A stretch of DNA of 64,000 nt. Origin: Anseongella ginsenosidimutans. GTDB lineage: Bacteria; Bacteroidota; Bacteroidia; Sphingobacteriales; Sphingobacteriaceae. The position numbers were made by a program, and so were the translations under genes. The stretch lies in assembly GCA_029268045.1 (NCBI GenBank), contig JAJUHF010000002.1, positions 1-64,000 on the forward strand. Direction: 5' to 3'. Positions 1-64,000 of the stretch are shown here, piece after piece; the first letter of the stretch is position 1, and every line of letters begins with the position of its first letter. The notes beneath the pieces are model-generated. The model searched no databases. It saw only the letters and a program-made list of their open reading frames with translations, and was not told the DNA's origin.

Positions 1-311
1 AACATACCCTCGAATAAAATATGGAATAAATTTTCCGCTCTCACCGCGTGCCCGGGTCCTTCTGACCTCAAAGGAATAGGGCGCGGCGCGGCAATTCGAT
101 AGAATGATCCTGCAAGTGGTCCGGACGTGAAAACATTGCGGTCTAGGTCGGTACAGTGTGTCGGTACGGGTTCATGTTAGTAGGATATTTATGATTGGTA
201 ACTTCAATTATCCACTTCAAACCAAGCCTGTATCCAAAGATAGCAATCGGTCGGCGGCTTTGCAAGAAAAATGAATAATTTATAGCGTAAAAATTCTTGT
301 CCTTTCGTGAG
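1..311. other. left-edge non-coding stretch
   Basis: No convincing coding region is visible here on either strand. The only structured signal I see is a leftward promoter-like element at 235-265, listed separately. If it is used, the region left of it would be the 5' leader of a gene beyond the window edge. Confidence 0.4.
235..265 (-). promoter_or_regulatory. predicted leftward Bacteroidota-type promoter
   Basis: On the minus strand a TTG at 265-263 is followed after 20 nt by TATCTTTG at 242-235. This matches the Bacteroidota consensus (TTG, 19-21 nt, TANNTTTG). Transcription would run out of the window with no open frame longer than a few codons before the edge. It lies back to back with the HTH gene that starts at 312. 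Confidence 0.45.
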
Positions 312-905
312 ATGGCGACACGAAAGGATCCTGCCTACGAAGAGGCGCTCCGCAAACGGATAAAATGGATCGTCCAAATTACAGGCCTTGAGATCGTCGG
401 ATTCGCTGAATTTGTCGGAATATCGGTTAGCCATCTTTACGCCATCCTGAATGGCAACAAGAAACTGACTTATGAGATGGCCCGCCGGATTGCCAGAAAA
501 TTCAAATTGAAGCCGGAAGACATCTTCGACCTGGATAAGGACATCAGCGAGGAAGTCCAGAATGCGCCCGCGCTGAAAAGATTTATGGTGACTGAGCGGG
601 AGATGCAGGAATATTTTCAAGCAACGAGAGACAGTCGGAAAGCGTCCCATTACATTGCCCATACCCTGGTGAATGCACCCATCTTCAAGGATGATGAACC
701 GATCTATTTGTGGGAGATACAACAATATTGCGTGCTGCAAAAGCGATATTATTCCAGCGACGAACTCTCCAAGTATTTAAATGAACAGGTAATCAAGGGA
801 AAGCTGCGAAGCGAAAAACGTCCCATTAAAAAACGCGACGGCACCTACGGCGTCCGCAAAGTCAACGTATATTTCAAAGGCCCCGAAAGCGGACGAAAAG
901 CCTGA
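312..905 (+). CDS. XRE-like helix-turn-helix protein with uncharacterised C-terminal domain
   Basis: Residues about 20-75 form a Cro/CI-like helix-turn-helix: a helix at VGISVSHLYAILNGNKKL, then a helix ending in EDIF. The C-terminal half, about 120 residues, is rich in charged and aromatic residues and ends in a basic stretch (KRPIKKRDGTYGVRK). I do not recognise that half. I chose the ATG at 312; an in-frame TTG at 297 would add five residues. No signal peptide or membrane segment is seen. It ends 13 nt before the thi promoter and is probably not part of the thi operon. A DNA-binding role is inferred from the HTH only. Confidence 0.75.
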   Translation: MATRKDPAYEEALRKRIKWIVQITGLEIVGFAEFVGISVSHLYAILNGNKKLTYEMARRIARKFKLKPEDIFDLDKDISEEVQNAPALKRFMVTEREMQEYFQATRDSRKASHYIAHTLVNAPIFKDDEPIYLWEIQQYCVLQKRYYSSDELSKYLNEQVIKGKLRSEKRPIKKRDGTYGVRKVNVYFKGPESGRKA

Positions 906-918
906 AGGAAGACCTTCG

Positions 919-950
919 TTTGGCTTTCCAAAAGAAATAGGCTACCTTTG
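919..950 (+). promoter_or_regulatory. thi operon promoter
   Basis: TTTG at 919-922, a 20-nt spacer, then TACCTTTG at 943-950 match the Bacteroidota promoter consensus exactly. The expected start site, about five bases after the -7 element, falls at about 955. That is the first base of the TPP riboswitch, so the two predictions support each other. Confidence 0.8.
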
Positions 951-955
951 ATTCG

Positions 956-1032
956 GCTTTAGGGGTATTCTGAAAAGGAATTGAGAAAGACCCTTTGAAC
1001 CTGATTCGGTTTATACCGGCGTAGGGAAAAGC
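956..1032 (+). promoter_or_regulatory. TPP riboswitch (THI element)
   Basis: The conserved THI core is present: AGGGGT near 961, TGAGA near 982, ACCCTTTGAACCTGAT around 990-1005, and ACCGGCGTAGGGAA at the 3' side. The closing helix P1 is GCTTT (956-960) paired with AAAGC (1028-1032). A short hairpin, CGGAC-GCATT-GTCCG, follows at about 1048-1062. No U-run is seen, so control is more likely at translation initiation of thiM than by intrinsic termination. In the known family, TPP binding represses thiamin synthesis and salvage genes. Confidence 0.92.
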
Positions 1033-1103
1033 ATCCAATCTTTTCTGCGGACGCATTGTCCGTATGCTCTCCTAAAAGCCATGTTTCATTGAAGACAAAG
1101 AAC

Positions 1104-1913
1104 ATGGAAATCTCAATTTATCGGTATTTGAAGGAGCTGCGCAGTGCAGTGCCCTTGGTTCAGAACATTACCAATTACGTGGTCATGAACAACACGGCGA
1201 ACGCCCTGCTTGCTGTGGGCGCATCGCCCGTAATGGTGCATGCGAAAGAAGAATTGAACGACGTGGTGCCGCTTGCAAGTGCTGTCGTGATCAATATCGG
1301 GACATTAAGTCCCTATTGGATTGAGGGAATGCTTCAAGCCGCGGAACTCGCCCGGGAACATAAAAAGCCCTGGGTACTGGATCCGGTAGGCGCCGGCATT
1401 TCGGGCCTGCGCAACCAGGCGCTGAAGCGACTGCTTCATTTAAATCCCACGGTCATCCGGGGAAATGCCTCCGAAATCCTGGCCTTGGACAATTTCGGCC
1501 GAGCCGGCGGAAAAGGAGTGGATAGCACGGAATCAAGTGACGCCGCCCTGAACGCGGCCCGGGAGCTAAACCGCCGGTACGGATCCATTGTATGCGTTTC
1601 GGGAGAAATTGATTACATCGTATCGGGCGATCGCATCGCCCGGGTGGCAAACGGCGATCCGCTCATGCAGAAAGTCACCGGGCTGGGCTGTACTTCATCC
1701 GCCCTCATCGGCGCTTTCATCGGACTGGGGCAGAACGCCTTTGAAGAAGCGGTTTCGGGGGTTGCGGTAACCAGTCTGGCCGGCCAGCTGGCGGCCGGGA
1801 AGTCGGACGGTCCGGGTACGCTTCAGCTCCATCTGTACGACTGTCTGTATAATCTGGATCAGGAAACGCTGGATACTCACCTGAAACTGGAAACCGATGT
1901 CATTGCATCCTGA
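1104..1913 (+). CDS. thiM: hydroxyethylthiazole kinase ThiM
   Basis: ThiM phosphorylates 4-methyl-5-(2-hydroxyethyl)thiazole with ATP in thiamin salvage. The N-terminus PLVQNITNYVVMNNTANAL and the ALLAVGASPVMVHA segment are characteristic. The loop VTGLGCTSSALIG carries the conserved GxGC of the ribokinase-like fold, and GNASEIL lies in the ATP/substrate region. Length is 269 residues with the ATG at 1104, typical of the family. The frame is open back to a TTG at 1056, but those 16 extra residues do not resemble ThiM and lie in the riboswitch expression platform. It is the first gene of the TPP-controlled operon, and its 3' end overlaps thiE by 17 nt. Confidence 0.95.
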   Translation: MEISIYRYLKELRSAVPLVQNITNYVVMNNTANALLAVGASPVMVHAKEELNDVVPLASAVVINIGTLSPYWIEGMLQAAELAREHKKPWVLDPVGAGISGLRNQALKRLLHLNPTVIRGNASEILALDNFGRAGGKGVDSTESSDAALNAARELNRRYGSIVCVSGEIDYIVSGDRIARVANGDPLMQKVTGLGCTSSALIGAFIGLGQNAFEEAVSGVAVTSLAGQLAAGKSDGPGTLQLHLYDCLYNLDQETLDTHLKLETDVIAS

Positions 1914-2547
1914 ATTTCCCTACCCGGTCTATCTCGTGCTTTCGGAAAGCGCATGCCGGCACCATTCCTGGCTGGATGTGGCCCGCTGCGCTCTTCAGGG
2001 CGGCGTTGACATTATCCAGCTTCGCGAGAAAACGCTGAGCACTGCTGAACTGCTGCATCGGGCGGCGCGGTTAAAGGAACTTACGGATGATTTCGGGGTC
2101 CCGCTCATTGTAAATGATTTTCCGGAGGTTGCCGCGAAAGTCGAAGCCTGGGGAGTGCACGTGGGCCGGTCCGATATCCCGCCAAGTGCAATCAATTCCC
2201 AATTCGGGCACCGCCTGAAGATCGGCTGGTCGCTGGAAGTGATTACCCAGTTCCAGGATCCGGAAATGCAATACGTTCATCACCTGGGAGTTAGTCCCAT
2301 TTACAGTACGCCCACCAAGACCGATACCATCACGGAATGGGGATTGCAGGGCCTCCGGAAAGTCCGGGACATGACCGGCTACCCCCTGATAGCAATCGGC
2401 GGTATCAATGAACAGAACGCGAAAGCGATTTTTGAGGCCGGTGCCCATAGTATTGCCGTGGTGTCGGCCGTTTGCGGCAGCCTCAACCCCAGGCAAGCTG
2501 CTGAAAAGCTGAAGCGATGCTGGAAAACGACATGCAATCACGAATAA
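1897..2547 (+). CDS. thiE: thiamin-phosphate synthase ThiE
   Basis: ThiE joins hydroxymethylpyrimidine diphosphate to thiazole phosphate to give thiamin monophosphate. Visible TIM-barrel motifs are DIIQLREKTL (diphosphate-binding strand), PLIVNDFPEVA, WGVHVGRSDIP, LGVSPIYSTPTKTD and LIAIGGIN. At 216 residues it has normal length. The start ATG lies inside the end of thiM, which suggests translational coupling. With thiM and thiD it completes a route from salvaged thiazole and pyrimidine to TMP. Confidence 0.94.
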   Translation: MSLHPEFPYPVYLVLSESACRHHSWLDVARCALQGGVDIIQLREKTLSTAELLHRAARLKELTDDFGVPLIVNDFPEVAAKVEAWGVHVGRSDIPPSAINSQFGHRLKIGWSLEVITQFQDPEMQYVHHLGVSPIYSTPTKTDTITEWGLQGLRKVRDMTGYPLIAIGGINEQNAKAIFEAGAHSIAVVSAVCGSLNPRQAAEKLKRCWKTTCNHE

Positions 2548-2560
2548 AAAACGGGTAATT

Positions 2561-3394
2561 ATGAATACCACTGCGCCCATACAGGTCCCCACGGTGCTCA
2601 GCATTGCCGGATTCGATGGCAGCGGCGGCGCCGGGATCCAAGCCGACACCAAAGCCATTTCCGCGCTGGGATGTTTCGCCATGAATGTACTGACGGCCTT
2701 GCCGGTTCAAAACACGCAAGGTGTCAAGAATATTTTTCCCATTCCGGTCGAAGCCGTGAAAGAACAACTCGACTGCATTTTTGAAGACACCTACCCCGAC
2801 AGCATCAAAATAGGGATGGTCCATCACAAAGAGCTGGTGGAGGTCATCGCGGATGCATTGAAAGATTACCGGGGAAAGGTAGTCTTTGATCCGGTCATGG
2901 TTTCCACCAGCGGACATCGCCTGATTGACGAAGATACCATTGAAGCCATTGTCAATCGTCTTTTTCCGCCAGCGGATCTCATTACCCCCAATCTGGATGA
3001 AATTTCCGTGCTGGTGGGAAACAGGGTGGACACGCTTCGCGGCATGGAGGAGGCCATGGAGCCGCTGCTGAACCTGGGAGCAAGCGGGGTGCTGTTAAAG
3101 GGCGGACACCTGAAAGGGGATACGCTGACCAGCATTCTGGTGCAAAAAGGGCAAGACCCGATTTATTACAACCATCAACGGATTGAAACCAGAAATACGC
3201 ACGGATCGGGTTGCACGCTTTCGTCTGCGATCGCGTCTTTTCTGGCACGCGGTTTTCCGCTGGCCGAGGCTACCGGCCGAGCGCTGGATTATGTGCATCA
3301 GGCGATTATAGGCGGCAAAGACCTGCAAATAGGAAAGGGAAGCGGTCCGTTAAACCATTTTTTTAACCCGGAAAAACTAAAAATAAAACAATAA
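2561..3394 (+). CDS. thiD: hydroxymethylpyrimidine/phosphomethylpyrimidine kinase ThiD
   Basis: ThiD is a ribokinase-fold enzyme that phosphorylates HMP and then HMP-P to the diphosphate used by ThiE. Diagnostic motifs are SIAGFDGSGGAGIQAD at the N-terminus, VFDPVMVSTSG, ITPNLDE, and RNTHGSGCTLSSAIA with the catalytic GxGC near the C-terminus. At 277 residues it is of usual size for the bifunctional enzyme. It starts 13 nt after thiE and ends 1 nt before tenA, in one operon. Confidence 0.95.
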   Translation: MNTTAPIQVPTVLSIAGFDGSGGAGIQADTKAISALGCFAMNVLTALPVQNTQGVKNIFPIPVEAVKEQLDCIFEDTYPDSIKIGMVHHKELVEVIADALKDYRGKVVFDPVMVSTSGHRLIDEDTIEAIVNRLFPPADLITPNLDEISVLVGNRVDTLRGMEEAMEPLLNLGASGVLLKGGHLKGDTLTSILVQKGQDPIYYNHQRIETRNTHGSGCTLSSAIASFLARGFPLAEATGRALDYVHQAIIGGKDLQIGKGSGPLNHFFNPEKLKIKQ

Positions 3395-3395
3395 A

Positions 3396-4061
3396 ATGAT
3401 GAAATGGACACACCAAGCCTGGGAAAGCATTGAGCCACTCTACCAGCAGATCCTGGAGATGCCTTTTATAGAAGAGCTGAGTAAGGGCACTCTTCCGAAG
3501 GAAAAATTTCAATTTTACATGCTGCAGGACGCGCTGTATCTGGCCGACTACGGCCGCGCCCTGGCCGCCCTCGGATCGAAAGCCGCAGACAACCAAATGG
3601 CGCTCGACTTTTTTGAATTCGGCAAGCACGCGCTGATCGTAGAAAGCGCACTCCACAAAAGCTATTTCAAGGAATTTGAATTAACGCCCTCTCCAGCGGA
3701 CGAGCTGGAGCCCGTATGCCATCACTACGTGCATTATCTTAAAAGCTGCGTCGCGTTCGAACCCATTGAAGTGGCTGCGGCCGCGGTGCTACCCTGCTTC
3801 TGGATCTATAAAGAAGTGGGAGATTACATTTACCGGCAACAGCCCGCAGAGAATAACCCGTATCAATCCTGGATCGATACCTATGCGGGCGAAGATTTCG
3901 CCGCGGGCGTTGTCAAAGCGAAAGCCTATTGCGACAGCCTGGCTGAAAACACCACCCCCCATCTCCAAAAGCGGATGCTTGAAGCCTTTCAGAACTCCAG
4001 CAGGCTGGAATACATGTTCTGGGATGCGGCATACCGGGTTTACCGGTGGCCGGTCAGGTAG
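3396..4061 (+). CDS. tenA: TenA-family aminopyrimidine aminohydrolase (thiaminase II)
   Basis: TenA hydrolyses degraded thiamin (aminopyrimidine forms) to HMP for re-use by ThiD and ThiE. It is an all-helical 221-residue protein. By alignment with the Bacillus subtilis enzyme (Asp44, Cys135, Glu205), the matching residues here are Asp45 (in YMLQD), Cys134 (in VLPCFWIYKEVG) and Glu205 (in SSRLEYMFWD), so it looks catalytically intact. It is the last gene of the riboswitch-controlled cluster. No thiC, thiG, thiS or transporter gene is present here, so the cluster is of salvage type. Confidence 0.9.
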   Translation: MMKWTHQAWESIEPLYQQILEMPFIEELSKGTLPKEKFQFYMLQDALYLADYGRALAALGSKAADNQMALDFFEFGKHALIVESALHKSYFKEFELTPSPADELEPVCHHYVHYLKSCVAFEPIEVAAAAVLPCFWIYKEVGDYIYRQQPAENNPYQSWIDTYAGEDFAAGVVKAKAYCDSLAENTTPHLQKRMLEAFQNSSRLEYMFWDAAYRVYRWPVR

Positions 4062-4088
4062 GGGCGGCGACTTGGGGATCACCGCACC

Positions 4089-4595
4089 CTACTCATCTTC
4101 GCTTGATATGGTTCCATCGGGGTTCAGCGTAACCGTCTGGATCTGCGATCCGTTGACCAGGTAGAAATGATAGTCGCCGATATGATTCCGTTCTCCGATT
4201 ATCTTCTGGAGGTTTACGGCCACCGTCGCTTCTTTCTCCGGATCAAAGGCGTCCTGAGCCCCGTGGTACACCATGATCAAGCGGATTCCCATGGGATAGG
4301 ATTCCTGCACCCGTCCATCCCAGATAAACTGAAATGACCCGGCTTCATCGGTGCCTTTCACGGTAACCTCCAATTCGTCGCCGGTCCGCACGATTTCGAG
4401 GATTTCGAAGGCGTTTTCCGAGTTCCGTTCTCCCAGCGTATGGGCAAAAAGGTCATTACCCAACAGCAGGTTTGCTTCCAGCAAGAACGGCTTTTCGCGA
4501 TCGGGGCGATTCTCCTCCTTCTCGCAGCCGGCAAGGAGCAGCATGCTTGCTGCGATTGCCAATCCGAATAATCTGAATGTAAATTGACTTTTCAT
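4089..4595 (-). CDS. small lipoprotein of sigma-factor operon
   Basis: Residues 1-24 form a lipoprotein signal peptide with lipobox LLAGC and a Cys followed by EKEEN. The mature part of about 145 residues has alternating beta-type segments and no family that I recognise. It starts 11 nt after the end of the anti-sigma-like gene and is the last member of the sigma/anti-sigma/lipoprotein set read leftward. It converges with tenA. Role unknown; an envelope function under the neighbouring sigma factor is inferred. Confidence 0.75.
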   Translation of the reverse strand: MKSQFTFRLFGLAIAASMLLLAGCEKEENRPDREKPFLLEANLLLGNDLFAHTLGERNSENAFEILEIVRTGDELEVTVKGTDEAGSFQFIWDGRVQESYPMGIRLIMVYHGAQDAFDPEKEATVAVNLQKIIGERNHIGDYHFYLVNGSQIQTVTLNPDGTISSEDE

Positions 4596-4606
4596 GATAT
4601 GGGTGT

Positions 4607-5752
4607 TTAAAATAGCACTTTGATTTTAAGACCTGAAGTGAGCATGTTTACATCGCGACGCTGAAGTCCCCCCATGGGTATTTTAATGAACGGCTCAAAC
4701 AGCAGGTCGGTGCGTTTGTTCAGCCGTTGTTTTCGGCCGATGGAAAGGTTCAGGTATCCCAGATTACTCCGTCCCTCAAAGTCGGTATCCACACCGGGTC
4801 TGCTGTATTGGTCCGTCACTACTTCAAATACAGCCACCGAGGCGCCGCTTTCGCGGTCTATCATGACGGTTTCCTGCAGGACTTCCGATTCCATCCGATA
4901 GCTTTTGTCTTCATCCAGCACGGCCAGGGCCGAAACCCCGACCGAAGCAAACCAGCCGTCGGTTGGCTCATATACCAGGGTGAGCGGAATATCGATCGCC
5001 CTGATCACCGATTCCCCGCCCACCATTCTGGTGTCGTACGATAACTGCACCGGATCGATATCGTGTGAAGCTGCGATGCGCGAATAGGTCAGCCCGGCAG
5101 CCAGTTTGATTTGATCCGATACCTCAAACTGGGTCAATATGCCTGCGGCGATCCCGGGCCTGTCGGTCGTAAGGGTCGAATTCAATTCAATGCCGAACTT
5201 CCATCGGCCCGAAGCGGGCTCGTATTCCTCCGGCGGCTCGATCCGGGCGGTTGCCTCCTCAACGCTTTTTTCCGGAATCGTTGGAGCCGGCCCGCTTGGC
5301 GCGGGAACCTCTTCATTCAATTTTGTGACCGGCGGCGTGGATTTTACCCGGTGAATCGAGGTCAGCACCGATTGGACCGGCCGGGCATTCGCAGGGGCCT
5401 GGCGAACCGGCGCCGGCTGCAGCCCGCTGTCTTCCACCGCGGGGATAGGATTTAATTCTTCATTCCCGCTCGGTATCGATGCCTGTTCTGTAATCGGTTC
5501 CCTCTGTATGCGGTCCTTTTCGAGCCGGGGCCATTGAACGTACACCAGCACCCCGATCAGGACGGCTGCTGTCGCTGCGATGTATCGCCATAAGACCACC
5601 GCCGGCATTTTACGCCGCTTTCGCCCTATTCGATTCAATTGCCCTCCGTACGTCTTCTGGAAATTTTCCCAATTCCCTTCTTCGTACGGGATCTCAAAAT
5701 TGGAAAGGCCCGCTTTGATTTCCTCAATCAGCCTGTTTTCTTCGCTATCCAT
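4607..5752 (-). CDS. anti-sigma-like membrane protein with beta-rich C-terminal domain
   Basis: This 381-residue protein has a short cytosolic N-terminus with an acidic/aromatic WENFQKTYGG segment, one membrane span at about residues 52-70 (ATAAVLIGVLVYVQW), a long Pro/Glu-rich linker, and a C-terminal half of alternating strands (IKLAAGLTYSRIA, FASVGVSALAVL). The C-terminal half resembles the OMP_b-brl porin-like domain family and ends in hydrophobic LKIKVLF. It starts 2 nt after the sigma factor gene ends. The family often carries such a TM plus barrel-like layout in Bacteroidota. I infer that the N-terminus holds the sigma factor. Confidence 0.7.
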   Translation of the reverse strand: MDSEENRLIEEIKAGLSNFEIPYEEGNWENFQKTYGGQLNRIGRKRRKMPAVVLWRYIAATAAVLIGVLVYVQWPRLEKDRIQREPITEQASIPSGNEELNPIPAVEDSGLQPAPVRQAPANARPVQSVLTSIHRVKSTPPVTKLNEEVPAPSGPAPTIPEKSVEEATARIEPPEEYEPASGRWKFGIELNSTLTTDRPGIAAGILTQFEVSDQIKLAAGLTYSRIAASHDIDPVQLSYDTRMVGGESVIRAIDIPLTLVYEPTDGWFASVGVSALAVLDEDKSYRMESEVLQETVMIDRESGASVAVFEVVTDQYSRPGVDTDFEGRSNLGYLNLSIGRKQRLNKRTDLLFEPFIKIPMGGLQRRDVNMLTSGLKIKVLF

Positions 5753-5754
5753 AT

Positions 5755-6402
5755 CTATACCATTAAGTGCTGGTATAACATCTTGAGTTTCTCTTTCGCC
5801 CTGGCCAGGTAAACCCGGCTGGAACTTGGTGTTATTCCCATCATTTCAGCTATTTCGTCGTGACTGAAGCCTTCCACCTCGTATAGCGTGAATACTTTCC
5901 GGTAGTTCGGCCGGAGGTTGTTGATCAGGGTCCATACATTTTCCACATGCAGGCTGTCCTCCAGCATCACCGGGCACTGCCATTCGGCATCCTCGGTCAA
6001 GGGCTCCTGGAAGGAGCGTGCTTTTCGGCTACGCAGTTCGTTCAGCGCAGTCCGCGCGGTGATTTTTGCCATCCAGCCTTTCAATACCTTGTTAAAATTC
6101 TTCCTGTCGGTACATTCGAAGGTGTCGAGGTTTGAAAAAATCTTCATGAAGCTGTCATTCACCACCATACCCGCTGTATCACGGTCGGAAACATACCGTA
6201 ACGCAACGCCCATCAGGTAACCCCAATAGTGTTTGTATATGCGTTCCCGCAGTTTATCTCCGATGTGTTGCCGATTCCCCGACAGCACTTCGATCAGATC
6301 CGTATCAGTACTCAATTTCTTCCGACGGTTAGCTTTTATCGGCAGAAACCCCTTTTCCAGCCAAAACGCTACACCCGGCGTGTGATTTTTGGTTTTTTCC
6401 AT
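5755..6402 (-). CDS. ECF-type RNA polymerase sigma-70 factor
   Basis: The protein has 215 residues. A region-2-like segment runs from about residue 65 (RYVSDRDTAGMVVNDSFMKIF) and region 4 lies near the C-terminus, with LRPNYRKVFTLYEVEGFSHD, the helix-turn-helix EIAEMMGITPSSSRVYLARAK and KEKLK. The first 35 residues form a basic extension before region 2. ECF factors direct polymerase to a small envelope or stress regulon. Its anti-sigma candidate begins 2 nt downstream. Start ATG at 6402. Confidence 0.9.
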   Translation of the reverse strand: MEKTKNHTPGVAFWLEKGFLPIKANRRKKLSTDTDLIEVLSGNRQHIGDKLRERIYKHYWGYLMGVALRYVSDRDTAGMVVNDSFMKIFSNLDTFECTDRKNFNKVLKGWMAKITARTALNELRSRKARSFQEPLTEDAEWQCPVMLEDSLHVENVWTLINNLRPNYRKVFTLYEVEGFSHDEIAEMMGITPSSSRVYLARAKEKLKMLYQHLMV

Positions 6403-6490
6403 TACTTCAGGCCGGATTGTAGCGTTCCCGATCGCTTCTGTGTTTGGGTTAGGGAATTGAAAAATATAAACCCAAAAATTTCAGATCACT

Positions 6491-7201
6491 ATGAAGATTA
6501 AAATGAAAAAGACACCGGGAACATTGCTTTTAACCTCCATGGTTGCTGTCCTGGCATTCACGGTTGCTTGTGAAAAGGATGATAACGACGGACCGAACCC
6601 TCCGGCAGGATCGGGTAAGGTGGCCCTGTTGAATGCGGCATTCGGAACTGACTCGGTCAATTTCTACGTCGGATCGGAAAAAATGAACAGCAAGCTGATT
6701 GGTTATGGCGACAGCCTGAAATATACCAGCGTCGAGGTTGGCGACAGTGCCTTCGAACTTAAAGGAAAGGATGACAAATCGCTTGTCAAGAAATCGTTCA
6801 AAACCGAAAAGGATAAAAACTACTCCATTCTGGCCAGCAATTCAAAAGACGGCGAAACGTTTGAATTGGTCCAGATCACCGACGATTTAACGGCGCCCAA
6901 GTCTGACAAGGCAAAAATCAGGTTCATTCACCTGTCCCCCGACGCGGCCAAGCTGAACCTGGTCAGCGGCGATACCATATTGGCCGAAAACATCGCCTAC
7001 AAAAGCGCTAGTGCCTTTAAGGAAGTGGATGCAGCGGAAATCTCCCTTAGTATCCTAGACGCGGAAGCAGCCGATACGTTGCTAACCGTAAACGAGTTTG
7101 AGTTGGTGAAAGGGAAGATCTATACGGTCTGGGTATCCGGTCTGCAGGACACGGACGACGAGGATAAACAGCTGAAAGCCCGCGTGTTCACAAACAAATA
7201 A
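6491..7201 (+). CDS. DUF4397 lipoprotein
   Basis: An N-terminal signal peptide ends in a lipobox (FTVAC, then EKDDND). The mature part contains two related beta-sandwich units. The second opens with KIRFIHLSPDAAKLNLVSG, the hallmark of DUF4397. At 236 residues it holds roughly one and a half to two repeats. DUF4397 proteins are common cell-envelope lipoproteins of Bacteroidota with no proven activity. It is divergent from the sigma factor gene. An ATG four codons later is an equally possible start. A strong terminator follows. Confidence 0.85.
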   Translation: MKIKMKKTPGTLLLTSMVAVLAFTVACEKDDNDGPNPPAGSGKVALLNAAFGTDSVNFYVGSEKMNSKLIGYGDSLKYTSVEVGDSAFELKGKDDKSLVKKSFKTEKDKNYSILASNSKDGETFELVQITDDLTAPKSDKAKIRFIHLSPDAAKLNLVSGDTILAENIAYKSASAFKEVDAAEISLSILDAEAADTLLTVNEFELVKGKIYTVWVSGLQDTDDEDKQLKARVFTNK

Positions 7202-7218
7202 CATAAGGGCTTGCGAAC

Positions 7219-7262
7219 AGCTGCGGAGATAGTTCCATTTGGAAGATTCTCCGCAGCTTTTT
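7219..7262 (+). terminator. rho-independent terminator after DUF4397 gene
   Basis: A perfect 11-bp stem, AGCTGCGGAGA (7219-7229) with TCTCCGCAGCT (7248-7258), is followed by a T-run. There is no A-run on the other side, so it acts on the plus strand only. Confidence 0.85.
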
Positions 7263-7267
7263 CAAAG

Positions 7268-9862
7268 CTAGGTTCTACCTTCTGCCTTGTACCCTAAAAT
7301 TTCGACGTAACCTTCCGTTCCGTGTACCCGGATTCGTTGTCCATCCTTTATTAACCGGGTGGCATTGGCCACACCCACCACGGCTGGCAGGCCGTATTCG
7401 CGTGCCACCACCGCTCCATGGGTCATCAATCCGCCTACCTCGGTAACTAGCCCCTTGATGGAAAGGAAGGCGGGTGTCCAACTGGGGTCGGTGAAAGAAG
7501 TGACCAGGATGTCCCCTGCTTCCAGGTCAGCTTCGGCCATGTGATGGAGAACCCGCGCCCGCCCCTCGGCGAGGCCGGAAGAGACCGGAATGCCCGGAAG
7601 CGCAGCAGGAGGAAGGCTTTTTTGCGTGTATTCGCCGTTTATGATTTCCCCATCGGATGCGATTACCCGAGGCGGTGTTAGTTTCAAGTAGCGGGCATGT
7701 TCCGCTTTCCGGCGGCTGATCAGTGGATATTCCAGCCGGTGAGTCGCCACAGCCTGGCGGAATTCTTCAAAGGTAAGGTAAAACACATCTTCTCGGTCCC
7801 GGATGAGTCCGGATTGGAGGAGCCCATCGGCTTCCTTCATCAGCGCCTGTTTGTAAATGTAAAAATGGTTTACCATGACGTACTTCGGGTATTCGCGGTA
7901 ACCGATGAGATTTCGGAGAAGTCGGATCATCCGGCTGGTTTCGCGGGCTTTCTGCAGACCGCCTGGAAGAGACTTCAGACGGGCCAACAGCTCCCGCTCC
8001 TTGACCTCGGCATTGCGAAGCCCTTGCTCGAATTTTTCCCGCCCGGCATTGGGCGGGAAGTTTTTGAGGTTGCTGAGCAGCAACGGAATCAGAATCGACG
8101 GGTGTTCACTCCAGCGGGTGCGGGTAATATCAATTTCACCGGCGCAGCGCATCCCGTATTTTTCAAGATAAGCGAGAACGGCTTGGTGCACAACCTTCCC
8201 ACCCTGAAATTGCAGCAGCTCATCGGGAAATGCGGGAGCCTGCCCTCCGGATGCATCCACCGGAACAGTTTCCAGGTAGGCAATTATTTCCGGGTAAGGA
8301 CGGATCGCGTCCGCGACATCCAGAAGGGCCCGGCCCATTTCTGAGGTAATGTTGTTGGGGGCGGACTGGGAAAGCGTATCGGCCACATTTTTTTCACCCA
8401 ACCACTCGGCGATCTGGTCGTTAATCCAGGTGGACACATTGATTCCCGTTGTGATTACCGAAAGACTTTGGGGGTCAGACAGCAGGTTCCGCAGGTGCTG
8501 CATGTTTTCTTCAATGAAATCGAACAGCCCAACTCCGGTATGGCTTGCTATAGTCTGGCGTAACGAGCTGATCGCTTTTTCCCCGCGGGCGATCAGTTCG
8601 GGGACAATTGCAGGATCGCATTCGGTCTGCCGGTTGAAAGGCGGGAGCTGGCCAGTATGTTGTTCGGCCCTTGCCTCTGGAATTCCCTTCCGGGCGAGGA
8701 CCTGATGGAGCGCGTCCTTGATCAAGGGATCGGATTTCCCCAGGCCGTTTAGAATCATTTCCCGCCCCTCCTTGCTGGCAAGCATGGGGCTAACATCAAT
8801 GAACAGCCGGCCGCCTGCTTGTGAAAAAGGTCTTAAGGCGGTCATTTGCCAAAAGGAGATACCCAGCGGTTTAATGGCATCGGTCATCATTTGCTGGTGG
8901 CCCACCGAGACATACACGTGATCGTTTTGGTCCTCGGCTTCCGGAATGGGAAATAAAGTGGTTATAGGCCGGCTTTGTACAAAATAGAACTCGCCCTCCT
9001 TCAGGCACCATTCAATATCCTGGGGTTGTCCGAAATGGGTTTCGATTTTCCGGCCGAGACGGACGAGCGTCCGGATCTCTTCATCACGCAGCACCGGGCC
9101 TTCCGACGGTCCGGATCCGGCGGCTGGCCTGCGGATAATTACGTCGCCTTCCACGCGGTAGTTGTCCGGGTTTGTCTTGCCGGAAACCAGTACATCGCCC
9201 AGTCCGGATCCCGCGTCAATCGATGCGGCCCTGCGGTTTCCGGAAAGGGGGTCGGCCGTGAACAAGACACCTGCAGCCCGGGGATACACCATTTCCTGAA
9301 CCACCACCGCCATCTGCACGGGCCGGTCCCCCAGGCCGTTCTGCAGACGGTACATGACAGCCCGGTCGGTAAACAGCGATGCCCAGCATTCGCGCACGTG
9401 CGAAAGAACAGCTTCGGTTCCCGATATATTCAGGTAACTCTCCTGCTGCCCGGCAAAGGATGCCTCGGGCAGGTCTTCGGCCGTCGCGCTGGATCGCACC
9501 GCATACGCATTTTCTTTCCCCATGGCGGAAAGCTGCCTGCAAACGGCATTTCTTAGGTCTTCGGGAAGCACAATGGCCCGGATCTTTTTGCGGATTTCCC
9601 GGCTAAGGCTGCGGATGGTTTCCTTTTCGTCCGCTTTCAGCATGGACAGCCGGCTGAGCAGCGGTCTTACGGCAGGATGCTGCCCGACCACCCGTGAAAA
9701 CGCATTGGTCGAAACGCAGAAACCGTCCGGCACACGGATCCCTTTGATGCGGGAAAGTTCGGCCAGATTGGCTCCTTTTCCGCCAACCAGCAAGCGGGAC
9801 CTGCTACCGATTTCGTGGAAACACAATACGTCCTGTGGATCGGATTCGGTGTGTGCTTTCAT
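7268..9862 (-). CDS. rph: rifampin phosphotransferase (Rph family)
   Basis: This 864-residue protein has an N-terminal ATP-grasp domain (LLVGGKGANLAELSRIKG; VRSSATAEDLPEASFAGQQ; QDIEWCLKEG; FVQSRPITT), a long middle domain (about 330-750), and a C-terminal swivelling His domain with GLVTEVGGLMTHGAVVAREY. His815 is the predicted phosphocarrier. Putting the His domain last, with no TIM barrel behind it, is the order of rifampin phosphotransferases such as the Listeria enzyme (about 867 residues); PEP synthase has the His domain in the middle. Rph inactivates rifamycins by transferring the beta-phosphate of ATP to the ansa chain. The start ATG overlaps the marR stop by 4 nt. Substrate is inferred from architecture and motif similarity. 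Confidence 0.85.
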   Translation of the reverse strand: MKAHTESDPQDVLCFHEIGSRSRLLVGGKGANLAELSRIKGIRVPDGFCVSTNAFSRVVGQHPAVRPLLSRLSMLKADEKETIRSLSREIRKKIRAIVLPEDLRNAVCRQLSAMGKENAYAVRSSATAEDLPEASFAGQQESYLNISGTEAVLSHVRECWASLFTDRAVMYRLQNGLGDRPVQMAVVVQEMVYPRAAGVLFTADPLSGNRRAASIDAGSGLGDVLVSGKTNPDNYRVEGDVIIRRPAAGSGPSEGPVLRDEEIRTLVRLGRKIETHFGQPQDIEWCLKEGEFYFVQSRPITTLFPIPEAEDQNDHVYVSVGHQQMMTDAIKPLGISFWQMTALRPFSQAGGRLFIDVSPMLASKEGREMILNGLGKSDPLIKDALHQVLARKGIPEARAEQHTGQLPPFNRQTECDPAIVPELIARGEKAISSLRQTIASHTGVGLFDFIEENMQHLRNLLSDPQSLSVITTGINVSTWINDQIAEWLGEKNVADTLSQSAPNNITSEMGRALLDVADAIRPYPEIIAYLETVPVDASGGQAPAFPDELLQFQGGKVVHQAVLAYLEKYGMRCAGEIDITRTRWSEHPSILIPLLLSNLKNFPPNAGREKFEQGLRNAEVKERELLARLKSLPGGLQKARETSRMIRLLRNLIGYREYPKYVMVNHFYIYKQALMKEADGLLQSGLIRDREDVFYLTFEEFRQAVATHRLEYPLISRRKAEHARYLKLTPPRVIASDGEIINGEYTQKSLPPAALPGIPVSSGLAEGRARVLHHMAEADLEAGDILVTSFTDPSWTPAFLSIKGLVTEVGGLMTHGAVVAREYGLPAVVGVANATRLIKDGQRIRVHGTEGYVEILGYKAEGRT

Positions 9863-10314
9863 TTTTTTCGGATTTCACTTAAGGTGGTATTCATCACCTC
9901 AATGCTTCCTGTCAGGTAAGTTTCAACGACTTTCAGCTCTTTTTCAGAGAAGGAAGCAATCAGATCTTCGGACCGGCGCCGGAAATCTTTATAAAACGGT
10001 TCCAACAGGGTCATAATGCGGTCTATATGAGGCACAACGATCACCTTCCTGCGGTCGCCTTCGGCCAGCTGCCGCTTTACCAGTTTCCTTTTCTCAAAAC
10101 GGTCGATCAATCCGGTGACCGCCCCCGTAGTCAGTCCGGTGAGCCGGGCAAGTTCGCCGGCGGTCATCGGACCCTGCTGAATCAGAAAGCCAAGGTATTT
10201 ATGATCGGTTCCTGAAAACCCGGCTGCCCGTCCGATGAATTCATGCAATTGCAATGCGGTGTAGGCGTATGCCTGGTTTAATTTTCGGATTCGTCTGATC
10301 GTTTCGGCACCCAT
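9859..10314 (-). CDS. MarR-family transcriptional regulator
   Basis: The 151-residue winged-helix protein has a recognition region GELARLTGLTTGAVTGLIDR followed by the wing (KLVKRQLAEGDRRKVIVV), both diagnostic of MarR. Helices at both ends form the dimer interface. It is the first gene of a two-gene unit with rph, and the ATGA overlap couples their translation. MarR proteins usually repress their own operon and release DNA on binding a phenolic or antibiotic ligand. A pair of direct repeats sits at its promoter. Rifamycin sensing is an inference. Confidence 0.9.
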   Translation of the reverse strand: MGAETIRRIRKLNQAYAYTALQLHEFIGRAAGFSGTDHKYLGFLIQQGPMTAGELARLTGLTTGAVTGLIDRFEKRKLVKRQLAEGDRRKVIVVPHIDRIMTLLEPFYKDFRRRSEDLIASFSEKELKVVETYLTGSIEVMNTTLSEIRKK

Positions 10315-10315
10315 T

Positions 10316-10350
10316 TATTTTAGTTATTAAATATTTTAGTTACAAAGATA
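10316..10350 (-). promoter_or_regulatory. marR-rph promoter with direct-repeat operator candidate
   Basis: On the minus strand TATCTTTG (10350-10343) matches the -7 element; I see no good -33 TTG. Directly downstream, overlapping the expected start site, TAACTAAAATA occurs twice (10342-10332 and 10326-10316), offset by 16 bp. This placement suits an autorepressor site, but MarR operators are usually inverted repeats. Confidence 0.5.
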
Positions 10351-10441
10351 AATAATTTTTAGAACATCCATGGGATTGCCGGGTTTTTTGAGAAGGCCTT
10401 GGAATTCCGTACGATTTTCTATTTTAAAGGCCGGAACGGTT

Positions 10442-10861
10442 ATGAATCTGTATAAGCGGGAAATAGAACGGATCAAACGCGTCTGCTATTCGAACGATCG
10501 GCAGATTGCCACGGTAATTGCCGCGCGGAACTTTATCCTGAATAATTTCGCGGCGGCATGCAGCCTTGAGACCCTTTCGAGCCGCCATTTTACCTCCAAG
10601 TTTCATTTTCTCCGGCTTTTCAAAAAGTACTACGGGCTTACGCCGAAACAGTATCTAACAATGAAACGGATTGAAGAATCGAAACGGTATTTAAAAGCGG
10701 GCGTGTCCGTTGCGGCCACCTGCTACCGGGTGGGGTTCGATACGCCGAGCTCCTTCAGTACGCTTTTTCGAAGCAGAACAGGGTTTTCACCGCTTGAATT
10801 TCAAAAAAAGCAATTTTCGCAAAGTCAGTCGGCACCTGGATCCGGAACTTGCTGCCAATAA
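10442..10861 (+). CDS. short AraC-family regulator
   Basis: The 139-residue protein consists almost entirely of the AraC double helix-turn-helix. The first HTH is in CSLETLSSRHFTSKFHFLRLFK and the second in SVAATCYRVGFDTPSSFSTLF, followed by the RTGFSPLEF signature. No ligand-binding domain is present. The frame is open from an ATG at 10370, but those residues do not match the family, so I place the start at 10442. It lies 12 nt before a VOC-family gene, a frequent arrangement in Bacteroidota. Confidence 0.85.
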   Translation: MNLYKREIERIKRVCYSNDRQIATVIAARNFILNNFAAACSLETLSSRHFTSKFHFLRLFKKYYGLTPKQYLTMKRIEESKRYLKAGVSVAATCYRVGFDTPSSFSTLFRSRTGFSPLEFQKKQFSQSQSAPGSGTCCQ

Positions 10862-10873
10862 AATTTTAAAACA

Positions 10874-11269
10874 ATGAAAGTTAAAGTAATTGGTATTCCG
10901 GTGCAGGATCAAAGCAAGGCTTTGGCATTTTACACCGATAAACTGGGTTTTATCAAAAAGCACGACGTGCCGCTGGACGAGCGGAACCGCTGGTTAACGG
11001 TTGTGAGTAAGGAGGAACAGGAAGGAACGGAAATTTTGCTGGAGCCCTCCCCGCAAAATTTCGAACCGGCCAAAGTGTATCAGAAAGCGCTCTTTGAGGC
11101 CGGTATTCCATATACTCAGTTCAATGTAGACGACGTGCAGGCAGAATTCGACCGGCTTCGGGAACTGGGGTTGGAGTTCAGCGTGGAACCGACCGAAATG
11201 GGTACGGTGAAGATCGCTGTCTTCGACGATACCTGTGGAAATAACATCCAGATTGTTCAACTGCTATAA
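10874..11269 (+). CDS. VOC-family (glyoxalase/bleomycin-resistance-like) protein
   Basis: Two beta-alpha-beta-beta-beta units in 131 residues: the first begins VKVIGIPVQDQSKALAFYTDKLGF and the second has VDDVQAEFDRLRELG and ends VFDDTCGNNIQIVQLL. The motifs match small single-domain VOC proteins, which bind a metal and act on varied small molecules or sequester drugs. Substrate cannot be told. Its genes on both sides are close (12 and 11 nt), so it is probably co-transcribed with the AraC regulator. Confidence 0.85.
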   Translation: MKVKVIGIPVQDQSKALAFYTDKLGFIKKHDVPLDERNRWLTVVSKEEQEGTEILLEPSPQNFEPAKVYQKALFEAGIPYTQFNVDDVQAEFDRLRELGLEFSVEPTEMGTVKIAVFDDTCGNNIQIVQLL

Positions 11270-11280
11270 TACTTTTATTT

Positions 11281-12258
11281 ATGAGATGGATCATTTGTAG
11301 TATCGCCCTCTCTCTGAGTGCTCTTCAATCTCCCGCCCAGGACCGGCAGGAGCTATTTTTTGCTGACCCCACCATCTTTGTCCACGAGGGCACCTATTAC
11401 CTGACCGGAACCCGCGGAATGCCGGGAGGTGTAAACGGCTTTTCGGTGCTGGAATCTCGTGATCTCAAAACCTGGAGTACTCCAGCCGGCTCCAAAGAGC
11501 AAATGATCTTGACTCAGGGCGCCCAGACCTTCGGCACAAAAGGGTTTTGGGCGCCGCAACTTTTCAGGGAAAAGGACACCTATTACCTGACCTATACGGC
11601 AAATGAACAAACCGTGCTGGCCACTTCACCGTCTCTGCTGGGCCCTTATACGCAGGAAACGGTAGGCCCTATCGATCCTTCTGAGAAAAATATCGATTCC
11701 TATGTTTTCAAGGACGACGACGGACGGTTTTACCTTTACCATGTCCGTTTCGATAACGGCAATTACCTGTGGGTGGCTGAGTTCGACCTGGAAAAGGGGC
11801 GCATCAAACCCGAAACATTGAAAAAATGCTTCGATCAGACCGAGCCCTGGGAAGCGACGCCGGCCTATAAGTCGGTACCGATCATGGAAGGGCCTACGGT
11901 AATGAAGCTGAAGGGTAAATACTACCTATTTTATTCGGCCAATCATTTCGAAAACATCGATTATTCGATGGGTTATGCGGTGGCCGATTCTCCCTACGGT
12001 CCCTGGAAGAAGCAAAAGGAAAATCCCATTTTACATCGCTCTATTGTAAATGAAAACGGCTCCGGCCACGGCGACTTCTTTGAAGGCCTGGACGGCCGGC
12101 TCTATTATGTATATCACGTGCATTACAACCAGCAGCAGGTAACTCCCCGGAGAACCCGGATTGTTCCGGTAAATAAAAAATGGGACCCCAAGGCAGGGCT
12201 TTACCGGTTCAGCGTGCAGGCAGACGAAGTAATTGTTCCGGTTATGGCCGGGTTTTAG
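11281..12258 (+). CDS. glycoside hydrolase family 43 protein, secreted
   Basis: A signal peptide of about 20 residues ends in SPAQ. The five-bladed propeller follows, with the GH43 catalytic triad in place: Asp29 in FFADPTIF (base), Asp139 in NIDSYVFKDDDG (pKa modulator) and Glu203 in IMEGPTV (acid). At 325 residues it is a single catalytic domain without a binding module. GH43 enzymes are mostly arabinofuranosidases, xylosidases or galactosidases; the specificity is not readable here. It is 11 nt after the VOC gene and 13 nt before the SDR gene. Confidence 0.88.
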   Translation: MRWIICSIALSLSALQSPAQDRQELFFADPTIFVHEGTYYLTGTRGMPGGVNGFSVLESRDLKTWSTPAGSKEQMILTQGAQTFGTKGFWAPQLFREKDTYYLTYTANEQTVLATSPSLLGPYTQETVGPIDPSEKNIDSYVFKDDDGRFYLYHVRFDNGNYLWVAEFDLEKGRIKPETLKKCFDQTEPWEATPAYKSVPIMEGPTVMKLKGKYYLFYSANHFENIDYSMGYAVADSPYGPWKKQKENPILHRSIVNENGSGHGDFFEGLDGRLYYVYHVHYNQQQVTPRRTRIVPVNKKWDPKAGLYRFSVQADEVIVPVMAGF

Positions 12259-12271
12259 CAGGGGATTCATT

Positions 12272-13075
12272 ATGCCAGCGAAGACAAACACAAAAACGAT
12301 CCTGATTACCGGCGCCAGTTCGGGCATAGGTCAGGCTATTGCGATCGCTTTCGGGCAGCAGGGCGCCAATGTCGTCATAAACTATTATAAGGACGAAGAC
12401 GGCGCCAACCATACCCTGCAGCAGGTTGTCGAAGGCGGCGGCCGGGGCCTTATCCACCAGGCGGATGTAGGCAAGGAGGACGAAGTGGAGGCGCTGTTTA
12501 AAAAAGCCATTTCCGAGTTCGGTTCGCTGGATGTACTGATCAACAACGCCGGCATCCAGCGCGACAGCGCATTTTCAGAAATGACCCTGGAACAATGGGA
12601 CAGCGTGATTTCCACGAATTTAACCGGCCAGTTCCTGTGTGCCCGGGAGGCAATCAAGCACTTCCGTTCCAAGGAACACCCCGGTGACCACACCGGAGCT
12701 ATCGGGAACATCATTTTCATTAGCTCGGTCCACGACATCATTCCCTGGGCAGGCCACGTGAATTACGCATCGGCAAAGGGCGGAATTCTGATGCTTATGA
12801 AATCATTGGCCCTGGAGGTCGCCCCGCAAAAGATCCGGGTAAATGGCATTTCCCCCGGTGCCATCGCCACTGATATCAACGACGAAGTCTGGAAGGACGA
12901 GCAAAAGAAAGCCGAACTGCTGAAACTGATCCCCTACGGACGCATCGGCCAACCCGAAGACGTTGGAAAATTGGCCGTCTGGCTGGCTTCCGACGAAAGC
13001 GACTACATCACTGGGACCACCATTTACATCGACGGCGGCATGACCCTGTATCCCGGGTTTATAGACAACGGGTAG
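12272..13075 (+). CDS. short-chain dehydrogenase, glucose 1-dehydrogenase-like
   Basis: A classical SDR of 267 residues. The cofactor motif TGASSGIGQAIA lies near residue 13, NNAG near 90, and the catalytic Ser/Tyr/Lys are in IFISSVHD and YASAKGG. The C-terminal ITGTTIYIDGGMTLYPGF resembles glucose 1-dehydrogenases. Start ATG at 12272 with an AG-rich upstream stretch (GCAGGGGA); the frame extends upstream into the GH43 gene, but the N-terminus there is not SDR-like. It may act on sugars released by the GH43 enzyme, which is an inference from position. Confidence 0.87.
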   Translation: MPAKTNTKTILITGASSGIGQAIAIAFGQQGANVVINYYKDEDGANHTLQQVVEGGGRGLIHQADVGKEDEVEALFKKAISEFGSLDVLINNAGIQRDSAFSEMTLEQWDSVISTNLTGQFLCAREAIKHFRSKEHPGDHTGAIGNIIFISSVHDIIPWAGHVNYASAKGGILMLMKSLALEVAPQKIRVNGISPGAIATDINDEVWKDEQKKAELLKLIPYGRIGQPEDVGKLAVWLASDESDYITGTTIYIDGGMTLYPGFIDNG

Positions 13076-13129
13076 CTATTCTGCCGTTTCCTTCTTATAT
13101 TTAAAGACCGAACAGCCCAAACGATAACC

Positions 13130-13459
13130 ATGAATGACTGGCAAATCCTGAAAGAAAAACTCCAGCAATTTGCGAAGGAGCGGGATTGGGAACAATTTCA
13201 TAACCCCAAAGACCTTGCGCTGGCGTTGAGTATCGAAGCGGCGGAATTGAATGAACTTTTTCTCTGGAAAAAGCCAGAAGATGCGGATCCCGAAAAGATA
13301 AAGGACGAACTGGCGGATGTGTTCGCCTATGCGATCCAATTAGCCGCAAAATATGAACTGGACATCGGACAGATTGTGGCTGAGAAAATTGCAAGAAACA
13401 GTGAAAAGTATCCGGTGGACAAAGCGAAAGGGAATGCCAGGAAGTATACTGAATTATGA
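13130..13459 (+). CDS. MazG-like nucleotide pyrophosphohydrolase
   Basis: At 109 residues this is a minimal all-alpha NTP pyrophosphatase. The metal-binding ExxE...ExxD pattern is present: Glu36 and Glu39 in SIEAAELNELF, Glu60 and Asp63 in KDELADVFAYA. It resembles the RS21-C6/dCTPase-like single-domain group. The stop codon overlaps the start of the large GIY-YIG/helicase gene by 4 nt (ATGA), so the two proteins are almost certainly made together. In such a pair it may hydrolyse (d)NTPs as part of a stress or anti-phage response. That role is inferred. Confidence 0.9.
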   Translation: MNDWQILKEKLQQFAKERDWEQFHNPKDLALALSIEAAELNELFLWKKPEDADPEKIKDELADVFAYAIQLAAKYELDIGQIVAEKIARNSEKYPVDKAKGNARKYTEL

Positions 13460-15657
13460 GTGAATCAGGCCAATTCACGGTCAGCAGATTTAATTTCGAC
13501 GATCAACTACCTGACCACTTAGCTGGACTCGACTATGCCGAAAAGCTATGGCCGGTTGTATACATTCTCAACGACGGAACAATCTGCGAAGCCTATGTAG
13601 GCGAAACCACCAATGCTGTTTCCAGACTAAGCAGCCACCTAAGAAATTCCGAACGGAAAAAGCTTTCCTCCGCGTACCTGATCCACAGCGATAAATTCAA
13701 TAAATCGGCAACGCTCGACCTGGAAGCAAATCTGATCAAATACCTTTCGGGGGACGGAACCTATAAGTTGCTGAACGCCAACCTGGGCCTGGCCTATCAC
13801 AATTATTATCAGAAGGAAGAAATTTACAGCCGGATGTTCGGTTCGATCTGGGACCGGCTCCGCGCTCTTGGGGTAGCCAAGCATTCACTCGCTCATATCG
13901 ATAATTCAGACTTATTCAAATATTCTCCCTATAAAACGCTCAGCAGCGAGCAAAAGCGGGGGATCATGTTGATAATCAACGCGATCCTCGAAGAGGGTTA
14001 TTCCAATATAATCATGGAGGGTGGTGCAGGTACCGGCAAAACGATCTTGGCCATGTACCTGTTCAAACTGATGCATACACCCATTGAAGAGTTCAGTTTT
14101 TCTGATTTTCATGGAGAAGACCCGCTTTTTCTGGACTCGGTCAAAAAATTAAGGGAGAAGTATCCAGACCCGAAAATGGCCCTGGTTATACCCATGTCTT
14201 CCTTTCGAAAAACGATCAAGAAGGTGTTCAGGCATATCAAAGGCCTCCATGCGAACATGGTGATCGGACCTTCGGAAATAACCCGAAAGGAATACGACCT
14301 GGTCCTGGTCGACGAAGCGCATCGGTTACGCCGACGGGTCAATCTTGGGACATACTATCGCGCCTTCGATAAGGTTTCGAGCGAGCTGGGGCTGAATGAA
14401 GCCACCTGCACTGAACTGGATTGGATCCTGCAGCGAAGTAAAAAGTCCGTGTTTTTTTACGATGAAGACCAATCGATCAAGCCTTCGGATGTCCGGAGGG
14501 AGGCATTTGAAGCGCTAAAACGGCAGCCCAATACGAAAACAGGGCAACTTCAATCGCAGTTCCGAGTATTGGGAGGAAACGGCTACGTGAACTTCGTAAA
14601 GAAGCTGCTGAATGGAAAACTCTCATTGGAGGAAAGGCCAGCATGTAAGAATTACGAGGTCTTACTGTTCCATGACATACGGGATCTGATCGGACAGTTA
14701 AAGGAAAAGGAGAGAGATTATGGACTGGCCAGGCTCGTAGCAGGGTACTCCTGGCCCTGGATATCCAAGACAAACAAAGCCGCTTTCGATATCCATATCA
14801 ATGGAACAGAGTTGCGCTGGAATAGCGTTTCCGATGACTGGCTGAATTCTCCCAACGCCACGGAGGAAGTGGGCTGCATTCACACAACCCAGGGATACGA
14901 TATCAATTATACCGGGATCATTTTCGGGAGGGAGATTGGTTATGATCCGGAAACGGGGGAGATTATCATCCGCAAGGAAAATTACCACGACAAGAATGGA
15001 AAACAATCCATTACCGACCCGGACGAGCTGAAAGCCTTTATACTCAATATCTATCAGACGCTGATGCTTCGCGGCATACGGGGTACCTATATTTATGCCT
15101 GTGATGAAAACCTTCGCGACTATTTCGCCGGGCATATCCAAACCTATTCCTCCGATCCCAGCATGCCTGCGATTTCAGTTGAAGAAAAAGAGGTTACAAC
15201 GATTCCGTACGTGAACAGTGTTCCCTTTTATAATCTTACCGCTGCCGCCGGAGATTTCAGCCCGCCCCAACAGCCTGATGACTATAAATGGGTGCTTACT
15301 CCCCCTCATGTGCGGCCATCCCGTGACTTATTCGCCTGTAAGGTAGTGGGAGAATCCATGAATAAGATCATTCGCAACGGTGCCATTTGCTTGTTCCGGA
15401 GGTACAACGGAGGTTCCCGCAATGGTAAAATCGTGCTTGTGAAGCTAACCCATTTACAGGATCCTGATACCGGGTCACATTACACGGTCAAAGAATATCA
15501 GAGCAGTAAGCACTTTTCTGAAACAAACGAATGGCGTCACCAAACAATTACGTTGCTGCCGCGTTCAACCGATGCCGGCTACCAGCCTATTCGCCTCGAA
15601 GAGGATGCGCTCAACCAGGTAGAGGTTATTGGAATTTTTGAAGCCATTTTGGAGTAA
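13456..15657 (+). CDS. GIY-YIG nuclease / DUF2075 helicase / S24-like fusion protein
   Basis: Three domains in 733 residues. Residues about 33-110 are GIY-YIG-like (VVYILND, then EAYVGETTNAVSRLSSHL, with Glu90 in LDLEANLI). Residues about 160-560 are a DUF2075 (Schlafen-type) helicase/ATPase: Walker A GGAGTGKT at 189-196, Walker B LVLVDEAH, FYDEDQSI, a QFR motif near 370 and HTTQGYDINYTGIIF near 476. Residues about 600-733 resemble the peptidase S24/LexA C-terminal domain, with Ser634 in VVGESMNKII and Lys679 in HYTVKEYQ as the possible dyad. It overlaps the MazG-like gene by 4 nt. The combination suggests genome defence or damage sensing. Each domain is recognised; the joint function is not known to me. 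Confidence 0.82.
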   Translation: MSESGQFTVSRFNFDDQLPDHLAGLDYAEKLWPVVYILNDGTICEAYVGETTNAVSRLSSHLRNSERKKLSSAYLIHSDKFNKSATLDLEANLIKYLSGDGTYKLLNANLGLAYHNYYQKEEIYSRMFGSIWDRLRALGVAKHSLAHIDNSDLFKYSPYKTLSSEQKRGIMLIINAILEEGYSNIIMEGGAGTGKTILAMYLFKLMHTPIEEFSFSDFHGEDPLFLDSVKKLREKYPDPKMALVIPMSSFRKTIKKVFRHIKGLHANMVIGPSEITRKEYDLVLVDEAHRLRRRVNLGTYYRAFDKVSSELGLNEATCTELDWILQRSKKSVFFYDEDQSIKPSDVRREAFEALKRQPNTKTGQLQSQFRVLGGNGYVNFVKKLLNGKLSLEERPACKNYEVLLFHDIRDLIGQLKEKERDYGLARLVAGYSWPWISKTNKAAFDIHINGTELRWNSVSDDWLNSPNATEEVGCIHTTQGYDINYTGIIFGREIGYDPETGEIIIRKENYHDKNGKQSITDPDELKAFILNIYQTLMLRGIRGTYIYACDENLRDYFAGHIQTYSSDPSMPAISVEEKEVTTIPYVNSVPFYNLTAAAGDFSPPQQPDDYKWVLTPPHVRPSRDLFACKVVGESMNKIIRNGAICLFRRYNGGSRNGKIVLVKLTHLQDPDTGSHYTVKEYQSSKHFSETNEWRHQTITLLPRSTDAGYQPIRLEEDALNQVEVIGIFEAILE

Positions 15658-15694
15658 GTCCCCTGGCTGGCATTCAATAAGAAGGTTTAGAAGA

Positions 15695-16057
15695 ATGAAT
15701 ATAAAAATCCATACTGTAAACGGCATTAAGATCGCCGAACTGGTTTCCGATGAGCCGGTTATCAATAAGCTGGAAGACGGCGTAGATCTGGTAGGGAATG
15801 TTTACTACCAGGATGCGGAGCGAGTCTTCCTTCATGAAAATGCAGTCAGTCCGGCGTTTTTCGATCTGAAAACCAAACTGGCCGGCGACATTTTGCAGAA
15901 ATTTTCGAACTACCGGATGCGCCTGGCCATTGTAGGCGATTTCGAAAAATATCCCAGCAAAAGCCTGCAGGATTTTATCCGCGAAAGCAACCAGGGAAAA
16001 CGGATTAATTTCGTTTCCTCACCCGCGGAAGCCTTGACCGTGCTATCGGCCGGTTAA
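15695..16057 (+). CDS. DUF4180-family protein
   Basis: A 120-residue soluble protein with an alternating beta-alpha pattern (IKIHTVNGIKIAEL; FFDLKTKLAGDILQKF; MRLAIVGDFEKY; RINFVSSPAEAL) consistent with DUF4180, a family of unknown function with a STAS-like look. The ATG at 15695 has an AG-rich stretch upstream; the frame extends back to 15629 but overlaps the previous gene with unlikely sequence. It follows the fusion helicase by 37 nt and may be the third gene of that cassette. Confidence 0.75.
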   Translation: MNIKIHTVNGIKIAELVSDEPVINKLEDGVDLVGNVYYQDAERVFLHENAVSPAFFDLKTKLAGDILQKFSNYRMRLAIVGDFEKYPSKSLQDFIRESNQGKRINFVSSPAEALTVLSAG

Positions 16058-16125
16058 GCCGTATTTAGTCGTATATCACCCCGATTTTGTCGCTTTTACG
16101 GCTACCGGCGGCGATTTGCTCACCG

Positions 16126-16133
16126 TAATTTTG
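16126..16133 (+). promoter_or_regulatory. possible -7 element of the SRPBCC gene
   Basis: TAATTTTG matches TANNTTTG and lies 42 bases before the start codon. No TTG stands at the expected -33 distance, so support is partial. Confidence 0.35.
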
Positions 16134-16174
16134 GGATATGAACAATAAACATTCAAAAATCAAATTTTACGATC

Positions 16175-16621
16175 ATGAGTAATTCAGTTTCTTTACACCG
16201 GGTGATCAAGGCAACTCCCGAAAAAGTTTTCAAAGCATTTTCCGATCCCGTCGCGCAGGCCTTTTGGCTGCCCCCTTACGGATTTCTCTGCACCGTGCAG
16301 GAGATGGATTTCCGGACAGGAGGGAAGTTCCACATGAGTTTTATTAATTTCAGCACCGGAAACGCACACTCCTTTGGTGGCACCTATCTGGAGATCCGGC
16401 CGAATGAATTTGTCAAATACACCGATAAATTTGACGACCCGAATCTGCCTGCAGAAATGACCACCACCGTATCGTTGACCGCCGTATCATGCGGAACCGA
16501 GTTGAAAGTGGAACAGGTGGGAATTCCGGACGTGATCCCGCCGGAAATGTGCTACCTGGGCTGGCAGGAATCACTGGAAAAATTGATAAAGCTGGTGGAA
16601 CCTGAAATTCCGGACGCCTAA
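16175..16621 (+). CDS. SRPBCC (AHSA1-like) family protein
   Basis: The 148-residue protein has the START-like helix-grip fold signature: an N-terminal strand followed by IKATPEKVFKAFSDPVAQAFWLPP, the central EMDFRTGGKFHMSF and GGTYLEIRPNEFVKYTDKF, and the C-terminal helix GWQESLEKLIKLVEPE. Members bind hydrophobic ligands or act as Hsp90 co-chaperone-like domains. No partner gene indicates the ligand. A clear terminator follows, so it is probably monocistronic. Confidence 0.85.
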   Translation: MSNSVSLHRVIKATPEKVFKAFSDPVAQAFWLPPYGFLCTVQEMDFRTGGKFHMSFINFSTGNAHSFGGTYLEIRPNEFVKYTDKFDDPNLPAEMTTTVSLTAVSCGTELKVEQVGIPDVIPPEMCYLGWQESLEKLIKLVEPEIPDA

Positions 16622-16650
16622 GAAGTGGCCACGGATTTTCCCCGAACACG

Positions 16651-16685
16651 TTACCGCGATCCGGACTGGGCCGCGGTAATTTTTT
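16651..16685 (+). terminator. rho-independent terminator after SRPBCC gene
   Basis: TTACCGCG (16651-16658) pairs with CGCGGTAA (16672-16679) and is followed by six T residues. Confidence 0.8.
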
Positions 16686-16728
16686 GTCCGGTTTTTCATC
16701 CCGTCAAACTTTTATCATCTTTAACCTA

Positions 16729-18393
16729 ATGAGAAATCGAAGACTTATTATTTTAATCCTGTTATTCCTGGCGGTGAATCATGTTCAGGGACAGCTTGCC
16801 GGCTCACACGGAAACCTTGAGATTAAACTTAATCAGGGTGAAACTAGGGTGGAGACAACGGAAACGGGCGCTTTGATGGTCCAGGTGTCCACAAAGGACC
16901 TTGCCCGGTTTAAACAGAGAGGATACATCCTGTACAGTGATCTGGGCGCGAAAGGAGACGGGAAAGCAGACGACATCGACGCCATTGCCGCGACCCATGC
17001 CCTCGCCAACCAGGAAGGCCTAACAGTGAAGGCCGACCCGGCATTTACTTACTATATCAGCGGAAAAGCCCGTACGGCGGTCATCCGGACCGACACTGAT
17101 TTCGGATCCGCCAAATTCATTCTGGACGATACCCAGGTCGAAAACCGCAAAATGCACGTGTTCCTGGTGGCTTCCGACCTGCGTCCCTTCGTTCCCGAAG
17201 GATTGCTTTCCCTCCAAAAAAATCAGAAGAAAATCGATATCCCTTTACCGGGACCCAGCTTGATTACCGTAACCAATTCAGCAGTACGGCGATATATCCG
17301 GTTCGGGCCGAACCAGAATCAGGGACATGCGCAAACCGATATTTTTATGGTCGATCAAAACGGCCACGTGGATCCCAATGCGCCGATCATCTGGGACTTC
17401 GATCAGATCACAGACGTCACCGCGATACCCTTGGACGAGGCGCCTTTAACAATAAAGGGAGGAACATTTACTACCATCGCCAACCAGGAAGAGTCCAAAT
17501 ACAACTATTACGCCCGCGGAATCGGAATCCGGCGCTCCAACGTACTGCTGGAGGGACTGGAACATCGCGTTACCGGGGAGGGTGATCACGGCGCGCCGTA
17601 CGGCGGTTTTCTTAATTTCAGCGACTGCGCCAACGTTACCATACGGAATACGGTGCTGACCGGCCATAAAACCTATCAAACCATCGGATCGGCAGGAGTC
17701 ACCGTCTCCATGGGAACATACGACATATCGATTAACCGGGCCATCAATATCCGGTTTGAACACTGCAGCCAGACCAACGACATCAACGACCCCGTTTATT
17801 GGGGGATCATGGGCTCCAATTTCTGCAAAAACCTGGTTTTGGATCATTGCAGCTTCTCACGCTTCGACGCGCACATGGGCGTGGCCAACGCCACCATCCG
17901 CAATTCCACGCTCGGACATATGGGAATAAACGCCATCGGCACCGGAACCTTTTTGGTTGAGAACTCCACCATCAATGGAAGAAATCTCATTAACTTGCGT
18001 TCGGACTACGGCAGCACCTGGCAAGGCGAATTCATCATCCGCAATTGCACATTCATACCGCTGGGAGGAAGGACAGCCCGCCCCATCCTGATTGGCGCAT
18101 CCAACGCCGGCCAGCATGATTTCGGCTATACCACCTACATGCCGGAGCGGATCGTCATTGAAAACCTGCATATTGCCGATTCCAACCATCCGGTTAACTA
18201 TCAGGGGCCGGTCATCTTTTCAAACTTCAACCCCAGAATAAAGGATGATTCCTACCACGAAAAATACCCTTACGTACGCAGCAAAGAAGTATTTCTCAAG
18301 AACATAACCACTGAAAGCGGAATGGAACTCCGGGTGAGCGATAATCCGCACCTTTTTAAGGAGCTGAAGGTGGTCGCCCTCTCTGACGATTAA
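16729..18393 (+). CDS. secreted right-handed beta-helix protein (pectate-lyase-like fold)
   Basis: The signal peptide is MRNRRLIILILLFLAVNHVQG. The segment YSDLGAKGDGKADDIDAI then matches the start of pectate-lyase/glycosyl-hydrolase-28-like helices (DFGAKGDGxxDD). From about residue 250 onward the sequence is made of short parallel strands with Asn/Ser-rich turns (NVTIRNTVLTG, NLVLDHCSFSRF, ATIRNSTLGHMG, LVENSTINGRNL). At 554 residues it is a plausible polysaccharide-active enzyme or binder, but no catalytic residues can be assigned safely. I place the start at 16729, not 16684, because the signal peptide begins there. Confidence 0.78.
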   Translation: MRNRRLIILILLFLAVNHVQGQLAGSHGNLEIKLNQGETRVETTETGALMVQVSTKDLARFKQRGYILYSDLGAKGDGKADDIDAIAATHALANQEGLTVKADPAFTYYISGKARTAVIRTDTDFGSAKFILDDTQVENRKMHVFLVASDLRPFVPEGLLSLQKNQKKIDIPLPGPSLITVTNSAVRRYIRFGPNQNQGHAQTDIFMVDQNGHVDPNAPIIWDFDQITDVTAIPLDEAPLTIKGGTFTTIANQEESKYNYYARGIGIRRSNVLLEGLEHRVTGEGDHGAPYGGFLNFSDCANVTIRNTVLTGHKTYQTIGSAGVTVSMGTYDISINRAINIRFEHCSQTNDINDPVYWGIMGSNFCKNLVLDHCSFSRFDAHMGVANATIRNSTLGHMGINAIGTGTFLVENSTINGRNLINLRSDYGSTWQGEFIIRNCTFIPLGGRTARPILIGASNAGQHDFGYTTYMPERIVIENLHIADSNHPVNYQGPVIFSNFNPRIKDDSYHEKYPYVRSKEVFLKNITTESGMELRVSDNPHLFKELKVVALSDD

Positions 18394-18422
18394 AACGCCT
18401 GACGACTAAAACTAAACCAATT

Positions 18423-18602
18423 ATGGAGAAAGTGATCTCAAAAGACGGAACTACCATTGCATTTAAAAAGCTGGGGAAGGGACCGGCGCTGATTCTGGTA
18501 GGCGGCTCATTTGAACAGCGGGCGATGGACTCGGAAACATCGCGCCTGGCAGCGCAGAGAAAAAGCACCCCCGATCCAAATTTTCGGGGTTCTTTCTTGT
18601 AA
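18423..18602 (+). pseudogene. 5' remnant of an alpha/beta hydrolase gene
   Basis: The first 45 codons read like the start of a small alpha/beta hydrolase (MEKVISKDGTTIAF, then GPALILVGGSFEQRAMDSE and SRLAAQ). That family continues for about 200 more residues through the nucleophile elbow. Here the frame runs into unrelated sequence at about 18558 (RKSTPDPNF...) and stops at 18602. The join lies beside a terminator hairpin and a tRNA gene. I read it as a deletion scar. Confidence 0.7.
18569..18598 (+). terminator. possible terminator inside the remnant region
   Basis: CCCCGA (18569-18574) pairs with TCGGGG (18584-18589), followed by TTCTTTCTT. It may be the original terminator of the deleted gene or of whatever was joined to it. 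Confidence 0.4.
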
Positions 18603-18644
18603 ACCACCCCAAACCCCTCTAAACCAAAAACCGCCCTCAGCACA

Positions 18645-18672
18645 CAAAAAAAGCAGGTTTTTCAACCTGCTT
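18645..18672 (-). terminator. terminator of tRNA-Asp
   Basis: On the minus strand AAGCAGGTT-GAAA-AACCTGCTT is a perfect 9-bp hairpin followed by a long T-run (A residues at 18646-18652 on the plus strand). It lies 24 nt beyond the mature 3' end. Confidence 0.85.
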
Positions 18673-18695
18673 CAATTTTCTTGTTCCTTAAAAAG

Positions 18696-18769
18696 CGGTC
18701 CGGACGGGACTCGAACCCGCGACCCCATGCGTGACAGGCATGTATTCTAACCAGCTGAACTACCGGACC
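18696..18769 (-). tRNA. tRNA-Asp (anticodon GUC)
   Basis: Read on the minus strand, the acceptor stem GGTCCGG/CCGGACC is perfect. The D-arm contains AGCTGGTTAGA, the anticodon loop is CTGTCAC with anticodon GTC, and the T-arm is GCGGG-TTCGAGT-CCCGT. Discriminator is G, as expected for Asp. Length is 74 with no encoded CCA. It has its own promoter and terminator. Confidence 0.97.
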
Positions 18770-18842
18770 ATTTTCCATTTCCAGGGCTTTGTTTTGAAGG
18801 CATTAATACTGCCGAACGAAACCGCTCCCCGGAACGGGAGTG

Positions 18843-18872
18843 CAAATATACACTTAGTAAATGAATTGTCAA
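18843..18872 (-). promoter_or_regulatory. tRNA-Asp promoter
   Basis: On the minus strand TTG (18872-18870), a 19-nt spacer and TATATTTG (18850-18843) match the Bacteroidota consensus. It gives an unprocessed 5' leader of about 70 nt. Confidence 0.75.
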
Positions 18873-18933
18873 TATGCCACGATCACAAAATGCATTTTTT
18901 TCATTCGATCCCCGTCGATACCTTCCGCCATGC

Positions 18934-19254
18934 TCAGTTCGATTCTTTCAGGAACTGGTACAGTTCGTTGTCGGTCGTAAGAATAATGCTTGTGTTTTCG
19001 TCCAACGATTTTTTTAGGGCTTCGGTGGAGCGGAGAAAGCTGTAAAAGGCTTTCGACTGGGCATTTTTATTGTATGCTTCCGCATATATGGCTGTGGCGG
19101 TTGAGTCGGCCTTTCCCCGGATAATCTCTGCCTGGCGACGGGCTTCCGACTGGATCTCGGCCAAGTCTCGTTCTTTATCACCCTGGATGCGGCTGGCTTC
19201 GCCCTGCCCTTCGGACCGGAATTGCGAAGCAATCCGTTTCCTTTCGCTGATCAT
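18934..19254 (-). pseudogene. hflC: 3' remnant of hflC (SPFH-domain protease modulator)
   Basis: The 106 codons match only the C-terminal third of HflC: MISERKRIASQFRSEGQGEA, the coiled-coil stretch of A/E/K/R (EIQSEARRQAEIIRGKAD), AEAYNKNAQSKAFYSFLRS and the terminal TTDNELYQFLKE. Full HflC has about 300 or more residues with an N-terminal membrane anchor and SPFH domain, and none of that is present upstream. Just before the first Met another frame reads FYKRMEET then stops, similar to the preceding VYxRM segment of HflC, so a frameshift may also have occurred. No hflK is nearby. Not expected to be functional. Confidence 0.72.
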
Positions 19255-19500
19255 CCGGTTTCTTCCATGCGTTTGTAAAATTTACGTGATAAGGACCTTT
19301 AAACTTACACTTTTTTGAGACAGTTAATTTCAAATTTTCATATCTTGTTCAAAATTTCCCTGCTTAAACGTTTTAGTGTGGGAGCCCGATGGGGTCTGCA
19401 ATTATTCTGTTTGGCCGGAGAATAAAAAGTAATTATCTTGAGGGGTTCAAAATGGCGCCCGCCAGGTGCCATTGCGGGCTGAATTAAACTTAACCTAAAT
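19255..19500. other. intergenic region, decayed DNA
   Basis: A 246-bp AT-rich stretch lies between the hflC remnant and the GMC oxidoreductase gene. I see only the short FYKRMEET scrap next to the remnant, and no complete promoter consensus for the downstream gene. Confidence 0.4.
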
Positions 19501-21237
19501 ATGGCACAACTTCAGATCAAGAAAAATCCAAAGGTTTTTGATGCATGTATCGTTGGCTCGGGAGCTGGCGGGGGGATGGCTGCAAAAGTTCTTTCGGAAG
19601 CCGGGCTCGAAGTGTTGGTACTGGAAGCTGGTCCGGATTTCGATTCCGCCCAGGGCGATATGTTTAGATGGCCTTATGATTCTCCACGCAGGGGGGCGAA
19701 TACCTATCGTCCGTTCGGGGAGTTTGACGCTGCCTACGGAGGCTGGGAAATAGAGGGGGAGCCCTACACCAGAGTAGCGGGAACCCAGTTTGACTGGTTC
19801 CGTTCGCGGATGCTGGGTGGGCGGACCAACCACTGGGGACGTATTTCCCTGCGCTTCGGTCCACGCGATTTCAAGCACAAAAGTTACGACGGTTTAGGCG
19901 AAGACTGGCCTATTTCCTACGAGGATGTGGCGCCCTACTACGATCGGGTGGATAAACTGATCGGTGTTTTCGGTACAAAAGAAGGAATGGAGAACGAACC
20001 CGACGGGCTGTTCCTTCCTCCGCCGAAGCCCAGGGCGCATGAACTGCTGATCAAGAAGGCATGTGACAAAATCAATATTCCGGTAATCCCTTCGCGGCTT
20101 TCCATCCTGACCCGGCCGCTGAATGACCGGGCACCGTGTCACTACTGCTCCCAATGTAACCGGGGATGTTCCACCTATTCCAACTTTTCTTCCGGTCCGG
20201 TGCTTATCCGCCCGGCAATTGGAACAGGAAAGGTGACCCTGCTTACCGGCGCCATGGCGCGTGAGATCATGACCGATGAGAACGGCAAAGCCACGGGCGT
20301 TTCCTACGTGGACGTAAATAATTTCCAGGAATATCAGGTGTCGGCAAAGGTGGTGGTTTTGGCGGCCAGCGCCTGCGAATCCGCCCGGTTGCTGTTGAAC
20401 TCCAAGTCGTCGCGTCATCCGAATGGCCTGGCCAATTCCAGCGGGGTCGTAGGAAAGTACCTGCACGATTCCACCGGCGCGTCCAGAGGCGGATTGCTTC
20501 CGCAGTTGCTGGACCGGAAGCGCTACAACGAAGACGGCGTCGGCGGCCTGCACGTGTACATGCCCTGGTGGCTCGATAACAAGAAACTGAATTTCCCCCG
20601 CGGATACCACATTGAGGTTGGCGGTGGCATGGGAATGCCCAGCTACGGCTTCGGATGGGGTATCGAAAATTACAACGGACGCGCGTTCGGTCCGAACGGT
20701 ACCAAGAAACCCAAAGGCGGGGGTGGATACGGCGTGGAGCTGAAAGAAGACTACCGTCGTTTTTACGGTGCCTTCATTGGTTTTGCAGGCCGGGGCGAAT
20801 GCATTGCGCGGGAAGACAATTACTGCGAGATCGACCCCAACGTAGTGGACAAATTCGGTATCCCGGTACTTCGTTTTAACTATACCTGGTCCGAGCACGA
20901 GATCAATCAGGCCAAGCATATGCAGGATACGTTTGAAGAGATCCTGGATGCGCTGGGAGCGGAGCTGACCGGCTCAAAACCGGGTCCGGAGAGCAACTAC
21001 GGTTTGGAGGCTCCGGGACGGATTATTCACGAAGTGGGTACAGTGCGGATGGGAGACGATCCGAAAAGATCGGCGCTGAACAAGTATTGTCAGGCACACG
21101 ATGTAAATAATCTGTTTGTGGTGGACGGTGGACCCTTTGTGTCGCAGGCGGATAAAAACCCCACCTGGACCATTCTGGCGCTTTCCATGCGCACCTCCGA
21201 GTATATTGTTGACCAGTTGAAAAAGCAGAATATCTAA
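19501..21237 (+). CDS. GMC-family FAD-dependent dehydrogenase, large subunit
   Basis: The FAD dinucleotide-binding motif CIVGSGAGGGMAAKVLSEAG starts at residue 17. A GMC signature follows (RSRMLGGRTNHWGRISLRF), as does a Cys-rich APCHYCSQCNRGCSTYS segment near residue 215. The C-terminal catalytic region has HEVGTVRMGDDP and the flavin-contact end DGGPFVSQADKNPTWTILAL. At 578 residues it matches the large subunit of gluconate 2-dehydrogenase and glucoside 3-dehydrogenase type enzymes. It has no signal peptide; its partner 12 nt downstream carries a Tat-type signal, so co-export by hitch-hiking is likely. It would oxidise a sugar or sugar derivative in the periplasm and pass electrons to a cytochrome. 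Confidence 0.9.
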   Translation: MAQLQIKKNPKVFDACIVGSGAGGGMAAKVLSEAGLEVLVLEAGPDFDSAQGDMFRWPYDSPRRGANTYRPFGEFDAAYGGWEIEGEPYTRVAGTQFDWFRSRMLGGRTNHWGRISLRFGPRDFKHKSYDGLGEDWPISYEDVAPYYDRVDKLIGVFGTKEGMENEPDGLFLPPPKPRAHELLIKKACDKINIPVIPSRLSILTRPLNDRAPCHYCSQCNRGCSTYSNFSSGPVLIRPAIGTGKVTLLTGAMAREIMTDENGKATGVSYVDVNNFQEYQVSAKVVVLAASACESARLLLNSKSSRHPNGLANSSGVVGKYLHDSTGASRGGLLPQLLDRKRYNEDGVGGLHVYMPWWLDNKKLNFPRGYHIEVGGGMGMPSYGFGWGIENYNGRAFGPNGTKKPKGGGGYGVELKEDYRRFYGAFIGFAGRGECIAREDNYCEIDPNVVDKFGIPVLRFNYTWSEHEINQAKHMQDTFEEILDALGAELTGSKPGPESNYGLEAPGRIIHEVGTVRMGDDPKRSALNKYCQAHDVNNLFVVDGGPFVSQADKNPTWTILALSMRTSEYIVDQLKKQNI

Positions 21238-21249
21238 AATCGAAGGAAG

Positions 21250-21945
21250 ATGGATAGACGAGAATCATTAAAAGTACTTACCCTGGGCTCACTGACGGCA
21301 GGGGCTGTACTGGCCGGCTGCGAACCGAAAGCGGATCAAAAAGGGGCGCACGGCGGACACGATCATAAAGCCGTGGACGGGGATCCGCAACGCCCGGCGA
21401 ACGAGAAAGAGCGCGATGCGCGCCTGCTGAAAGAGAAATTCTTTACCGATCATGAAATGGCAACCATCACGGTACTTGCCAATCTGATCATACCGGCCGA
21501 TGACCGTTCGGGGAATGCCGAAGAGGCGGGTGTACCCGAGTTCATCGAGTTTACGGTGAAAGACCAGCCGAATCATCAGACGCCCATCCGGGGCGGACTC
21601 CGTTGGCTGGATGTGGAGTGCCTGAACCGCTTCGGTAAATCCTTCAAGGATTGCGCGCAGAACCAACAGACCGAAATACTGGACGAAATTGCCTGGCCGG
21701 AAATTGCCAAGCCCGAGATGCAGCGTGGGGTGACTTTCTTCAATCACTTCCGCAACTTGGTAGCCAGCGGTTTCTGGACCAGCAAGATCGGCATCGAGGA
21801 TATCGGGTATCAGGGCAATACCGCCACGGTATGGGATGGCGTGCCGCAGGACGTACTGGATGAACTGGGCGTGTCCTACGATCCGAATATCCGGTATGTA
21901 ACGCTGGAAGACCGTCAGACACCCATGAATTTTGACGAAGCCTGA
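21250..21945 (+). CDS. gluconate 2-dehydrogenase subunit 3-like small subunit (Tat lipoprotein)
   Basis: The N-terminus MDRRESLKVLTLGSLTAG holds a twin-arginine motif (RRESLK) and a lipobox AVLAGC. A His/Asp-rich linker (GAHGGHDHKAVDGD) follows, then the family core ITVLANLIIPADDRSGNAEEAG and VPEFIEF, GGLRWLDVECLNRFGKSF and the C-terminal helices. The 231-residue protein is the hitch-hiker subunit that escorts the GMC subunit through the Tat system and may tether it to the membrane. It is followed by a bidirectional terminator. Confidence 0.88.
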   Translation: MDRRESLKVLTLGSLTAGAVLAGCEPKADQKGAHGGHDHKAVDGDPQRPANEKERDARLLKEKFFTDHEMATITVLANLIIPADDRSGNAEEAGVPEFIEFTVKDQPNHQTPIRGGLRWLDVECLNRFGKSFKDCAQNQQTEILDEIAWPEIAKPEMQRGVTFFNHFRNLVASGFWTSKIGIEDIGYQGNTATVWDGVPQDVLDELGVSYDPNIRYVTLEDRQTPMNFDEA

Positions 21946-21977
21946 TGATGCGCAAAGCGCCCGTTATCAAATCATAA

Positions 21978-22012
21978 AAAAAGCCGGTAGACATCTGATC
22001 TACCGGCTTTTT
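21978..22012. terminator. bidirectional terminator between dehydrogenase and cytochrome genes
   Basis: AAGCCGGTAGA (21981-21991) and TCTACCGGCTT (21999-22009) form an 11-bp stem with a 7-nt loop. A-run before and T-run after allow it to serve both convergent genes. Confidence 0.85.
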
Positions 22013-22055
22013 AGTTTTAAACCCCAATACCCCGGGGCTTTCATAGTCAGCGTTA

Positions 22056-22565
22056 TTATTTAGCGCCATCCACTTGGCGGAAATATTCAAAAATAGCTTC
22101 CGCATCTTCTTGGGATAGTCCCAGGTCCGTCATCGGGGTCTTGTATTCATCAAGCAGCGCCTTGGCAATCGGGTCTTTCTGCTGCATTTCCAGCGGGTTC
22201 AATGCCATGTTCATGATCCACTCGGGCGTACGTCTTTTGGTTACGCCTTCCAGCGGAGGACCAATCAACTTGCTGTCCAGGCGATGGCAAACGGCACATT
22301 TGCTGGTAAACAGCATTTCTCCTTTGGCCGCCAGGTCCGCGTTAAAGGGCTTCACCTCATAATTCGTGACCGGGCCCACACCCTTGGAATCCGAGGGTTG
22401 GCTTAGGTCTATCGCGTCTCCCGTAGCTCCGATTTCGTTTACACCGCTCTCAGTCTTGGTAGTTCCTTCTGATTCCGAAGTCGATTCTTTACTTCCGCCG
22501 CCGCCGCAGGAATAGAGGAACATGGAGGTTCCCAGGCAACAGGCGATTAAAAAACTTTTTTTCAT
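22056..22565 (-). CDS. c-type cytochrome lipoprotein
   Basis: A lipoprotein signal with lipobox FLYSC (Cys20) and a low-complexity Gly/Ser/Glu linker precede one class I cytochrome c domain. The heme motif CAVCH is at residues 90-94, GPPLEGVTKRR follows, and TPMTDLG supplies the distal Met145. Length is 169. It converges on the GMC dehydrogenase genes and is a natural electron acceptor for them, although separately transcribed. Single heme, periplasmic or outer face of a membrane. Confidence 0.9.
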   Translation of the reverse strand: MKKSFLIACCLGTSMFLYSCGGGGSKESTSESEGTTKTESGVNEIGATGDAIDLSQPSDSKGVGPVTNYEVKPFNADLAAKGEMLFTSKCAVCHRLDSKLIGPPLEGVTKRRTPEWIMNMALNPLEMQQKDPIAKALLDEYKTPMTDLGLSQEDAEAIFEYFRQVDGAK

Positions 22566-22689
22566 AATTATTATAAATCAATAGTTTGGTGCCGGACCCA
22601 AGTCCCGACAGCATCGCAAAATCCCAAATATTTTTTTAAAATGCAAGCCGAATGCCAAAGGAAATTGTAACAAATACACTAAGAGTGCT

Positions 22690-23763
22690 TCAGACGGTGG
22701 TTCCTTCTTTCAGTTTCTCCGCATTTTCCGCGAATTGCAGCGCGTCAATCACTTCCTGGATTTCGCCGTCCAGTACCCCCGGAAGGTTGTAGAGCGTAAG
22801 CCCGATCCGGTGGTCGGTGACCCTTCCCTGCGGGAAATTATAGGTGCGAATTTTGGCGGAACGATCGCCGGTGGACACCATGGTCTTGCGTTTTGCGGCA
22901 ATGTTATTCATGTGCTCCTGCAGTTTGGCCTCGTACAGTCTGGAACGAAGCACTTTCAGGGCCTTCTCATAATTCTTGATCTGCGATTTCTCATCCTGGC
23001 ACTGTACGGTGACCCCGGTTGGGATATGCACCAGGCGCACGGCCGAATAGGTGGTGTTTACCGACTGGCCTCCAGGTCCGGAGGAGCAGAACGTGTCTTT
23101 CCGGATCTCGTTTTCCTTGATCTCAATGTCAATTTCTTCGGCTTCGGGAAGTACGGCTACCGATGCTGCCGAGGTATGGACCCGTCCCTGGGTTTCGGTA
23201 TCGGGAACCCGCTGCACGCGGTGAACACCCGACTCAAATTTCAGCGTACCGAAAACTTCATCGCCCGAAACGTTGAAAATGATTTCCTTGTAGCCGCCTG
23301 CGGTTCCTTCCGTATAATCCACCAATTCCGTTTTCCAGCCTTTTTCTTCACAATACCGGGTGTACATCCGGTACAGGTCTCCTGCGAACAGGGAAGCCTC
23401 GTCGCCGCCGGCGCCCGCGCGGATCTCGACAATCGCATTCTTGGAATCCTCCGGATCCTTCGGGATCAGCATCAGGCGGATCTCTTCCTCTTTGAGATCC
23501 CGTTCTTCAATCAATTGATCGAGTTCTTCCCGGGCCATCGTCCGGAATTCCTCGTCTTTCTCTGTCGCTAATATTTCCTTGTTGGTGTCAATATTACTCA
23601 GAATGTTTTTATACAGCTCGTACTGCTCCACAATCTTCCGCAGATCCTTGTATTCCCGGTTCAACTGGGCAAACCGTTTCATGTCCGCCATCGCTTCCGG
23701 GCTGGCCAGCTCCTGCTCCACCTTCTCCCACCGTTCTTTTATCGCAGCTAATTTCTCGATCAT
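22690..23763 (-). CDS. prfA: peptide chain release factor 1
   Basis: RF1 ends translation at UAA and UAG. The 357-residue protein has the codon-recognition PxT motif in [13 protein letters not shown] and the peptidyl-tRNA hydrolysis GGQ motif in [12 protein letters not shown]. The PxT motif separates it from RF2, and the length fits RF1 without the short RF-H form. A -7 element sits just upstream, inside the end of the preceding gene. Confidence 0.96.
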
Positions 23764-23812
23764 CGTTTTATGTTTTTCCTTCTAAACTAAAATGCATAAA
23801 AGGCAAAAAAGT

Positions 23813-24799
23813 TTACAAAGGTACATTTTTACGTTTATGGTTCAGCGCACTGAAATAATGACGCATGAATTTTTTTGGTCCCAGCGTTTTCAGCAGCGGA
23901 CGGAGTCTTTTTAAATCGCCTGCCGAGGTTTTCCTGAATAGAATTTTGCAGATCTCCGTTGCCCTGGAGCGGTTCATCTCCCGTGCCGCATCCGGTTTGG
24001 CCGAACCGGACTCCGGAGCCCGCCGAGCGCGCAGGTGTTTGTCAATGCGTTCGCGCATTTTCAGTTCATACACAAGCATTTTGAACTGGTCCTGTGTCAT
24101 GCTGGCCCCGTGTACCCGGATGAGCGCATAGGCGTCCGGATGGTCAAAAAACTGAAACGAGTAACCGGCAAGCGCGCATTTCATCCAGAAATCCCAGTCC
24201 TCCAAACTTTTCATTCCCCGATCGAACGAATCGACCTTCTTCAGAATCGAAGCCCTTACCAGCGGGCTGTTCACCGGCATGATATTCCGTTCTACCAAAG
24301 CCTCTACGATCCGGTTTCCCCGGCCGCTGATCCGGGGCATCCAGTCGGTACCCCGCATGCCATGGTCGGGGAAACGTACTTCCGGCGCTTCGCTATTGAA
24401 GTAATAACACCCCGTATAACTGATGTCCACCTCGGGATGGGATTGCATGTAGGCGACCTGCAGTTCCAGTTTTTCCCGTGAAAGCAGGTCGTCTGAATCC
24501 AGGAACTGGATGTAGTTTCCCCGGGCATGCCGCAATCCGGTGTTCCGGGCGCCGGGAAGTCCCTGGTTTTTTTGATGGATATAACGCACGCGGCCGTCTT
24601 CGCTGGCAAGCTGCCGGGCGACTTCCGCGGTATGGTCGGTTGAGCCGTCGTCAACGATCAGGGCCTCCCAATGCGCGTAGGTTTGGTTCCGGAGGCTTGC
24701 CACGGTTTCGGTCAACAGTGACCCGTAGTTAAAACAGGGCACGATGACCGAGACAAGTTCATCCGGAGCGGAATTGGTCTTTTCTGTGTGGGAAGTCAT
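23813..24799 (-). CDS. family 2 glycosyltransferase
   Basis: GT-A fold typical of GT2: ELVSVIVPCFNYGSLLTETV at the N-terminus, LIVDDGSTDHTAEVARQL with the nucleotide-binding Asp residues, GLPGARNTGLRHARG, and the DxD-type IQFLDSDDLLS. Further on, LEDWDFWMKCALAGY carries the likely catalytic acidic residues. No membrane spans in the 328 residues. It lies 7 nt downstream of an MsbA-like exporter gene, suggesting a joint role in making and exporting a surface glycan. The sugar is unknown. Confidence 0.88.
   Translation of the reverse strand: MTSHTEKTNSAPDELVSVIVPCFNYGSLLTETVASLRNQTYAHWEALIVDDGSTDHTAEVARQLASEDGRVRYIHQKNQGLPGARNTGLRHARGNYIQFLDSDDLLSREKLELQVAYMQSHPEVDISYTGCYYFNSEAPEVRFPDHGMRGTDWMPRISGRGNRIVEALVERNIMPVNSPLVRASILKKVDSFDRGMKSLEDWDFWMKCALAGYSFQFFDHPDAYALIRVHGASMTQDQFKMLVYELKMRERIDKHLRARRAPESGSAKPDAAREMNRSRATEICKILFRKTSAGDLKRLRPLLKTLGPKKFMRHYFSALNHKRKNVPL
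23816..23823 (-). promoter_or_regulatory. possible prfA -7 element
   Basis: TACCTTTG on the minus strand matches TANNTTTG exactly. At the -33 distance CTG stands in place of TTG. It overlaps the last codons of the glycosyltransferase gene. Confidence 0.4.
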
Positions 24800-24806
24800 C
24801 GTCCTG

Positions 24807-26624
24807 CTATTCCAGCGTTTGCATTTCGATCAGTTTGCGGTAGAGACCGTGTTTTTCCATCAGGTATTGATGATCGCCTTCTTCCACGACCTGCCCTTCG
24901 GATAACACCAGGATATGATCTGCTTTCTGGATCGTACTCAGACGGTGGGCAATCACCAACGAGGTGCGGTTCTTCATCAAGTTGTTCAGCGCTTCCTGAA
25001 CCAGTTTCTCCGACTCGGTATCCAGGGCGGAAGTCGCCTCATCCAGTAGCAGAATGGGCGGATTCTTTAGGACGGCCCGCGCAATGCATATACGTTGTTT
25101 CTGGCCCCCCGAAAGCTTGACACCCCGGTCGCCGATATTGGTCTGATAGCCCTGCTCGGTCTCCAGGATGAAATCGTGGGCGTTTGCGATCCTTGCGGCG
25201 GCTTCAACCTGTTCCTGACTGGCTTCCAATTTCCCAAACGCGATGTTATTGAAAATCGTGTCGTTGAACAGGACCGATTCCTGGTTGACAATACCCATTA
25301 AGGTACGGAGCGAGTCCATTTTGATAAGCTGGATATCGGTTCCATCCAGCAAGATCCGGCCTTCCTGAGGTTCGATGAAACGCGGGATCAGATCCATAAG
25401 CGTAGATTTTCCGCCTCCCGAGGGGCCCACCAGGGCAATGGTTTGGCCTTTGGGTATCCGCAGGTTGATATTTTTCAGAACAGGCCGCGTGGGGTAGGCA
25501 AAGGAAACGTTTTCCAGCGTAATGGCTTCGTTGAACTCCTTTACCTCAATGGCTTCCGGATGATCCCGGATGGCGGGCTCCTCGTCAATCAGGCTTAAGA
25601 CCCGTTCGCCCGCGGCAATGCCTGAGTGAATATTGCTGAAGGAATCGGTCAGCGCTTTGGCCGGGCGCATGACCTGTGAAAAGATACCAATGTAAGTGAC
25701 AAATTTGGCAGCATCCAGGCCGGCTTCACCTTCCAGCACCAGCTGGCCACCGTAAAGTACAATAATAGCCACCATCACCACGCCCAGAAATTCCGAAACG
25801 GGTGAACTCAATTGCTGTCTGCGTGCCATTCGACGGCCCAGATTGGAATACCGGACGTTTTCGTCGTCGAATTTCTTTTTGGTAAACTGGGTGGCATTGA
25901 ACGCTTTGATGATTTTGATCCCCGAAAGCGCTTCATCCAGCAGACTGATCATCTGTCCGTAGAGTTGCTGCGATTTGGTCGCCTGCCTTTTCAGCTTTTT
26001 TACGATCAACGAAATGAAGAAAGCCGAGACCGGGATGACCAGGATCGAGAAAAGGGTGAGTTTGGCCGAAATGGCAAAAAGCATGAACAGGTAGGCCAGC
26101 AATTGGAGCGGTTCTTTGAAAATCACCTGCAGCGTGGCCGTTACCGAAAACTGCACGACCTGCACGTCGGCCGATATTTTGGATATGATGTCTCCCTTGC
26201 GCTGGTTATTAAAGTAACCCGTGTGCAGGTCCATGACATTATTGAATACCGTGCGCCGCAGGTTCAGCAGGGTATGGATCTTCAGGTTCTCCATGATGCG
26301 CTGCGAAAGATACCGGAACACATTGCTCAGTAGCACGGAGGTGACAATGGTCGCACATACGATTTTCAAAGCGCCCAGCGTCCCGTAGGTATCCACGGCC
26401 TGCTGGGAATAATAGGTGAGGTAGCCTACCGGATCCATCCAGCTTTCCGGTTTGGGTACGAGCTCGGCATCGCTGCCGCTGTTGAAGAGCGTGGTAAGCA
26501 AAGGCGCGAGCAAAGCCAGATTCAGCGTGGCGAATACGACCGTCAGTATCATGCAGAGCACGTACGGGATCGCGAACTTTTCGATGGGTTTCGCAAATGA
26601 TAACAGTCTGAAATACGTCTTCAT
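24807..26624 (-). CDS. MsbA-like ABC transporter (membrane and ATPase domains)
   Basis: A half-transporter of 605 residues with six membrane helices (about 1-320) followed by the nucleotide-binding domain. Walker A is GPSGGGKST, the signature is LSGGQKQRICIARAVL, Walker B is PILLLDEATSALD, and the H-loop is in VIAHRLS. It probably works as a homodimer exporting a lipid, lipid A-type precursor or glycolipid. I chose the ATG at 26624; the frame extends to 26660, but the 12 extra residues are not family-like. A -7-like TAGCTTTG lies about 30 nt upstream. Confidence 0.9.
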   Translation of the reverse strand: MKTYFRLLSFAKPIEKFAIPYVLCMILTVVFATLNLALLAPLLTTLFNSGSDAELVPKPESWMDPVGYLTYYSQQAVDTYGTLGALKIVCATIVTSVLLSNVFRYLSQRIMENLKIHTLLNLRRTVFNNVMDLHTGYFNNQRKGDIISKISADVQVVQFSVTATLQVIFKEPLQLLAYLFMLFAISAKLTLFSILVIPVSAFFISLIVKKLKRQATKSQQLYGQMISLLDEALSGIKIIKAFNATQFTKKKFDDENVRYSNLGRRMARRQQLSSPVSEFLGVVMVAIIVLYGGQLVLEGEAGLDAAKFVTYIGIFSQVMRPAKALTDSFSNIHSGIAAGERVLSLIDEEPAIRDHPEAIEVKEFNEAITLENVSFAYPTRPVLKNINLRIPKGQTIALVGPSGGGKSTLMDLIPRFIEPQEGRILLDGTDIQLIKMDSLRTLMGIVNQESVLFNDTIFNNIAFGKLEASQEQVEAAARIANAHDFILETEQGYQTNIGDRGVKLSGGQKQRICIARAVLKNPPILLLDEATSALDTESEKLVQEALNNLMKNRTSLVIAHRLSTIQKADHILVLSEGQVVEEGDHQYLMEKHGLYRKLIEMQTLE

Positions 26625-26684
26625 CTGTAAAGTTAATTCTGCAAAGCTATTAATTTGCAAGTCGTTATTTCAGGAAACAATTCT

Positions 26685-26692
26685 TATTTTTG
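26685..26692 (+). promoter_or_regulatory. possible meaB -7 element
   Basis: TATTTTTG fits TANNTTTG. No TTG is found 19-21 nt upstream, so this is half a promoter signature. Confidence 0.35.
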
Positions 26693-26792
26693 AAAAACTT
26701 CCCCTTTCTGAAGGTACTTCGTCTCTATGGAACAGCGTAAAAACCGGGGCAGTGAATGCCTGCCGGCAACCTTAGGCAACAAATCGCGGACT

Positions 26793-27698
26793 ATGGACAA
26801 GCAACACCTGTTACAAGAATTTTACAGAGGCAGCGTCCGCGCATTATCCCGGTTGATCAGTCTGGTCGAGAACGATCCGTCCGGCAGCCTCGATTTGCTG
26901 AGCAATCTGAACCCTTCAAAAAAAGCCGCCGTGGTGGGGATCACCGGTCCGCCCGGGAGCGGCAAAAGTACCTTGATCAACGCCATGGTCAACACCCTCC
27001 TCGGCGAAGGGAAGCGCGTTGCGGTGGTTGCCGTGGATCCAAGTTCGCCTTTTCACGGCGGAGCCCTGCTGGGGGACCGGATCCGGATGCAATCCCATTT
27101 CACGCATCCGGACGTTTACATCCGTTCGCTGGCCAGCCGGGGCTCGTTGGGTGGCCTTACCGGCACCTCAATCGAAGTGGTGGACGTACTCAAAGCGTTT
27201 GGCTTCGACTACATCCTCATCGAAACGGTGGGCGTGGGGCAGTCCGAAGTGGAAATCGCCTCCCTGGCGGATACGACCCTGGTGGTGCTGGTGCCCGAAG
27301 CAGGCGACGAGATCCAGGCCCTGAAATCCGGCCTGATGGAAATCGCCGACCTGTTCATTGTCAACAAATCCGATCGCGAAGGCGCGCGCGAGCTGGCCAT
27401 CGTGCTGCAACGCATGCTTCACGACCGTCCCCCTTCGGCCTGGCAGATTCCGGTAATTCAGACCATTGCTACCGGAAATGAGCAAATTGGGGAAATATTT
27501 GCACAGATCAGATTTCATCAGGAGGCGGTTTCCGGCCTGAAAAGGCCGTTTTTACTGGCCTCCCGGGCATGGCAACTGATCGCCTCCGACCGCATGCGCC
27601 AGGTCAATAAGGACGAGCTGCTGAAGCAGGTAGAGGCCGCGGCTGCCCACGACGATTTCAACCTGTATAAATTTGTGAAGAAATACTCCGGGCGATAG
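26793..27698 (+). CDS. meaB: MeaB/ArgK-type G-protein chaperone of methylmalonyl-CoA mutase
   Basis: MeaB couples GTP hydrolysis to protecting and loading B12-dependent methylmalonyl-CoA mutase. GTPase motifs are GITGPPGSGKST (G1), VDPSSPFHGGALLGDR, ETVGVGQSEVE (G3) and FIVNKSDREGA (G4). With the ATG at 26793 the protein has 301 residues. An in-frame ATG at 26727 would add 22 basic residues not usual in the family; it is nearer to the predicted promoter, so the start is uncertain. No mutase gene is present in the window. It converges with the peptidase gene, 8 nt apart. Confidence 0.9.
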   Translation: MDKQHLLQEFYRGSVRALSRLISLVENDPSGSLDLLSNLNPSKKAAVVGITGPPGSGKSTLINAMVNTLLGEGKRVAVVAVDPSSPFHGGALLGDRIRMQSHFTHPDVYIRSLASRGSLGGLTGTSIEVVDVLKAFGFDYILIETVGVGQSEVEIASLADTTLVVLVPEAGDEIQALKSGLMEIADLFIVNKSDREGARELAIVLQRMLHDRPPSAWQIPVIQTIATGNEQIGEIFAQIRFHQEAVSGLKRPFLLASRAWQLIASDRMRQVNKDELLKQVEAAAAHDDFNLYKFVKKYSGR

Positions 27699-27706
27699 CG
27701 CCTGCG

Positions 27707-28996
27707 CTACCCGTTCATCAACTCTTCAATTTCCTCGGCCTCCAGCGGAATGCCGGTCATCAGATCTACGTTTCCGTCCGCTGTAATCAGAATATTGTTT
27801 TCCAGCCGAATCCCCAGGCCTTCTTCAGGTATGTAAATGCCCGGTTCACAGGTAAATACCATTCCCGGTTCCATTTTCCGATACCGGTGGCCGATGTCGT
27901 GCACGTCCAATCCCAGATGATGGGAAATGCCATGCATGAAGTATTTCTTATAAACCGGCATGTCTTCGCGTTGCTTTTCCACGTCATGGCGCGAGATCAG
28001 GCCCAGGCCCAGTAACTCGCTTTCCATGATCTTCCCCACCTCCCTGTTGTATTCTGCCGGCAGCGTGCCCGGAACCAATAAGTGGATGGATTCCTTCATC
28101 ACCCGCAGCACCGCGTTGTAAACCGCGCGCTGGCGGTCGGTAAACCGGCCGTTGACCGGGATCGAGCGACTCAGGTCCGCATTGTAGTTCGCGTATTCCG
28201 CACCGAAATCCATCAGGATGACCTCGCCGTCCCGGCATTCGCGGTTATTTTCGGCATAATGCAGCACGCAGGCGTTGGTGCCGGAGGCAATGATCGGATG
28301 ATACGCGTGCCCGCTGGCCCGTCGGCGGATGAACTCGTGAATGATCTCCGCTTCAATCTCGTATTCCTTCACACCGGGCTTTACAAACCGAAGGACCCGG
28401 CGGAAGGCAGCTTCGGTAATTTCGCACGCTTTGCGTATTAATTCAACTTCAATTGTAGATTTTATTTCCCGTAATTCACGCATTAACGGAGCGGACCGCG
28501 CGTATTGATGCAAAGGAAATCTGTTCATCAGGTCCAATCCGAATCGCAGATCCCGGTAAGGAACCGTGTGAACATAGCGGTCGTTTTCGTTGGAATTCAG
28601 GTAAATCCTTTCTGCATAATGGAGCAGGGAAGGTAGCACTTTATCAAAGCTGTCAAGCCAGAAAACTGATTGAATGCCTGATACTTGCCTCGCTTCCTCC
28701 TTCGTATACTTATGCCCTTCCCAAACGGCGATGTGTTCGTCGGTTTTCAGCAGAAACAGCGCTTCGCGAAATTTTGGATCGGGACTGTCTGGGAATAAGA
28801 CCAATATGCTTTTTTCCTGATCAATTCCGCTCAAATAGAAAATATCGGCATTCTGTTTGAATGGGAAATGCTGATCGCCGCTTCGCGGAAATTCATCACT
28901 GGAATGAAAGATAGCTATCGAATTCCTTTGTAACTTTTCGGTGAAGTTTTTGCGGTTAAACTTAAAAAGATCGTTATTAATGGTTTCATACTTCAT
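27707..28996 (-). CDS. pepP: Xaa-Pro aminopeptidase (aminopeptidase P, M24B)
   Basis: Removes an N-terminal residue that precedes proline. It has an N-terminal creatinase-like domain (about 1-170) and a C-terminal pita-bread domain. Dinuclear metal ligands are visible: the two Asp in VILMDFGAEYANYNADLSRS, His in MHGISHHLGLDVHD, Glu in FTCEPGIYIPEEG and Glu in IRLENNILI. At 429 residues the length is normal. No signal peptide, so cytoplasmic. Confidence 0.93.
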   Translation of the reverse strand: MKYETINNDLFKFNRKNFTEKLQRNSIAIFHSSDEFPRSGDQHFPFKQNADIFYLSGIDQEKSILVLFPDSPDPKFREALFLLKTDEHIAVWEGHKYTKEEARQVSGIQSVFWLDSFDKVLPSLLHYAERIYLNSNENDRYVHTVPYRDLRFGLDLMNRFPLHQYARSAPLMRELREIKSTIEVELIRKACEITEAAFRRVLRFVKPGVKEYEIEAEIIHEFIRRRASGHAYHPIIASGTNACVLHYAENNRECRDGEVILMDFGAEYANYNADLSRSIPVNGRFTDRQRAVYNAVLRVMKESIHLLVPGTLPAEYNREVGKIMESELLGLGLISRHDVEKQREDMPVYKKYFMHGISHHLGLDVHDIGHRYRKMEPGMVFTCEPGIYIPEEGLGIRLENNILITADGNVDLMTGIPLEAEEIEELMNG

Positions 28997-29174
28997 ATAT
29001 AGAAATTTATTGATTTAACAGAATAATCACGTCCAACGGGTATAACCAGGTATAAAAGACTCCCTGATCTGCCGGCGATTGGAACAGTTTTTGAAAAAGT
29101 ATTTCTCATAATTTAAAAAATAACTTATTTTCGTGCTAAAATTACACAATTCAGAAGAATCAAAACGAGCAACT

Positions 29175-30524
29175 ATGAACAAATCTACAATCAAAAAAAT
29201 AGCAGCATTGTCGCTTACGGCGTCGTTATGCTCGCTATCGTTGTTTGCTCAGGACGAGCCGGCAACGGGATCAGCTCCGCAGCTTTTTGAAGGCAGAAAT
29301 CAATTTCGTACTTGGTCAATCGGTTTGAATGCCGGTGTATTGGCTCCTACGGTATTGACTGGCGGACACAATGATTTCTCTAAATGGGAAATGAACCTGG
29401 GCTATGGTGCTTATATCAAAAAGCAACTTGCTCCTTCTTTCTCTTTGCAGGCAGACTTCTTGAGAGGAACTCTTTCCGCTACCAGCGAAGCATCCCCCAC
29501 GGACGCCGACTGGCAGTCAGCCCATGGTGAGTACGAAACCGATCTCGCATGGCAAGCAGGTCTCTCAGGTACTGCCAACGTAGGTACCATTGACTTTTTG
29601 CGTCGTAAGAATTCAGTTGACTTCTTTGTAACCGCAGGTTTCCACTGGGCAAACTACACGCCCACACTGAACGGCACTGAGCAGACCGACCGCACAGAGC
29701 AGGTTATTCCTGTAGGCGCCGGTATCAAGTTCAAACTGGGTGAAGTAGTAAACCTTGACCTGGGCTACAAAATGCACTTCCTGAATGCTGACAACCTGGA
29801 CGGTGTGTGGGCTAACCACGGTTCCATGGACAAATACAGCTACGGATATGCAGGTCTTGAGTTCATTCTTGGAAACAAGCAGAAACCTGCACTGGAGTGG
29901 GCCAACCCGATCGCTCTGATGTATGACGAGCTTTCTGATGGAACCCTCCGCCAGGAAGTGGAAGCGCTTAAGGGCCGTGTATCAACCGTTGAGGAAGACC
30001 TGAACACCCTGAAAGCAGACGCTGACGGTGACGGTGTATCCGATTACTTCGATAAAGAGCCGAATTCACCTGCGGGTGCCCGCGTAGATGGCTCCGGCCG
30101 TGCAATGGACATCGATGGTGACGGTGTATTGGATCACGAAGATGAGTGCCCCACCGAAGCAGGACCTGCCGAAAACAACGGCTGCCCCGTAGCTGAGATC
30201 GGTGAAAACACCATTCAGTTCGACTTTGACAGCGCTGAGATTCGTCCCGAGTCTTACAGCACGCTGGATCAGCTGGCTGAAGAACTGCGCGCCGGATCAG
30301 TACGGGTATCTCTGGAAGGACACGCTTCTTCCGAAGGTACTGAAGCTTACAACCAGCGTCTGTCTGAAAGAAGGGCTAATTCAGTTAAAAAGTACCTGGT
30401 TAACGCAGGTGTTGATTCATCGATCATTTCTACTGTAGGTTATGGCGAGTCTCGCCCGGTAGCGTCTAACGATACCGAAGAAGGCCGCTCACAGAACCGC
30501 CGCGTAGAGATCAAGATGCAATAA
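29175..30524 (+). CDS. OmpA-family outer membrane protein with thrombospondin type 3-like repeats
   Basis: The signal peptide is MNKSTIKKIAALSLTASL, with cleavage near LFAQ. An N-terminal beta-barrel (about 40-245) is followed by a short coiled-coil helix (RQEVEALKGRVSTVEEDL). Acidic Ca-binding TSP3-like repeats come next (DADGDGVSDYFDKEP, DIDGDGVLDHEDECP), then the OmpA C-terminal peptidoglycan-binding domain (FDFDSAEIRPESYSTLDQL; LEGHASSEGTEAYNQRLSERR; VGYGESRPVASNDTEEGR). It anchors the outer membrane to the cell wall. Start at 29175; 14 upstream codons in frame are not part of a signal peptide. Codon use is strongly biased, suggesting high expression. Confidence 0.93.
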   Translation: MNKSTIKKIAALSLTASLCSLSLFAQDEPATGSAPQLFEGRNQFRTWSIGLNAGVLAPTVLTGGHNDFSKWEMNLGYGAYIKKQLAPSFSLQADFLRGTLSATSEASPTDADWQSAHGEYETDLAWQAGLSGTANVGTIDFLRRKNSVDFFVTAGFHWANYTPTLNGTEQTDRTEQVIPVGAGIKFKLGEVVNLDLGYKMHFLNADNLDGVWANHGSMDKYSYGYAGLEFILGNKQKPALEWANPIALMYDELSDGTLRQEVEALKGRVSTVEEDLNTLKADADGDGVSDYFDKEPNSPAGARVDGSGRAMDIDGDGVLDHEDECPTEAGPAENNGCPVAEIGENTIQFDFDSAEIRPESYSTLDQLAEELRAGSVRVSLEGHASSEGTEAYNQRLSERRANSVKKYLVNAGVDSSIISTVGYGESRPVASNDTEEGRSQNRRVEIKMQ

Positions 30525-30545
30525 AAAAAGAATTTTGATTCTTTG

Positions 30546-30576
30546 AAAAAGGGGCTTTATGAAGGCCCCTTTTTCT
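30546..30576 (+). terminator. terminator after the OmpA-family gene
   Basis: AAAAAGGGGC (30546-30555) pairs with GCCCCTTTTT (30565-30574), a 10-bp stem with a 9-nt loop and T-run. Confidence 0.85.
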
Positions 30577-30676
30577 ATTTCCGCCCATTTTATACAGATT
30601 TGCCAACTACGGAAATTCCGCAGGGGAAAACCGGGGAGGAGGAAAACAAAAGCCCCATCCGAAACATTATATACAT

Positions 30677-30814
30677 ATGTATTTTTTCAGGAAAAAAGAC
30701 CCAAACCGCCCGGTGACCTTCAACCTGAAGGTGATGCACTGGATCAACCGGATTGCAATCCTGCTTTTCCTGGCTGGTATTATCTACAAGATCATTGAAT
30801 GGCTTTCCAGATGA
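30677..30814 (+). CDS. small single-span membrane protein (45 residues)
   Basis: ATG at 30677 opens a 45-codon frame: a basic start (MYFFRKKDPNRP), FNLKVMHWINR, then one hydrophobic helix (IAILLFLAGIIYKIIEWL). The stop TGA overlaps the ATG of ridA (ATGA), a sign of real, coupled translation. The layout resembles short conserved Bacteroidota membrane proteins (perhaps DUF6728), but I cannot confirm that. Function unknown. Confidence 0.65.
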   Translation: MYFFRKKDPNRPVTFNLKVMHWINRIAILLFLAGIIYKIIEWLSR

Positions 30815-31191
30815 TTAAGAAAATTGTCAGAACAAATTCGGCACCTGCCCCCATCGGGCCTTATAATCAGGCCGTTGAGGCGGGCGGGCTTTTATTTGTT
30901 TCGGGTCAGATAGCCATCGACCCGGAGTCGGGAGCGCTTTACAGCGGTGACATCACCGGAGAAGCGGAGCTGGTCATGAAAAACATCGGCGCCGTATTGG
31001 AGGCCGCAGGGCTGGGGTATGAAAACGTGGTTAAATCTTCTATTTTCCTGAAGAATATGGATGACTTCGCGACCGTGAACGAGGTGTACGGACGGTATTT
31101 CCGGGCTGAATTCCCCGCGCGCGAAACGGTACAAGTAAGCCGGCTTCCCAAAGATGTCAATGTGGAAATTTCGGTAATTGCCGCCCGGTGA
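30811..31191 (+). CDS. ridA: RidA-family enamine/imine deaminase
   Basis: A 126-residue RidA/YjgF fold protein. Hallmarks are APAPIGPYNQAVEAGGLLFVSGQIAIDP near the N-terminus (split here by PLP-enamine-binding residues), the central NIGAVLEAAGLGYENVVKSSIFL and the C-terminal FPARETVQVSRLP with the conserved Arg. RidA hydrolyses reactive 2-aminoacrylate-type intermediates. I prefer the ATG at 30811, which overlaps the stop of the small upstream gene, over the ATG at 30799. Confidence 0.93.
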   Translation: MIKKIVRTNSAPAPIGPYNQAVEAGGLLFVSGQIAIDPESGALYSGDITGEAELVMKNIGAVLEAAGLGYENVVKSSIFLKNMDDFATVNEVYGRYFRAEFPARETVQVSRLPKDVNVEISVIAAR

Positions 31192-32096
31192 GCCAGCCCA
31201 AGCCGAACCTTAGCTATACCATTGCGGCGATACTTCCCCCCATCGTGTGGGGTTTTTTCGCAATTCCGCTTCGCAACCTGAGCGCCTATTCCGCTGACAC
31301 GATTCTGTATTACCGGCTTTTCATGTCCTTGCTGCTGACCGGTGTGGTTATTCTGCTTTTCCGGAGAAAGAGTTTGCGCGCCGACCGCTCCATGATCCGC
31401 GCCTTGCCGCCGGGCCAGCGGAAGCAGCTGTTTTTTCTAATTACCGCATCCACCCTGCTGCTGACGGTGAACTGGCTTTCCTTTATTTATGTCGTCAACG
31501 CGGTAAGCCTGCAGGCAGCAGCCTTCGCTTACATGGTATGTCCCATCATTACCGCGCTGTTCGGATACTTTCTTCTGGGGGAAGAGATCAGCCCGCGGAA
31601 GTGGCTGGCCATTGCCGTAAGTATGATCAGCGTCCTGATCCTCGCCTGGGGATTCCTGCTGGAAGTAGCCTGGTCAGTCGGGGTCGCTTTGAGTTTCGCG
31701 CTTTATCTGGTGATCCAGCGGAAAATAAGCGGAATCGATAAATTCAATCTGCTGGGTGTGCAATTGCTGCTGGCGTCGCTGTTGGTACTCCCTGTTTTTA
31801 TCGGGCAGGAACCGACCTTTCCGACAGACACCGGTTTCTGGGCAAACATCATCCTTGTTTCGCTCCTGTTCACGGTGGTCCCGCTTTATCTGAACCTTTA
31901 TGCCTTGATCCGGATGCCTTCCTCCACCGTTGGCATCCTCATCTATATTAATCCGATTGTGGCTTTTCTCGTAGCTTTCTTATATTTTGGCGACCAGGCC
32001 AGCCTGCTGCAGGTAGCTTCCTATCTGGTGCTACTGATCGCAGTGGTGCTATTCAACTGGGGTAATTTGTCAAGATTAAGAAAACGGCCGCGTTAA
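31188..32096 (+). CDS. EamA/RarD-like transporter
   Basis: Ten hydrophobic helices in 302 residues, arranged as two EamA repeats of five (LPPIVWGFFAIPLRNL begins the first; GVALSFALYLVIQRK begins the second). It resembles the RarD branch, whose substrates are mostly unknown metabolites. The start is GTG at 31188, overlapping the ridA stop by 4 nt (GTGA), so it is coupled to ridA. recG starts 4 nt after its stop. Confidence 0.85.
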   Translation: MSQPKPNLSYTIAAILPPIVWGFFAIPLRNLSAYSADTILYYRLFMSLLLTGVVILLFRRKSLRADRSMIRALPPGQRKQLFFLITASTLLLTVNWLSFIYVVNAVSLQAAAFAYMVCPIITALFGYFLLGEEISPRKWLAIAVSMISVLILAWGFLLEVAWSVGVALSFALYLVIQRKISGIDKFNLLGVQLLLASLLVLPVFIGQEPTFPTDTGFWANIILVSLLFTVVPLYLNLYALIRMPSSTVGILIYINPIVAFLVAFLYFGDQASLLQVASYLVLLIAVVLFNWGNLSRLRKRPR

Positions 32097-32100
32097 GATT

Positions 32101-34206
32101 ATGGCTTCCCACATCCTGCTTACACCAATCGAGTATTTGAAAGGCGTAGGGCCTTCCAGAGCGGATGTATTGAAAAAGGAACTGTCGGTTTTTACCTGGC
32201 AGGATCTGCTTCAGCATTACCCGTTCCGGTACATAGACAAAACCCGGTTTTATAAGATAGCCGAGATCGTGCCCGGAATGCAGTATATCCAGCTGACCGG
32301 CGTAGTGACCGGGAAGGAAATAGCCGGCACCGGCCGTACCCGAAGGCTCATTGCCCATTTTGAAGACGATACCGGGCGACTGGAACTGGTCTGGTTCCGG
32401 GGACTCAAATGGATTGACAATTACGTAAAAACAGGGCAGCGATACGTGGTTTTCGAAAAGCCCGCTTTTTACAACGGCAAGGTTAATCTGGTGCATCCGG
32501 AGATGGAGTTGCTTTCTGAAAACAGGAAAGAGTTCAACACCTCCCTCCAACCCGTGTACTCCTCCACCGAGAAACTCAAGAAGTTTTCTTTGGACAGCAA
32601 GGGGATCATGCGCCTGCAGCATGCCGTACTGACCGAGGTGGGGGATGCCATCCCCGAAACGCTGCCAGCGAACCTGCTCGCAAAGTACAAGCTTCCACCC
32701 AAAACGGAGGCCATGCGGCACATTCATTTCCCTCCCTCCGACCAGGCCCTGGCCCGCGCGCTGGCACGGCTCAAGTTTGAGGAACTTTTTTTCATTCAGT
32801 TGAGACTACTGTATTATAAGCAGATACGCACCCGTCGTTTCCGCGGAATCGTGTTTGACCAAGTGGGCAGCCATTTCAATACCTTTTATAAACAGCAGCT
32901 TCCCTTTGAACTAACCGGTGCGCAGAAGCGCGTATTGAAAGAGATCCGGAAAGATACCCGTTCGGGTTTGCAGATGAACCGCTTGCTCCAGGGAGACGTG
33001 GGAAGCGGCAAAACCGTGATCGCGCTGATGAGCATGTTGCTTGCGATCGACAACGGTTTCCAAGCCTCGATGATGGCGCCTACCGAACTCCTGGCGGTGC
33101 AGCATTACCATTCCATCCGCAAACTGCTGGATGGAATGGATGTGCCGGTGGCGCTGCTCACGGGCTCCACGCCTGCATCGGAGAGGAAAACGTTGTTGGC
33201 CCAACTAAAAAGAGGCGAACTGCCCCTGCTTATCGGAACCCACGCGCTGATCGAGGAAGCGGTACAGTTCCGGCAACTGGGACTGGTCGTGGTGGATGAA
33301 CAGCACCGTTTCGGCGTGGAACAGCGGGCCCGCCTATGGAGAAAAGGCCAGCAGGTTCCCCACGTCCTGGTCATGACCGCCACTCCCATTCCCCGGACGT
33401 TGGCCATGACCGTATACGGAGACCTGGATGTATCGGTCATCGATGAATTGCCGGCCGGCCGGAAACCGGTCATTACCACGCACCGGTATGAATCCGCCAG
33501 GCTACGCGTACTCGGTTTTCTCAAAGAGCAGATTAAGCTGGGAAGACAAGTCTATATCGTGTATCCGCTCATCGAGGAATCGGAAAAACTGGATCTGCTT
33601 AATCTGATGGAGGGCTATGACCAGATCGTGCGCGCCTTTCCCAGACCAACGTATCAGGTAAGCATTGTCCACGGGAAGATGAAACCCCAGGAAAAGGACT
33701 TTGAAATGCAGCGCTTCATCAGAGGCGAAACGCAGCTCATGGTGGCGACCACCGTGATTGAGGTAGGGGTGGACGTTCCCAATGCCAGTGTCATGGTGAT
33801 CGAGAACGCGGAACGGTTCGGACTTTCGCAGTTGCATCAGCTGCGCGGCCGGGTGGGCAGAGGCGCCGAACAGTCTTATTGCATTCTCATGACCGGTAAC
33901 AAACTATCGAAGGAAGCCCGGGTACGGCTCGAAACCATGGTCCGTACCAACGACGGTTTTGAGATTGCCGAAACCGATCTCAAACTACGGGGACCGGGCG
34001 ACCTGCAGGGGACCCGGCAGAGCGGTATGCTGGAGTTGCGGCTAACAAACCTGGCTAAAGATCAGCAGATTCTGAAAGAAGCCCGCGACAGCGTGCAGCA
34101 ATTACTGGAAGCCGATCCCAATCTGGAATTGCCAGAAAACCATGCACTAAGGAATTTATTTTTATCACAACGTAAAAAAGGTGAATTTTGGGAAAATATT
34201 TCTTAA
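32101..34206 (+). CDS. recG: ATP-dependent DNA helicase RecG
   Basis: RecG reverses stalled replication forks and migrates branched DNA. Its 701 residues hold an N-terminal wedge/OB domain (GMQYIQLTGVVTGKE), the SF2 helicase core with Walker A LQGDVGSGKT, DEQH box VVVDEQHRFGVEQR, motif III VMTATPIPRTLAM, and motifs V-VI (TTVIEVGVDVPNASVMVIEN; QLHQLRGRVGRG). The TRG-like C-terminus follows. Normal length. It is last in a tightly packed run with the small membrane peptide, ridA and the EamA gene. Confidence 0.96.
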   Translation: MASHILLTPIEYLKGVGPSRADVLKKELSVFTWQDLLQHYPFRYIDKTRFYKIAEIVPGMQYIQLTGVVTGKEIAGTGRTRRLIAHFEDDTGRLELVWFRGLKWIDNYVKTGQRYVVFEKPAFYNGKVNLVHPEMELLSENRKEFNTSLQPVYSSTEKLKKFSLDSKGIMRLQHAVLTEVGDAIPETLPANLLAKYKLPPKTEAMRHIHFPPSDQALARALARLKFEELFFIQLRLLYYKQIRTRRFRGIVFDQVGSHFNTFYKQQLPFELTGAQKRVLKEIRKDTRSGLQMNRLLQGDVGSGKTVIALMSMLLAIDNGFQASMMAPTELLAVQHYHSIRKLLDGMDVPVALLTGSTPASERKTLLAQLKRGELPLLIGTHALIEEAVQFRQLGLVVVDEQHRFGVEQRARLWRKGQQVPHVLVMTATPIPRTLAMTVYGDLDVSVIDELPAGRKPVITTHRYESARLRVLGFLKEQIKLGRQVYIVYPLIEESEKLDLLNLMEGYDQIVRAFPRPTYQVSIVHGKMKPQEKDFEMQRFIRGETQLMVATTVIEVGVDVPNASVMVIENAERFGLSQLHQLRGRVGRGAEQSYCILMTGNKLSKEARVRLETMVRTNDGFEIAETDLKLRGPGDLQGTRQSGMLELRLTNLAKDQQILKEARDSVQQLLEADPNLELPENHALRNLFLSQRKKGEFWENIS

Positions 34207-34210
34207 ATTC

Positions 34211-35095
34211 ATGCCGATGAGAAGGTACATTTTTATCCTGATGATCCTTTCCGGGGCAGGGCTTGCCAGCGGCCAGGTCGCTGAAGAATCGCTTTGGCCC
34301 GGAAGAGCGTATGCCCCGGGTGAGTTCATCCCGATGGTGACTTTCTATAACCCGCCCAAAGAAAAGGCGGTTGACATGGCAATCGTAGTCTGTCCTGGAG
34401 GCGGTTACGGGGGCCTTGCCATGGATCACGAGGGAAAACAGATCGCATCTTGGCTGAATAGCCTGGGGATCACCGCCGTGGTGCTGCGCTATCATACCGT
34501 GTCGGAAACCAACGATACCACCGGCTTGCATCCCGCGCCGCTGGAAGATGTACTACGGGCCATCCGGATAGTCCGGGGCCGGGCGCCCAAGCTAGGAATT
34601 AACCAGCGGAAAATTGGTGTGATCGGCTTCTCGGCCGGCGGGCACTTGGCCAGCAGCGCGGCCACGCATTTTGCAATGGGCGATCCCAATGCAAAAGACC
34701 CGGTTGACAAATTGAGTTCCCGGCCCGATTTCGCGATCCTGATTTATCCGGTCATTACCTTCCTTCCGCCACACGCCCACCAGGGATCGCGCGTGAATTT
34801 GCTTGGAAAGAATCCGCCCGACAGCCTGGTGCTTGCCTTCTCGAATGAACTTCAGGTTACATCCCAGACGCCGCCGGTGTTCCTGGCGCATACGACCGAA
34901 GACGCGGCCGTTCCTCCCGAGAACAGCGTGCTGTTTTATCAGGCCCTGCTAAAGGCAAAGGTTCCTGCCGAGCTTCATATTTTTCAAGAAGGGCGGCATG
35001 GTCTGGGTCTGGGTCCGAAGGAGCTGCCTTTCTCCGAATGGCCCAACCTGTGCGTCCGTTGGCTGCAGAACCGCGGCTTCCTGGCCGAAGACTAG
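34211..35095 (+). CDS. secreted alpha/beta hydrolase (xylan esterase-like)
   Basis: The signal peptide MRRYIFILMILSGAGLASGQ is preceded by two residues if the ATG at 34211 is used. The hydrolase core has the oxyanion strand VVCPGGGYGGLAMDHEG, the nucleophile elbow GFSAGGHLAS with the catalytic Ser, the late Asp in HTTEDAAVPPENS and His in EGRHGLGLG. It matches the BD-FAE/acetyl-xylan esterase-like group often encoded by Bacteroidota. Exact ester unknown. It starts 4 nt after recG. Confidence 0.85.
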   Translation: MPMRRYIFILMILSGAGLASGQVAEESLWPGRAYAPGEFIPMVTFYNPPKEKAVDMAIVVCPGGGYGGLAMDHEGKQIASWLNSLGITAVVLRYHTVSETNDTTGLHPAPLEDVLRAIRIVRGRAPKLGINQRKIGVIGFSAGGHLASSAATHFAMGDPNAKDPVDKLSSRPDFAILIYPVITFLPPHAHQGSRVNLLGKNPPDSLVLAFSNELQVTSQTPPVFLAHTTEDAAVPPENSVLFYQALLKAKVPAELHIFQEGRHGLGLGPKELPFSEWPNLCVRWLQNRGFLAED

Positions 35096-35134
35096 GGCGC
35101 GGACGGGACAGACTGATTCCCGCCGGCGCGCTGC

Positions 35135-36907
35135 CTAGGCCTGCGCGTGGCTAAGGGAGGTTTCCCTGCCTTTCTCGCCTACCTGCTGCCGCCACATGGC
35201 GTAATAAAGTCCTTTTTTGTTCAGCAGCTCCACGTGCTTGCCCGATTCGACAATGCGGCCTTTTTCGAGCACGTATATCCGGTCTGCATGCATGACCGTG
35301 GAAAGCCGGTGGGCAATCAGAATGGTGATGTGGTCCTGCATGTGGGACACCTCACGGATGGTTTGATTGATCTCTTCCTCGGTGATGGAATCAAGCGCCG
35401 AAGTGGCCTCGTCAAATACCAGCAGGCTCGGTTTGCGCAGCAGCGCGCGGGCAATGGAGAGGCGTTGCTTTTCGCCCCCGGAAACCTTTACGCCACCTTC
35501 CCCGATCACCGTGTCCAAACCCCGGTCGGCCCGGGCAAGCAGCGGTCCGCAAGCCGCCTTGCGGAGTACTTCCAGGCATTCTTCATCGCTTGCCGAAGGG
35601 TTTACAAAAAGCAGGTTTTCCCGGATGCTTCCTGAAAACAGCTGGGTATCCTGCGTAACAAACCCGATTCGTTCCCGGAATTCCTCAAAATCGACATCCC
35701 GGTCGGAGATGTCGTTGTAGTAGATCCGCCCTTCCTGGGGGTGGTACAAGCCCACCAGTAGTTTTACCAGGGTTGTTTTTCCGGCGCCGGATGGTCCTAC
35801 AAAAGCGATCGTATCCCCCTTCCCGGTAGAAAAGGAGATTTGTTCGAGTGCGTTGCGCGCAGCGCTCCGATGACGGAAACTCACTTCGTCAAACTTCAGG
35901 GAGTGGATATCGCCTATCTTGCGCGGATTCTCGGGCCGGCGTTCTTTTGGACGGTTCAAGATGGATTCGAAATTGGCCAGGGATACTTCCGTTTCGCGGT
36001 AGGTATTGATGATATTTCCGAGCTCCTGAAGCGGACCGAAAATAAAGAAGGAATAGATCCACAGGGAGAAAAACTGACCCACGGTGAGTTCCTGGCGGAA
36101 AATGAGATACAGCATGATGAACAGGATGGAGTTCCGGAGGAAATTCACCGAGGTGCCCTGAATGAAACTCAAGCTGCGGATGTATTTGATTTTCTTCAGT
36201 TCGAAACCCAGGATACGCGTGGTAGTACTATTGAGCCTTCCAATCTCCTGGCGGGCAAGGCCCAGACTTTTCACCAACTCGATATTCCGCAGGGATTCCG
36301 TGGTGGAACCGGCAAGCGCGGTGGTCTCGTCCACAATGCGCTTCTGCATTTTCTTGATGCGTTTGCTGAGCGCGGAGCTTAAAAAACCCAGGATGGGTAC
36401 GGTAGCCAGGTATATGGGAGCGATCAGCCAGTGGACGGTCATGGCGTACACCGTAACAAAAACCACCCCCACCAGCGTGGTAAATACCACGTTAATCAGG
36501 GAGATGATGAATTTTTCAACGTCGGTGCGTAGCTTTACCAGGATTCCGAGGGTTTCACCGCTGCGCTGGTCCTCGAAAACCTCATAAGGCAGTTCCAGGG
36601 AATGTCCCAAGCCGTCGCAGTACATTTTCGCGCCGGTGCGCTGGACGATGACGTTGGTAAAGTAGTCCTGGAAATTTTTGGCAATGCGGGATACCAGCGC
36701 CACCCCGATGGCCGCCCCAAGGAGTAACAGCACGCCGTTGAAGAATTCCTCCGAACTAAGTTCGTTGAACTTCATGGCGTAATTGTCAATTACATGCCGG
36801 AAGATGAGCGGGTCAAGCAAGGAAAAAACCTGGTTTATGGTGGCCAGCAAAAGGGTAAGGAGCAACAACCATTTGTGATCTTTCAGGTACGCATACAGTA
36901 TTTTCAT
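35135..36907 (-). CDS. ABC exporter half-transporter
   Basis: 590 residues: six membrane helices (about 1-310), then an ATPase with Walker A GPSGAGKTT, signature VSGGEKQRLSIARALL, Walker B LLVFDEATSALD and an H-loop in LIAHRLST. Likely a homodimeric lipid or multidrug exporter. ATG at 36907 chosen over 36943 because the latter adds 12 atypical residues. It is separated from frr by a terminator, so it has its own promoter (TATATTTA, one mismatch from the -7 consensus, lies just upstream). Confidence 0.88.
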   Translation of the reverse strand: MKILYAYLKDHKWLLLLTLLLATINQVFSLLDPLIFRHVIDNYAMKFNELSSEEFFNGVLLLLGAAIGVALVSRIAKNFQDYFTNVIVQRTGAKMYCDGLGHSLELPYEVFEDQRSGETLGILVKLRTDVEKFIISLINVVFTTLVGVVFVTVYAMTVHWLIAPIYLATVPILGFLSSALSKRIKKMQKRIVDETTALAGSTTESLRNIELVKSLGLARQEIGRLNSTTTRILGFELKKIKYIRSLSFIQGTSVNFLRNSILFIMLYLIFRQELTVGQFFSLWIYSFFIFGPLQELGNIINTYRETEVSLANFESILNRPKERRPENPRKIGDIHSLKFDEVSFRHRSAARNALEQISFSTGKGDTIAFVGPSGAGKTTLVKLLVGLYHPQEGRIYYNDISDRDVDFEEFRERIGFVTQDTQLFSGSIRENLLFVNPSASDEECLEVLRKAACGPLLARADRGLDTVIGEGGVKVSGGEKQRLSIARALLRKPSLLVFDEATSALDSITEEEINQTIREVSHMQDHITILIAHRLSTVMHADRIYVLEKGRIVESGKHVELLNKKGLYYAMWRQQVGEKGRETSLSHAQA

Positions 36908-36941
36908 GAACGGAGTGTGTGTGAGTAAATATAGGAGAAAC

Positions 36942-36971
36942 AAAAAAGGAAGGCTTTTGATTCCTTCCTTT
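36942..36971 (-). terminator. terminator after frr
   Basis: On the minus strand AAAGGAAGG (36971-36963) pairs with CCTTCCTTT (36953-36945), then a T-run (A residues 36942-36947 on the plus strand). Confidence 0.8.
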
Positions 36972-37005
36972 CCAAAAAATGCGCTGATAAGGTGTCAAAA
37001 AACGC

Positions 37006-37569
37006 TCAGACAGTCATAATGTCTTTCTCTTTTGCTTCAAAAAGCTTATCAATCAAGCCAATGTGCTGATCGGTGAGTTTCTGTACTTCGTCTTCACCCA
37101 CCTTGATCTCGTCTTCGGACACGTGCTCGTTGGCAAGTTTCTTTATCTTTTCATTTGCCTCTTTCCGGATATTGCGGACCGAGATCTTACCCTGTTCGGC
37201 TTCGTTCCGGATTTTTTTCACCAGGTCCTTCCGGCGCTCTTCGGTGAGCGGGGGGACCGCGATGCGGATGAGGGTACCGTCATTTTGCGGGTTAAAGCCC
37301 AGGTTTGCATCCATGATCGCTTTTTCAATTGGCTGCAGCATGGACTTTTCCCAGGGTTGTACCGTAATGGTCCGGGGGTCAGGCGTATTCACATTACTCA
37401 CCTGATTGAGCGGCATCATGCTGCCGTAATAATCCACCTGGACGCCATCGAGCATGGACGGCATCGCTTTCCCTGCCCGGATCTTGGCAAGTTCGCTTTC
37501 GGTATGCGCAACCGCTTTTTGCATCGACTCCTTCGCGGTTTTTAAATGTTGTTGTACTAGCTCGTTCAT
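37006..37569 (-). CDS. frr: ribosome recycling factor
   Basis: RRF splits post-termination ribosomes together with EF-G. The 187-residue protein has the family hallmarks: KIRAGKAMPSMLDGVQVDYYG, PLNQVSNVNTPDPRTI, QPWEKSMLQPIEKAI, and the C-terminal helical arm (EAKEKDIMTV). It follows pyrH by 20 nt, the usual gene pair in bacteria. Confidence 0.97.
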   Translation of the reverse strand: MNELVQQHLKTAKESMQKAVAHTESELAKIRAGKAMPSMLDGVQVDYYGSMMPLNQVSNVNTPDPRTITVQPWEKSMLQPIEKAIMDANLGFNPQNDGTLIRIAVPPLTEERRKDLVKKIRNEAEQGKISVRNIRKEANEKIKKLANEHVSEDEIKVGEDEVQKLTDQHIGLIDKLFEAKEKDIMTV

Positions 37570-37589
37570 GACTGATTCAATTGAGTATA

Positions 37590-38300
37590 TTATTGGGCAT
37601 GCACCAGGGTCCCAATCGGTTCTCCCTGGGTAACCTTCATAAAATTGCCTTTTTTATTCATGTCAAATACGATAATTGGTAATTTGTTTTCCTGGCAAAG
37701 GGTAAAAGCGGTCATGTCCATCACTTTCAATCCCTTTTCATAGGCTTCGGTGTAGGTGAGGTGGTTAAAGCGCACAGCATCCTTCACTTTTTCCGGATCG
37801 GCTGAATAAATGCCGTCTACCCGCGTACCTTTCAGTACCACATCGGCCTCTACCTCGATGGCCCGGAGCGAAGCGGCCGTATCGGTCGTAAAGTAGGGAT
37901 TGCCCGTACCTGCTCCAAAGATGACGATCCGGCCTTTTTCCAGGTGCCGGATGGCCCGACGGCGGATAAACGGTTCGCAGATCTGTTCCATATTGATGGC
38001 AGAAAGTAAACGCGTTTTCATGCCCGTGTTTTCCAGCGCGTCCTGGAGGGCCATGCTATTGATCACCGTGGCAAGCATTCCCATGTAATCCGCTTGCACC
38101 CGGTCCATTCCTCCTTTTTCGGCATCAAGTCCCCGGTAGATATTGCCGCCGCCGATGACGATCGCCACTTCTACGCCCGTTTTCGCTACGGCCTTGATGT
38201 CTTCGGCATACTGGGCCACCATGTCCTGGTCAATGCCATAGTCTTTCTTCCCCATCAGGGATTCGCCACTCAGTTTCAGAAGTACTCTTTTGTATTGCAT
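37590..38300 (-). CDS. pyrH: UMP kinase
   Basis: UMP kinase makes UDP from UMP in pyrimidine synthesis. Diagnostic motifs: [14 protein letters not shown] at the N-terminus, [31 protein letters not shown] and [15 protein letters not shown]. The ATG at 38300 gives 236 residues, typical for bacterial PyrH; an upstream in-frame start at 38315 adds five residues. A terminator hairpin separates it from tsf, so it may depend on partial read-through. Confidence 0.96.
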
Positions 38301-38323
38301 GCTGCTATTAATCACGTGAAGAT

Positions 38324-38352
38324 AAAAAAAATCCCCGATGAGTATCGGGGAT
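38324..38352 (-). terminator. terminator between tsf and pyrH
   Basis: On the minus strand ATCCCCGAT (38352-38344) pairs with ATCGGGGAT (38339-38331) around a 4-nt loop, then eight T residues. A strong intrinsic terminator inside an otherwise continuous gene order. Confidence 0.88.
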
Positions 38353-38366
38353 AGCGTTCTTTATAT

Positions 38367-39203
38367 TCAGGAACCGAGCATCTTCCGCTTGAAAGTGGTG
38401 ACGCTTAGTCCGGGTTGTATCTGCTCTAGCATTTGCCGGACCGTTTTCGAACTGTCCTTCACAAACTCCTGATTAAGCAGTGTGTTTTCCTTATAGAACT
38501 TATTGAGTTTACCCTGGGCGATTTTGTCCAGCATGTTTTCCGGCTTGCCTTCCGCGCGGACCTGTTCCCGGGCGATTTCCAGCTCGCGGTCCACAATGGC
38601 CTGATCCACATCGTCTTTGTCCACCGCGGCGGGATTCATGGCAGCAATCTGCATGGCCACGTCTTTTCCGGCTTCTTCCACCCCTTCGCCATCCGCGTTC
38701 AGTCCCACCAGTACACCAATCCGGTTGTTTCCGTGAACATATGCCACTACTTTTTCGGCCGAAAGGGTTTCGTAAGTAGACAAGGCAATCTTCTCACCGA
38801 TCTTGCCGGTTTCATCCAGCACGCGGTCCGAAATGCTTACGCCGTTCAACTGCAGGGAAAGAAGTTCCTCCAGGGAGGCCGGTTTGTTTTCAATGGCCGC
38901 ATTGGCGATGTCTTCTGCGAAAGCAACAAAATCGGCGTTCTTGGCCACGAAGTCGGTCTCGCAGTTTAACTCGATGATCACGCCTTCCTTGCCGTCGGCG
39001 GTCGTCTTGGCGATCACCGCGCCTTCCTGCGCCTCCCGGTCCGAGCGGCTGGCCGATACTTTTGCGCCTTTCTTGCGGAGGTAGTCAATGGCCGCTTCAA
39101 AATCGCCGCCGGCCTCCACAAGGGCTTTCTTGCAGTCCATCATCCCCGCGCCGGTTTGCTGGCGCAGCTTGTTTACGTCTGCAGCAGATATTTTTATACT
39201 CAT
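38367..39203 (-). CDS. tsf: elongation factor Ts
   Basis: EF-Ts exchanges nucleotide on EF-Tu. At the N-terminus is the UBA-like RQQTGAGMMDCKKAL, and the core has the TDFV motif in ELNCETDFVAKNADF. The 278-residue length and the order rpsB-tsf are standard. It follows rpsB by 36 nt and is ended by a terminator. Confidence 0.97.
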   Translation of the reverse strand: MSIKISAADVNKLRQQTGAGMMDCKKALVEAGGDFEAAIDYLRKKGAKVSASRSDREAQEGAVIAKTTADGKEGVIIELNCETDFVAKNADFVAFAEDIANAAIENKPASLEELLSLQLNGVSISDRVLDETGKIGEKIALSTYETLSAEKVVAYVHGNNRIGVLVGLNADGEGVEEAGKDVAMQIAAMNPAAVDKDDVDQAIVDRELEIAREQVRAEGKPENMLDKIAQGKLNKFYKENTLLNQEFVKDSSKTVRQMLEQIQPGLSVTTFKRKMLGS

Positions 39204-39239
39204 TTTTAATTGAAATTTACCAAATAGCCCTTACATCCA

Positions 39240-40082
39240 TTAACCCGCTGCGGAGTCTTCATTTTCCGCTCCGGCAGTCCTTCTGATCCGCTTGCGTCCT
39301 GATTTCTCGGAAACAACCACTTCCTTTTCACCTTCTTCCTTTTCGGCCTTGGCCTTGTCGGTTGCTTCGCGTTCGGCTTCGTCTTCCTTCTCACGGCGGC
39401 GTTCTTCAAGACCTTCTTCGATGGCCTTGCAGATGATCGAGGTGATCAGGTCAATGGACTTGGCCGCATCATCATTGGACGGGATCGGGAAGTCAATCAG
39501 AGTCGGATCCGAGTTGGTGTCCACCATTGCGAAGGTAGGAATGTTGAGTTTCAACGCTTCTGAAACCGCAATGTGTTCTTTCTTGATATCCACAACGAAA
39601 ATGGCGGCAGGCAGACGGTTCAGGTCGGAAATACCGCCCAATACCTTCTCCAGCTTCACGCGCTCACGCTGCAGCATCAGCTTCTCCTTCTTGGAGATGT
39701 TATCGTAAGTTCCGTCTTTGGTAAACTTATCGATATTGGTCATCTTTTTGATGGACTTGCGCACCGTTGAAAAGTTGGTGAGCATGCCACCCAGCCAGCG
39801 TTCGGTCACATAAGGCATGTTCACCTTTTGGGCCCGTTCGGCCATGATTTCCTTTGCCTGCTTTTTGGTAGCTACAAATAACACCTTGCGACCCGATTTA
39901 ACGATCTGTTTGATGGCCGAAGCGGCTTCTTCCAGTTTCCGTTGGGTTTTATTCAGGTCAATGATGTGGATCCCGTTCTTCTCCATGAAAATATAGGGAG
40001 CCATCTTGGGATTCCATTTGCGGGTGAGGTGTCCGAAATGTACACCGGCATCCAGCAGTTCGTTGTATGTCGTTCTTGCCAT
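39240..40082 (-). CDS. rpsB: 30S ribosomal protein S2
   Basis: S2 is recognised by [51 protein letters not shown] and the C-terminal [14 protein letters not shown]. The last 55 residues are an extra highly charged tail (Glu/Lys/Arg-rich, ending ENEDSAAG) beyond the conserved fold. Third gene of the rplM-rpsI-rpsB-tsf run. Confidence 0.97.
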
Positions 40083-40100
40083 GTTTTGATCCTCCTTGTA

Positions 40101-40487
40101 TTAACGTTTACTGAATTGGAACCTTCTTCTTGCTTTCCGGCGTCCGTATTTTTTACGTTCCACCATGCGGGAATCACGTGTCAGCAATTCCTTGGCGCGA
40201 AGCGAAGGTTTCACTTCAGGGTCTATTTCAACAAGGGCTTTGGCAATGGCAAGCCGTACAGCTTCTGCCTGTCCTTTGATGCCTCCGCCTTTCACATTTA
40301 CCTTGATATCGAACTTGCCGGTAGCTTCTGCCACTTCAAGCGATTGGGTAACAATGTACTGCAGAGGAAGGGTAGGAAAGTATTCTTTGTAATCTTTACT
40401 GTTAATGATAACAGCGCCGCTGCCGCCGGTCACATAGGCACGGGCAATGGCGGTTTTCCGTCTTCCGGAAGTGTTGGTCGTGCTCAT
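40101..40487 (-). CDS. rpsI: 30S ribosomal protein S9
   Basis: The 128-residue S9 has SGRRKTAIARAYVTGGSG, an internal KGGGIKGQAEAVRLAIAKAL and the typical basic C-terminus ERKKYGRRKARRRFQFSKR that reaches the P site. It follows rplM by 28 nt. Confidence 0.97.
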   Translation of the reverse strand: MSTTNTSGRRKTAIARAYVTGGSGAVIINSKDYKEYFPTLPLQYIVTQSLEVAEATGKFDIKVNVKGGGIKGQAEAVRLAIAKALVEIDPEVKPSLRAKELLTRDSRMVERKKYGRRKARRRFQFSKR

Positions 40488-40515
40488 TCTTTTTTGTTTT
40501 TAGAGTTGGATCCCG

Positions 40516-40959
40516 TTAAAATTTTAACGGCTTGGGGTTTTGCGCCTGGTGGGGATGCTCAGGTCCTGCGTACACGTGCAGGTTTCTGATCAGCGCATTA
40601 CCCAGTTTGTTTTTGGGCAGCATGCCGCGGACTGCTTTTTCAAGCACCCGCGCGGGATGTTTTGCCATCAACTCTTTGGGAGTAATGAACCTCTGACCGC
40701 CGGGATGGCCGGTGTGCCGGACATATTGTTTGTCCGTCCACTTGTTTCCCGTCAACCTAACTTTGTCTGCATTGATAACAATTACATTATCTCCGCAGTC
40801 TACGTGTGGGGTGTACTCAGGCTTGTGCTTCCCCCGGATTACCATAGCAATCCTGGATGACAAGCGCCCCAGAATCTCGGCTTCCGCATCAACAACCACC
40901 CATTGCTTGTTGACGGTCTTTTTGTTTGCCGAGACAGTGCGATAACTTAACGTATTCAT
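40516..40959 (-). CDS. rplM: 50S ribosomal protein L13
   Basis: L13 has WVVVDAEAEILGRLSSRIA at the N-terminus, HVDCGDNVIVINADKVRLTG in the middle and the conserved AVRGMLPKNKLG. 147 residues, normal. First gene of the ribosomal protein run, with a well-formed promoter about 50 nt upstream. Confidence 0.97.
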   Translation of the reverse strand: MNTLSYRTVSANKKTVNKQWVVVDAEAEILGRLSSRIAMVIRGKHKPEYTPHVDCGDNVIVINADKVRLTGNKWTDKQYVRHTGHPGGQRFITPKELMAKHPARVLEKAVRGMLPKNKLGNALIRNLHVYAGPEHPHQAQNPKPLKF

Positions 40960-41267
40960 TTTATAAATTTAATTAGCCTTTCCGGAGCTTCTCCAAAAAA
41001 GGACTGCAAAGATAGGTGTTTTTTCGTCCAGTGTCAAATCAAAAAAACAAGAACCGGAGGAGGAAAAAGGATGGAAAAAAAGAAAAGGGGCGTAATTTCA
41101 TACGTCCCTCCCTGCTGATTTGAAATAGATTTGTCTCGGCGGCAATACAAAAATACAAAAAAATATTTCAAAAAACAGCCCAACCACAAAATATATTTAC
41201 TTGATATTTACTTGGCCGGATTGGTCAAATCAGAAAAAAGATTTTCACCTTTGCGCTTGGTAAGGAA
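40960..41267. other. intergenic region between rplM and the RsmI-like gene
   Basis: 308 bp, A-rich, between divergent genes. It carries the rplM promoter near its left end. On the right a weak plus-strand candidate, TTG then about 22 nt then CACCTTTG, lies just before the methyltransferase gene. An imperfect hairpin, GGGGCGTA/TACGTCCC, lies near 41089. I see no coding sequence. Confidence 0.5.
41007..41037 (-). promoter_or_regulatory. promoter of the rplM-rpsI-rpsB-tsf operon
   Basis: On the minus strand TTG (41037-41035), a 20-nt spacer and TATCTTTG (41014-41007) match the Bacteroidota consensus fully. The -33 is extended as TTTGACA. Confidence 0.8.
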
Positions 41268-41984
41268 ATGAAAAAAGGAAAATTAATTCTTATTCCGGTA
41301 CCGCTCGGGGAAGGTCCGGTGGAAAACTCCTTGGTGCCCGGACTGCAGGAAGCCTTGGCGGAGATGCGAGAATTCATCGTCGAGAACGAAAAGACTGCAC
41401 GGCGCTTTTTGAAAAAGATGGGTATCCGTACACCGCTGAACGACCTGCGCCTTCACCTGTTCGGGAAGCGATCCAATCCGGCGGATATCGATTCCTTTTT
41501 GACGCCGGCCCTGGAAGGGATCGATGTGGGCCTTCTTTCGGAAGCAGGTTGCCCGGCCATTGCCGACCCGGGCGCGGCGGTGGTCCGCAGAGCGCATGAA
41601 AAAGGAATCCAGGTGGTCCCGTACGTTGGACCGAGCTCCATTATCCTCAGTCTGATGGCTTCGGGTTTCAACGGCCAGCAATTCGCATTCCATGGCTACC
41701 TGCCCATTCCCCGTCCGGAGCGCGTGCGCAAAATCCAGGAACTGGAACGTACTTCCCGGAAATCACAGCAGACCCAGATCTTCATTGAGACCCCCTTCCG
41801 GAACAATCAGCTTCTTGAAGACCTGGTGGGAGCCTGTCAGGCCGGAACCTGGTTAAGCGTTTCCTGTGATCTCACCTTGGAAACCGAATTCATTGCCAGC
41901 CGGCCCGTTTCCGAATGGAAAAAACAGGCGCTGCCGGACCTGCATAAGCGCCCGGCGGTATTCCTCCTCTATGCCGGCGGTTAA
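41268..41984 (+). CDS. tetrapyrrole-methylase-fold methyltransferase, short RsmI-like
   Basis: The protein of 238 residues has the SAM-dependent tetrapyrrole methylase fold: LILIPVPLGEG, then VGLLSEAGCPAIADPGAAVV (SAM-binding loop), VVPYVGPSSIILSLMASG and QTQIFIETPFRNNQLLEDL. This matches the RsmI family, which 2'-O-methylates C1402 of 16S rRNA, but it is a shorter, divergent form common in Bacteroidota. Exact target is inferred. Confidence 0.85.
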   Translation: MKKGKLILIPVPLGEGPVENSLVPGLQEALAEMREFIVENEKTARRFLKKMGIRTPLNDLRLHLFGKRSNPADIDSFLTPALEGIDVGLLSEAGCPAIADPGAAVVRRAHEKGIQVVPYVGPSSIILSLMASGFNGQQFAFHGYLPIPRPERVRKIQELERTSRKSQQTQIFIETPFRNNQLLEDLVGACQAGTWLSVSCDLTLETEFIASRPVSEWKKQALPDLHKRPAVFLLYAGG

Positions 41985-42066
41985 TCGGCTGCTTGGGCGG
42001 ATAATCCGCTGTGCCGACCCGTGCCGCGTATGCCTGTGGACAATCCTGCGGGCCGGCAGCCAAGCC

Positions 42067-43254
42067 TCAGGACAGATCCGTTTTCTTTACCTTCGGAAGA
42101 TCGGGATACAATAGCCCGTCGTAGGGGTAGCGGCTCAGGTGGATCGTTTTGGCTTTTTCATAGAGCAGGTCACGCAGTTCGTCCACGTTTTCCTTCCCTG
42201 TAGCCGAGATGAATACGGCGGGCGCGTTCTTCTGCGCCATCCAGGTTCGCTTGAATTCCTGAAGACTCAAACCGGTTTGCTCGGCCTGATAGCGGTCTAT
42301 TTTATTAAAGACCGTGATCGTGAATTTGTCTCCCGCGCCCAGCTCATTGAGTGTCTCTTGCACCGTCTGGATCTGGTCCTCGAAATTGGGGTGGGAGATA
42401 TCCACCACGTGGATCAGAATGTCCGCCTCGCGGGTTTCCTCCAGGGTCGACTTAAAGCTTTCAACCAAATGATGGGGAAGTTTGCGGATAAAGCCCACCG
42501 TGTCCGATAGCAGGAAAGGCAGGTTATGGATCACCACCTTCCGTACGGTGGTATCCAAGGTGGCGAACAGTTTGTTTTCGGCGAAAATACTGGATTTACT
42601 CAGCAGATTCATCAGGGTGGACTTACCCACGTTGGTATAGCCCACCAGCGCTACCCGGACCAGTTCCCCCCGGCTCTTTCGCTGGGTTGCATTCTGCTTT
42701 TCGATCTTGGCCAATTTATCCTTCAGTACACTTATCCGGTTTCGGATGGCCCGGCGGTCGGTTTCGATCTCTTTTTCACCCGCCCCGCCCCGCGTTCCGG
42801 TACCGCCCCGCTGCCTTTCCAGGTGGGTCCACATCCGGGTCAGACGGGGTAAGATGTATTCGTATCGCGCCAGCTCAACCTGCGTTCTGGCCTGGGAAGT
42901 CTGCGCTCTTTTTGCAAAAATGTCCAGAATGACCCGGCTCCGATCCTGAATCGGAATCTTTAGGTAGTTCTCCAGGTTTCGGGTCTGCGAAGGGCTGAGC
43001 TCATCGTCAAAAATAACCAGGTCGGCCTCGGCTAGCTTTACGTATTCCTGAATTTCTTCAAGTTTGCCCTTGCCCACAAAGGTTTTCGTGTCGGGCGCGG
43101 GCAGCCGTTGCGTAAACGTTTTGATCGTCACGCCTCCGGCTGTTTCCACCAGGAAGGCCAGCTCATCCAGGTGCTCCTTGGCCTGCTCCGGACTCTGTTC
43201 GGGCCGGATCACGCCTACCAGCACTACCTTTTCTTTTAATTCCCCTTCTTTCAT
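42067..43254 (-). CDS. hflX: ribosome-associated GTPase HflX
   Basis: HflX binds and splits stalled ribosomes. The N-terminal HflX domain has KTFVGKGKLEEIQEY and LVIFDDELSPSQTRNLE. The coiled-coil region has ERQRGGTGTRGGAGEKEIETDR (in two parts). The GTPase domain has G1 GYTNVGKST, G2 near TLDTTVR, G3 DTVGFIRKLP and G4 FNKID. 395 residues is typical. A -7-type TATATTTG lies 25 nt upstream of the start, though no matching -33 is seen. Confidence 0.95.
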   Translation of the reverse strand: MKEGELKEKVVLVGVIRPEQSPEQAKEHLDELAFLVETAGGVTIKTFTQRLPAPDTKTFVGKGKLEEIQEYVKLAEADLVIFDDELSPSQTRNLENYLKIPIQDRSRVILDIFAKRAQTSQARTQVELARYEYILPRLTRMWTHLERQRGGTGTRGGAGEKEIETDRRAIRNRISVLKDKLAKIEKQNATQRKSRGELVRVALVGYTNVGKSTLMNLLSKSSIFAENKLFATLDTTVRKVVIHNLPFLLSDTVGFIRKLPHHLVESFKSTLEETREADILIHVVDISHPNFEDQIQTVQETLNELGAGDKFTITVFNKIDRYQAEQTGLSLQEFKRTWMAQKNAPAVFISATGKENVDELRDLLYEKAKTIHLSRYPYDGLLYPDLPKVKKTDLS

Positions 43255-43278
43255 GTAATACTTCCTGATTTAAGATTA

Positions 43279-43286
43279 CAAATATA
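43279..43286 (-). promoter_or_regulatory. possible hflX -7 element
   Basis: TATATTTG on the minus strand fits TANNTTTG and is 25 nt before the hflX ATG; no TTG at the expected upstream distance. Confidence 0.4.
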
Positions 43287-43352
43287 CGAGTGTTGCATTA
43301 TTTTTATTAATTTCACCAACCGTTTTAAATCAGCGCTAAGCCCTTTGTTAAC

Positions 43353-44138
43353 ATGAAAAAAGCAATTGCCCCCTTCCTGTTTGCTTTTCTTTGCGCCGGC
43401 CTTGTCCTGGCCCAGGATTCCGAAGAATACGTTGCAAAACAGCATATTACCAAAAAAGGAGATACGCTGGGTTACCGGATGCTCTATCCGGCGGATTACG
43501 GAAGTCAGAAAAAATACCCGCTTGTTGTTTTCCTTCACGGCGCCGGAGAGCGTGGTAACGATAATAAAAAGCAGCTCGTACACGGCTCCGACCTCTTTTT
43601 GAAGGAAGAAGTGCGCCGCAATTATCCTGCCATCGTGGTGTTCCCGCAGTGTCCGGAGGCTGATTTCTGGTCTTCGGTGCGGATCAACCGGGACGAAAAC
43701 GGGGTGGAGCTGGATTTTGATTATCCGTCCGAGCCCACCCGCTCACTTCGCCTGGTGATGGATCTGATCCGTTACCTCAAAAAGATGGAAGCAGTGGATA
43801 AGGACCGGATCTATGTGATGGGCTTATCCATGGGCGGCATGGGTACCTTTGAACTGCTTGCCCGTCAGCCCAAAGAATTCGCGGCGGCCGTTCCCATCTG
43901 CGGCGGCGGAAACCCGGCCGACTGTTCAAGATACGCCGGCAAAGTACCGCTGTGGGTTTTCCATGGAGCAAAAGACAACATCGTTGCCCCGGAATACTCG
44001 CGACAGATGGTGGAGGAACTCAAACGCCTGGAAGCCGATATAACCTATACGGAATATCCCGACGCGGATCACAACAGCTGGGATCCCGCCTTTGCCGAGC
44101 CCGATCTGCTGAAGTGGCTTTTCAGCCAGAAAAAGTAA
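43353..44138 (+). CDS. secreted alpha/beta hydrolase (esterase/PHB-depolymerase-like)
   Basis: Signal peptide MKKAIAPFLFAFLCAGLVLA, then a hydrolase of about 240 residues: oxyanion strand PLVVFLHGAGERGNDN, nucleophile elbow VMGLSMGGMGTFE, the Asp in HGAKDNIVAPE and the His in DADHNSWDPAF. This set matches the dienelactone hydrolase/ prolyl oligopeptidase-like esterases annotated as predicted peptidases or phospholipases. Substrate unknown. It converges with trpC, 10 nt apart. Confidence 0.85.
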   Translation: MKKAIAPFLFAFLCAGLVLAQDSEEYVAKQHITKKGDTLGYRMLYPADYGSQKKYPLVVFLHGAGERGNDNKKQLVHGSDLFLKEEVRRNYPAIVVFPQCPEADFWSSVRINRDENGVELDFDYPSEPTRSLRLVMDLIRYLKKMEAVDKDRIYVMGLSMGGMGTFELLARQPKEFAAAVPICGGGNPADCSRYAGKVPLWVFHGAKDNIVAPEYSRQMVEELKRLEADITYTEYPDADHNSWDPAFAEPDLLKWLFSQKK

Positions 44139-44148
44139 CTCCGCTTTG

Positions 44149-44937
44149 TCAAAGTGCGCTCAGCGCCTTGATGAAGTCCTGGCATGCTTTGCCGGGATCG
44201 GCCTCCTTCATGAAGGTTTCCCCGATCAGAAATCCGCTGAAGCCCGCTTCTTTCAGCTGCAGGATCACTTCGGGCCGACTGATCGCGCTTTCCGATATTT
44301 TCACGGACGAAGCCGGAAGCTGGGCGCCCAGGAGGAATGAAGTCTGGACATCGGTTGTGAAATCATTCAGGTTCCGGTTATTGATCCCCACCACGTCAAC
44401 GAAAGAATTCACATGTCCCAGTTCCTGTTCATGGTGGATTTCGAGCAGCACTTCCAGTCCCAGGGAGTGGGCAAAGCGGGCAAGTTTTTCCGTTTCGAAC
44501 GTACTCAGGACGGAAGCGATCAGCAGGATCACATCGGCTCCGATGGCCTTGGCTTCCATCACCTGATATTCGTCGATGATAAAATCCTTTCGGAGAATGG
44601 GAATATGGACCGCAGCCCGGGATTTCTGCAGGTTTTCGTTACTGCCTCCGAAAAAGTCCACGTCGGTAAGCACCGAAATGGCCGAAGCGCCGGCGAGCTC
44701 ATAACCACTTACCGTAGCAATCAGGTCGGCCTCCCCATTCAGGACCCCTTTTGATGGCGATCTCCTTTTAAACTCCGCGATGATCCCCGATGCGCCGCGC
44801 CGGGTCAGCGCCTTTTTCAGGGAGAGGCATTCTCTTTTATAATACGCGCTGCTTTCCAGACGGCTGGCCGGAACGCGCTTTCGGTTCCATTCAATTTCTT
44901 CCTTCTTCCGGCCTACAATCTTATCCAGTATACTCAT
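44149..44937 (-). CDS. trpC: indole-3-glycerol phosphate synthase
   Basis: TrpC closes the indole ring from CdRP. Motifs of the TIM-barrel: IIAEFKRRSPSKG (substrate-binding Lys), ISVLTDVDFFGGS, ILRKDFIIDEYQ, GLEVLLEIHHEQEL, VVGINNRNLNDF and KISESAISRPE. The ATG at 44937 gives 262 residues; it overlaps the trpG stop by 4 nt (ATGA). The frame continues upstream but only as trpG antiphase. Last gene of the visible trp operon. Confidence 0.95.
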   Translation of the reverse strand: MSILDKIVGRKKEEIEWNRKRVPASRLESSAYYKRECLSLKKALTRRGASGIIAEFKRRSPSKGVLNGEADLIATVSGYELAGASAISVLTDVDFFGGSNENLQKSRAAVHIPILRKDFIIDEYQVMEAKAIGADVILLIASVLSTFETEKLARFAHSLGLEVLLEIHHEQELGHVNSFVDVVGINNRNLNDFTTDVQTSFLLGAQLPASSVKISESAISRPEVILQLKEAGFSGFLIGETFMKEADPGKACQDFIKALSAL

Positions 44938-45515
44938 ACGTACTCCTGTTTTAACCAGTTTTCCATGATCTTCCGGCCATGATCGGTCAGTACCGACTCG
45001 GGATGGAACTGCACACCGCACACATTGTACTCCCGGTGCCTCAAGGCCATGATCGTACCCTGGGAATCTCTTGCCGTGATCTTTAAAGCGGAGGGGAAAT
45101 TCTCATCCGACACGGCCCAGGAATGGTACCGTCCGGTTTTGAACCGGGCAGGAACGCCTTGAAAAAGCGGATCGTTTTCATCCAGGATCTCCGTTTCCAT
45201 TGCAACTCCGTGAAACACGTTGGGAAGATTCACAAGCGTGGCTCCGAATACTTCGCCGATGGCTTGCTCACCCAAACATACCCCAAAGATAGGCTTAATG
45301 CTTGCATATTCCCTAATCAATTCACATAGGATGCCCGATTCGGACGGGAGTCCCGGTCCGGGGGAGAGAATGATGCCGTCAAACGCGCCCGCATCTTCCA
45401 GGCCGATCTTGTCGTTGCGGTGGACTTCCAGCTGATAATCGCCGATCTCGCGTACCAGGTGAACCAGATTGTATGTAAAGGAATCGTAATTGTCCAGTAT
45501 CAATATCTTTTTCAT
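44934..45515 (-). CDS. trpG: anthranilate synthase glutamine amidotransferase subunit
   Basis: Class I glutaminase of 193 residues with the triad Cys80 (IFGVCLGEQAI), His171 and Glu173 (GVQFHPESVLT); N-terminal ILILDNYDSFTYNLVHL and oxyanion SPGPGLPSE. The residue after GVCLG is Glu, where many homologues have His or Met. Supplies ammonia to TrpE. It starts 8 nt after trpE. An in-frame TTG at 45527 would add four residues but has no support. It could also serve para-aminobenzoate synthesis; its place between trpE and trpC favours Trp. Confidence 0.92.
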   Translation of the reverse strand: MKKILILDNYDSFTYNLVHLVREIGDYQLEVHRNDKIGLEDAGAFDGIILSPGPGLPSESGILCELIREYASIKPIFGVCLGEQAIGEVFGATLVNLPNVFHGVAMETEILDENDPLFQGVPARFKTGRYHSWAVSDENFPSALKITARDSQGTIMALRHREYNVCGVQFHPESVLTDHGRKIMENWLKQEYV

Positions 45516-45523
45516 TTGTTCTG

Positions 45524-46954
45524 TCAAAAGGTTCCGGAAAAAATTTCGCCGGCCATTTCTATTGCTTTCTTGAGGGCTGCCAGCTTGTTTCGCACCTCCT
45601 GCAATTCATTTTCATGCACCGAGTCGGCCACGAAACCAAAGCCTGCCTGGAAATGAAGTGTATTTTGTTTGCTTAAAAAAGACCGGATCATAATGGCGTG
45701 ATTGAAATCGCCGTTGAAACCGAGAAATCCGATCGCCCCGGCGTAGAAGCCGCGTGACTGCTTTTCGTACCGGTCTATCAATTGCATCGCCCGGTATTTG
45801 GGCGCGCCCGAAAGGGTGCCTGCCGGAAAAGTTTTTGCGACGATTTTCATGGTCGGTACGTCGTCGCGGAGTTTCCCTGAAACGGTAGATACCAGATGGA
45901 TCACATGGGAGTAATATTGCACTTCACGGAATTTCTCTACCTGGACCCTTTCGCAATGGACGCTCAGGTCATTGCGGGCCAAATCCACCAGCATCACGTG
46001 TTCGGCATTTTCCTTCGAATCTTCCATGAGCTTTTCAGCCAGGATCGCATCGGCTTCGTCATCCCCGCTCCGTCGGAAGGTACCCGCGATGGGATAAATG
46101 GTCGCGACCCGGTTTTTTACCGTCAGCTGCGCTTCGGGTGACGAGCCGAATAATTTGAAATTTCCGTAATCGAAATAAAACAGGTAGGGCGAAGGATTGA
46201 TGGATCGGAGCGCGCGGTACACATTGAACTCGTCGCCCTGGAATTGCTGACTGAAACTGCGTGAGGCCACGATCTGGAAAACATCTCCGCGGGCGATGTG
46301 TTCTTTGAGCCGGTCCATGATTTCCAGCGTTTCCTCATCGGTCATGTTCGAGGATTCCCCGCCCAGGGTCCTGAAATGGTATTCGGGAATATTCTTGTTC
46401 CGGATAAGCAACTCAATCCGTTCAATCCCGCCTGGTTTTTCCTGCGTGTCGCCGGCGTGGTGTTCAAAAATGTGCAACTCGTTTTTAAAATGATTGATGG
46501 CGATCACGTACCGGTACAGGTGATATTGCATTTCAGGGATGCTCCGTTCCGGCCGACGTTCCGCCTGGAGGCTTATGTCTTCGAAATACTGTACGGTGTC
46601 GTATGTAAAGTATCCGAATAAGCCTCCGGTACTGAAATTGAATTGCTGGTCCGTTTCGTATTGGAAGGCATTGGTAAATTCACTGATCTTCTGGGGGACA
46701 TCGATTTCGGCGCATTGATACGTGTGCCGGCTTCCATCGGGAAACTCCTCGGTGAACTGGCCGTCTTCTATCTTAATGTGAGCGATCGGATCGCAGCAGA
46801 TAAAGGACATGCTGTTTCCCCGGGCGTGGTAGTCGGAACTTTCGAGGAGAATGCTATTGGGAAATTCGTCCCGCAGCCGCAGGTAAATACTAACCGGCGT
46901 AGCCGTGTCGGCCAGCAAGGTTTTGTGTTTAGAGCGAAGAATATATTGCGCCAT
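45524..46954 (-). CDS. trpE: anthranilate synthase component I
   Basis: Makes anthranilate from chorismate. The N-terminal ILLESSDYH corresponds to the LLES-type motif of the Trp feedback site, which argues for TrpE over PabB. The chorismate-binding domain has QIVASRSFSQQF, GSSPEAQLTVKNRVATIYPIAGTFRR (in two parts), HVMLVDLARNDL and FPAGTLSGAPKYRAMQLIDR. 476 residues. Preceded by a leader peptide and attenuator, so expression responds to charged tRNA-Trp. Confidence 0.95.
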   Translation of the reverse strand: MAQYILRSKHKTLLADTATPVSIYLRLRDEFPNSILLESSDYHARGNSMSFICCDPIAHIKIEDGQFTEEFPDGSRHTYQCAEIDVPQKISEFTNAFQYETDQQFNFSTGGLFGYFTYDTVQYFEDISLQAERRPERSIPEMQYHLYRYVIAINHFKNELHIFEHHAGDTQEKPGGIERIELLIRNKNIPEYHFRTLGGESSNMTDEETLEIMDRLKEHIARGDVFQIVASRSFSQQFQGDEFNVYRALRSINPSPYLFYFDYGNFKLFGSSPEAQLTVKNRVATIYPIAGTFRRSGDDEADAILAEKLMEDSKENAEHVMLVDLARNDLSVHCERVQVEKFREVQYYSHVIHLVSTVSGKLRDDVPTMKIVAKTFPAGTLSGAPKYRAMQLIDRYEKQSRGFYAGAIGFLGFNGDFNHAIMIRSFLSKQNTLHFQAGFGFVADSVHENELQEVRNKLAALKKAIEMAGEIFSGTF

Positions 46955-47009
46955 GTTCGGTTGTTTTTTCGGGGTGACAACGTTTTTCTGGACCCGTCAT
47001 CCCGGAAGC

Positions 47010-47042
47010 AAAAAAGCCCGCCGTTTATCACGACAGGCTTTT
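47010..47042 (-). terminator. trp attenuator terminator (segments 3:4)
   Basis: On the minus strand AAAAGCCTGTCG (47042-47031) pairs with CGGCGGGCTTTT (47023-47012) over 12 bp with two G-U pairs, followed by a T-run. The 5' arm can pair instead with ACAGGCTTTT of the leader gene (47102-47093), a perfect 10-bp antiterminator. It lies 40 nt beyond the leader stop and 56 nt before trpE. Confidence 0.88.
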
Positions 47043-47081
47043 ATATACTATGTTTCTTTCGTTATTTGTTATTTTATAGGG

Positions 47082-47156
47082 TTATTCCATACAAAAGCCT
47101 GTGGATCGTGTTTTTCCACGCCACCACCAACCTGTATGTACTACCTGATAAATCAT
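47082..47156 (-). CDS. trpL: trp operon leader peptide (24 residues, three consecutive Trp)
   Basis: ATG at 47156 opens MIYQVVHTGWWWRGK, continuing for nine more residues to TAA at 47082. Trp codons 10-12 are at 47129-47121. They sit in one arm of a hairpin (47124-47101, with CGTG-CACG core) whose formation would compete with the antiterminator segment 47102-47093. Stalling at the Trp codons would free this segment to block the terminator at 47042-47010. This is the standard ribosome-mediated attenuation layout. The ATG is only 5 nt after the predicted -7 element, so the message may be leaderless. Confidence 0.88.
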   Translation of the reverse strand: MIYQVVHTGWWWRGKTRSTGFCME

Positions 47157-47161
47157 CGGTT

Positions 47162-47192
47162 CAAAGATGAGAAAGAAATATTTTAATTCAAA
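47162..47192 (-). promoter_or_regulatory. trp operon promoter
   Basis: On the minus strand TTTG (47192-47189), a 19-nt spacer, then CATCTTTG (47169-47162), one mismatch from TANNTTTG. Start site predicted at about 47157. Confidence 0.65.
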
Positions 47193-47305
47193 GACCCCCA
47201 TCCATTTTTTTCCGCCAGAAATTCGCATCCACGGGATTGCGTGTAACCGGAAAGTTACAATAGGGTCGGTCCCGCCCGCTGCAATATTTCAATAAATTAG
47301 CTGAA

Positions 47306-50300
47306 ATGAAAACAAAACCCCTTTTTGCTCTGCTGGCGATCGCATTTGCCTACGCGGTTCCCACGGGGGTACTTGCTCAGGAAACCTTCCCGGAAAATGG
47401 CGTGCAGGATAAACGTCCGCAATTGTACGCCTTTACCAATGCGACCATCGTGCAGCGGGCGGGCGTGCGGATCGAACAGGGGACGCTGTTGATCCGTCAG
47501 GGTAGAATTGAAGCAATCGGCAGGCAGGTGACCATCCCGCCCGGTGCGGTGGTAAGAGACCTGCAGGGGAAATACATTTACCCTTCCCTCATCGATTTAT
47601 ACACTTCCTACGGACTTCCGTCGCCGGGCAGCATCCCACGGAGAGCCGACGCTTCGCCACAATTTCTTTCGGAAAAGCGGGGCGCATACGGCTGGAATGA
47701 GGCCATCCGGGCGGAATATCAAGCAAGCGATCACTTTGCTGTTCACCCGGGGGAAGCGGAAAAGCTGCGCAAACTTGGATTCGGGGCCGTCTTATCGCAT
47801 AATAAGGACGGCATCGGCAGGGGAACGTCCGTACTGGTCACCCTGGGACAGGAGCGGGACAACCTGGAGCTGCTTCAACGGGCGGCGGCAACCCATTATT
47901 CTTTTAACAAGGGGAGTTCGGGAAACGATTATCCTACCTCCCTGATGGGCGCCGTGGCGCTGCTGCGGCAAACCTGGTACGATGCCCGGTGGTACGCCGC
48001 AGGCGGCAGGGAACAGGCACGGGATCTTTCCCTGGAGGCCTTGGTGGCGACGCAGGAACTTCCCCGGATTTTTGAAGCAGCCGACGTGCTGGATATTCTC
48101 CGGGCGGACCGGGTGGGGGACGAATTCGATGTCCAGTTTGTTTTCCGGGGGAATGGCGACTCGTATCAGCGGTTGGATCTGGTCAAAGCCACGGGCGGCG
48201 CCTTGATCGTGCCTTTGAATTTCCCGGAGGCCTACGATATGGACGATCCCTACGACGCGCGACAGGTGAGCCTTCGGCAGATGAAACATTGGGAATTGGC
48301 GCCGTTCAACCCGGGAAGACTGGAGGCGGCCGGGATCCCTTTTGCCATAACAGCTGAAGGCGCGGAAAAGGACTTCTGGAAAAATCTGCGCAAGGCCATC
48401 GCCTGCGGTCTTTCCCCGGAGCAGGCGCTCCGCTCACTTACGGAGATTCCGGCCGGCCTGATCGGAATGGAGGAGCAATTGGGCACCCTGGAACGGGGCA
48501 AGCTCGCCAATTTTCTCATCACTACCTCGGCGCTGTTTGATGAAGACAACGTAATTCAGGAGAATTGGGTCAGTGGCGTCCCCTATTCGGTGGATGATCC
48601 CGGACTTGCCGGCCTGATCGGAATCTACCAGGTAGAAGTGCCCGGTCTGCCGGCCTTGGAGATGATCATTTCGGGTCCGGCGGCAAAGCCCGAAGTACGT
48701 CTGATAGCGGATAAGGAGGAAGCCAACGCTTCTTTCAATAAAACGGGCGGACTGTTTACGCTGCGGGCGGAAATGGATATTGCAGGCGGGGCGCTCCGCC
48801 TGAGCGGTTTTGCTCCCTCCCCGGGCGAGGTGCCGGCCCGCGGTCTGACCGGGCAGGCCACCCTGGCCGGCGGGGAAACGGTCACCTGGTCGGCAACACG
48901 GACTGCCGATGCAAAGAAAAGCGACGGCAGAAAAGCTGAGCAACAAACAGCCGGGCAGAAGCCGGGTCCTGTTCTTTATCCTTTTACTGCCTATGGCTGG
49001 CAGCAGCTGCCGAAGGCGGAAAAAGTCCTGATCAAAAACGCGACGGTATGGACAAACGAGCGTCCGGGCGTGCTGCAGCGCGCCGACGTGCTAATCGAAC
49101 AGGGGAAAATAGCGGCCGTGGGAACGGACCTGCGCACGGGGGGAGCCCGGGTAATTGACGCGGAAGGCAAGCACCTGACCCCTGGCATTGTAGACGAACA
49201 CTCCCACATCGCCTGCACACGCGGCATCAACGAAGCCGGGCAGGCGGTTTCCGCCGAGGTACGCATGGGCGATGTGATCAATTCGGAAGACATTAATATA
49301 TACCGTCAACTGGCCGGCGGGGTGACCACCTCCCACATTTTACACGGTTCAGCCAATCCAATCGGAGGCCAGAGCCAATTGATCAAGCTGCGGTGGGGAC
49401 AGGATCCCGAAGGTCTGAAATTCGAAGGAGCCGACGGGTTCATCAAATTCGCCCTCGGCGAAAATGTGAAGCAGTCCAACTGGGGCGACAATCAGACTAC
49501 CCGTTTTCCCCAGACCCGGATGGGCGTACAGCAGGTGATGGTGGACGCGTTCCAACGGGCCAAGGAATACGGAAAAGCCCGGGGTGCGGGCGGTAACGTC
49601 CGGCGCGACCTGGAGCTGGACGCCCTCTTGGAAATATTGAATGAGAAACGCTTTATAACCTGCCATTCCTACGTGCAGTCGGAGATTGCCATGCTGATGC
49701 ACGTGGCCGACTCGATGGGATTCCGGGTGAATACATTTACCCATATTCTGGAAGGATACAAGCTGGCCGATGAAATGGCGGCACACGGGGCAGCAGGATC
49801 TACCTTTTCTGACTGGTGGGCCTATAAAATGGAAGTAAAGGACGCGATCCCGTACAACGCTGCCATGATGCACCAGGCGGGTGTGCTTGCAGGCATTAAT
49901 TCAGACGATGCCGAAATGGCCAGGCGGCTGAACCAGGAAGCCGCTAAGGCAGTCATGTACGGCGGCCTTTCAGAAGAAGAGGCCCTGAAGCTGGTGACGC
50001 TCAATCCTGCCAGAATGCTGCATATCGACGACCGGGTGGGAAGCATCGCTGTAGGAAAAGATGCCGATCTGGTAATCTGGTCCGATCATCCGTTGTCGAT
50101 TTACGCGAAAGTGGAAAAGACCTTCGTGGACGGCATCGCGTATTACGATGCAGATAGGGACGCTGAACTGCAGCAGCAGATTAGCCGGGAACGCGCCCGG
50201 CTTACCGGGAAAATGCTGGGCGTGAAGCAAGCGGGGGGAAGCACCCAAAAGCCGGTATCGGAAAATAAAATTTACTATCACTGTGAGGATGTATACGATG

Positions 50301-50314
50301 AATTTAACCACTAA
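47306..50314 (+). CDS. large secreted amidohydrolase with two amidohydrolase-like halves
   Basis: 1002 residues with a signal peptide (MKTKPLFALLAIAFAYAVPT, cleaved near VLAQ). The N-terminal half (about 40-440) is amidohydrolase-like (NATIVQRAGVRIEQGTLLI; YPSLIDLYTSYGLP) but lacks the HxH metal motif. After a beta-domain of about 100 residues, the C-terminal half (about 575-970) has the intact motif TPGIVDEHSHIA (His632, His634), later His residues in RFITCHSYVQ and NTFTHILEGYK, and GINSDDAEMARRL with the catalytic Asp. The substrate is unknown; such proteins are often annotated imidazolonepropionase-like. Its stop overlaps the next gene by 17 nt. Confidence 0.82.
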   Translation: MKTKPLFALLAIAFAYAVPTGVLAQETFPENGVQDKRPQLYAFTNATIVQRAGVRIEQGTLLIRQGRIEAIGRQVTIPPGAVVRDLQGKYIYPSLIDLYTSYGLPSPGSIPRRADASPQFLSEKRGAYGWNEAIRAEYQASDHFAVHPGEAEKLRKLGFGAVLSHNKDGIGRGTSVLVTLGQERDNLELLQRAAATHYSFNKGSSGNDYPTSLMGAVALLRQTWYDARWYAAGGREQARDLSLEALVATQELPRIFEAADVLDILRADRVGDEFDVQFVFRGNGDSYQRLDLVKATGGALIVPLNFPEAYDMDDPYDARQVSLRQMKHWELAPFNPGRLEAAGIPFAITAEGAEKDFWKNLRKAIACGLSPEQALRSLTEIPAGLIGMEEQLGTLERGKLANFLITTSALFDEDNVIQENWVSGVPYSVDDPGLAGLIGIYQVEVPGLPALEMIISGPAAKPEVRLIADKEEANASFNKTGGLFTLRAEMDIAGGALRLSGFAPSPGEVPARGLTGQATLAGGETVTWSATRTADAKKSDGRKAEQQTAGQKPGPVLYPFTAYGWQQLPKAEKVLIKNATVWTNERPGVLQRADVLIEQGKIAAVGTDLRTGGARVIDAEGKHLTPGIVDEHSHIACTRGINEAGQAVSAEVRMGDVINSEDINIYRQLAGGVTTSHILHGSANPIGGQSQLIKLRWGQDPEGLKFEGADGFIKFALGENVKQSNWGDNQTTRFPQTRMGVQQVMVDAFQRAKEYGKARGAGGNVRRDLELDALLEILNEKRFITCHSYVQSEIAMLMHVADSMGFRVNTFTHILEGYKLADEMAAHGAAGSTFSDWWAYKMEVKDAIPYNAAMMHQAGVLAGINSDDAEMARRLNQEAAKAVMYGGLSEEEALKLVTLNPARMLHIDDRVGSIAVGKDADLVIWSDHPLSIYAKVEKTFVDGIAYYDADRDAELQQQISRERARLTGKMLGVKQAGGSTQKPVSENKIYYHCEDVYDEFNH

Positions 50315-51632
50315 GCGCCTGATCCGTTTGTGCGTGGCAGGTATTTTATGGGCCGGATTCCTGACCAGGGGCGGTTTGCCCTTGATGGCGCAGCCGACCA
50401 TTATTCCAGCTCCGCCGCAGGAACAGCCCCTGCTGATTGAGGGAGCCACCATTCATGTGGGCAACGGAACGGTTATCGAAAACGGTTCCCTGCGGATGGA
50501 AAACGGAAAGATTTCCGCGGTGGGACCGGCCGGATCGGTCAGCGTATCCGGCGCCATGGTAATTAAGGCCGGCGGAAAGCACGTATATCCCGGTTTGATC
50601 GCCTGCCATACGATCCTGGGGCTGGCGGAAATAGAAGCCGTCCGGGCCACGCGCGATTACAACGAAACAGGCGAGCTCAATCCAAACGTGCGTGCCATCG
50701 TAGCCTACGAAGCCGACTCGCACGTCCCGCCCACGGTTCGTTCTAACGGGGTCCTGCTTGCGCAGATCGTCCCCCAGGGAGGTGTGATCTCCGGGACCTC
50801 CTCGGTGGTTGCGCTGGATGCCTGGACCTGGGAAGAAGCGGCCTATCAAACCGACGGCGGACTGTGGATCAACTGGCCTGGGAACAGCGTGGATGTAACA
50901 GCCAACGCCGATCAACGTCAAAAGCAACGGGAACAGGTCGAAGAACGGCTTCGCGCGCTTACGCACTTTATGGAGCAGGCGAAAGCCTATGGCGAACTGC
51001 CGCAGCCGGATGTCAAAAACCTCCGATTTGAAGCGGTAAAGGGGATTTTCACGGGGGAGAAGCGCCTGTTTATCCGGGCCGGCCGGGCAAAAGATATTCT
51101 GGCCGCGCTGAACTGGTGCCGCACATTGGAGGTCCGTCCAGTGATTTATGGCGGACACGAGGCGCATCTGGTGGCGGACTTTCTCCGGGATGATCAGGTG
51201 CCGGTGATCCTGGACGACCCGCATGCGCTGCCTTCCCGTGCCGACGACGATGTCAACCTGCCTTATAAAAGAGCGGCCTTATTGAAAGATGCGGGTGTCG
51301 AGTTCTGTGTGAGTACCTGGGGATACTGGCAGCTGCGTAACCTGCCATTCATGGCCGGAACCGCTGCGGCCTGGGGGCTGACCCGGGAAGAAGCGCTGAC
51401 AGCGGTTACCCTGGCGCCTGCACGCATCCTGGGAATCGACGCCACCACCGGCAGCCTGGAGGTCGGAAAAGACGCCACCTTATTTATTTCAGGCGGAGAC
51501 GCGCTGGATATGCGGACTAACCAGGTGGAGGCCGCCTTTATCCAAGGCCGCAGCATCGATCTGGATAACCGGCAGAAACAGCTATACCGTAAATACATGG
51601 GAAAGTACGGGCTGGAAGCCAAACTGCCTTAA
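50298..51632 (+). CDS. second secreted amidohydrolase-like protein, metal site degenerate
   Basis: 444 residues with an N-terminal signal-like segment (LIRLCVAGILWAGFLTRGG). It matches the N-terminal half of the upstream protein: LLIEGATIHVGNGTVIENG, VYPGLIACHTILGL (CHT where active enzymes have HxH), GTSSVVALDAWTWEEA, and the C-terminal LTAVTLAPARILGIDATTGSLEVGKDATL. Loss of the metal-binding pair suggests a non-catalytic partner or altered metal site. The start ATG at 50298 lies inside the preceding gene, implying coupled expression and probably a complex. An ATG at 50283 is also possible. Confidence 0.8.
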   Translation: MNLTTKRLIRLCVAGILWAGFLTRGGLPLMAQPTIIPAPPQEQPLLIEGATIHVGNGTVIENGSLRMENGKISAVGPAGSVSVSGAMVIKAGGKHVYPGLIACHTILGLAEIEAVRATRDYNETGELNPNVRAIVAYEADSHVPPTVRSNGVLLAQIVPQGGVISGTSSVVALDAWTWEEAAYQTDGGLWINWPGNSVDVTANADQRQKQREQVEERLRALTHFMEQAKAYGELPQPDVKNLRFEAVKGIFTGEKRLFIRAGRAKDILAALNWCRTLEVRPVIYGGHEAHLVADFLRDDQVPVILDDPHALPSRADDDVNLPYKRAALLKDAGVEFCVSTWGYWQLRNLPFMAGTAAAWGLTREEALTAVTLAPARILGIDATTGSLEVGKDATLFISGGDALDMRTNQVEAAFIQGRSIDLDNRQKQLYRKYMGKYGLEAKLP

Positions 51633-51687
51633 GCCCCCGTGAATGGAATGCCCTTTTTAAAAAATTGCTATATTTCGGCTTTAAAAA

Positions 51688-51730
51688 ACAAAAACCCCCG
51701 TCCGCCGGGTGGCGAACTGCGGGGTTTTTT
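51688..51730. terminator. bidirectional terminator between the amidohydrolase and tRNA-like genes
   Basis: AAAACCCC (51691-51698) pairs with GGGGTTTT (51721-51728) and encloses an inner CGCC/GGCG hairpin. A-run and T-run on the two sides let it serve both converging transcripts. Confidence 0.8.
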
Positions 51731-51761
51731 GTTACCAATCAATAAACCTGTATGAAGTTAG

Positions 51762-51872
51762 CTGTAGGGGAAGGATTCGAACCTTCAAGGAGCGGTTGGT
51801 CCGTTTCCGGATTTTCCCGTGCTCTCCGCCACCGAGACAAGGAGGTGTGTTTGCCAATTCCACCACCCTACA
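51762..51872 (-). tRNA. atypical class II tRNA-like gene, anticodon by alignment GUC
   Basis: On the minus strand a full cloverleaf can be drawn: acceptor TGTAGGG/CCCTACA (7 bp), D-arm GTGGAATTGGCAAACAC as in bacterial tRNA-Leu, T-arm GAAGG-TTCGAAT-CCTTC (perfect). Anticodon stem CCTCC/GGTGG has one T-T mismatch; its loop TTGTCTC gives GUC with U, not a purine, at 37. The variable arm is about 42 nt, twice the class II norm, and folds as nested stems GGAG/CTCC, CGG/CCG and TCCG-GAAA-CGGA with a GNRA loop. First pair is U1-A72 and the discriminator is G. It has a consensus promoter and a terminator, so it is surely transcribed. Whether it is a working tRNA, a pseudo-tRNA or another RNA is open. 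Confidence 0.6.
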
Positions 51873-51887
51873 TTGTTATTGTTGATG

Positions 51888-51919
51888 CAAATGTAATACA
51901 AACCTGTATTCCTTGCAAA
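51888..51919 (-). promoter_or_regulatory. promoter of the tRNA-like gene
   Basis: On the minus strand TTTG (51919-51916), a 20-nt spacer and TACATTTG (51895-51888) match the Bacteroidota consensus exactly. The start site would be about 10 nt before the mature 5' end. Confidence 0.8.
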
Positions 51920-51992
51920 TTTAACAACAAAAAAAATTAATTATTTTGGATTTCGCAATAAAACATTTGTAAAATTGTAAAAACGGAAATTT

Positions 51993-52496
51993 ATGATTGA
52001 AAAGACACTTCAGATTTTGCAAATTGACAATATCGACCTGCAGATCCTTTCCATCCTGATGAACGATGCCACCACGCCGTATACGGAGATCGCCAAGGAA
52101 CTCGTGGTATCCAGCGGCACCGTTCACGTACGAATGAAAAAACTCCATGAGTTAGGCATCGTTACCGGGTCCAACCTGCTGATCAATCCGCAGAAGATCG
52201 GCTACGACGTGTGCGCCTTTATCGGGATCTACTTGCAGAAGGGGTCGGAGTACCGCGACGCGGTGGAGAAAATGAAAGGCATCTCAGAAGTCGTGGAATT
52301 GCATTATACCACGGGGAACTACAGCATGTTCGCAAAGGTTATCTGCCGCGATACCAATCACCTGCGGAATGTACTGAACGAAAAATTGCAGGTCATCGAA
52401 GGAATCCAGCGGACCGAAACCATCATTTCACTTGAAGAGAGCATCAAACGCCAGATCAGCCTGGAAGATTACATCCAGGCCGGAAAGAAGAAATAA
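51993..52496 (+). CDS. Lrp/AsnC-family transcriptional regulator
   Basis: 167 residues. The HTH is QILSILMNDATTPYTEIAKELVVSSG (in two helices) with the recognition helix GTVHVRMKKLHELGIV; the RAM ligand/oligomer domain follows (KIGYDVCAFIGIYLQKGS; VVELHYTTGNYSMFAKVIC). AsnC-type regulators sense amino acids. Neighbouring genes are not amino acid genes, so the ligand cannot be inferred. Leader is AT-rich with no complete promoter match. Confidence 0.92.
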   Translation: MIEKTLQILQIDNIDLQILSILMNDATTPYTEIAKELVVSSGTVHVRMKKLHELGIVTGSNLLINPQKIGYDVCAFIGIYLQKGSEYRDAVEKMKGISEVVELHYTTGNYSMFAKVICRDTNHLRNVLNEKLQVIEGIQRTETIISLEESIKRQISLEDYIQAGKKK

Positions 52497-52499
52497 GCC

Positions 52500-52934
52500 C
52501 TACAACCAGTTGGCCCAGGGAATGCGGCTGAGGATCAATACCACGCCGATCAGGTAAAAGATACCGATGCTTTTGAACTTGGCCGATGAAGTCGCCAGCT
52601 TTTTATGGCGGGAAAACCCAACGGTGATCAGTATCAGCGCGATGATGTTCATAAGCGGATGTTCGATCGCAAGCAGGCGGGTAGGGGCGTTGCTCATGAC
52701 CGCGCCCGGATCGCTTGCCAGCAAGCGGATGTACGGTGCAACCAGGTACAATACCAGTCCGAGAAGCCCCTGCACATGGGCCGCAGCCAGGCCAAAGACA
52801 GCAATCTTCCGGTCTTTCGGCTTAAATTCCCTTCTTCCGGAAAGGCCTATGAAGGAGTTGATGATCGCTACCAGCAAAAGCAGAAATGCTACATAGGCCC
52901 AGTAGGAATGAAAGTGGGTTAAACCGATATACAT
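52500..52934 (-). CDS. four-helix integral membrane protein
   Basis: 144 residues with four hydrophobic helices (SYWAYVAFLLLLVAIINSFI; VFGLAAAHVQGLLGLVLYL; PLMNIIALILITVGF; GIFYLIGVVLILSRIPW). Conserved-looking His residues at the starts of helices 1, 2 and 3 (THFH, AAAHVQ, AIEHPLMN) would suit a b-type heme site. I do not recognise a characterised family. It follows pdhB by 4 nt and is presumably co-transcribed with it. Confidence 0.75.
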   Translation of the reverse strand: MYIGLTHFHSYWAYVAFLLLLVAIINSFIGLSGRREFKPKDRKIAVFGLAAAHVQGLLGLVLYLVAPYIRLLASDPGAVMSNAPTRLLAIEHPLMNIIALILITVGFSRHKKLATSSAKFKSIGIFYLIGVVLILSRIPWANWL

Positions 52935-52938
52935 TTTT

Positions 52939-53922
52939 TTATGATTTAATATACATGACTTCTTTTACCGCTTTGATCACCTTTTCAGCGCTGGGCAGCG
53001 CAGCCTGAACCAGGGTAGGCGCATAAGCAAGCGGGGTATCGGCTGAGTTGATCCGCAGGACCGGCGCATCCAGGTAGTCAAAGGCGTCTTTCTGCACCCT
53101 GAAGGCGATATCGGTTGAAAAATTGGCCAGGGGCCATGCTTCTTCCACCAATACCAGGCGGTTGGTCTTTTTCACCGATTCCAGAACCGTTGCGTAGTCA
53201 ATTGGCCGCACCGTGCGCAGGTCAATTACTTCGGCGCTGATGTCTTCTTTGGCCAGTTCCTGGGCGGCCGCGTGCACAACCTTCATGATCTTTCCAAACC
53301 CAACCAGGGTCACATCGGTGCCTTCCTGGTCCACGTGCGCCTGACCCAGCTCAATATAATATTCATCTTCGGGTACTTCGCCCTTATCGCCGTACATCAG
53401 CTCCGACTCCATGAATATCACCGGATCGGGATCGATGATCGCCGATTTCAGCAATCCTTTCGCATCGTATGGATTCGAGGGAACAACCACTTTCAGACCC
53501 GGGCAGTTGGCGTACCAGCTCTCAAAGCTTTGGGAATGCTGGGCCCCCAGCTGGCCGGCGTTGCCCGTCGGGCCACGGAACACTATGGGTACGGGGAACT
53601 GGCCACCGGACATCTGCAGCATCTTGGAAGCTCCGTTGACCACCTGGTCAATCGCTACCAGGGAAAAGTTGAAGGTCATGAACTCCACGATCGGACGCAA
53701 TCCGTTCATGGCAGCCCCAACCCCGATGCCTGCAAAACCCAATTCCGAGATAGGCGTGTCGATTACCCGCTTGGCGCCGAATTCGTCCATCATTCCCTGG
53801 CTCACCTTGTAGGCTCCGTTATATTCTGCCACTTCTTCGCCCATCAGGAAAATAGACTCGTCTTTGCGCATTTCTTCGGACATGGCCTCGCGCAGGGCTT
53901 CTCTGAATTGTATTGTTCTCAT
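52939..53922 (-). CDS. pdhB: pyruvate dehydrogenase E1 component, beta subunit
   Basis: Beta subunit of the ThDP-dependent alpha2beta2 E1. Motifs: IQFREALREAMSEEMRKDE at the N-terminus, VIDTPISELGFAGIGVGAAM, RPIVEFMTFNFSLVAIDQ, RGPTGNAGQLGAQHSQSFE and VVPSNPYDAKGLL; C-terminal transketolase domain with VIDLRTVRPIDYATVLESV. 327 residues, normal. No alpha subunit or E2 adjoins it here, so the complex genes are split. It has a full promoter. Confidence 0.92.
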   Translation of the reverse strand: MRTIQFREALREAMSEEMRKDESIFLMGEEVAEYNGAYKVSQGMMDEFGAKRVIDTPISELGFAGIGVGAAMNGLRPIVEFMTFNFSLVAIDQVVNGASKMLQMSGGQFPVPIVFRGPTGNAGQLGAQHSQSFESWYANCPGLKVVVPSNPYDAKGLLKSAIIDPDPVIFMESELMYGDKGEVPEDEYYIELGQAHVDQEGTDVTLVGFGKIMKVVHAAAQELAKEDISAEVIDLRTVRPIDYATVLESVKKTNRLVLVEEAWPLANFSTDIAFRVQKDAFDYLDAPVLRINSADTPLAYAPTLVQAALPSAEKVIKAVKEVMYIKS

Positions 53923-53951
53923 TACGATAAGCTAATGCATAAAATGGACTG

Positions 53952-53982
53952 CAAATATAGGCGTTATAGTATCAAGTATCAA
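53952..53982 (-). promoter_or_regulatory. pdhB promoter
   Basis: On the minus strand TTG (53982-53980), a 20-nt spacer and TATATTTG (53959-53952) match the consensus. A tandem copy of GATACTT precedes it. Confidence 0.75.
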
Positions 53983-54015
53983 GTAGCGGACGTCAGTCTT
54001 ATTGGCTGGTACCCG

Positions 54016-57000
54016 CTAGGATTCCTCTTCCTCTTCCACGGGAGAAAGTTCCGAAAGGTCTCGGAAGTTCGAACGGACGAAATTGCACCATTCGCAATCT
54101 TTTTTTCCGCAACCGGTGTCGAATTCATAATTCTTTATCCGCGCATAGGTGTTCCGGATCTGTTCCTTTACCGTTTCAATGTCTTCGGGCTTAATGTAGA
54201 TCTTATGCTTGATGTACTCCCCGTCGTCGGGTTCCACAAAGTCGAATTCGGAACTTATGGCCGTCCAGCCCCGGGCGTGGTCATTATCTACCAGGATTTT
54301 ATAGAAAACCGCCTGGCGCCAGTAGTCACCCCCGTTGGGGTTCTTGCCGTCGGGCCCCCGGAGCTTGTCTTTCGCGTTTTTATACCGTCCGGTCTTGTAA
54401 TCGACCACGTTCACCGACTTGCCGTCAAATTCCAGCTTGTCTATTTTCCCTTTGATGGGCACGCCGTCAACCTCCACATTTCGCACGGTGATCTCCGGAA
54501 TGATTACGCGCGACCACTCGTTGATATACCGATCGTAATAGTCGGGAAGAATTTTATTTCCGTACTCCATGCGGCGGGCATATTGTTCGGCCGTAAAGGA
54601 TTCCCGGTTTTTATTCATATACCACTGAAAATCCTCTTGCAGCTGTTCCTTGGGTGGAAATTCACCCTCGTCCCTCACCCGCCGGAAAAACAGCTCCAAA
54701 GCCCAGTGTATGGCCGACCCGAAGGTGAGCGATTCGGTTTTCCCCCGGGGGATGCGCAACAGGTTCTGGAAATAAAACCGGAGCGGGCATTCCAGGTAAT
54801 TGCTGAGATGGGTAACGCTCAGGGCATAATTCTGAAGCACACTGTCCACCAGGTTTTTGTCGATCAGGCCCAGCGAAGGTCTTTCCTCTTCCGAGAAATT
54901 CAGGGCAAAGAACGGAAGCAATTCGTCCTCGGGTATTTCCCGGGGAATTGGTTTCAGGCCGGTGCCGGCCATGATTTCTGCAATGAAGAGCGTATGCTCC
55001 AAGTCCTTCCCGGTGGTGTCGTATTTGCTGTAGGACAGATACAGGTGCGTACGTGCCCGGGTAATGGCCACGTAAAACAGCCGGCGGAGTTCTTCCTCGG
55101 TGCCGGCATCTTTGGCGACGGTAAACACGGTGTCGGGCAATTTGTACCCGCTGGCCCGCCTGCGTTTCTTTTCCCAGAGGTGGCAGTTGCCACCCACCAG
55201 GAACACGTGATCGAATTCCAATCCTTTGGAACCGTGGCAGGTCAGAAAATTGACACCTTGTTCGTTAAAGATCACCTGACTTACCTGCAGGGGCAGGTCG
55301 TGTTCTTCCAGCAGGTCTATTTGCCGGATAAAGCCTGCCAGGTCCATTTCCGGATGGCGTCTGCTTTCTTCTTTTAGGAAATTGAAGAGGGCTGAAAGGA
55401 TCTGCAGCAGCAGGTTCTTTTCCGGCGACCGCAGTACATAAGCCAGGATGCCGCCGCGCAGGACGATCTTTTCGAACAGGTTCTGCAGCGTCAGGTTCCC
55501 GGCTGCCTTTACCCAGTATTCAATGTCGTTGCTGAGTCGGGCCAATTCGGCCTGACCTTCGGGCTGAAAAAGACTTTGCTGCCCTGCGGCCAGTTCGGCA
55601 AGATGCCGCCGGATTGATGTCGGCTCTTTTCCGGACCGGTTCTGTTTATTCACCGCCACGCAGATCTTGGCAGCATCCAGCGGGGCGATGCCGTAAAAAT
55701 CATAATGCATGATGTGGAAAAGCAACTCGTCGCCGCTGTAGGGCGCTTCGGTTTCCAGCGAAAGGTAACGCAGGATGTTCAGCAGCTTTTTCCCGAACGG
55801 GGTCTTCAGTACGTTCAGCTTTTTCCGGGCCGAAACCGGAATGCCTTCCAGCCGGAAATAATTCATCAGGTCCTCCCCCAGGGCATGTTCCTTGTAGATG
55901 ACGGCAATATCCGATGGAGACACGCCGCTGCCGATCAGCCTTTTCACCTGCTTGGTAACGCCCGCAAATTCATGCAACTGGGTCTGATAGGCATGAATCT
56001 CGGGCCGGATATCCTCTTGTAGCGCCGTATTCCGGGCCACCAGCTGTTTGCTCAGTCCCGGCAGGCGGATGCGTTCGGTATTGTGATCGATCAATACCCG
56101 GGCGGCATCCAGGATATGCTGGGTGGACCGGTAATTGTCCAGCAGCATCACGCTGTGCAGGTCGCGTGCAAAACGGCTATGGTATTGTTCGATGTTTTCG
56201 ACGTTGGCGCCCTGGAAGCGGAAAATGGACTGGTCGTCGTCGCCCACCACGAAAATATTGGGCGTATCCCAGTAGCTGACCAGCAGACGGATCAACTCAT
56301 TTTGCGCGCCGCTGGTATCCTGGTATTCGTCCACCAGTACGTACTGGTACTTTTCCTGGTAATTCAACAGGAAATTCGGGTCGTTCTGAAAGGCGTTCAG
56401 AATCCAGGAGATCATGTCGTCGAAGTCGTAGCGGTTCATATCCCGCATCATCCGCTGATACACGGGCAGCTCAAAAGCCGCCGCTTTCAGACGTTCCATC
56501 CGTTTTACCTCTTCTTCGTATGAGGGCTTCAGATCCCCGGGTTGCGCTCCCGAAGCTTTGGAAGGCCTTGAATATTTGAACTTTTTATAGTAGGGGGTAT
56601 CGGGTTCCGCATCGCGGATGGCCTGCAGGTATTCGTCCACTTTCTCCGCAATGAATTCCGGCGTCCAGTTCTCCCTTTTCATGATCGAAAAAAGTTCCTT
56701 CAGTCCGTCGATCTCGAAATACGCGTCTCCGCGAAAGCGTTTCAACACATGGTCTGCCGGAAAGGAATCGATCAGTTTTCTCATCAGGGCCAGCTGTTCC
56801 AGATCGGAAATGGCGTCGAGGCTCAGTTTGCCGAAATAATCCAGGTTCTCCTGGATGATGTCGTTGCAGAAGGCGTGAAAAGTGTAAATATTTACCCGCC
56901 AGGCATCCGGCCCGATAAATTGAAAAAGGCGCTGCCGCATCGCCACTGCCCCGGCGTCCGTGTAGGTCAGACAAAGGATGTTATGCGGATCGGTATCGGT

Positions 57001-57171
57001 CCGGGTCAGGATGGTCCCGATGCGGGCCGCCAGGATCTGCGTTTTTCCCGTACCGGGTCCGGCAATGACCAGTACCGGTCCCTCGATCTGGTTAACTGCG
57101 CGGAGCTGGGCCTCGTTCAGGGTTTCCAGCGCCTTTTGAAAAGCTAAATTATACGATTCGGGATGGTTCAT
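54016..57171 (-). CDS. UvrD/Rep-type helicase fused to an Fe-S PD-(D/E)XK nuclease
   Basis: 1051 residues. The SF1A helicase has Walker A VIAGPGTGKTQILAARIG, motif II VLVDEYQDTSGAQNELI, motif III VVGDDDQSIFRFQGANVENI, motif V LTCHGSKGLEFDHVFLVGG and motif VI RRLFYVAITRAR. The C-terminal RecB-like nuclease has GKIDKLEF and VVDYKTGR as the active-site Asp and Lys. Cys795 (ECPLRFYF) with Cys1021, Cys1026 and Cys1029 (CGKKDCEWC) forms the AddB/Cas4-type iron-sulfur site. No AddA/AddB or RecC partner is next to it. Likely a DNA repair or end-processing enzyme. A -7 element (TATCTTTG, 57183-57176) is 5 nt before the ATG. Confidence 0.88.
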   Translation of the reverse strand: MNHPESYNLAFQKALETLNEAQLRAVNQIEGPVLVIAGPGTGKTQILAARIGTILTRTDTDPHNILCLTYTDAGAVAMRQRLFQFIGPDAWRVNIYTFHAFCNDIIQENLDYFGKLSLDAISDLEQLALMRKLIDSFPADHVLKRFRGDAYFEIDGLKELFSIMKRENWTPEFIAEKVDEYLQAIRDAEPDTPYYKKFKYSRPSKASGAQPGDLKPSYEEEVKRMERLKAAAFELPVYQRMMRDMNRYDFDDMISWILNAFQNDPNFLLNYQEKYQYVLVDEYQDTSGAQNELIRLLVSYWDTPNIFVVGDDDQSIFRFQGANVENIEQYHSRFARDLHSVMLLDNYRSTQHILDAARVLIDHNTERIRLPGLSKQLVARNTALQEDIRPEIHAYQTQLHEFAGVTKQVKRLIGSGVSPSDIAVIYKEHALGEDLMNYFRLEGIPVSARKKLNVLKTPFGKKLLNILRYLSLETEAPYSGDELLFHIMHYDFYGIAPLDAAKICVAVNKQNRSGKEPTSIRRHLAELAAGQQSLFQPEGQAELARLSNDIEYWVKAAGNLTLQNLFEKIVLRGGILAYVLRSPEKNLLLQILSALFNFLKEESRRHPEMDLAGFIRQIDLLEEHDLPLQVSQVIFNEQGVNFLTCHGSKGLEFDHVFLVGGNCHLWEKKRRRASGYKLPDTVFTVAKDAGTEEELRRLFYVAITRARTHLYLSYSKYDTTGKDLEHTLFIAEIMAGTGLKPIPREIPEDELLPFFALNFSEEERPSLGLIDKNLVDSVLQNYALSVTHLSNYLECPLRFYFQNLLRIPRGKTESLTFGSAIHWALELFFRRVRDEGEFPPKEQLQEDFQWYMNKNRESFTAEQYARRMEYGNKILPDYYDRYINEWSRVIIPEITVRNVEVDGVPIKGKIDKLEFDGKSVNVVDYKTGRYKNAKDKLRGPDGKNPNGGDYWRQAVFYKILVDNDHARGWTAISSEFDFVEPDDGEYIKHKIYIKPEDIETVKEQIRNTYARIKNYEFDTGCGKKDCEWCNFVRSNFRDLSELSPVEEEEES

Positions 57172-57175
57172 TATC

Positions 57176-57183
57176 CAAAGATA
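57176..57183 (-). promoter_or_regulatory. possible -7 element of the helicase-nuclease gene
   Basis: TATCTTTG on the minus strand, followed after 4 nt by the start ATG. At the -33 distance only a T-rich stretch is present. If used, the transcript would have no 5' leader. Confidence 0.45.
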
Positions 57184-57200
57184 ACGATCAGTTCGAGCAT

Positions 57201-57230
57201 AAAAAAAAGGCTCCAGCCGAAGCGGGAGCC
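57201..57230 (-). terminator. terminator of the susC-susD operon
   Basis: On the minus strand GGCTCC (57230-57225) pairs with GGAGCC (57214-57209) around a 10-nt loop, then eight T residues. Confidence 0.82.
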
Positions 57231-57270
57231 CTTTGATTCAGATTTCCATTTATCTCTTATGGTATTTTTC

Positions 57271-58425
57271 CTATCGTGAGAATGCGCCGATTTCGCCAAT
57301 AACCACGTTATTCGTGCCTCCACTTGGCTCTAGGCAGTCTACCTTGAAGTAGCGGATATCCTGCAGGGTGGGGAAATCGAAGTACTGCGTACCGCCGGCG
57401 TTGGCCACGTTGTATCGTCCCATGATGGTCCACTCCACACCGTCCTCGCTGACATAAATGTCAATCAGGCGGGGGATTTCATTCCGTGCGTTCTGAAAGC
57501 CTAACCAAATCCCGGCAGTTTCCGGTTTAATTTCACCCATGTCAACTGAAATCCAATGCGGGTACACGGTCTGCGGGCTGATCTGGTTTACCCAGATGGA
57601 TACCACGTCCCCGTCCAGGGCTACCTGTGGTTTCCGGCCATCGCCGCTCCGGCCGTCAAAGCTTGAAGCGTCAGCCACCCATCCCGTCCGGTCGTAGGGC
57701 GAGGGAGGTCCCAATACCTTTACCTCCTGGAACGGTGTATAAAAGGTATCTATTGAATTTGGGTGAGGAAGATACACCGAACGATACAGGAAGCGGCCCT
57801 CCGCTGTATGGTCGTAATCGGTGATCCAGCTTGTATCGGCGCCAGCCTGCTCTCTTGGAATGGACAAGGTCCGGCGGTTGCCGAGTTTGTCTACGTATTC
57901 CAGTTCCGCAAGGACCGCCGTGGGATCCACCGGCCCCCAGATGATCTCCAGCGTATCGGTGACTTCCGAATACAATGCCGACATGATCAGGCGGGGAAGC
58001 CGGGAGTTTTTGTAGTTGTCTCCAAAGGATTCTCCGTTTCCGATGGTGGCGACCGACGAGTTCCCCTTGTCGTCGTATGTAATGATCTCGAAGGTATAGA
58101 TCCGTTCCTGAAGGTTGTCAATGATCACGTTGATCGTGTCAATGCCCGCTGTTTTGGTGATCGGAACCTCAAGCGAATCACGCCGGTTGTCCCAGTAGAT
58201 CTTTGCTTTTGTTACGGTCGGGTCGGATAAAGCCAGCCAGCTTAACTGGATGCGCTTGTAACCGGGGTTGACCTGAAGGGAATCGGCGCCCTGTACGTAA
58301 ATAATTTCGCCGTCTTTCAGGAATTGATCGTAGGTGTCGTCCATTTCGCTGCAGGCGCTGAGCCCCCACGCAAGCAGGGCCAGCCCCAAACACCGTGCAG
58401 CTAATTTATAAGGATGGAATTTCAT
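57271..58425 (-). CDS. DUF4998-type lipoprotein with C-terminal F5/8 type C-like domain
   Basis: 384 residues with a lipoprotein signal (lipobox LSAC). Two Ig-like or fibronectin-like units (about 30-235) resemble DUF4998: KRIQLSWLALSDPTVTKAKI and the second LEIIWGPVDPTAVLAEL. The last 140 residues resemble a discoidin (F5/8 type C) carbohydrate-binding domain (VALDGDVVSIWVNQI; PHWISVDMGEIKPETAGIWL; IDIYVSEDGVEWT; RYFKVDCLEPSGG). Likely a surface glycan-binding lipoprotein of the Sus-like system. An ATG at 58437 adds four residues. It is last in the operon. Confidence 0.8.
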   Translation of the reverse strand: MKFHPYKLAARCLGLALLAWGLSACSEMDDTYDQFLKDGEIIYVQGADSLQVNPGYKRIQLSWLALSDPTVTKAKIYWDNRRDSLEVPITKTAGIDTINVIIDNLQERIYTFEIITYDDKGNSSVATIGNGESFGDNYKNSRLPRLIMSALYSEVTDTLEIIWGPVDPTAVLAELEYVDKLGNRRTLSIPREQAGADTSWITDYDHTAEGRFLYRSVYLPHPNSIDTFYTPFQEVKVLGPPSPYDRTGWVADASSFDGRSGDGRKPQVALDGDVVSIWVNQISPQTVYPHWISVDMGEIKPETAGIWLGFQNARNEIPRLIDIYVSEDGVEWTIMGRYNVANAGGTQYFDFPTLQDIRYFKVDCLEPSGGTNNVVIGEIGAFSR

Positions 58426-58451
58426 AATTCGTTGCATTAAATTGATGGATC

Positions 58452-59639
58452 TTATTCAGGGTTCCCGAAAAAGGTGAGTTCCGCGATGTAAATATAGGTC
58501 AGACCACCCCAGGTTTCGATTGCCCGATACCTCAGATACCGGACAGGCGGCGTACCCAGCGGCATGTCAAATCCTTCTCCGTCCACAACAGCAAACTGGA
58601 AATTCTCGTTTACGTCGTTGGAGATCTGGCGGGATTCGAAGGTGCCAATTTTGGTCCATCCTTCCCAGCTTCCGTCCGGATCGGGTGCATCGGCACGTCC
58701 GTAAAGCTCAAATACTTTTACGTCCCCTGCCTTGTAAGCTCCATCGCTGGCACCCGCCCCGCCGCCTCTGCGGTGGTGGAATATCATCCGGCTCAGCGAA
58801 TAGGTTTGTCCCAGATCAAAGGTAAAAGCCACCGGAAGACCATTCGCCGGTTTGGTGTGGAAAGCAGACCCGCTGTTCCATTCGCCGTCAAATACATCAC
58901 TCACGCCGTCGCCGCAGCAGTGCTGTACGGTGTTATCGCCCGGCAGATTGATAAAGGTGATTTTGGTCTTGTCAATTTCCTGCTCAGGCCAGGGTGTCAG
59001 CGTAACAAACAGCGTGTCCGACATGTTGTCCCAGCGGTCGCGTACAAATACCCCGAATTTTCTTTCCTCAGCCGGGAATCCGCGGGTGGCGAACTGTCCG
59101 GTTATGGCTTTGGTATATACCCGGTCGGCTGTGATTAGATCGCCCATCGAATCCGCAGCCAGTACGGTGAGGACCACATTGGCTCCGGCGTCGTTCTGGA
59201 AATCGACTTTTACGCCCGCGAAGGTGGGCTCTACGTTCAGTGTTTTGAACACCTCTCTTACGGGAGGGCTCAGCGGGTTCACCTTGACCGTGAGTGGATC
59301 CGATTCCACTTCACCTCGTGATACGGTATACAGTTTTACTTCATACTCTTCCGTATCGGGGAACCCTTCGATGATCAGGCTGCGGTTGTAATAGGAAGAT
59401 TTGACTTCCTGTTCCACTCCGTCACGGATCTCATATACCGCCTTGATGTATAATATGTTCTCGCTGGCGGGAAGCGTGTAATTAATCCGCGCGCCTCCCG
59501 GCAGACTCTCTACCTCGACATTGCTAACCGGTGCCGGTTTTTTGTCGTTTTTGTTGACCGGTCCCATGTCTTCCTGTTTGTGACACGCGCTTAAAGCGAG
59601 CAGGAAAGCAAAAAGACCTAAAATTTTAACCGTATTCAT
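58452..59639 (-). CDS. DUF4959/DUF5000-type surface lipoprotein
   Basis: 395 residues with a lipobox LSAC followed by HKQEDMG. The N-terminal segment PAPVSNVEVESLPGGARINY is the DUF4959 start. A middle unit follows (VREVFKTLNVEPTFAGVKV), then a C-terminal discoidin-like DUF5000 domain with FTFDLGQTYSLSRMIFHHR and PPVRYLRYRAIETWGG. Such proteins sit next to SusD in many Bacteroidota polysaccharide loci and probably bind glycan. 26 nt from the next gene in the operon. Confidence 0.82.
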   Translation of the reverse strand: MNTVKILGLFAFLLALSACHKQEDMGPVNKNDKKPAPVSNVEVESLPGGARINYTLPASENILYIKAVYEIRDGVEQEVKSSYYNRSLIIEGFPDTEEYEVKLYTVSRGEVESDPLTVKVNPLSPPVREVFKTLNVEPTFAGVKVDFQNDAGANVVLTVLAADSMGDLITADRVYTKAITGQFATRGFPAEERKFGVFVRDRWDNMSDTLFVTLTPWPEQEIDKTKITFINLPGDNTVQHCCGDGVSDVFDGEWNSGSAFHTKPANGLPVAFTFDLGQTYSLSRMIFHHRRGGGAGASDGAYKAGDVKVFELYGRADAPDPDGSWEGWTKIGTFESRQISNDVNENFQFAVVDGEGFDMPLGTPPVRYLRYRAIETWGGLTYIYIAELTFFGNPE

Positions 59640-59676
59640 AATTCTTGATACTTAATTCTTGGTACGATACTGCAAA

Positions 59677-61578
59677 CTACCACCCCGGGTTCTGAGACAA
59701 TTCCGTATTGGTCAGCAATACGTTCTCATTGATCGGCCACAGGTAATCCCGCGTAGCGAAAGTCTGATTGAAGATCAGGGTCTCACGGTAGTAACCTTCC
59801 GCCGTCGGTTGCTGCAGATCCCATCCGGTAATTGGCTTGTTTAATTCCTCAAGCGCTTTTTTCCAGCGCCGCAGATCCCAGAAGCGGTGACCTTCAAAGG
59901 AAAGTTCAATAAGCCGTTCCCGTTGGATAATTTCACGCAGGCCTTCCTGGGTGGTGTATTTCAGCGGATTGTTGCTGTATTTACTCCAGGAATCGGCCAC
60001 GCCTTCCAATCCGGCGCGTGCCCGTACCGCATCAATGTAATCCAGCGCTTCGGATACCGGACCCTGTACCTCATTCAATGCTTCTGCATAGAGCAGGTAA
60101 AGATCGGCCAGACGGATCACGGGCCAGGGGTAATCTTCCCGGGTGTAGGTGGTCTCCCCGATCACGTTGTTGATGTTTACCAATTTTTTGGGCCAGTAAC
60201 CGGTAGTGGAATACGAAGTCAGGTTAATTGCCGCTGCCGGCTGACCTTGCTTGCTCGATACAAAGAACAGATCTCCTTTGTCATCGAATTTACCTTGTCC
60301 GTACCAGATCCCTCCATCAAAGCCCAGGCTCGCGTAAAAGCGGTTTTCCCGGTTGAAATGCAGCTTGGCGGTGGTGTAGCCTTCCTTCAGGTTGAATTTA
60401 TCGGACTCGGTCGCCATCTGCAGTCCGAAGCGGCCATTGTAGTCGTAATTCTTGTCCTCGTCAATGGGCACTCCGTTGGCACTGTAGAACATGTGCGCGA
60501 TCTTCAGCGGCGGTGCGATCAGACCGCTTGTAGCGCCGTTGTCCGCGCGTGCCGGGTCCAGACCACGTGGAGTGGCCCGGGCCTGCATGGCGCTTGACAT
60601 GCTGTTCGTATTGGCCCAGATGATTTCGGAATTCCATTTTTCGGTGACACTGCCCCGGATATTCAGTTTGATCAGCGTAGTATCGCTCAGATCAAAGGGA
60701 ATAAACTGAGTATTGTAGTAATACAGTTTGTGTCCCTGCGCTTCGGCAAAATCGATGGCCTCCTTGGCGGCTGCCAGCGCGCGCTCCCATTTCTGCGGAT
60801 CAACCGTCGGGTTGAACAGGGGCGTGCCGTCCTTCTGATTGAATCCGGCGTAGTCGGAGTTGCCGTTAAAAAGCGGGCTGGCCGCGGTAACCAGTACTTT
60901 TGCTTTAACGGCCATGGCGATCGTTTTGGTAATCCGTCCCAGTTCTTCAATCTCGAAATCGATCCGGTCGGGGAGATCCACGATGGCCTCATCCAGCAAT
61001 TCCACGACGTAGTCGAAGCACTCGTCCACCGGAGAACGGGGGATCTGCACCTCATCCCGGTCGGCATAAATCGGCAGGTTTTCCTTCACCAGCACAATGG
61101 GGCCGTACATCCGAAGCAGCCAGTAATGGTAATAGGCTTTCAGAAACTTTACTTCGGCCACCCAGCGCTCCCGTTCCCAGATGGGGAGATCGGGTACGGA
61201 CTCGATATTTTCCAGAAACACATTACATTGACGGATTCCTTCGTAAAGGTCTTTGGCGCCTTGTGACCCCTGCCAGAAATTGACATAGGGTTCCACGATC
61301 CGCTGGTTCCCCCGGGCGATTTGCCATGCCGGCTCCCCGTTGGTGGGGGGCAACCACAGTTCATCCCCGGCAAGGAAGGCCGGGTTCTGGCTGATGCCGG
61401 AGTGCGCCGGCATATACGAATAACATGTGAAGAGAAAGCGCTCGGCCGTGCTGCGGAGCCGGAACGCATAGTCGATCGTCGCGACGTTGTCCGGCACGAT
61501 GTCCATGTATTTGTTGCAGGCGCTTAAGGTGCCGAGCAACACCATGGCGAGAGATATCTTTTTTATATACTTTTTCAT
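59677..61578 (-). CDS. RagB/SusD-family nutrient-binding lipoprotein
   Basis: 633 residues. Lipobox LSAC with CNKYMDIVPDN, the typical SusD start (L-D-x-x-P). The TPR-like helical core has LKAYYHYWLLRMYGPIVLV and PLFNGNSDYAGF. The C-terminal RagB part has DYPWPVIRLADLYLLYAEAL, then RAGLEG, and ends LIELSFEGHRFWDLRRWKK. It caps the SusC channel and binds the substrate glycan. Large for SusD. Starts 10 nt after susC. Confidence 0.93.
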   Translation of the reverse strand: MKKYIKKISLAMVLLGTLSACNKYMDIVPDNVATIDYAFRLRSTAERFLFTCYSYMPAHSGISQNPAFLAGDELWLPPTNGEPAWQIARGNQRIVEPYVNFWQGSQGAKDLYEGIRQCNVFLENIESVPDLPIWERERWVAEVKFLKAYYHYWLLRMYGPIVLVKENLPIYADRDEVQIPRSPVDECFDYVVELLDEAIVDLPDRIDFEIEELGRITKTIAMAVKAKVLVTAASPLFNGNSDYAGFNQKDGTPLFNPTVDPQKWERALAAAKEAIDFAEAQGHKLYYYNTQFIPFDLSDTTLIKLNIRGSVTEKWNSEIIWANTNSMSSAMQARATPRGLDPARADNGATSGLIAPPLKIAHMFYSANGVPIDEDKNYDYNGRFGLQMATESDKFNLKEGYTTAKLHFNRENRFYASLGFDGGIWYGQGKFDDKGDLFFVSSKQGQPAAAINLTSYSTTGYWPKKLVNINNVIGETTYTREDYPWPVIRLADLYLLYAEALNEVQGPVSEALDYIDAVRARAGLEGVADSWSKYSNNPLKYTTQEGLREIIQRERLIELSFEGHRFWDLRRWKKALEELNKPITGWDLQQPTAEGYYRETLIFNQTFATRDYLWPINENVLLTNTELSQNPGW

Positions 61579-61588
61579 TGCTTGCTGT

Positions 61589-64000
61589 TTAGAAGTTAGC
61601 CAGAATACCGAGGTTAACTACGCGCTGTACAGGGTATCCCAGACCGTTGTTGCCCATTTCCACGTCCCACAGCTTGAAGCTGCTCCAGGTAAGCAGATTC
61701 GTTCCGCTCAGATAAACCCGCAGGTTTTGCATAAATAATTTATCGGCCGTCTGCTGGGGCAGGGTATACCCGATTTCAACCTGCTTCAGCCGGAGGAAAG
61801 AACCGTTCCGCATAAACCAGGTACTGGTCTGGGCGTTGTTGTTCGTTCCAATCTCGGTCGTGCTCAGGCGGGGCCACAGGGCGTAGAGATCCCGGTTGCT
61901 TTCCGACCAGTAGCTGTCCGCATAAGCTTTCAGCAGCTGGTTTTGCGGAACCCCGATCAACGCCCCCTCGTTTTCATACGCATAGGGTATGAAGGGTGCC
62001 GTGGCCAGCGGATTGATCCAGAACGATTCGCGGCCCAGTCCCTGGAAGAAGGCGGAAACATCGAACGCTTTGTATCCTACCGAGAAACCGAACCCGTAGG
62101 TGATCTCTGGCACGGTCGGATAACCGATGGGTACCTGATCCAGGGTCGTGATCTGGCCGTCGCCGTTTACGTCGCGGTACTTGATGTCGCCACCCATGTA
62201 CTCCCCAAAGTTCTGACGGGGCGATCTGGCCACCTCGGCGTCGTCCACAAACAGCCGTTCGGCAATGTATCCCCACACCTGGTTGATTGGGTAACCCACG
62301 CGGCTTTTCCACCATTCTTTCTCGTATTCGTACTCTTCATAAACCAGGTATTTGCTGGTGGCGTAGGTAAAGTTACCCATTACCTGGATCCACAGGTCTT
62401 TATTGACTACGTGGTTATAGTCGAACTGGATGTCAATTCCGCGCGCTTCGGCTTCACCCACGTTCGTCTGCGGCTGTGCCGAAAGGCCCATTTCAGCCGG
62501 GGTGGCGGTACGCGTCATCAGGATGTTCTTACGGTGGTCCTTGAATACGTCCACCATCAGATTCGCCTTGTCAAACAGGCCGATTTCCAAGGCCAGGTTC
62601 AGTTTGGAAGCCGTTTCCCAGGTAATGCCCGGATCGGCATAACGCGAAATGGAAATTCCGTTGTGGGAGTACCCGTTATCTCTTCCAAACACCGCGCCCC
62701 GGTTGGGGTCATTCATGTTGACATTGGAGAGATACAGGAAGCGATCCCGGGGATGGCCAATCGCGTCGTTTCCGGATAAACCGTAGGTTGCCCGCAACCG
62801 CAGGTTGTTCACCGTGCTTTCCAGCGGCTCCCAGAACTTTTCGTTCGAAATGGTCCAGGCTACCCCTGCAGAGGGGAAGAACCCAAAGCGGTTGGAACGG
62901 TGGAACCGCTCCGAGCCGTTGTACCCGAAGTTGAATTCAGCATAATACCTGCTGTCGTAGGAATAGGTTGCCCGTCCGGCCAGACCCACGTTCCGGAAGG
63001 GAAGGGATTCCTGCAGATCGGCAGAGTTGGCCGCAAGCTTATTGCGAACCATAAACACGAAGGTCCCGTTGATCGAGTGTTTATCGTCGATCTCCTTGGA
63101 GTAATTCGCTGCCGATTCCAGGTAGAAGCTGGATTCCACCTGGCGCGGGCTCAGCCCATAGCTGAGGTATTCCGACCCGGTGTCCTCGTTCATCAGATCA
63201 AGACGGTAGGTATTGGTGTACTTGTTGTAGGAAGTCGCATAATACCAGAACGGGTTGTACGCGCGAACCACATCAAAGTAGCTGTACCGGTCGGTATTCA
63301 ACAGCGTCCGGACATTCAAACCCGGCGTAATGAAGGTCAAATCCTGCTTCAATTCCAGCTGAGCCGACATCTTCGAGCGGGAGTACTCCTTGTATCCACG
63401 CACCAGATCCGCATACGGGTTCAACTGGGGCGTATTCGGTCCAAGCTGCGTGCTGTTCCCGAACAGGATGTGCTGCACGTATTGATGGTCCTCATCCACG
63501 GGGTAGTAGGCCGGGAAAGACACCGGGCTGCTTCGCAGGATCTTCCGGTAAACGTCGGCGCCCCCATTGATGGGGCCGTTGTAATCATCGAACAAACCCG
63601 AGAGCCTGACCACCATTTCGGTCGATTTGGTAAGGTCTACGTTCACGTTGGAGCGCAGGCTGTAGGTCTTCAGGTTGATGTTGTTATTGAAATTATTCCG
63701 TTTGTCCACGTTGAGGATCCCGTTGTCCTGATTAAAGGATCCGGCCACGAAGTACCGGGCCACTTTACCACCGCCGCTCACGTTCATATTGATCCGCTGG
63801 TTCATGGTATAGTCTTTCACCAGCATTTTCCGCCAATCGGTGGTGGGGTACATGTAGGGATTGGTGCCTTCGATCGTATTGTCGATCTTTTCATCCGAAT
63901 ACGGGCGTTCCCCAAGCGGGTCGCGAGTCAACACGGCTTCGTTATGGAGGCGCATATAGGTAATGGGGTCGGCCAGCTCCACTTCCCGTGTCGGCTGCGA
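61589..64000 (-). CDS. SusC/RagA-family TonB-dependent receptor (5' end outside window)
   Basis: The frame is open through the right edge; about 800 C-terminal residues are visible. After PITYMRLHNEAV, typical of the end of the plug domain, the beta-barrel follows with GGKVARYFVAGSFNQDNGIL, RATYGLSGNDAIGHPRDRFL, FDYNHVVNKDLWIQVMGNFT, DVNGDGQITTLDQVPIGYP and the C-terminal strand VQRVVNLGILANF. The missing part should contain the signal peptide, carboxypeptidase-like domain, TonB box and most of the plug. It imports oligosaccharide together with SusD. Confidence 0.94.
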   Translation of the reverse strand, partial: SQPTREVELADPITYMRLHNEAVLTRDPLGERPYSDEKIDNTIEGTNPYMYPTTDWRKMLVKDYTMNQRINMNVSGGGKVARYFVAGSFNQDNGILNVDKRNNFNNNINLKTYSLRSNVNVDLTKSTEMVVRLSGLFDDYNGPINGGADVYRKILRSSPVSFPAYYPVDEDHQYVQHILFGNSTQLGPNTPQLNPYADLVRGYKEYSRSKMSAQLELKQDLTFITPGLNVRTLLNTDRYSYFDVVRAYNPFWYYATSYNKYTNTYRLDLMNEDTGSEYLSYGLSPRQVESSFYLESAANYSKEIDDKHSINGTFVFMVRNKLAANSADLQESLPFRNVGLAGRATYSYDSRYYAEFNFGYNGSERFHRSNRFGFFPSAGVAWTISNEKFWEPLESTVNNLRLRATYGLSGNDAIGHPRDRFLYLSNVNMNDPNRGAVFGRDNGYSHNGISISRYADPGITWETASKLNLALEIGLFDKANLMVDVFKDHRKNILMTRTATPAEMGLSAQPQTNVGEAEARGIDIQFDYNHVVNKDLWIQVMGNFTYATSKYLVYEEYEYEKEWWKSRVGYPINQVWGYIAERLFVDDAEVARSPRQNFGEYMGGDIKYRDVNGDGQITTLDQVPIGYPTVPEITYGFGFSVGYKAFDVSAFFQGLGRESFWINPLATAPFIPYAYENEGALIGVPQNQLLKAYADSYWSESNRDLYALWPRLSTTEIGTNNNAQTSTWFMRNGSFLRLKQVEIGYTLPQQTADKLFMQNLRVYLSGTNLLTWSSFKLWDVEMGNNGLGYPVQRVVNLGILANF

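Follow-up and report, generated by a model that had tools for sequence, protein, structure and literature searches.

A predicted ribosome-mediated tryptophan attenuator in front of trpEGC in Anseongella ginsenosidimutans and its relatives in the Sphingobacteriaceae

The window analysed here, a 64,000-nucleotide stretch of Anseongella ginsenosidimutans contig JAJUHF010000002.1, carries on its reverse strand the tryptophan biosynthesis genes trpE, trpG and trpC, preceded by a leader region. TrpG and TrpC score above curated NCBIfam cut-offs, and the window's trpE is 60-84% identical to the trpE of its relatives. The features, in window coordinates, are as follows.

44149..44937, reverse strand: trpC, indole-3-glycerol phosphate synthase (NF001377 above cut-off; the match starts at residue 29 of the longest ORF)
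44934..45527, reverse strand: trpG, anthranilate synthase component II (TIGR00566 above cut-off)
45524..46954, reverse strand: trpE, anthranilate synthase component I (best match TIGR00564 trpE_most, 425.7 bits, under the model cut-off of 517.7)
47010..47042, reverse strand: intrinsic terminator 3:4, 13 bp with a loop of 5, plus six T (predicted fold; RNAalifold)
47033..47042, reverse strand: strand 3, AAAAGCCTGT, 3' arm of the antiterminator and 5' arm of the terminator (sequence; covariation)
47082..47156, reverse strand: trpL leader ORF, MIYQVVHTGWWWRGKTRSTGFCME, 24 codons, ATG at 47156 and TAA at 47084-47082 (clustered-Trp leader in nearly all relatives)
47088..47093, reverse strand: TGTATG, 3' arm of the outer 1:2 stem, at the 3' end of strand 2 (predicted fold; covaries in the family)
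47093..47102, reverse strand: strand 2, ACAGGCTTTT, 5' arm of the antiterminator, within the leader ORF (sequence; covariation)
47101..47127, reverse strand: inner 1:2 hairpin, GTGG/CCAC and CGTG/CACG (predicted fold; noted by the first-pass annotation)
47121..47129, reverse strand: three adjacent Trp codons, the sensor, TGGTGGTGG, read as TGG TGG TGG (sequence)
47133..47138, reverse strand: strand 1, CATACA, 5' arm of the outer 1:2 stem, just upstream of the Trp codons (predicted fold; covaries in the family)
47162..47169, reverse strand: -7 promoter element, CATCTTTG, ending 5 nt before the leader ATG (sequence)
47189..47192, reverse strand: -33 promoter element, TTTG (sequence; most family loci have this element at the aligned position)

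Divergent from the trp leader lie two amidohydrolase-like ORFs on the forward strand (47306-50314 and 50283-51632), the first of which was checked against NCBIfam; about 110 bases separate its start codon from the trp promoter. Elsewhere the window holds a TPP riboswitch at 951-1044 on the forward strand (79 bits, Rfam) and a tRNA-Asp gene at 18695-18769 on the reverse strand. In a congener (genome G001, locus L002), the trpE match is interrupted near residues 367-390 and continues as a second piece, which may reflect a frameshift or a sequencing error.

A short ORF with clustered Trp codons stands before the trp biosynthesis genes, as in an attenuator. The first-pass annotation of this DNA had described a leader of 24 codons, three of them adjacent Trp codons at 47129-47121, and a perfect 10-bp antiterminator pairing 47102-47093 with 47042-47033, and both are confirmed by the sequence: strand 2, ACAGGCTTTT, is fully complementary to strand 3, AAAAGCCTGT, over 10 bp, and the strand 2:strand 3 duplex reaches -20.3 kcal/mol, a value equalled in 0 of 2000 dinucleotide shuffles. 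In the predicted fold the GC-rich terminator stem pairs 47042-47030 with 47024-47012, including two G-U pairs, and six T follow at 47015-47010, so that the T-run reported earlier is present, while the stem measures 13 bp instead of the 12 given. The 2:3 and 3:4 pairings have strand 3 in common and are mutually exclusive, 3:4 being the intrinsic terminator, and the leader as a whole folds with z = -3.9 (0/200 shuffles equally good). The overlap between 1:2 and the antiterminator, earlier put at only two bases, has that size in the inner hairpin, which does appear in the predicted fold; the whole pairing, however, is larger than was first seen, with an outer stem (47138-47133/47093-47088) that encloses strand 2.

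The Bacteroidota-type promoter previously assigned to trpEGC is likewise supported, CATCTTTG differing from the consensus TAnnTTTG by one mismatch and standing 19 nt from the upstream TTTG. A -7 box lies 3-13 nt from the leader start in 98/108 family loci. Scanning with sigma-70 and terminator patterns returned nothing at the leader, because the promoter is of the wrong type for that scan and its T-run rule is unfit for this stem; we think that the scan looks for the T run only beyond the longest possible stem, and in this leader that stem takes in A-T pairs.

Conservation was assessed with a joint criterion, namely an ATG-start ORF, 8-45 codons long, in which Trp codons cluster, together with a terminator of -10 kcal/mol or better located 40-95 nt past the ORF stop. 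This combination occurs at 104/111 trpE loci of the window's family, the Sphingobacteriaceae (genomes named Solitalea, Pedobacter, Mucilaginibacter, Parapedobacter, Daejeonella and others), and at 46/59 trpE loci from other families, compared with 0/289 control ORFs of at least 150 codons in 400 kb of three family genomes. The family loci contain some duplicates between collections, and 53 are left at <85% similarity. All 80 named loci have leader and terminator, and the attenuator was found in 25 of 33 sampled families besides the window's own, including some lineages outside its class, suggesting that it is probably old in the phylum. Within the alignment of 53 sequences (A1), TGGTGG is nearly invariant. 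Strand 2 begins a median of 21 nt past the first Trp codon, and 16-29 nt past it in 107/108 loci, a spacing consistent with a stalled ribosome leaving strand 2 free. A weaker Trp signal is seen in a few leaders (L006 and L009 from one genus, L122 and L120), which have a single Trp codon or separated Trp or Cys-Trp-Cys codons and retain the terminator.

Strands 2, 3 and 4 vary jointly between lineages, taking the form AAAAGCCTGTCG in the window and its congener; Solitalea has AAGCTTGTCGCA, many genera have ACCCGACGC, and Mucilaginibacter has CCCGGCG. A stem at the position of the outer 1:2 helix is present in most relatives, where the 5' arm precedes the Trp codons and the 3' arm comes directly after strand 2, with varying sequence (CATAC:GTATG, AAATAC:GTATTT, TTAAATACCTGTA:TACAGGTATTTGA and GTTCC:GGAAC). 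RNAalifold applied to the 53-sequence alignment recovered the terminator alone, the stem pairing being retained via two-sided changes in 6/8 pairs, and not 1:2 or 2:3, because MAFFT loses the register of these arms; to test 1:2 and 2:3 for covariation, arms were instead permuted between loci. The loci's own 2:3 duplexes averaged -12.6 kcal/mol versus -10.4 kcal/mol when permuted among relatives (-12.5 versus -10.1 kcal/mol with one locus per distinct arm, n=28), and their own outer 1:2 helices scored 7.86 versus 6.39, each with a count of 0/5000 that is not an exact probability, as arm permutation ignores shared ancestry. The first-pass annotation had named conservation of the Trp codons and of the 2:3 pairing in relatives as the check on its attenuator reading, and the family provides both, the pairing with coordinated change on its two sides. 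The elements, their geometry, their conservation and their covariation can thus be read in the aligned loci themselves.

Based on these comparisons and on modelled folding, we consider it highly probable that the leader is, as first proposed, a ribosome-mediated attenuator of the leader-peptide type, acting on transcription and adjusting trpEGC expression to the availability of charged tRNA-Trp. Leader translation, stalling, in-cell termination, the tryptophan response and the exact transcription start are what we infer from these data. A ribosome would begin the leader ORF at the RNA 5' end or a few bases from there. With ample charged tRNA-Trp it would clear the three Trp codons, reach the stop codon and cover strand 2, upon which strand 3 would pair with strand 4 and transcription would stop at about 47010; folding with a ribosome at the stop codon, strand 2 being covered, gave the terminator at P 0.97. 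When charged tRNA-Trp is scarce, the ribosome would stall at the Trp codons, mask strand 1, open 1:2 and free strand 2, which would pair with strand 3 before the synthesis of strand 4, so that no terminator would form and the polymerase would enter trpE; in folds simulated for the moment at which strand 3 is complete, with the ribosome placed on the first, second or third Trp codon, 2:3 formed at P 0.97-0.98. RNA that is not translated would be expected to form 1:2 and 3:4 and to terminate, and both pairings did form in folding without a ribosome (P 0.97). After synthesis of strand 4, the terminator is the favoured equilibrium structure even if the ribosome is stalled (P ~0.96). Since the equilibrium favours 3:4 in all cases, antitermination must be kinetic, decided during transcription, and in this model it needs close coupling of polymerase and ribosome. 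The conservation of the outer 1:2 stem around strand 2 suggests that, in the default state, 1:2 sequesters strand 2; a ribosome positioned at the Trp codons would cover strand 1 and so break up this structure.

In E. coli trpL, a leader ORF with adjacent Trp codons, the 1:2, 2:3 and 3:4 pairings and a T run follow each other in this order. The window leader shares this order of parts with the enteric trp leader (E. coli trpL, RF00513), from which it differs in having three Trp codons versus two and a Bacteroidota promoter; the RF00513 model (Trp_leader) gave no match in the leader region at E up to 10, and an independent origin of the two is possible. The enteric layout in a Bacteroidota genome, to which the first-pass annotation drew attention, is indeed present, but it is less surprising than was implied, as Rfam RF01692 (Bacteroid-trp, the Bacteroidete tryptophan peptide leader) was already catalogued (Weinberg et al., 2010; PMC2864571) and has been read as similar to the E. 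coli attenuator in a 2019 paper on F. psychrophilum (PMC6414381). RF01692 resembles the window element in occurring in Bacteroidota before trp genes, with a Trp-codon leader ORF and the same part order: terminator strand 3 comes after a large hairpin of the 1:2 type that spans the leader ORF. The window leader is the top RF01692 match of the region and aligns over the whole model, with 29.0 bits and an E value of 0.25 (401-base search) against a gathering threshold of 49 bits; the whole-window Rfam scan at gathering threshold accordingly lists no leader match. The gathering score was reached by only 4/19 loci tested, all in one other family, and these share with the loci of the window's family the position before trpE. 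Strand 3 reads AAAAGCCTGTCG in the window versus AAAAAGGCUUGUC in RF01692, and the window's promoter box is much closer to the leader start. We do not claim formal RF01692 membership, while the window element, judged from its sequence, would work alike in the same place. The mechanism is ordinary, and the kind is not new, Trp leaders in Bacteroidetes being already catalogued; the interest lies in a Bacteroidota trp attenuator whose occurrence greatly exceeds what the public RNA model would indicate, in a second attenuated operon and in a predicted near-leaderless start.

The full promoter, TTG plus (T/C)AnnTTTG, was found before 88/108 family trpE leaders, and its last base lies 3-10 nt from the leader start in 87 of these 88 and 13 nt from it in the remaining one, mostly at 5-8 nt. 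For comparison, the same motif before ORFs of at least 100 codons in family genomes and the window lay within 10 nt in only 1 of 23 cases, with a median of 40 nt, a small control run with a loose motif, a strict one having given only 7 genes. The TAnnTTTG element has been assigned to the -7 region (PMC7366714), which would place the start ~4 nt past the element, so that the 5' UTR would measure roughly 0-7 nt. The 5' UTRs of B. thetaiotaomicron are most often 23 nt long, and only ~3.7% fall below 10 nt (PMC7366714). Promoter spacing is somewhat longer in trpD leaders (mostly 9-13 nt) and often 16-20 nt in the leaders of other families, indicating that tight spacing is strongest for trpE in the window's family. 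The trpE leader ORF is thus probably leaderless or nearly so, which goes beyond the published work that we found. In S. meliloti, transcription of the attenuator leader ORF trpL (rnTrpL) begins at the ATG itself, making the transcript leaderless (PMC7298713); the window leader would be alike in this respect, its leaderless state being deduced from promoter spacing alone, and differs in phylum and sequence. With its promoter-to-leader spacing, the trpE leader suggests, in concrete and testable form, how translation of a leader may be initiated when no Shine-Dalgarno sequence is present.

The same RNA might instead be switched by a ligand or protein, as a tryptophan riboswitch, by a TRAP-like protein or as a T-box, with the leader ORF incidental. 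Some Firmicutes control trp leader terminators in such ways, yet we regard this as improbable here: conservation is strongest for the in-frame TGG run, which keeps a constant distance to strand 2; within the window's leader neither T-box nor any other regulatory family attains its gathering score; and hardly any RNA lies upstream of the leader ORF from which an aptamer could form. We give slightly less credence still to a leader ORF that encodes a small protein acting in trans, the terminator merely ending its transcript, as the leader peptide is poorly conserved in the family outside the Trp run whereas the RNA pairings covary; given the trans function reported for S. meliloti peTrpL (PMC7298713), a trans role of the peptide may nevertheless exist on top of attenuation.

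We see a negligible probability that an ordinary terminator came to lie beside a run of TGG codons by accident. The TGGTGGTGG triplet is by itself not rare, its sole copy in the window comparing with 0.4 expected, and is not significant on its own; the joint criterion, in contrast, selects 0/289 control genes versus 104/111 family trpE loci, and this conservation refutes chance. At the level of sequence, the attenuator is not a chance assembly.

Attenuation by a ribosome on Trp codons would moreover extend to trpD, which in the window's family lies outside the trpEGC cluster at a separate locus. In complete relatives it is distant from trpE (1.53 versus 3.20 Mb in the congener), and the window's genome yielded just a fragment of trpD, adjoining trpF at an apparent contig end. 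Among 30 family trpD loci (L173-L177, L180-L204), 29 carry their own Trp-cluster leader, typically WWW, and a terminator. No paper on a trpD-locus attenuator in this family was found in the open-licence literature, and these predicted attenuators go beyond the published work that we found. With moderate confidence, we propose that the Sphingobacteriaceae divide their trp pathway between two operons that are not linked, trpEGC and a trpD operon, each with a Trp-codon attenuator, and that the trpE leader is leaderless or nearly so, with ribosome loading at the RNA 5' end. If this is true, the ribosome, in a phylum that lacks Shine-Dalgarno initiation, loads upon promoter clearance, which would enforce the coupling needed for attenuation. 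The paired trpE and trpD attenuators are a natural two-reporter test of one signal read twice.

Small family genomes of 1.7-2.0 Mb (G006, G010, G030, G032 and G354) gave no trpD match, and a TrpE search of four of them returned only a weak match, probably of pabB type; they have likely lost tryptophan synthesis. A rough look upstream of hisG in several relatives (L226, L230, L233, L234 and L235) also revealed His-rich short ORFs, e.g. MKKYFIYLHHHHHSTQV and MITKQHIALHHHTHLHHGHHHHCA, whose sequences suggest histidine attenuators too.

Follow-up and report, generated by a model that had tools for sequence, protein, structure and literature searches.

Asparagine can be made on the tRNA that decodes it. 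This tRNA-dependent synthesis, which takes place on tRNA-Asn with a non-discriminating AspRS and GatCAB, is described in Deinococcus, Thermus, Staphylococcus and Bdellovibrio (PMC4206432). Many Bacteroidota encode GlnRS, AsnRS and GatCAB and no classical asparagine synthetase, and for these a survey could only suggest that asparagine is made on tRNA-Asn (PMC4206432). In Escherichia coli, asnA is activated by the regulator AsnC, an effect that asparagine weakens, and asnC is repressed by its own product (PMC8707732).

Here, we analysed a stretch of 64,000 nucleotides from Anseongella ginsenosidimutans (the window), in which a tRNA-like RNA gene stands beside a gene of the asnC type. We estimate a probability of about three in four that this RNA takes no part in decoding and is instead devoted to carrying the aspartate that AspRS loads and GatCAB turns into asparagine. 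It would take the place of an asparagine synthetase, and we infer that it is charged, amidated, relieved of its asparagine and regulated. It thus offers a specific, testable answer to the gene content of these Bacteroidota.

The RNA gene and its neighbour

The gene is on the minus strand (Table 1), and all the details of a cloverleaf with a Leu-like D arm, first read from the letters alone, are correct. In the tRNA-Leu frame, it has a class II architecture, a Leu-type D arm with G18G19 and a canonical T arm; CCA is absent from the DNA, as in most tRNAs of this genome. The oddities that had drawn attention to it are all confirmed, i.e., GUC on a class II frame followed by U37 and C38, the mismatch in the anticodon stem, U1-A72, the discriminator G73 and the 42-nt variable arm with a GAAA-capped hairpin. 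The ordinary tRNA-Asp(GUC) said to lie elsewhere in the window was found by the Rfam scan and by ARAGORN at 18769-18696. The window also encodes a TPP riboswitch (951-1044, plus strand, 79 bits).

Table 1. Features of the RNA locus, in window positions.
Feature	Position	Strand	Basis or detail
tRNA-like RNA gene	51762..51872	minus	complete cloverleaf, 7/5 acceptor/T stems, 111 nt; U1 at 51872, discriminator G73 at 51762
Acceptor stem, 5' half UGUAGGG, 3' half CCCUACA	51866..51872, 51769-51763	minus	U1-A72, G2-C71
Anticodon arm CCUCC-loop-GGUGG	51829..51845	minus	sequence; U29-U41 mismatch
Anticodon loop UUGUCUC	51834..51840	minus	G34 U35 C36 at 51838-51836, U37, C38
Variable arm, 42 nt	51787..51828	minus	outer stem, 5' bulge, 3-bp stem, purine-rich internal loop, GAAA-capped hairpin
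-7 promoter box TACATTTG	51888..51895	minus	TAnnTTTG enrichment upstream of homologues
-33 promoter box TTTG	51916..51919	minus	sequence; 20 nt to the -7 box
Intrinsic terminator, hairpin and U tract	51684..51740	minus	fold -25.2 kcal/mol, z = -2.9
asnC-type regulator gene	51993..52496	plus	divergent from the RNA, promoter region in common

The promoter and the terminator proposed in the sequence-only reading also hold: Bacteroidetes-type boxes precede the gene and a hairpin follows it. The motif TAnnTTTG is found upstream of 106 of 136 homologues (8.4 in shuffles), and the terminator may also serve the convergent gene. Many copies of the window's family, f1 (e.g., L103, L121, L031), have a conserved tail 3' of the RNA, TTTAGGTTTATAATTGGTTAGT, whose TGGTTAG could pair with CTAACCA in the variable arm.

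The covariance-model check that had been proposed for the gene was positive: on its own, the sequence obtains 40.1 bits against the tRNA model of Rfam (RF00005), above the gathering threshold of 29. It is the lowest scorer of the 32 tRNA matches when this model is run on the whole draft genome, the Rfam scan of the 64-kb window did not pick it up, and default ARAGORN did not call it; when introns are allowed, ARAGORN reports a 'Phe with intron' that is an artefact. Annotation pipelines may thus overlook or misname this RNA family. Our own covariance model, R1, gives the gene 123.6 bits. Its single-sequence minimum free energy is ordinary (z -0.33), and the structural support therefore comes from covariation among homologues.

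The best PDB match of the neighbouring protein is E. coli AsnC (2cg4, E 5.2e-40; Lrp reaches only 1e-11). AsnC is also its best NCBIfam family, at 185.8 bits and under the equivalog cut-off of 227, and we therefore call the gene AsnC-type rather than certified AsnC. A gene of the Lrp/AsnC family adjoins the RNA in 104 of 138 loci, always divergent and directly upstream (104/104), mostly at about 150 bp; families other than that of the window have such a neighbour in 23 of 40 loci. In the other class of the phylum where the RNA occurs, the AsnC-type gene (59% identity) is divergent from it too. No second conserved neighbour, e.g., an acceptor ligase, was found among the 138 loci, and no asnC was found beside asnA or asnB in RNA-less genomes. 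In E. coli, we take asnC to adjoin asnA.

Conservation and selection on the RNA

Of 56 good genomes from relatives, 24 gave homologues in a DNA search. With R1, copies were found in 98 of the 151 Sphingobacteriaceae genomes (GTDB family) with E <= 7e-22, and the remaining genomes yielded only ordinary tRNA-Leu with E >= 2e-11, which separates the two groups. Outside this family, covariance searches identified the RNA in 43 Bacteroidia genomes from 18 families, where copies score 68-108 bits and are at least 105 nt long (tRNA-Leu matches: 79-87 nt), and a second covariance model extended its range to a single family in a different class of the same phylum. Pedobacter and Mucilaginibacter account for most of the named records, and two copies often lie side by side.

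Among 88 aligned copies, 21 of the 31 pairs changed on both sides, which exceeds all 500 shuffles and every slid structure; this alignment is partly fitted to the covariance model, and the MAFFT alignment A1 alone agrees, with 14 pairs. Compensatory changes affect several inner acceptor pairs, and all helices of the variable arm contain pairs changed on both sides. The variable region ranges from 37 to over 80 nt, with hairpins of varying length and a motif GGGAAA...UAACC in f1. The U29-U41 mismatch is constant in f1 and is C-G, A-U, G-C or G-U in other families. The comparison with homologues thus shows that relatives keep the odd features under strong selection, with compensatory changes. 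The RNA family is widespread in Bacteroidota, undescribed and not decaying; we found no report of it in the open-access literature.

Some loci have additional particularities. Five tandem copies are found at G005:C33:104500-105246 and at L075, with periods of 150 and about 370 bp. In Pedobacter loci, including L033, L048 and L065, a further paralogue has an arm of 67-76 nt; GGGUUGACCAC is present in most of its copies and recurs in distant families (L225, L237, L247). The copies at L232 and L233 are degenerate, with altered loop and stem and part of the anticodon loop deleted. At L312 (G012:C10:354500-357500), the gene is cut inside the variable arm beside an apparent tyrosine integrase gene, and thus seems to be an attachment site for a mobile element. 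Exact-pattern matches in scattered other taxa (named genomes) were discarded as chance matches with no cloverleaf, as were two in a scan of viral contigs, which lie in unrelated sequence and give no link to phages. The apparent RNA of genome G093 is a duplicated tRNA-Leu.

The bases kept across the class fall into sets with known roles. The strong determinants of AspRS are G73, G34, U35, C36 and C38, and GatCAB requires U1-A72 to amidate Asp-tRNA, with G1-C72 and U20a preventing the reaction (PMC9976931). U1, G2, C71, A72, G73, U35 and C36 are invariant in the 88 copies, C38 is present in 87 and G34 in 86, i.e., the RNA has the strong determinants of tRNA-Asp. All D loops read GGCAG or GGCAA and thus have no U20a; together with U1-A72 this gives the RNA the bases of a GatCAB substrate. 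The G1-C72 pair and the class I variable loop of tRNA-Asp are absent: U1-A72 is found in 88/88 copies and the variable region is long. In the host, tRNA-Asp has G1-C72 and GGUUAG, and tRNA-Asn has U1-A72. Neither do the copies belong with tRNA-Leu, since 86 of 88 have GUC and all have G73 rather than A73. The bases used in decoding are less constrained: position 33 is U in 78 copies, G in 8 and C in 2, and position 37 is U in 72, C in 8, G in 8 and never A. The U33 and purine 37 of elongators are thus not jointly kept, and the window copy has U33 yet U37. This pattern looks like selection for AspRS and GatCAB together with release from decoding.

Some observations go against a carrier or qualify it. 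AspRS normally meets G1-C72, whereas the RNA has U1-A72, and G10, presumably a minor AspRS determinant, is not conserved among the copies. In the AsnA-bearing family f48, G34 has become C in G318 and A in G208, which has also lost the long arm; this fits relaxed selection where AsnA is present, although the numbers are tiny; as a counter-case, G426 has U34 although it lacks any known asparagine synthetase. The armless relative (L281, G208:C23:55338-55413; AsnA-bearing genome) is 76 nt long, with the loop CUAUCUC, U1-A72 and G73.

Asparagine enzymes in genomes with and without the RNA

If the RNA is the substrate on which GatCAB makes asparagine, then GatCAB is expected even where translation needs none, and asparagine synthetase is expected to be missing. 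We surveyed 80 hand-chosen, related Bacteroidia genomes, 41 with the RNA and 39 without; the copies of two of the 41 (G262, G297) look degenerate. GatB is encoded in 41/41 RNA-bearing and 17/39 RNA-less genomes (Fisher 1.9e-9). GlnRS is present in 51 of the 80 genomes and AsnRS in 79, and where both are present translation does not need GatCAB. Yet among genomes with GlnRS, GatB is found in 27/27 of those with the RNA and 2/24 of those without (Fisher 1.8e-12). The other 15 RNA-less genomes with GatB have no GlnRS, which explains their GatCAB.

The presence of AsnRS in 79/80 genomes implies that free asparagine has to be made. Classical AsnB (NF006949) is found in none of the 41 RNA-bearing genomes and in 14 of the 39 others, and AsnA in 3/41 and 5/39, one of these five being just under the curated cut-off. 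The RNA-bearing genomes (GatB 41/41, AsnB 0/41, AsnA 3/41) thus have the gene content of the known tRNA-dependent asparagine pathway. Within the family of the window, GatB is present in 10/10 RNA-bearing and 2/12 RNA-less genomes, and AsnB in 0/10 and 9/12. AsnA is absent from six RNA-bearing genomes (G005, G018, G037, G297, G404, G426), whose matches to TIGR01536 are all weak. Most RNA-bearing genomes encode long AsnB-like proteins, which might make asparagine. Neither AsnA nor classical AsnB is encoded in 23 of the 39 RNA-less genomes, so there must be other routes or auxotrophies.

There are two exceptions. Genome G093 encodes GatB and GlnRS, the RNA was not found in it, and it fits none of the explanations given. 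The RNA-less G047 (L352, G047:C19:17500-22000) has a 1120-aa ORF in which GatB is joined to a second AspRS carrying an RDHG motif; we regard this as another solution to the same problem and as a natural control. The AspRS tree is poorly resolved and yields 3-4 independent contrasts with good support; each is neutral or goes the expected way, and together they do not reach significance.

The type of AspRS matters for the choice of substrate. The non-discriminating AspRS of P. aeruginosa has His at position 30 and an RDHG motif, and we take His30/Gly82 to be the mark of such enzymes. In comparisons with 1c0a and 4wj3, the AspRS of 25/25 RNA-bearing genomes have L, K or F at position 30 and K at 82; apart from the fusion protein of G047, every AspRS that we looked at is without His30, and nearly all have Lys82. 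Hence, tRNA-Asn is not an expected substrate of AspRS in RNA-bearing genomes. A non-discriminating AspRS in these genomes is unsupported, none of the 25 being of the His30/Gly82 type, and judging by these residues the enzymes look discriminating.

A proposed carrier for asparagine, its alternatives and known systems

We propose that transcription of the RNA begins in the promoter region common with asnC and that the transcript matures like a tRNA. The discriminating AspRS would charge it with aspartate through G34, U35, C36, C38, G73 and G2-C71. GatCAB would then turn Asp-RNA into Asn-RNA because, unlike tRNA-Asp, the RNA has U1-A72 and no U20a; these determinants and the co-occurrence with GatCAB are observed. 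Asparagine would be freed for AsnRS and metabolism. Since an asparagine-loaded RNA with the anticodon GUC would misread Asp codons, it would be kept off the ribosome, presumably by the non-A37, the dispensable U33, the U29-U41 mismatch (in one family) and the outsized variable arm. The AsnC-type regulator would sense asparagine and control the RNA gene in the way that AsnC controls asnA in E. coli. We lean towards seeing here a new class of metabolic RNA, in which a tRNA withdrawn from translation serves as a reusable scaffold for making a free amino acid and the conserved variable arm guides a transamidosome or the release of asparagine.

The sequence-only reading had also suggested a regulatory tRNA mimic. 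Such an RNA would be charged or bound by AspRS or GatCAB and sense the status of Asp, Gln or Asn for the AsnC circuit. This would account for the tight linkage with the AsnC-type regulator, for an elaborate conserved variable arm that is superfluous for synthesis, and for the short-arm form retained in G208 despite AsnA. We nevertheless regard it as unlikely: it explains neither the maintenance of GatCAB only with the RNA where translation needs none nor the absence of classical AsnB, it would leave six RNA-bearing genomes with no route to asparagine, and overall it explains less than the carrier. An amino-acid donor for non-ribosomal use was the closest of the earlier suggestions, since the kept bases are those of AspRS and GatCAB, but it missed the link to asparagine and the AsnC neighbour. 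In its strict form, where Asp or Asn is given to an acceptor in the cell wall, a lipid or a peptide, it suits a non-decoding yet chargeable design and is quite improbable, because asnC is the sole conserved neighbour, with no acceptor-ligase gene, and the loss of AsnB is not predicted.

A translating tRNA that places Asn (or Asp) at Asp codons, e.g., in adaptive mistranslation, is more doubtful still. Most copies do keep the GUC anticodon and U33, but 10/88 have G or C instead of U33, none has A at position 37, there are rare C34, A34 and U34 variants, the U29-U41 mismatch and variable regions of 37-80+ nt, and a normal tRNA-Asp is already present. G73 and a long arm are features read by SerRS, and GUC is common among allo-tRNA anticodons (PMC7609411). 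The RNA has all three, and could be a serine-accepting class II tRNA (allo-tRNA or selC-like). We give this very little credence: the stems are canonical 7/5, with covariation, instead of the 8/4 or 9/3 of allo-tRNAs and tRNA-Sec, the arm varies freely in length and sequence, and G208 lost the arm and kept U35, C36, C38, G73 and U1-A72. Finally, the decaying tRNA-Leu that had been suggested from the Leu-like D arm, the class II frame and the weak tRNA-finder match is refuted by conservation of the same odd features under selection in many families, where no ordinary tRNA-Leu takes their place, by compensatory changes, by the promoters and by the neighbour.

The proposed carrier can be set against four known systems. 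It resembles tRNA-Asp(GUC) in the AspRS determinants G34, U35, C36, C38, G73 and G2-C71, and differs from it in the class II frame, U1-A72, the absence of U20a and the non-A37. With allo-tRNAs and selC-like tRNAs, it has in common a long variable arm and an odd anticodon, including GUC; unlike them, it has 7/5 stems and a Leu-type D arm, and its distribution tracks GatCAB. As in E. coli asnC/asnA, an AsnC-type gene lies beside what would be a gene for asparagine supply, but the RNA gene occupies the place of the asparagine synthetase gene. The tRNA-Asn pathway is alike in the succession of AspRS and GatCAB, in U1-A72 and in the presence of AsnRS without asparagine synthetase (PMC4206432). There, however, the decoding tRNA-Asn is the carrier and AspRS is relaxed, whereas here AspRS looks discriminating and the carrier would be a separate RNA with an Asp anticodon that is apparently unfit to decode. 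If this is true, the RNA is a separate solution, one with a discriminating AspRS. We know of no other tRNA dedicated to making a free amino acid instead of decoding, and this one would then be the first known to be devoted to such a synthesis.
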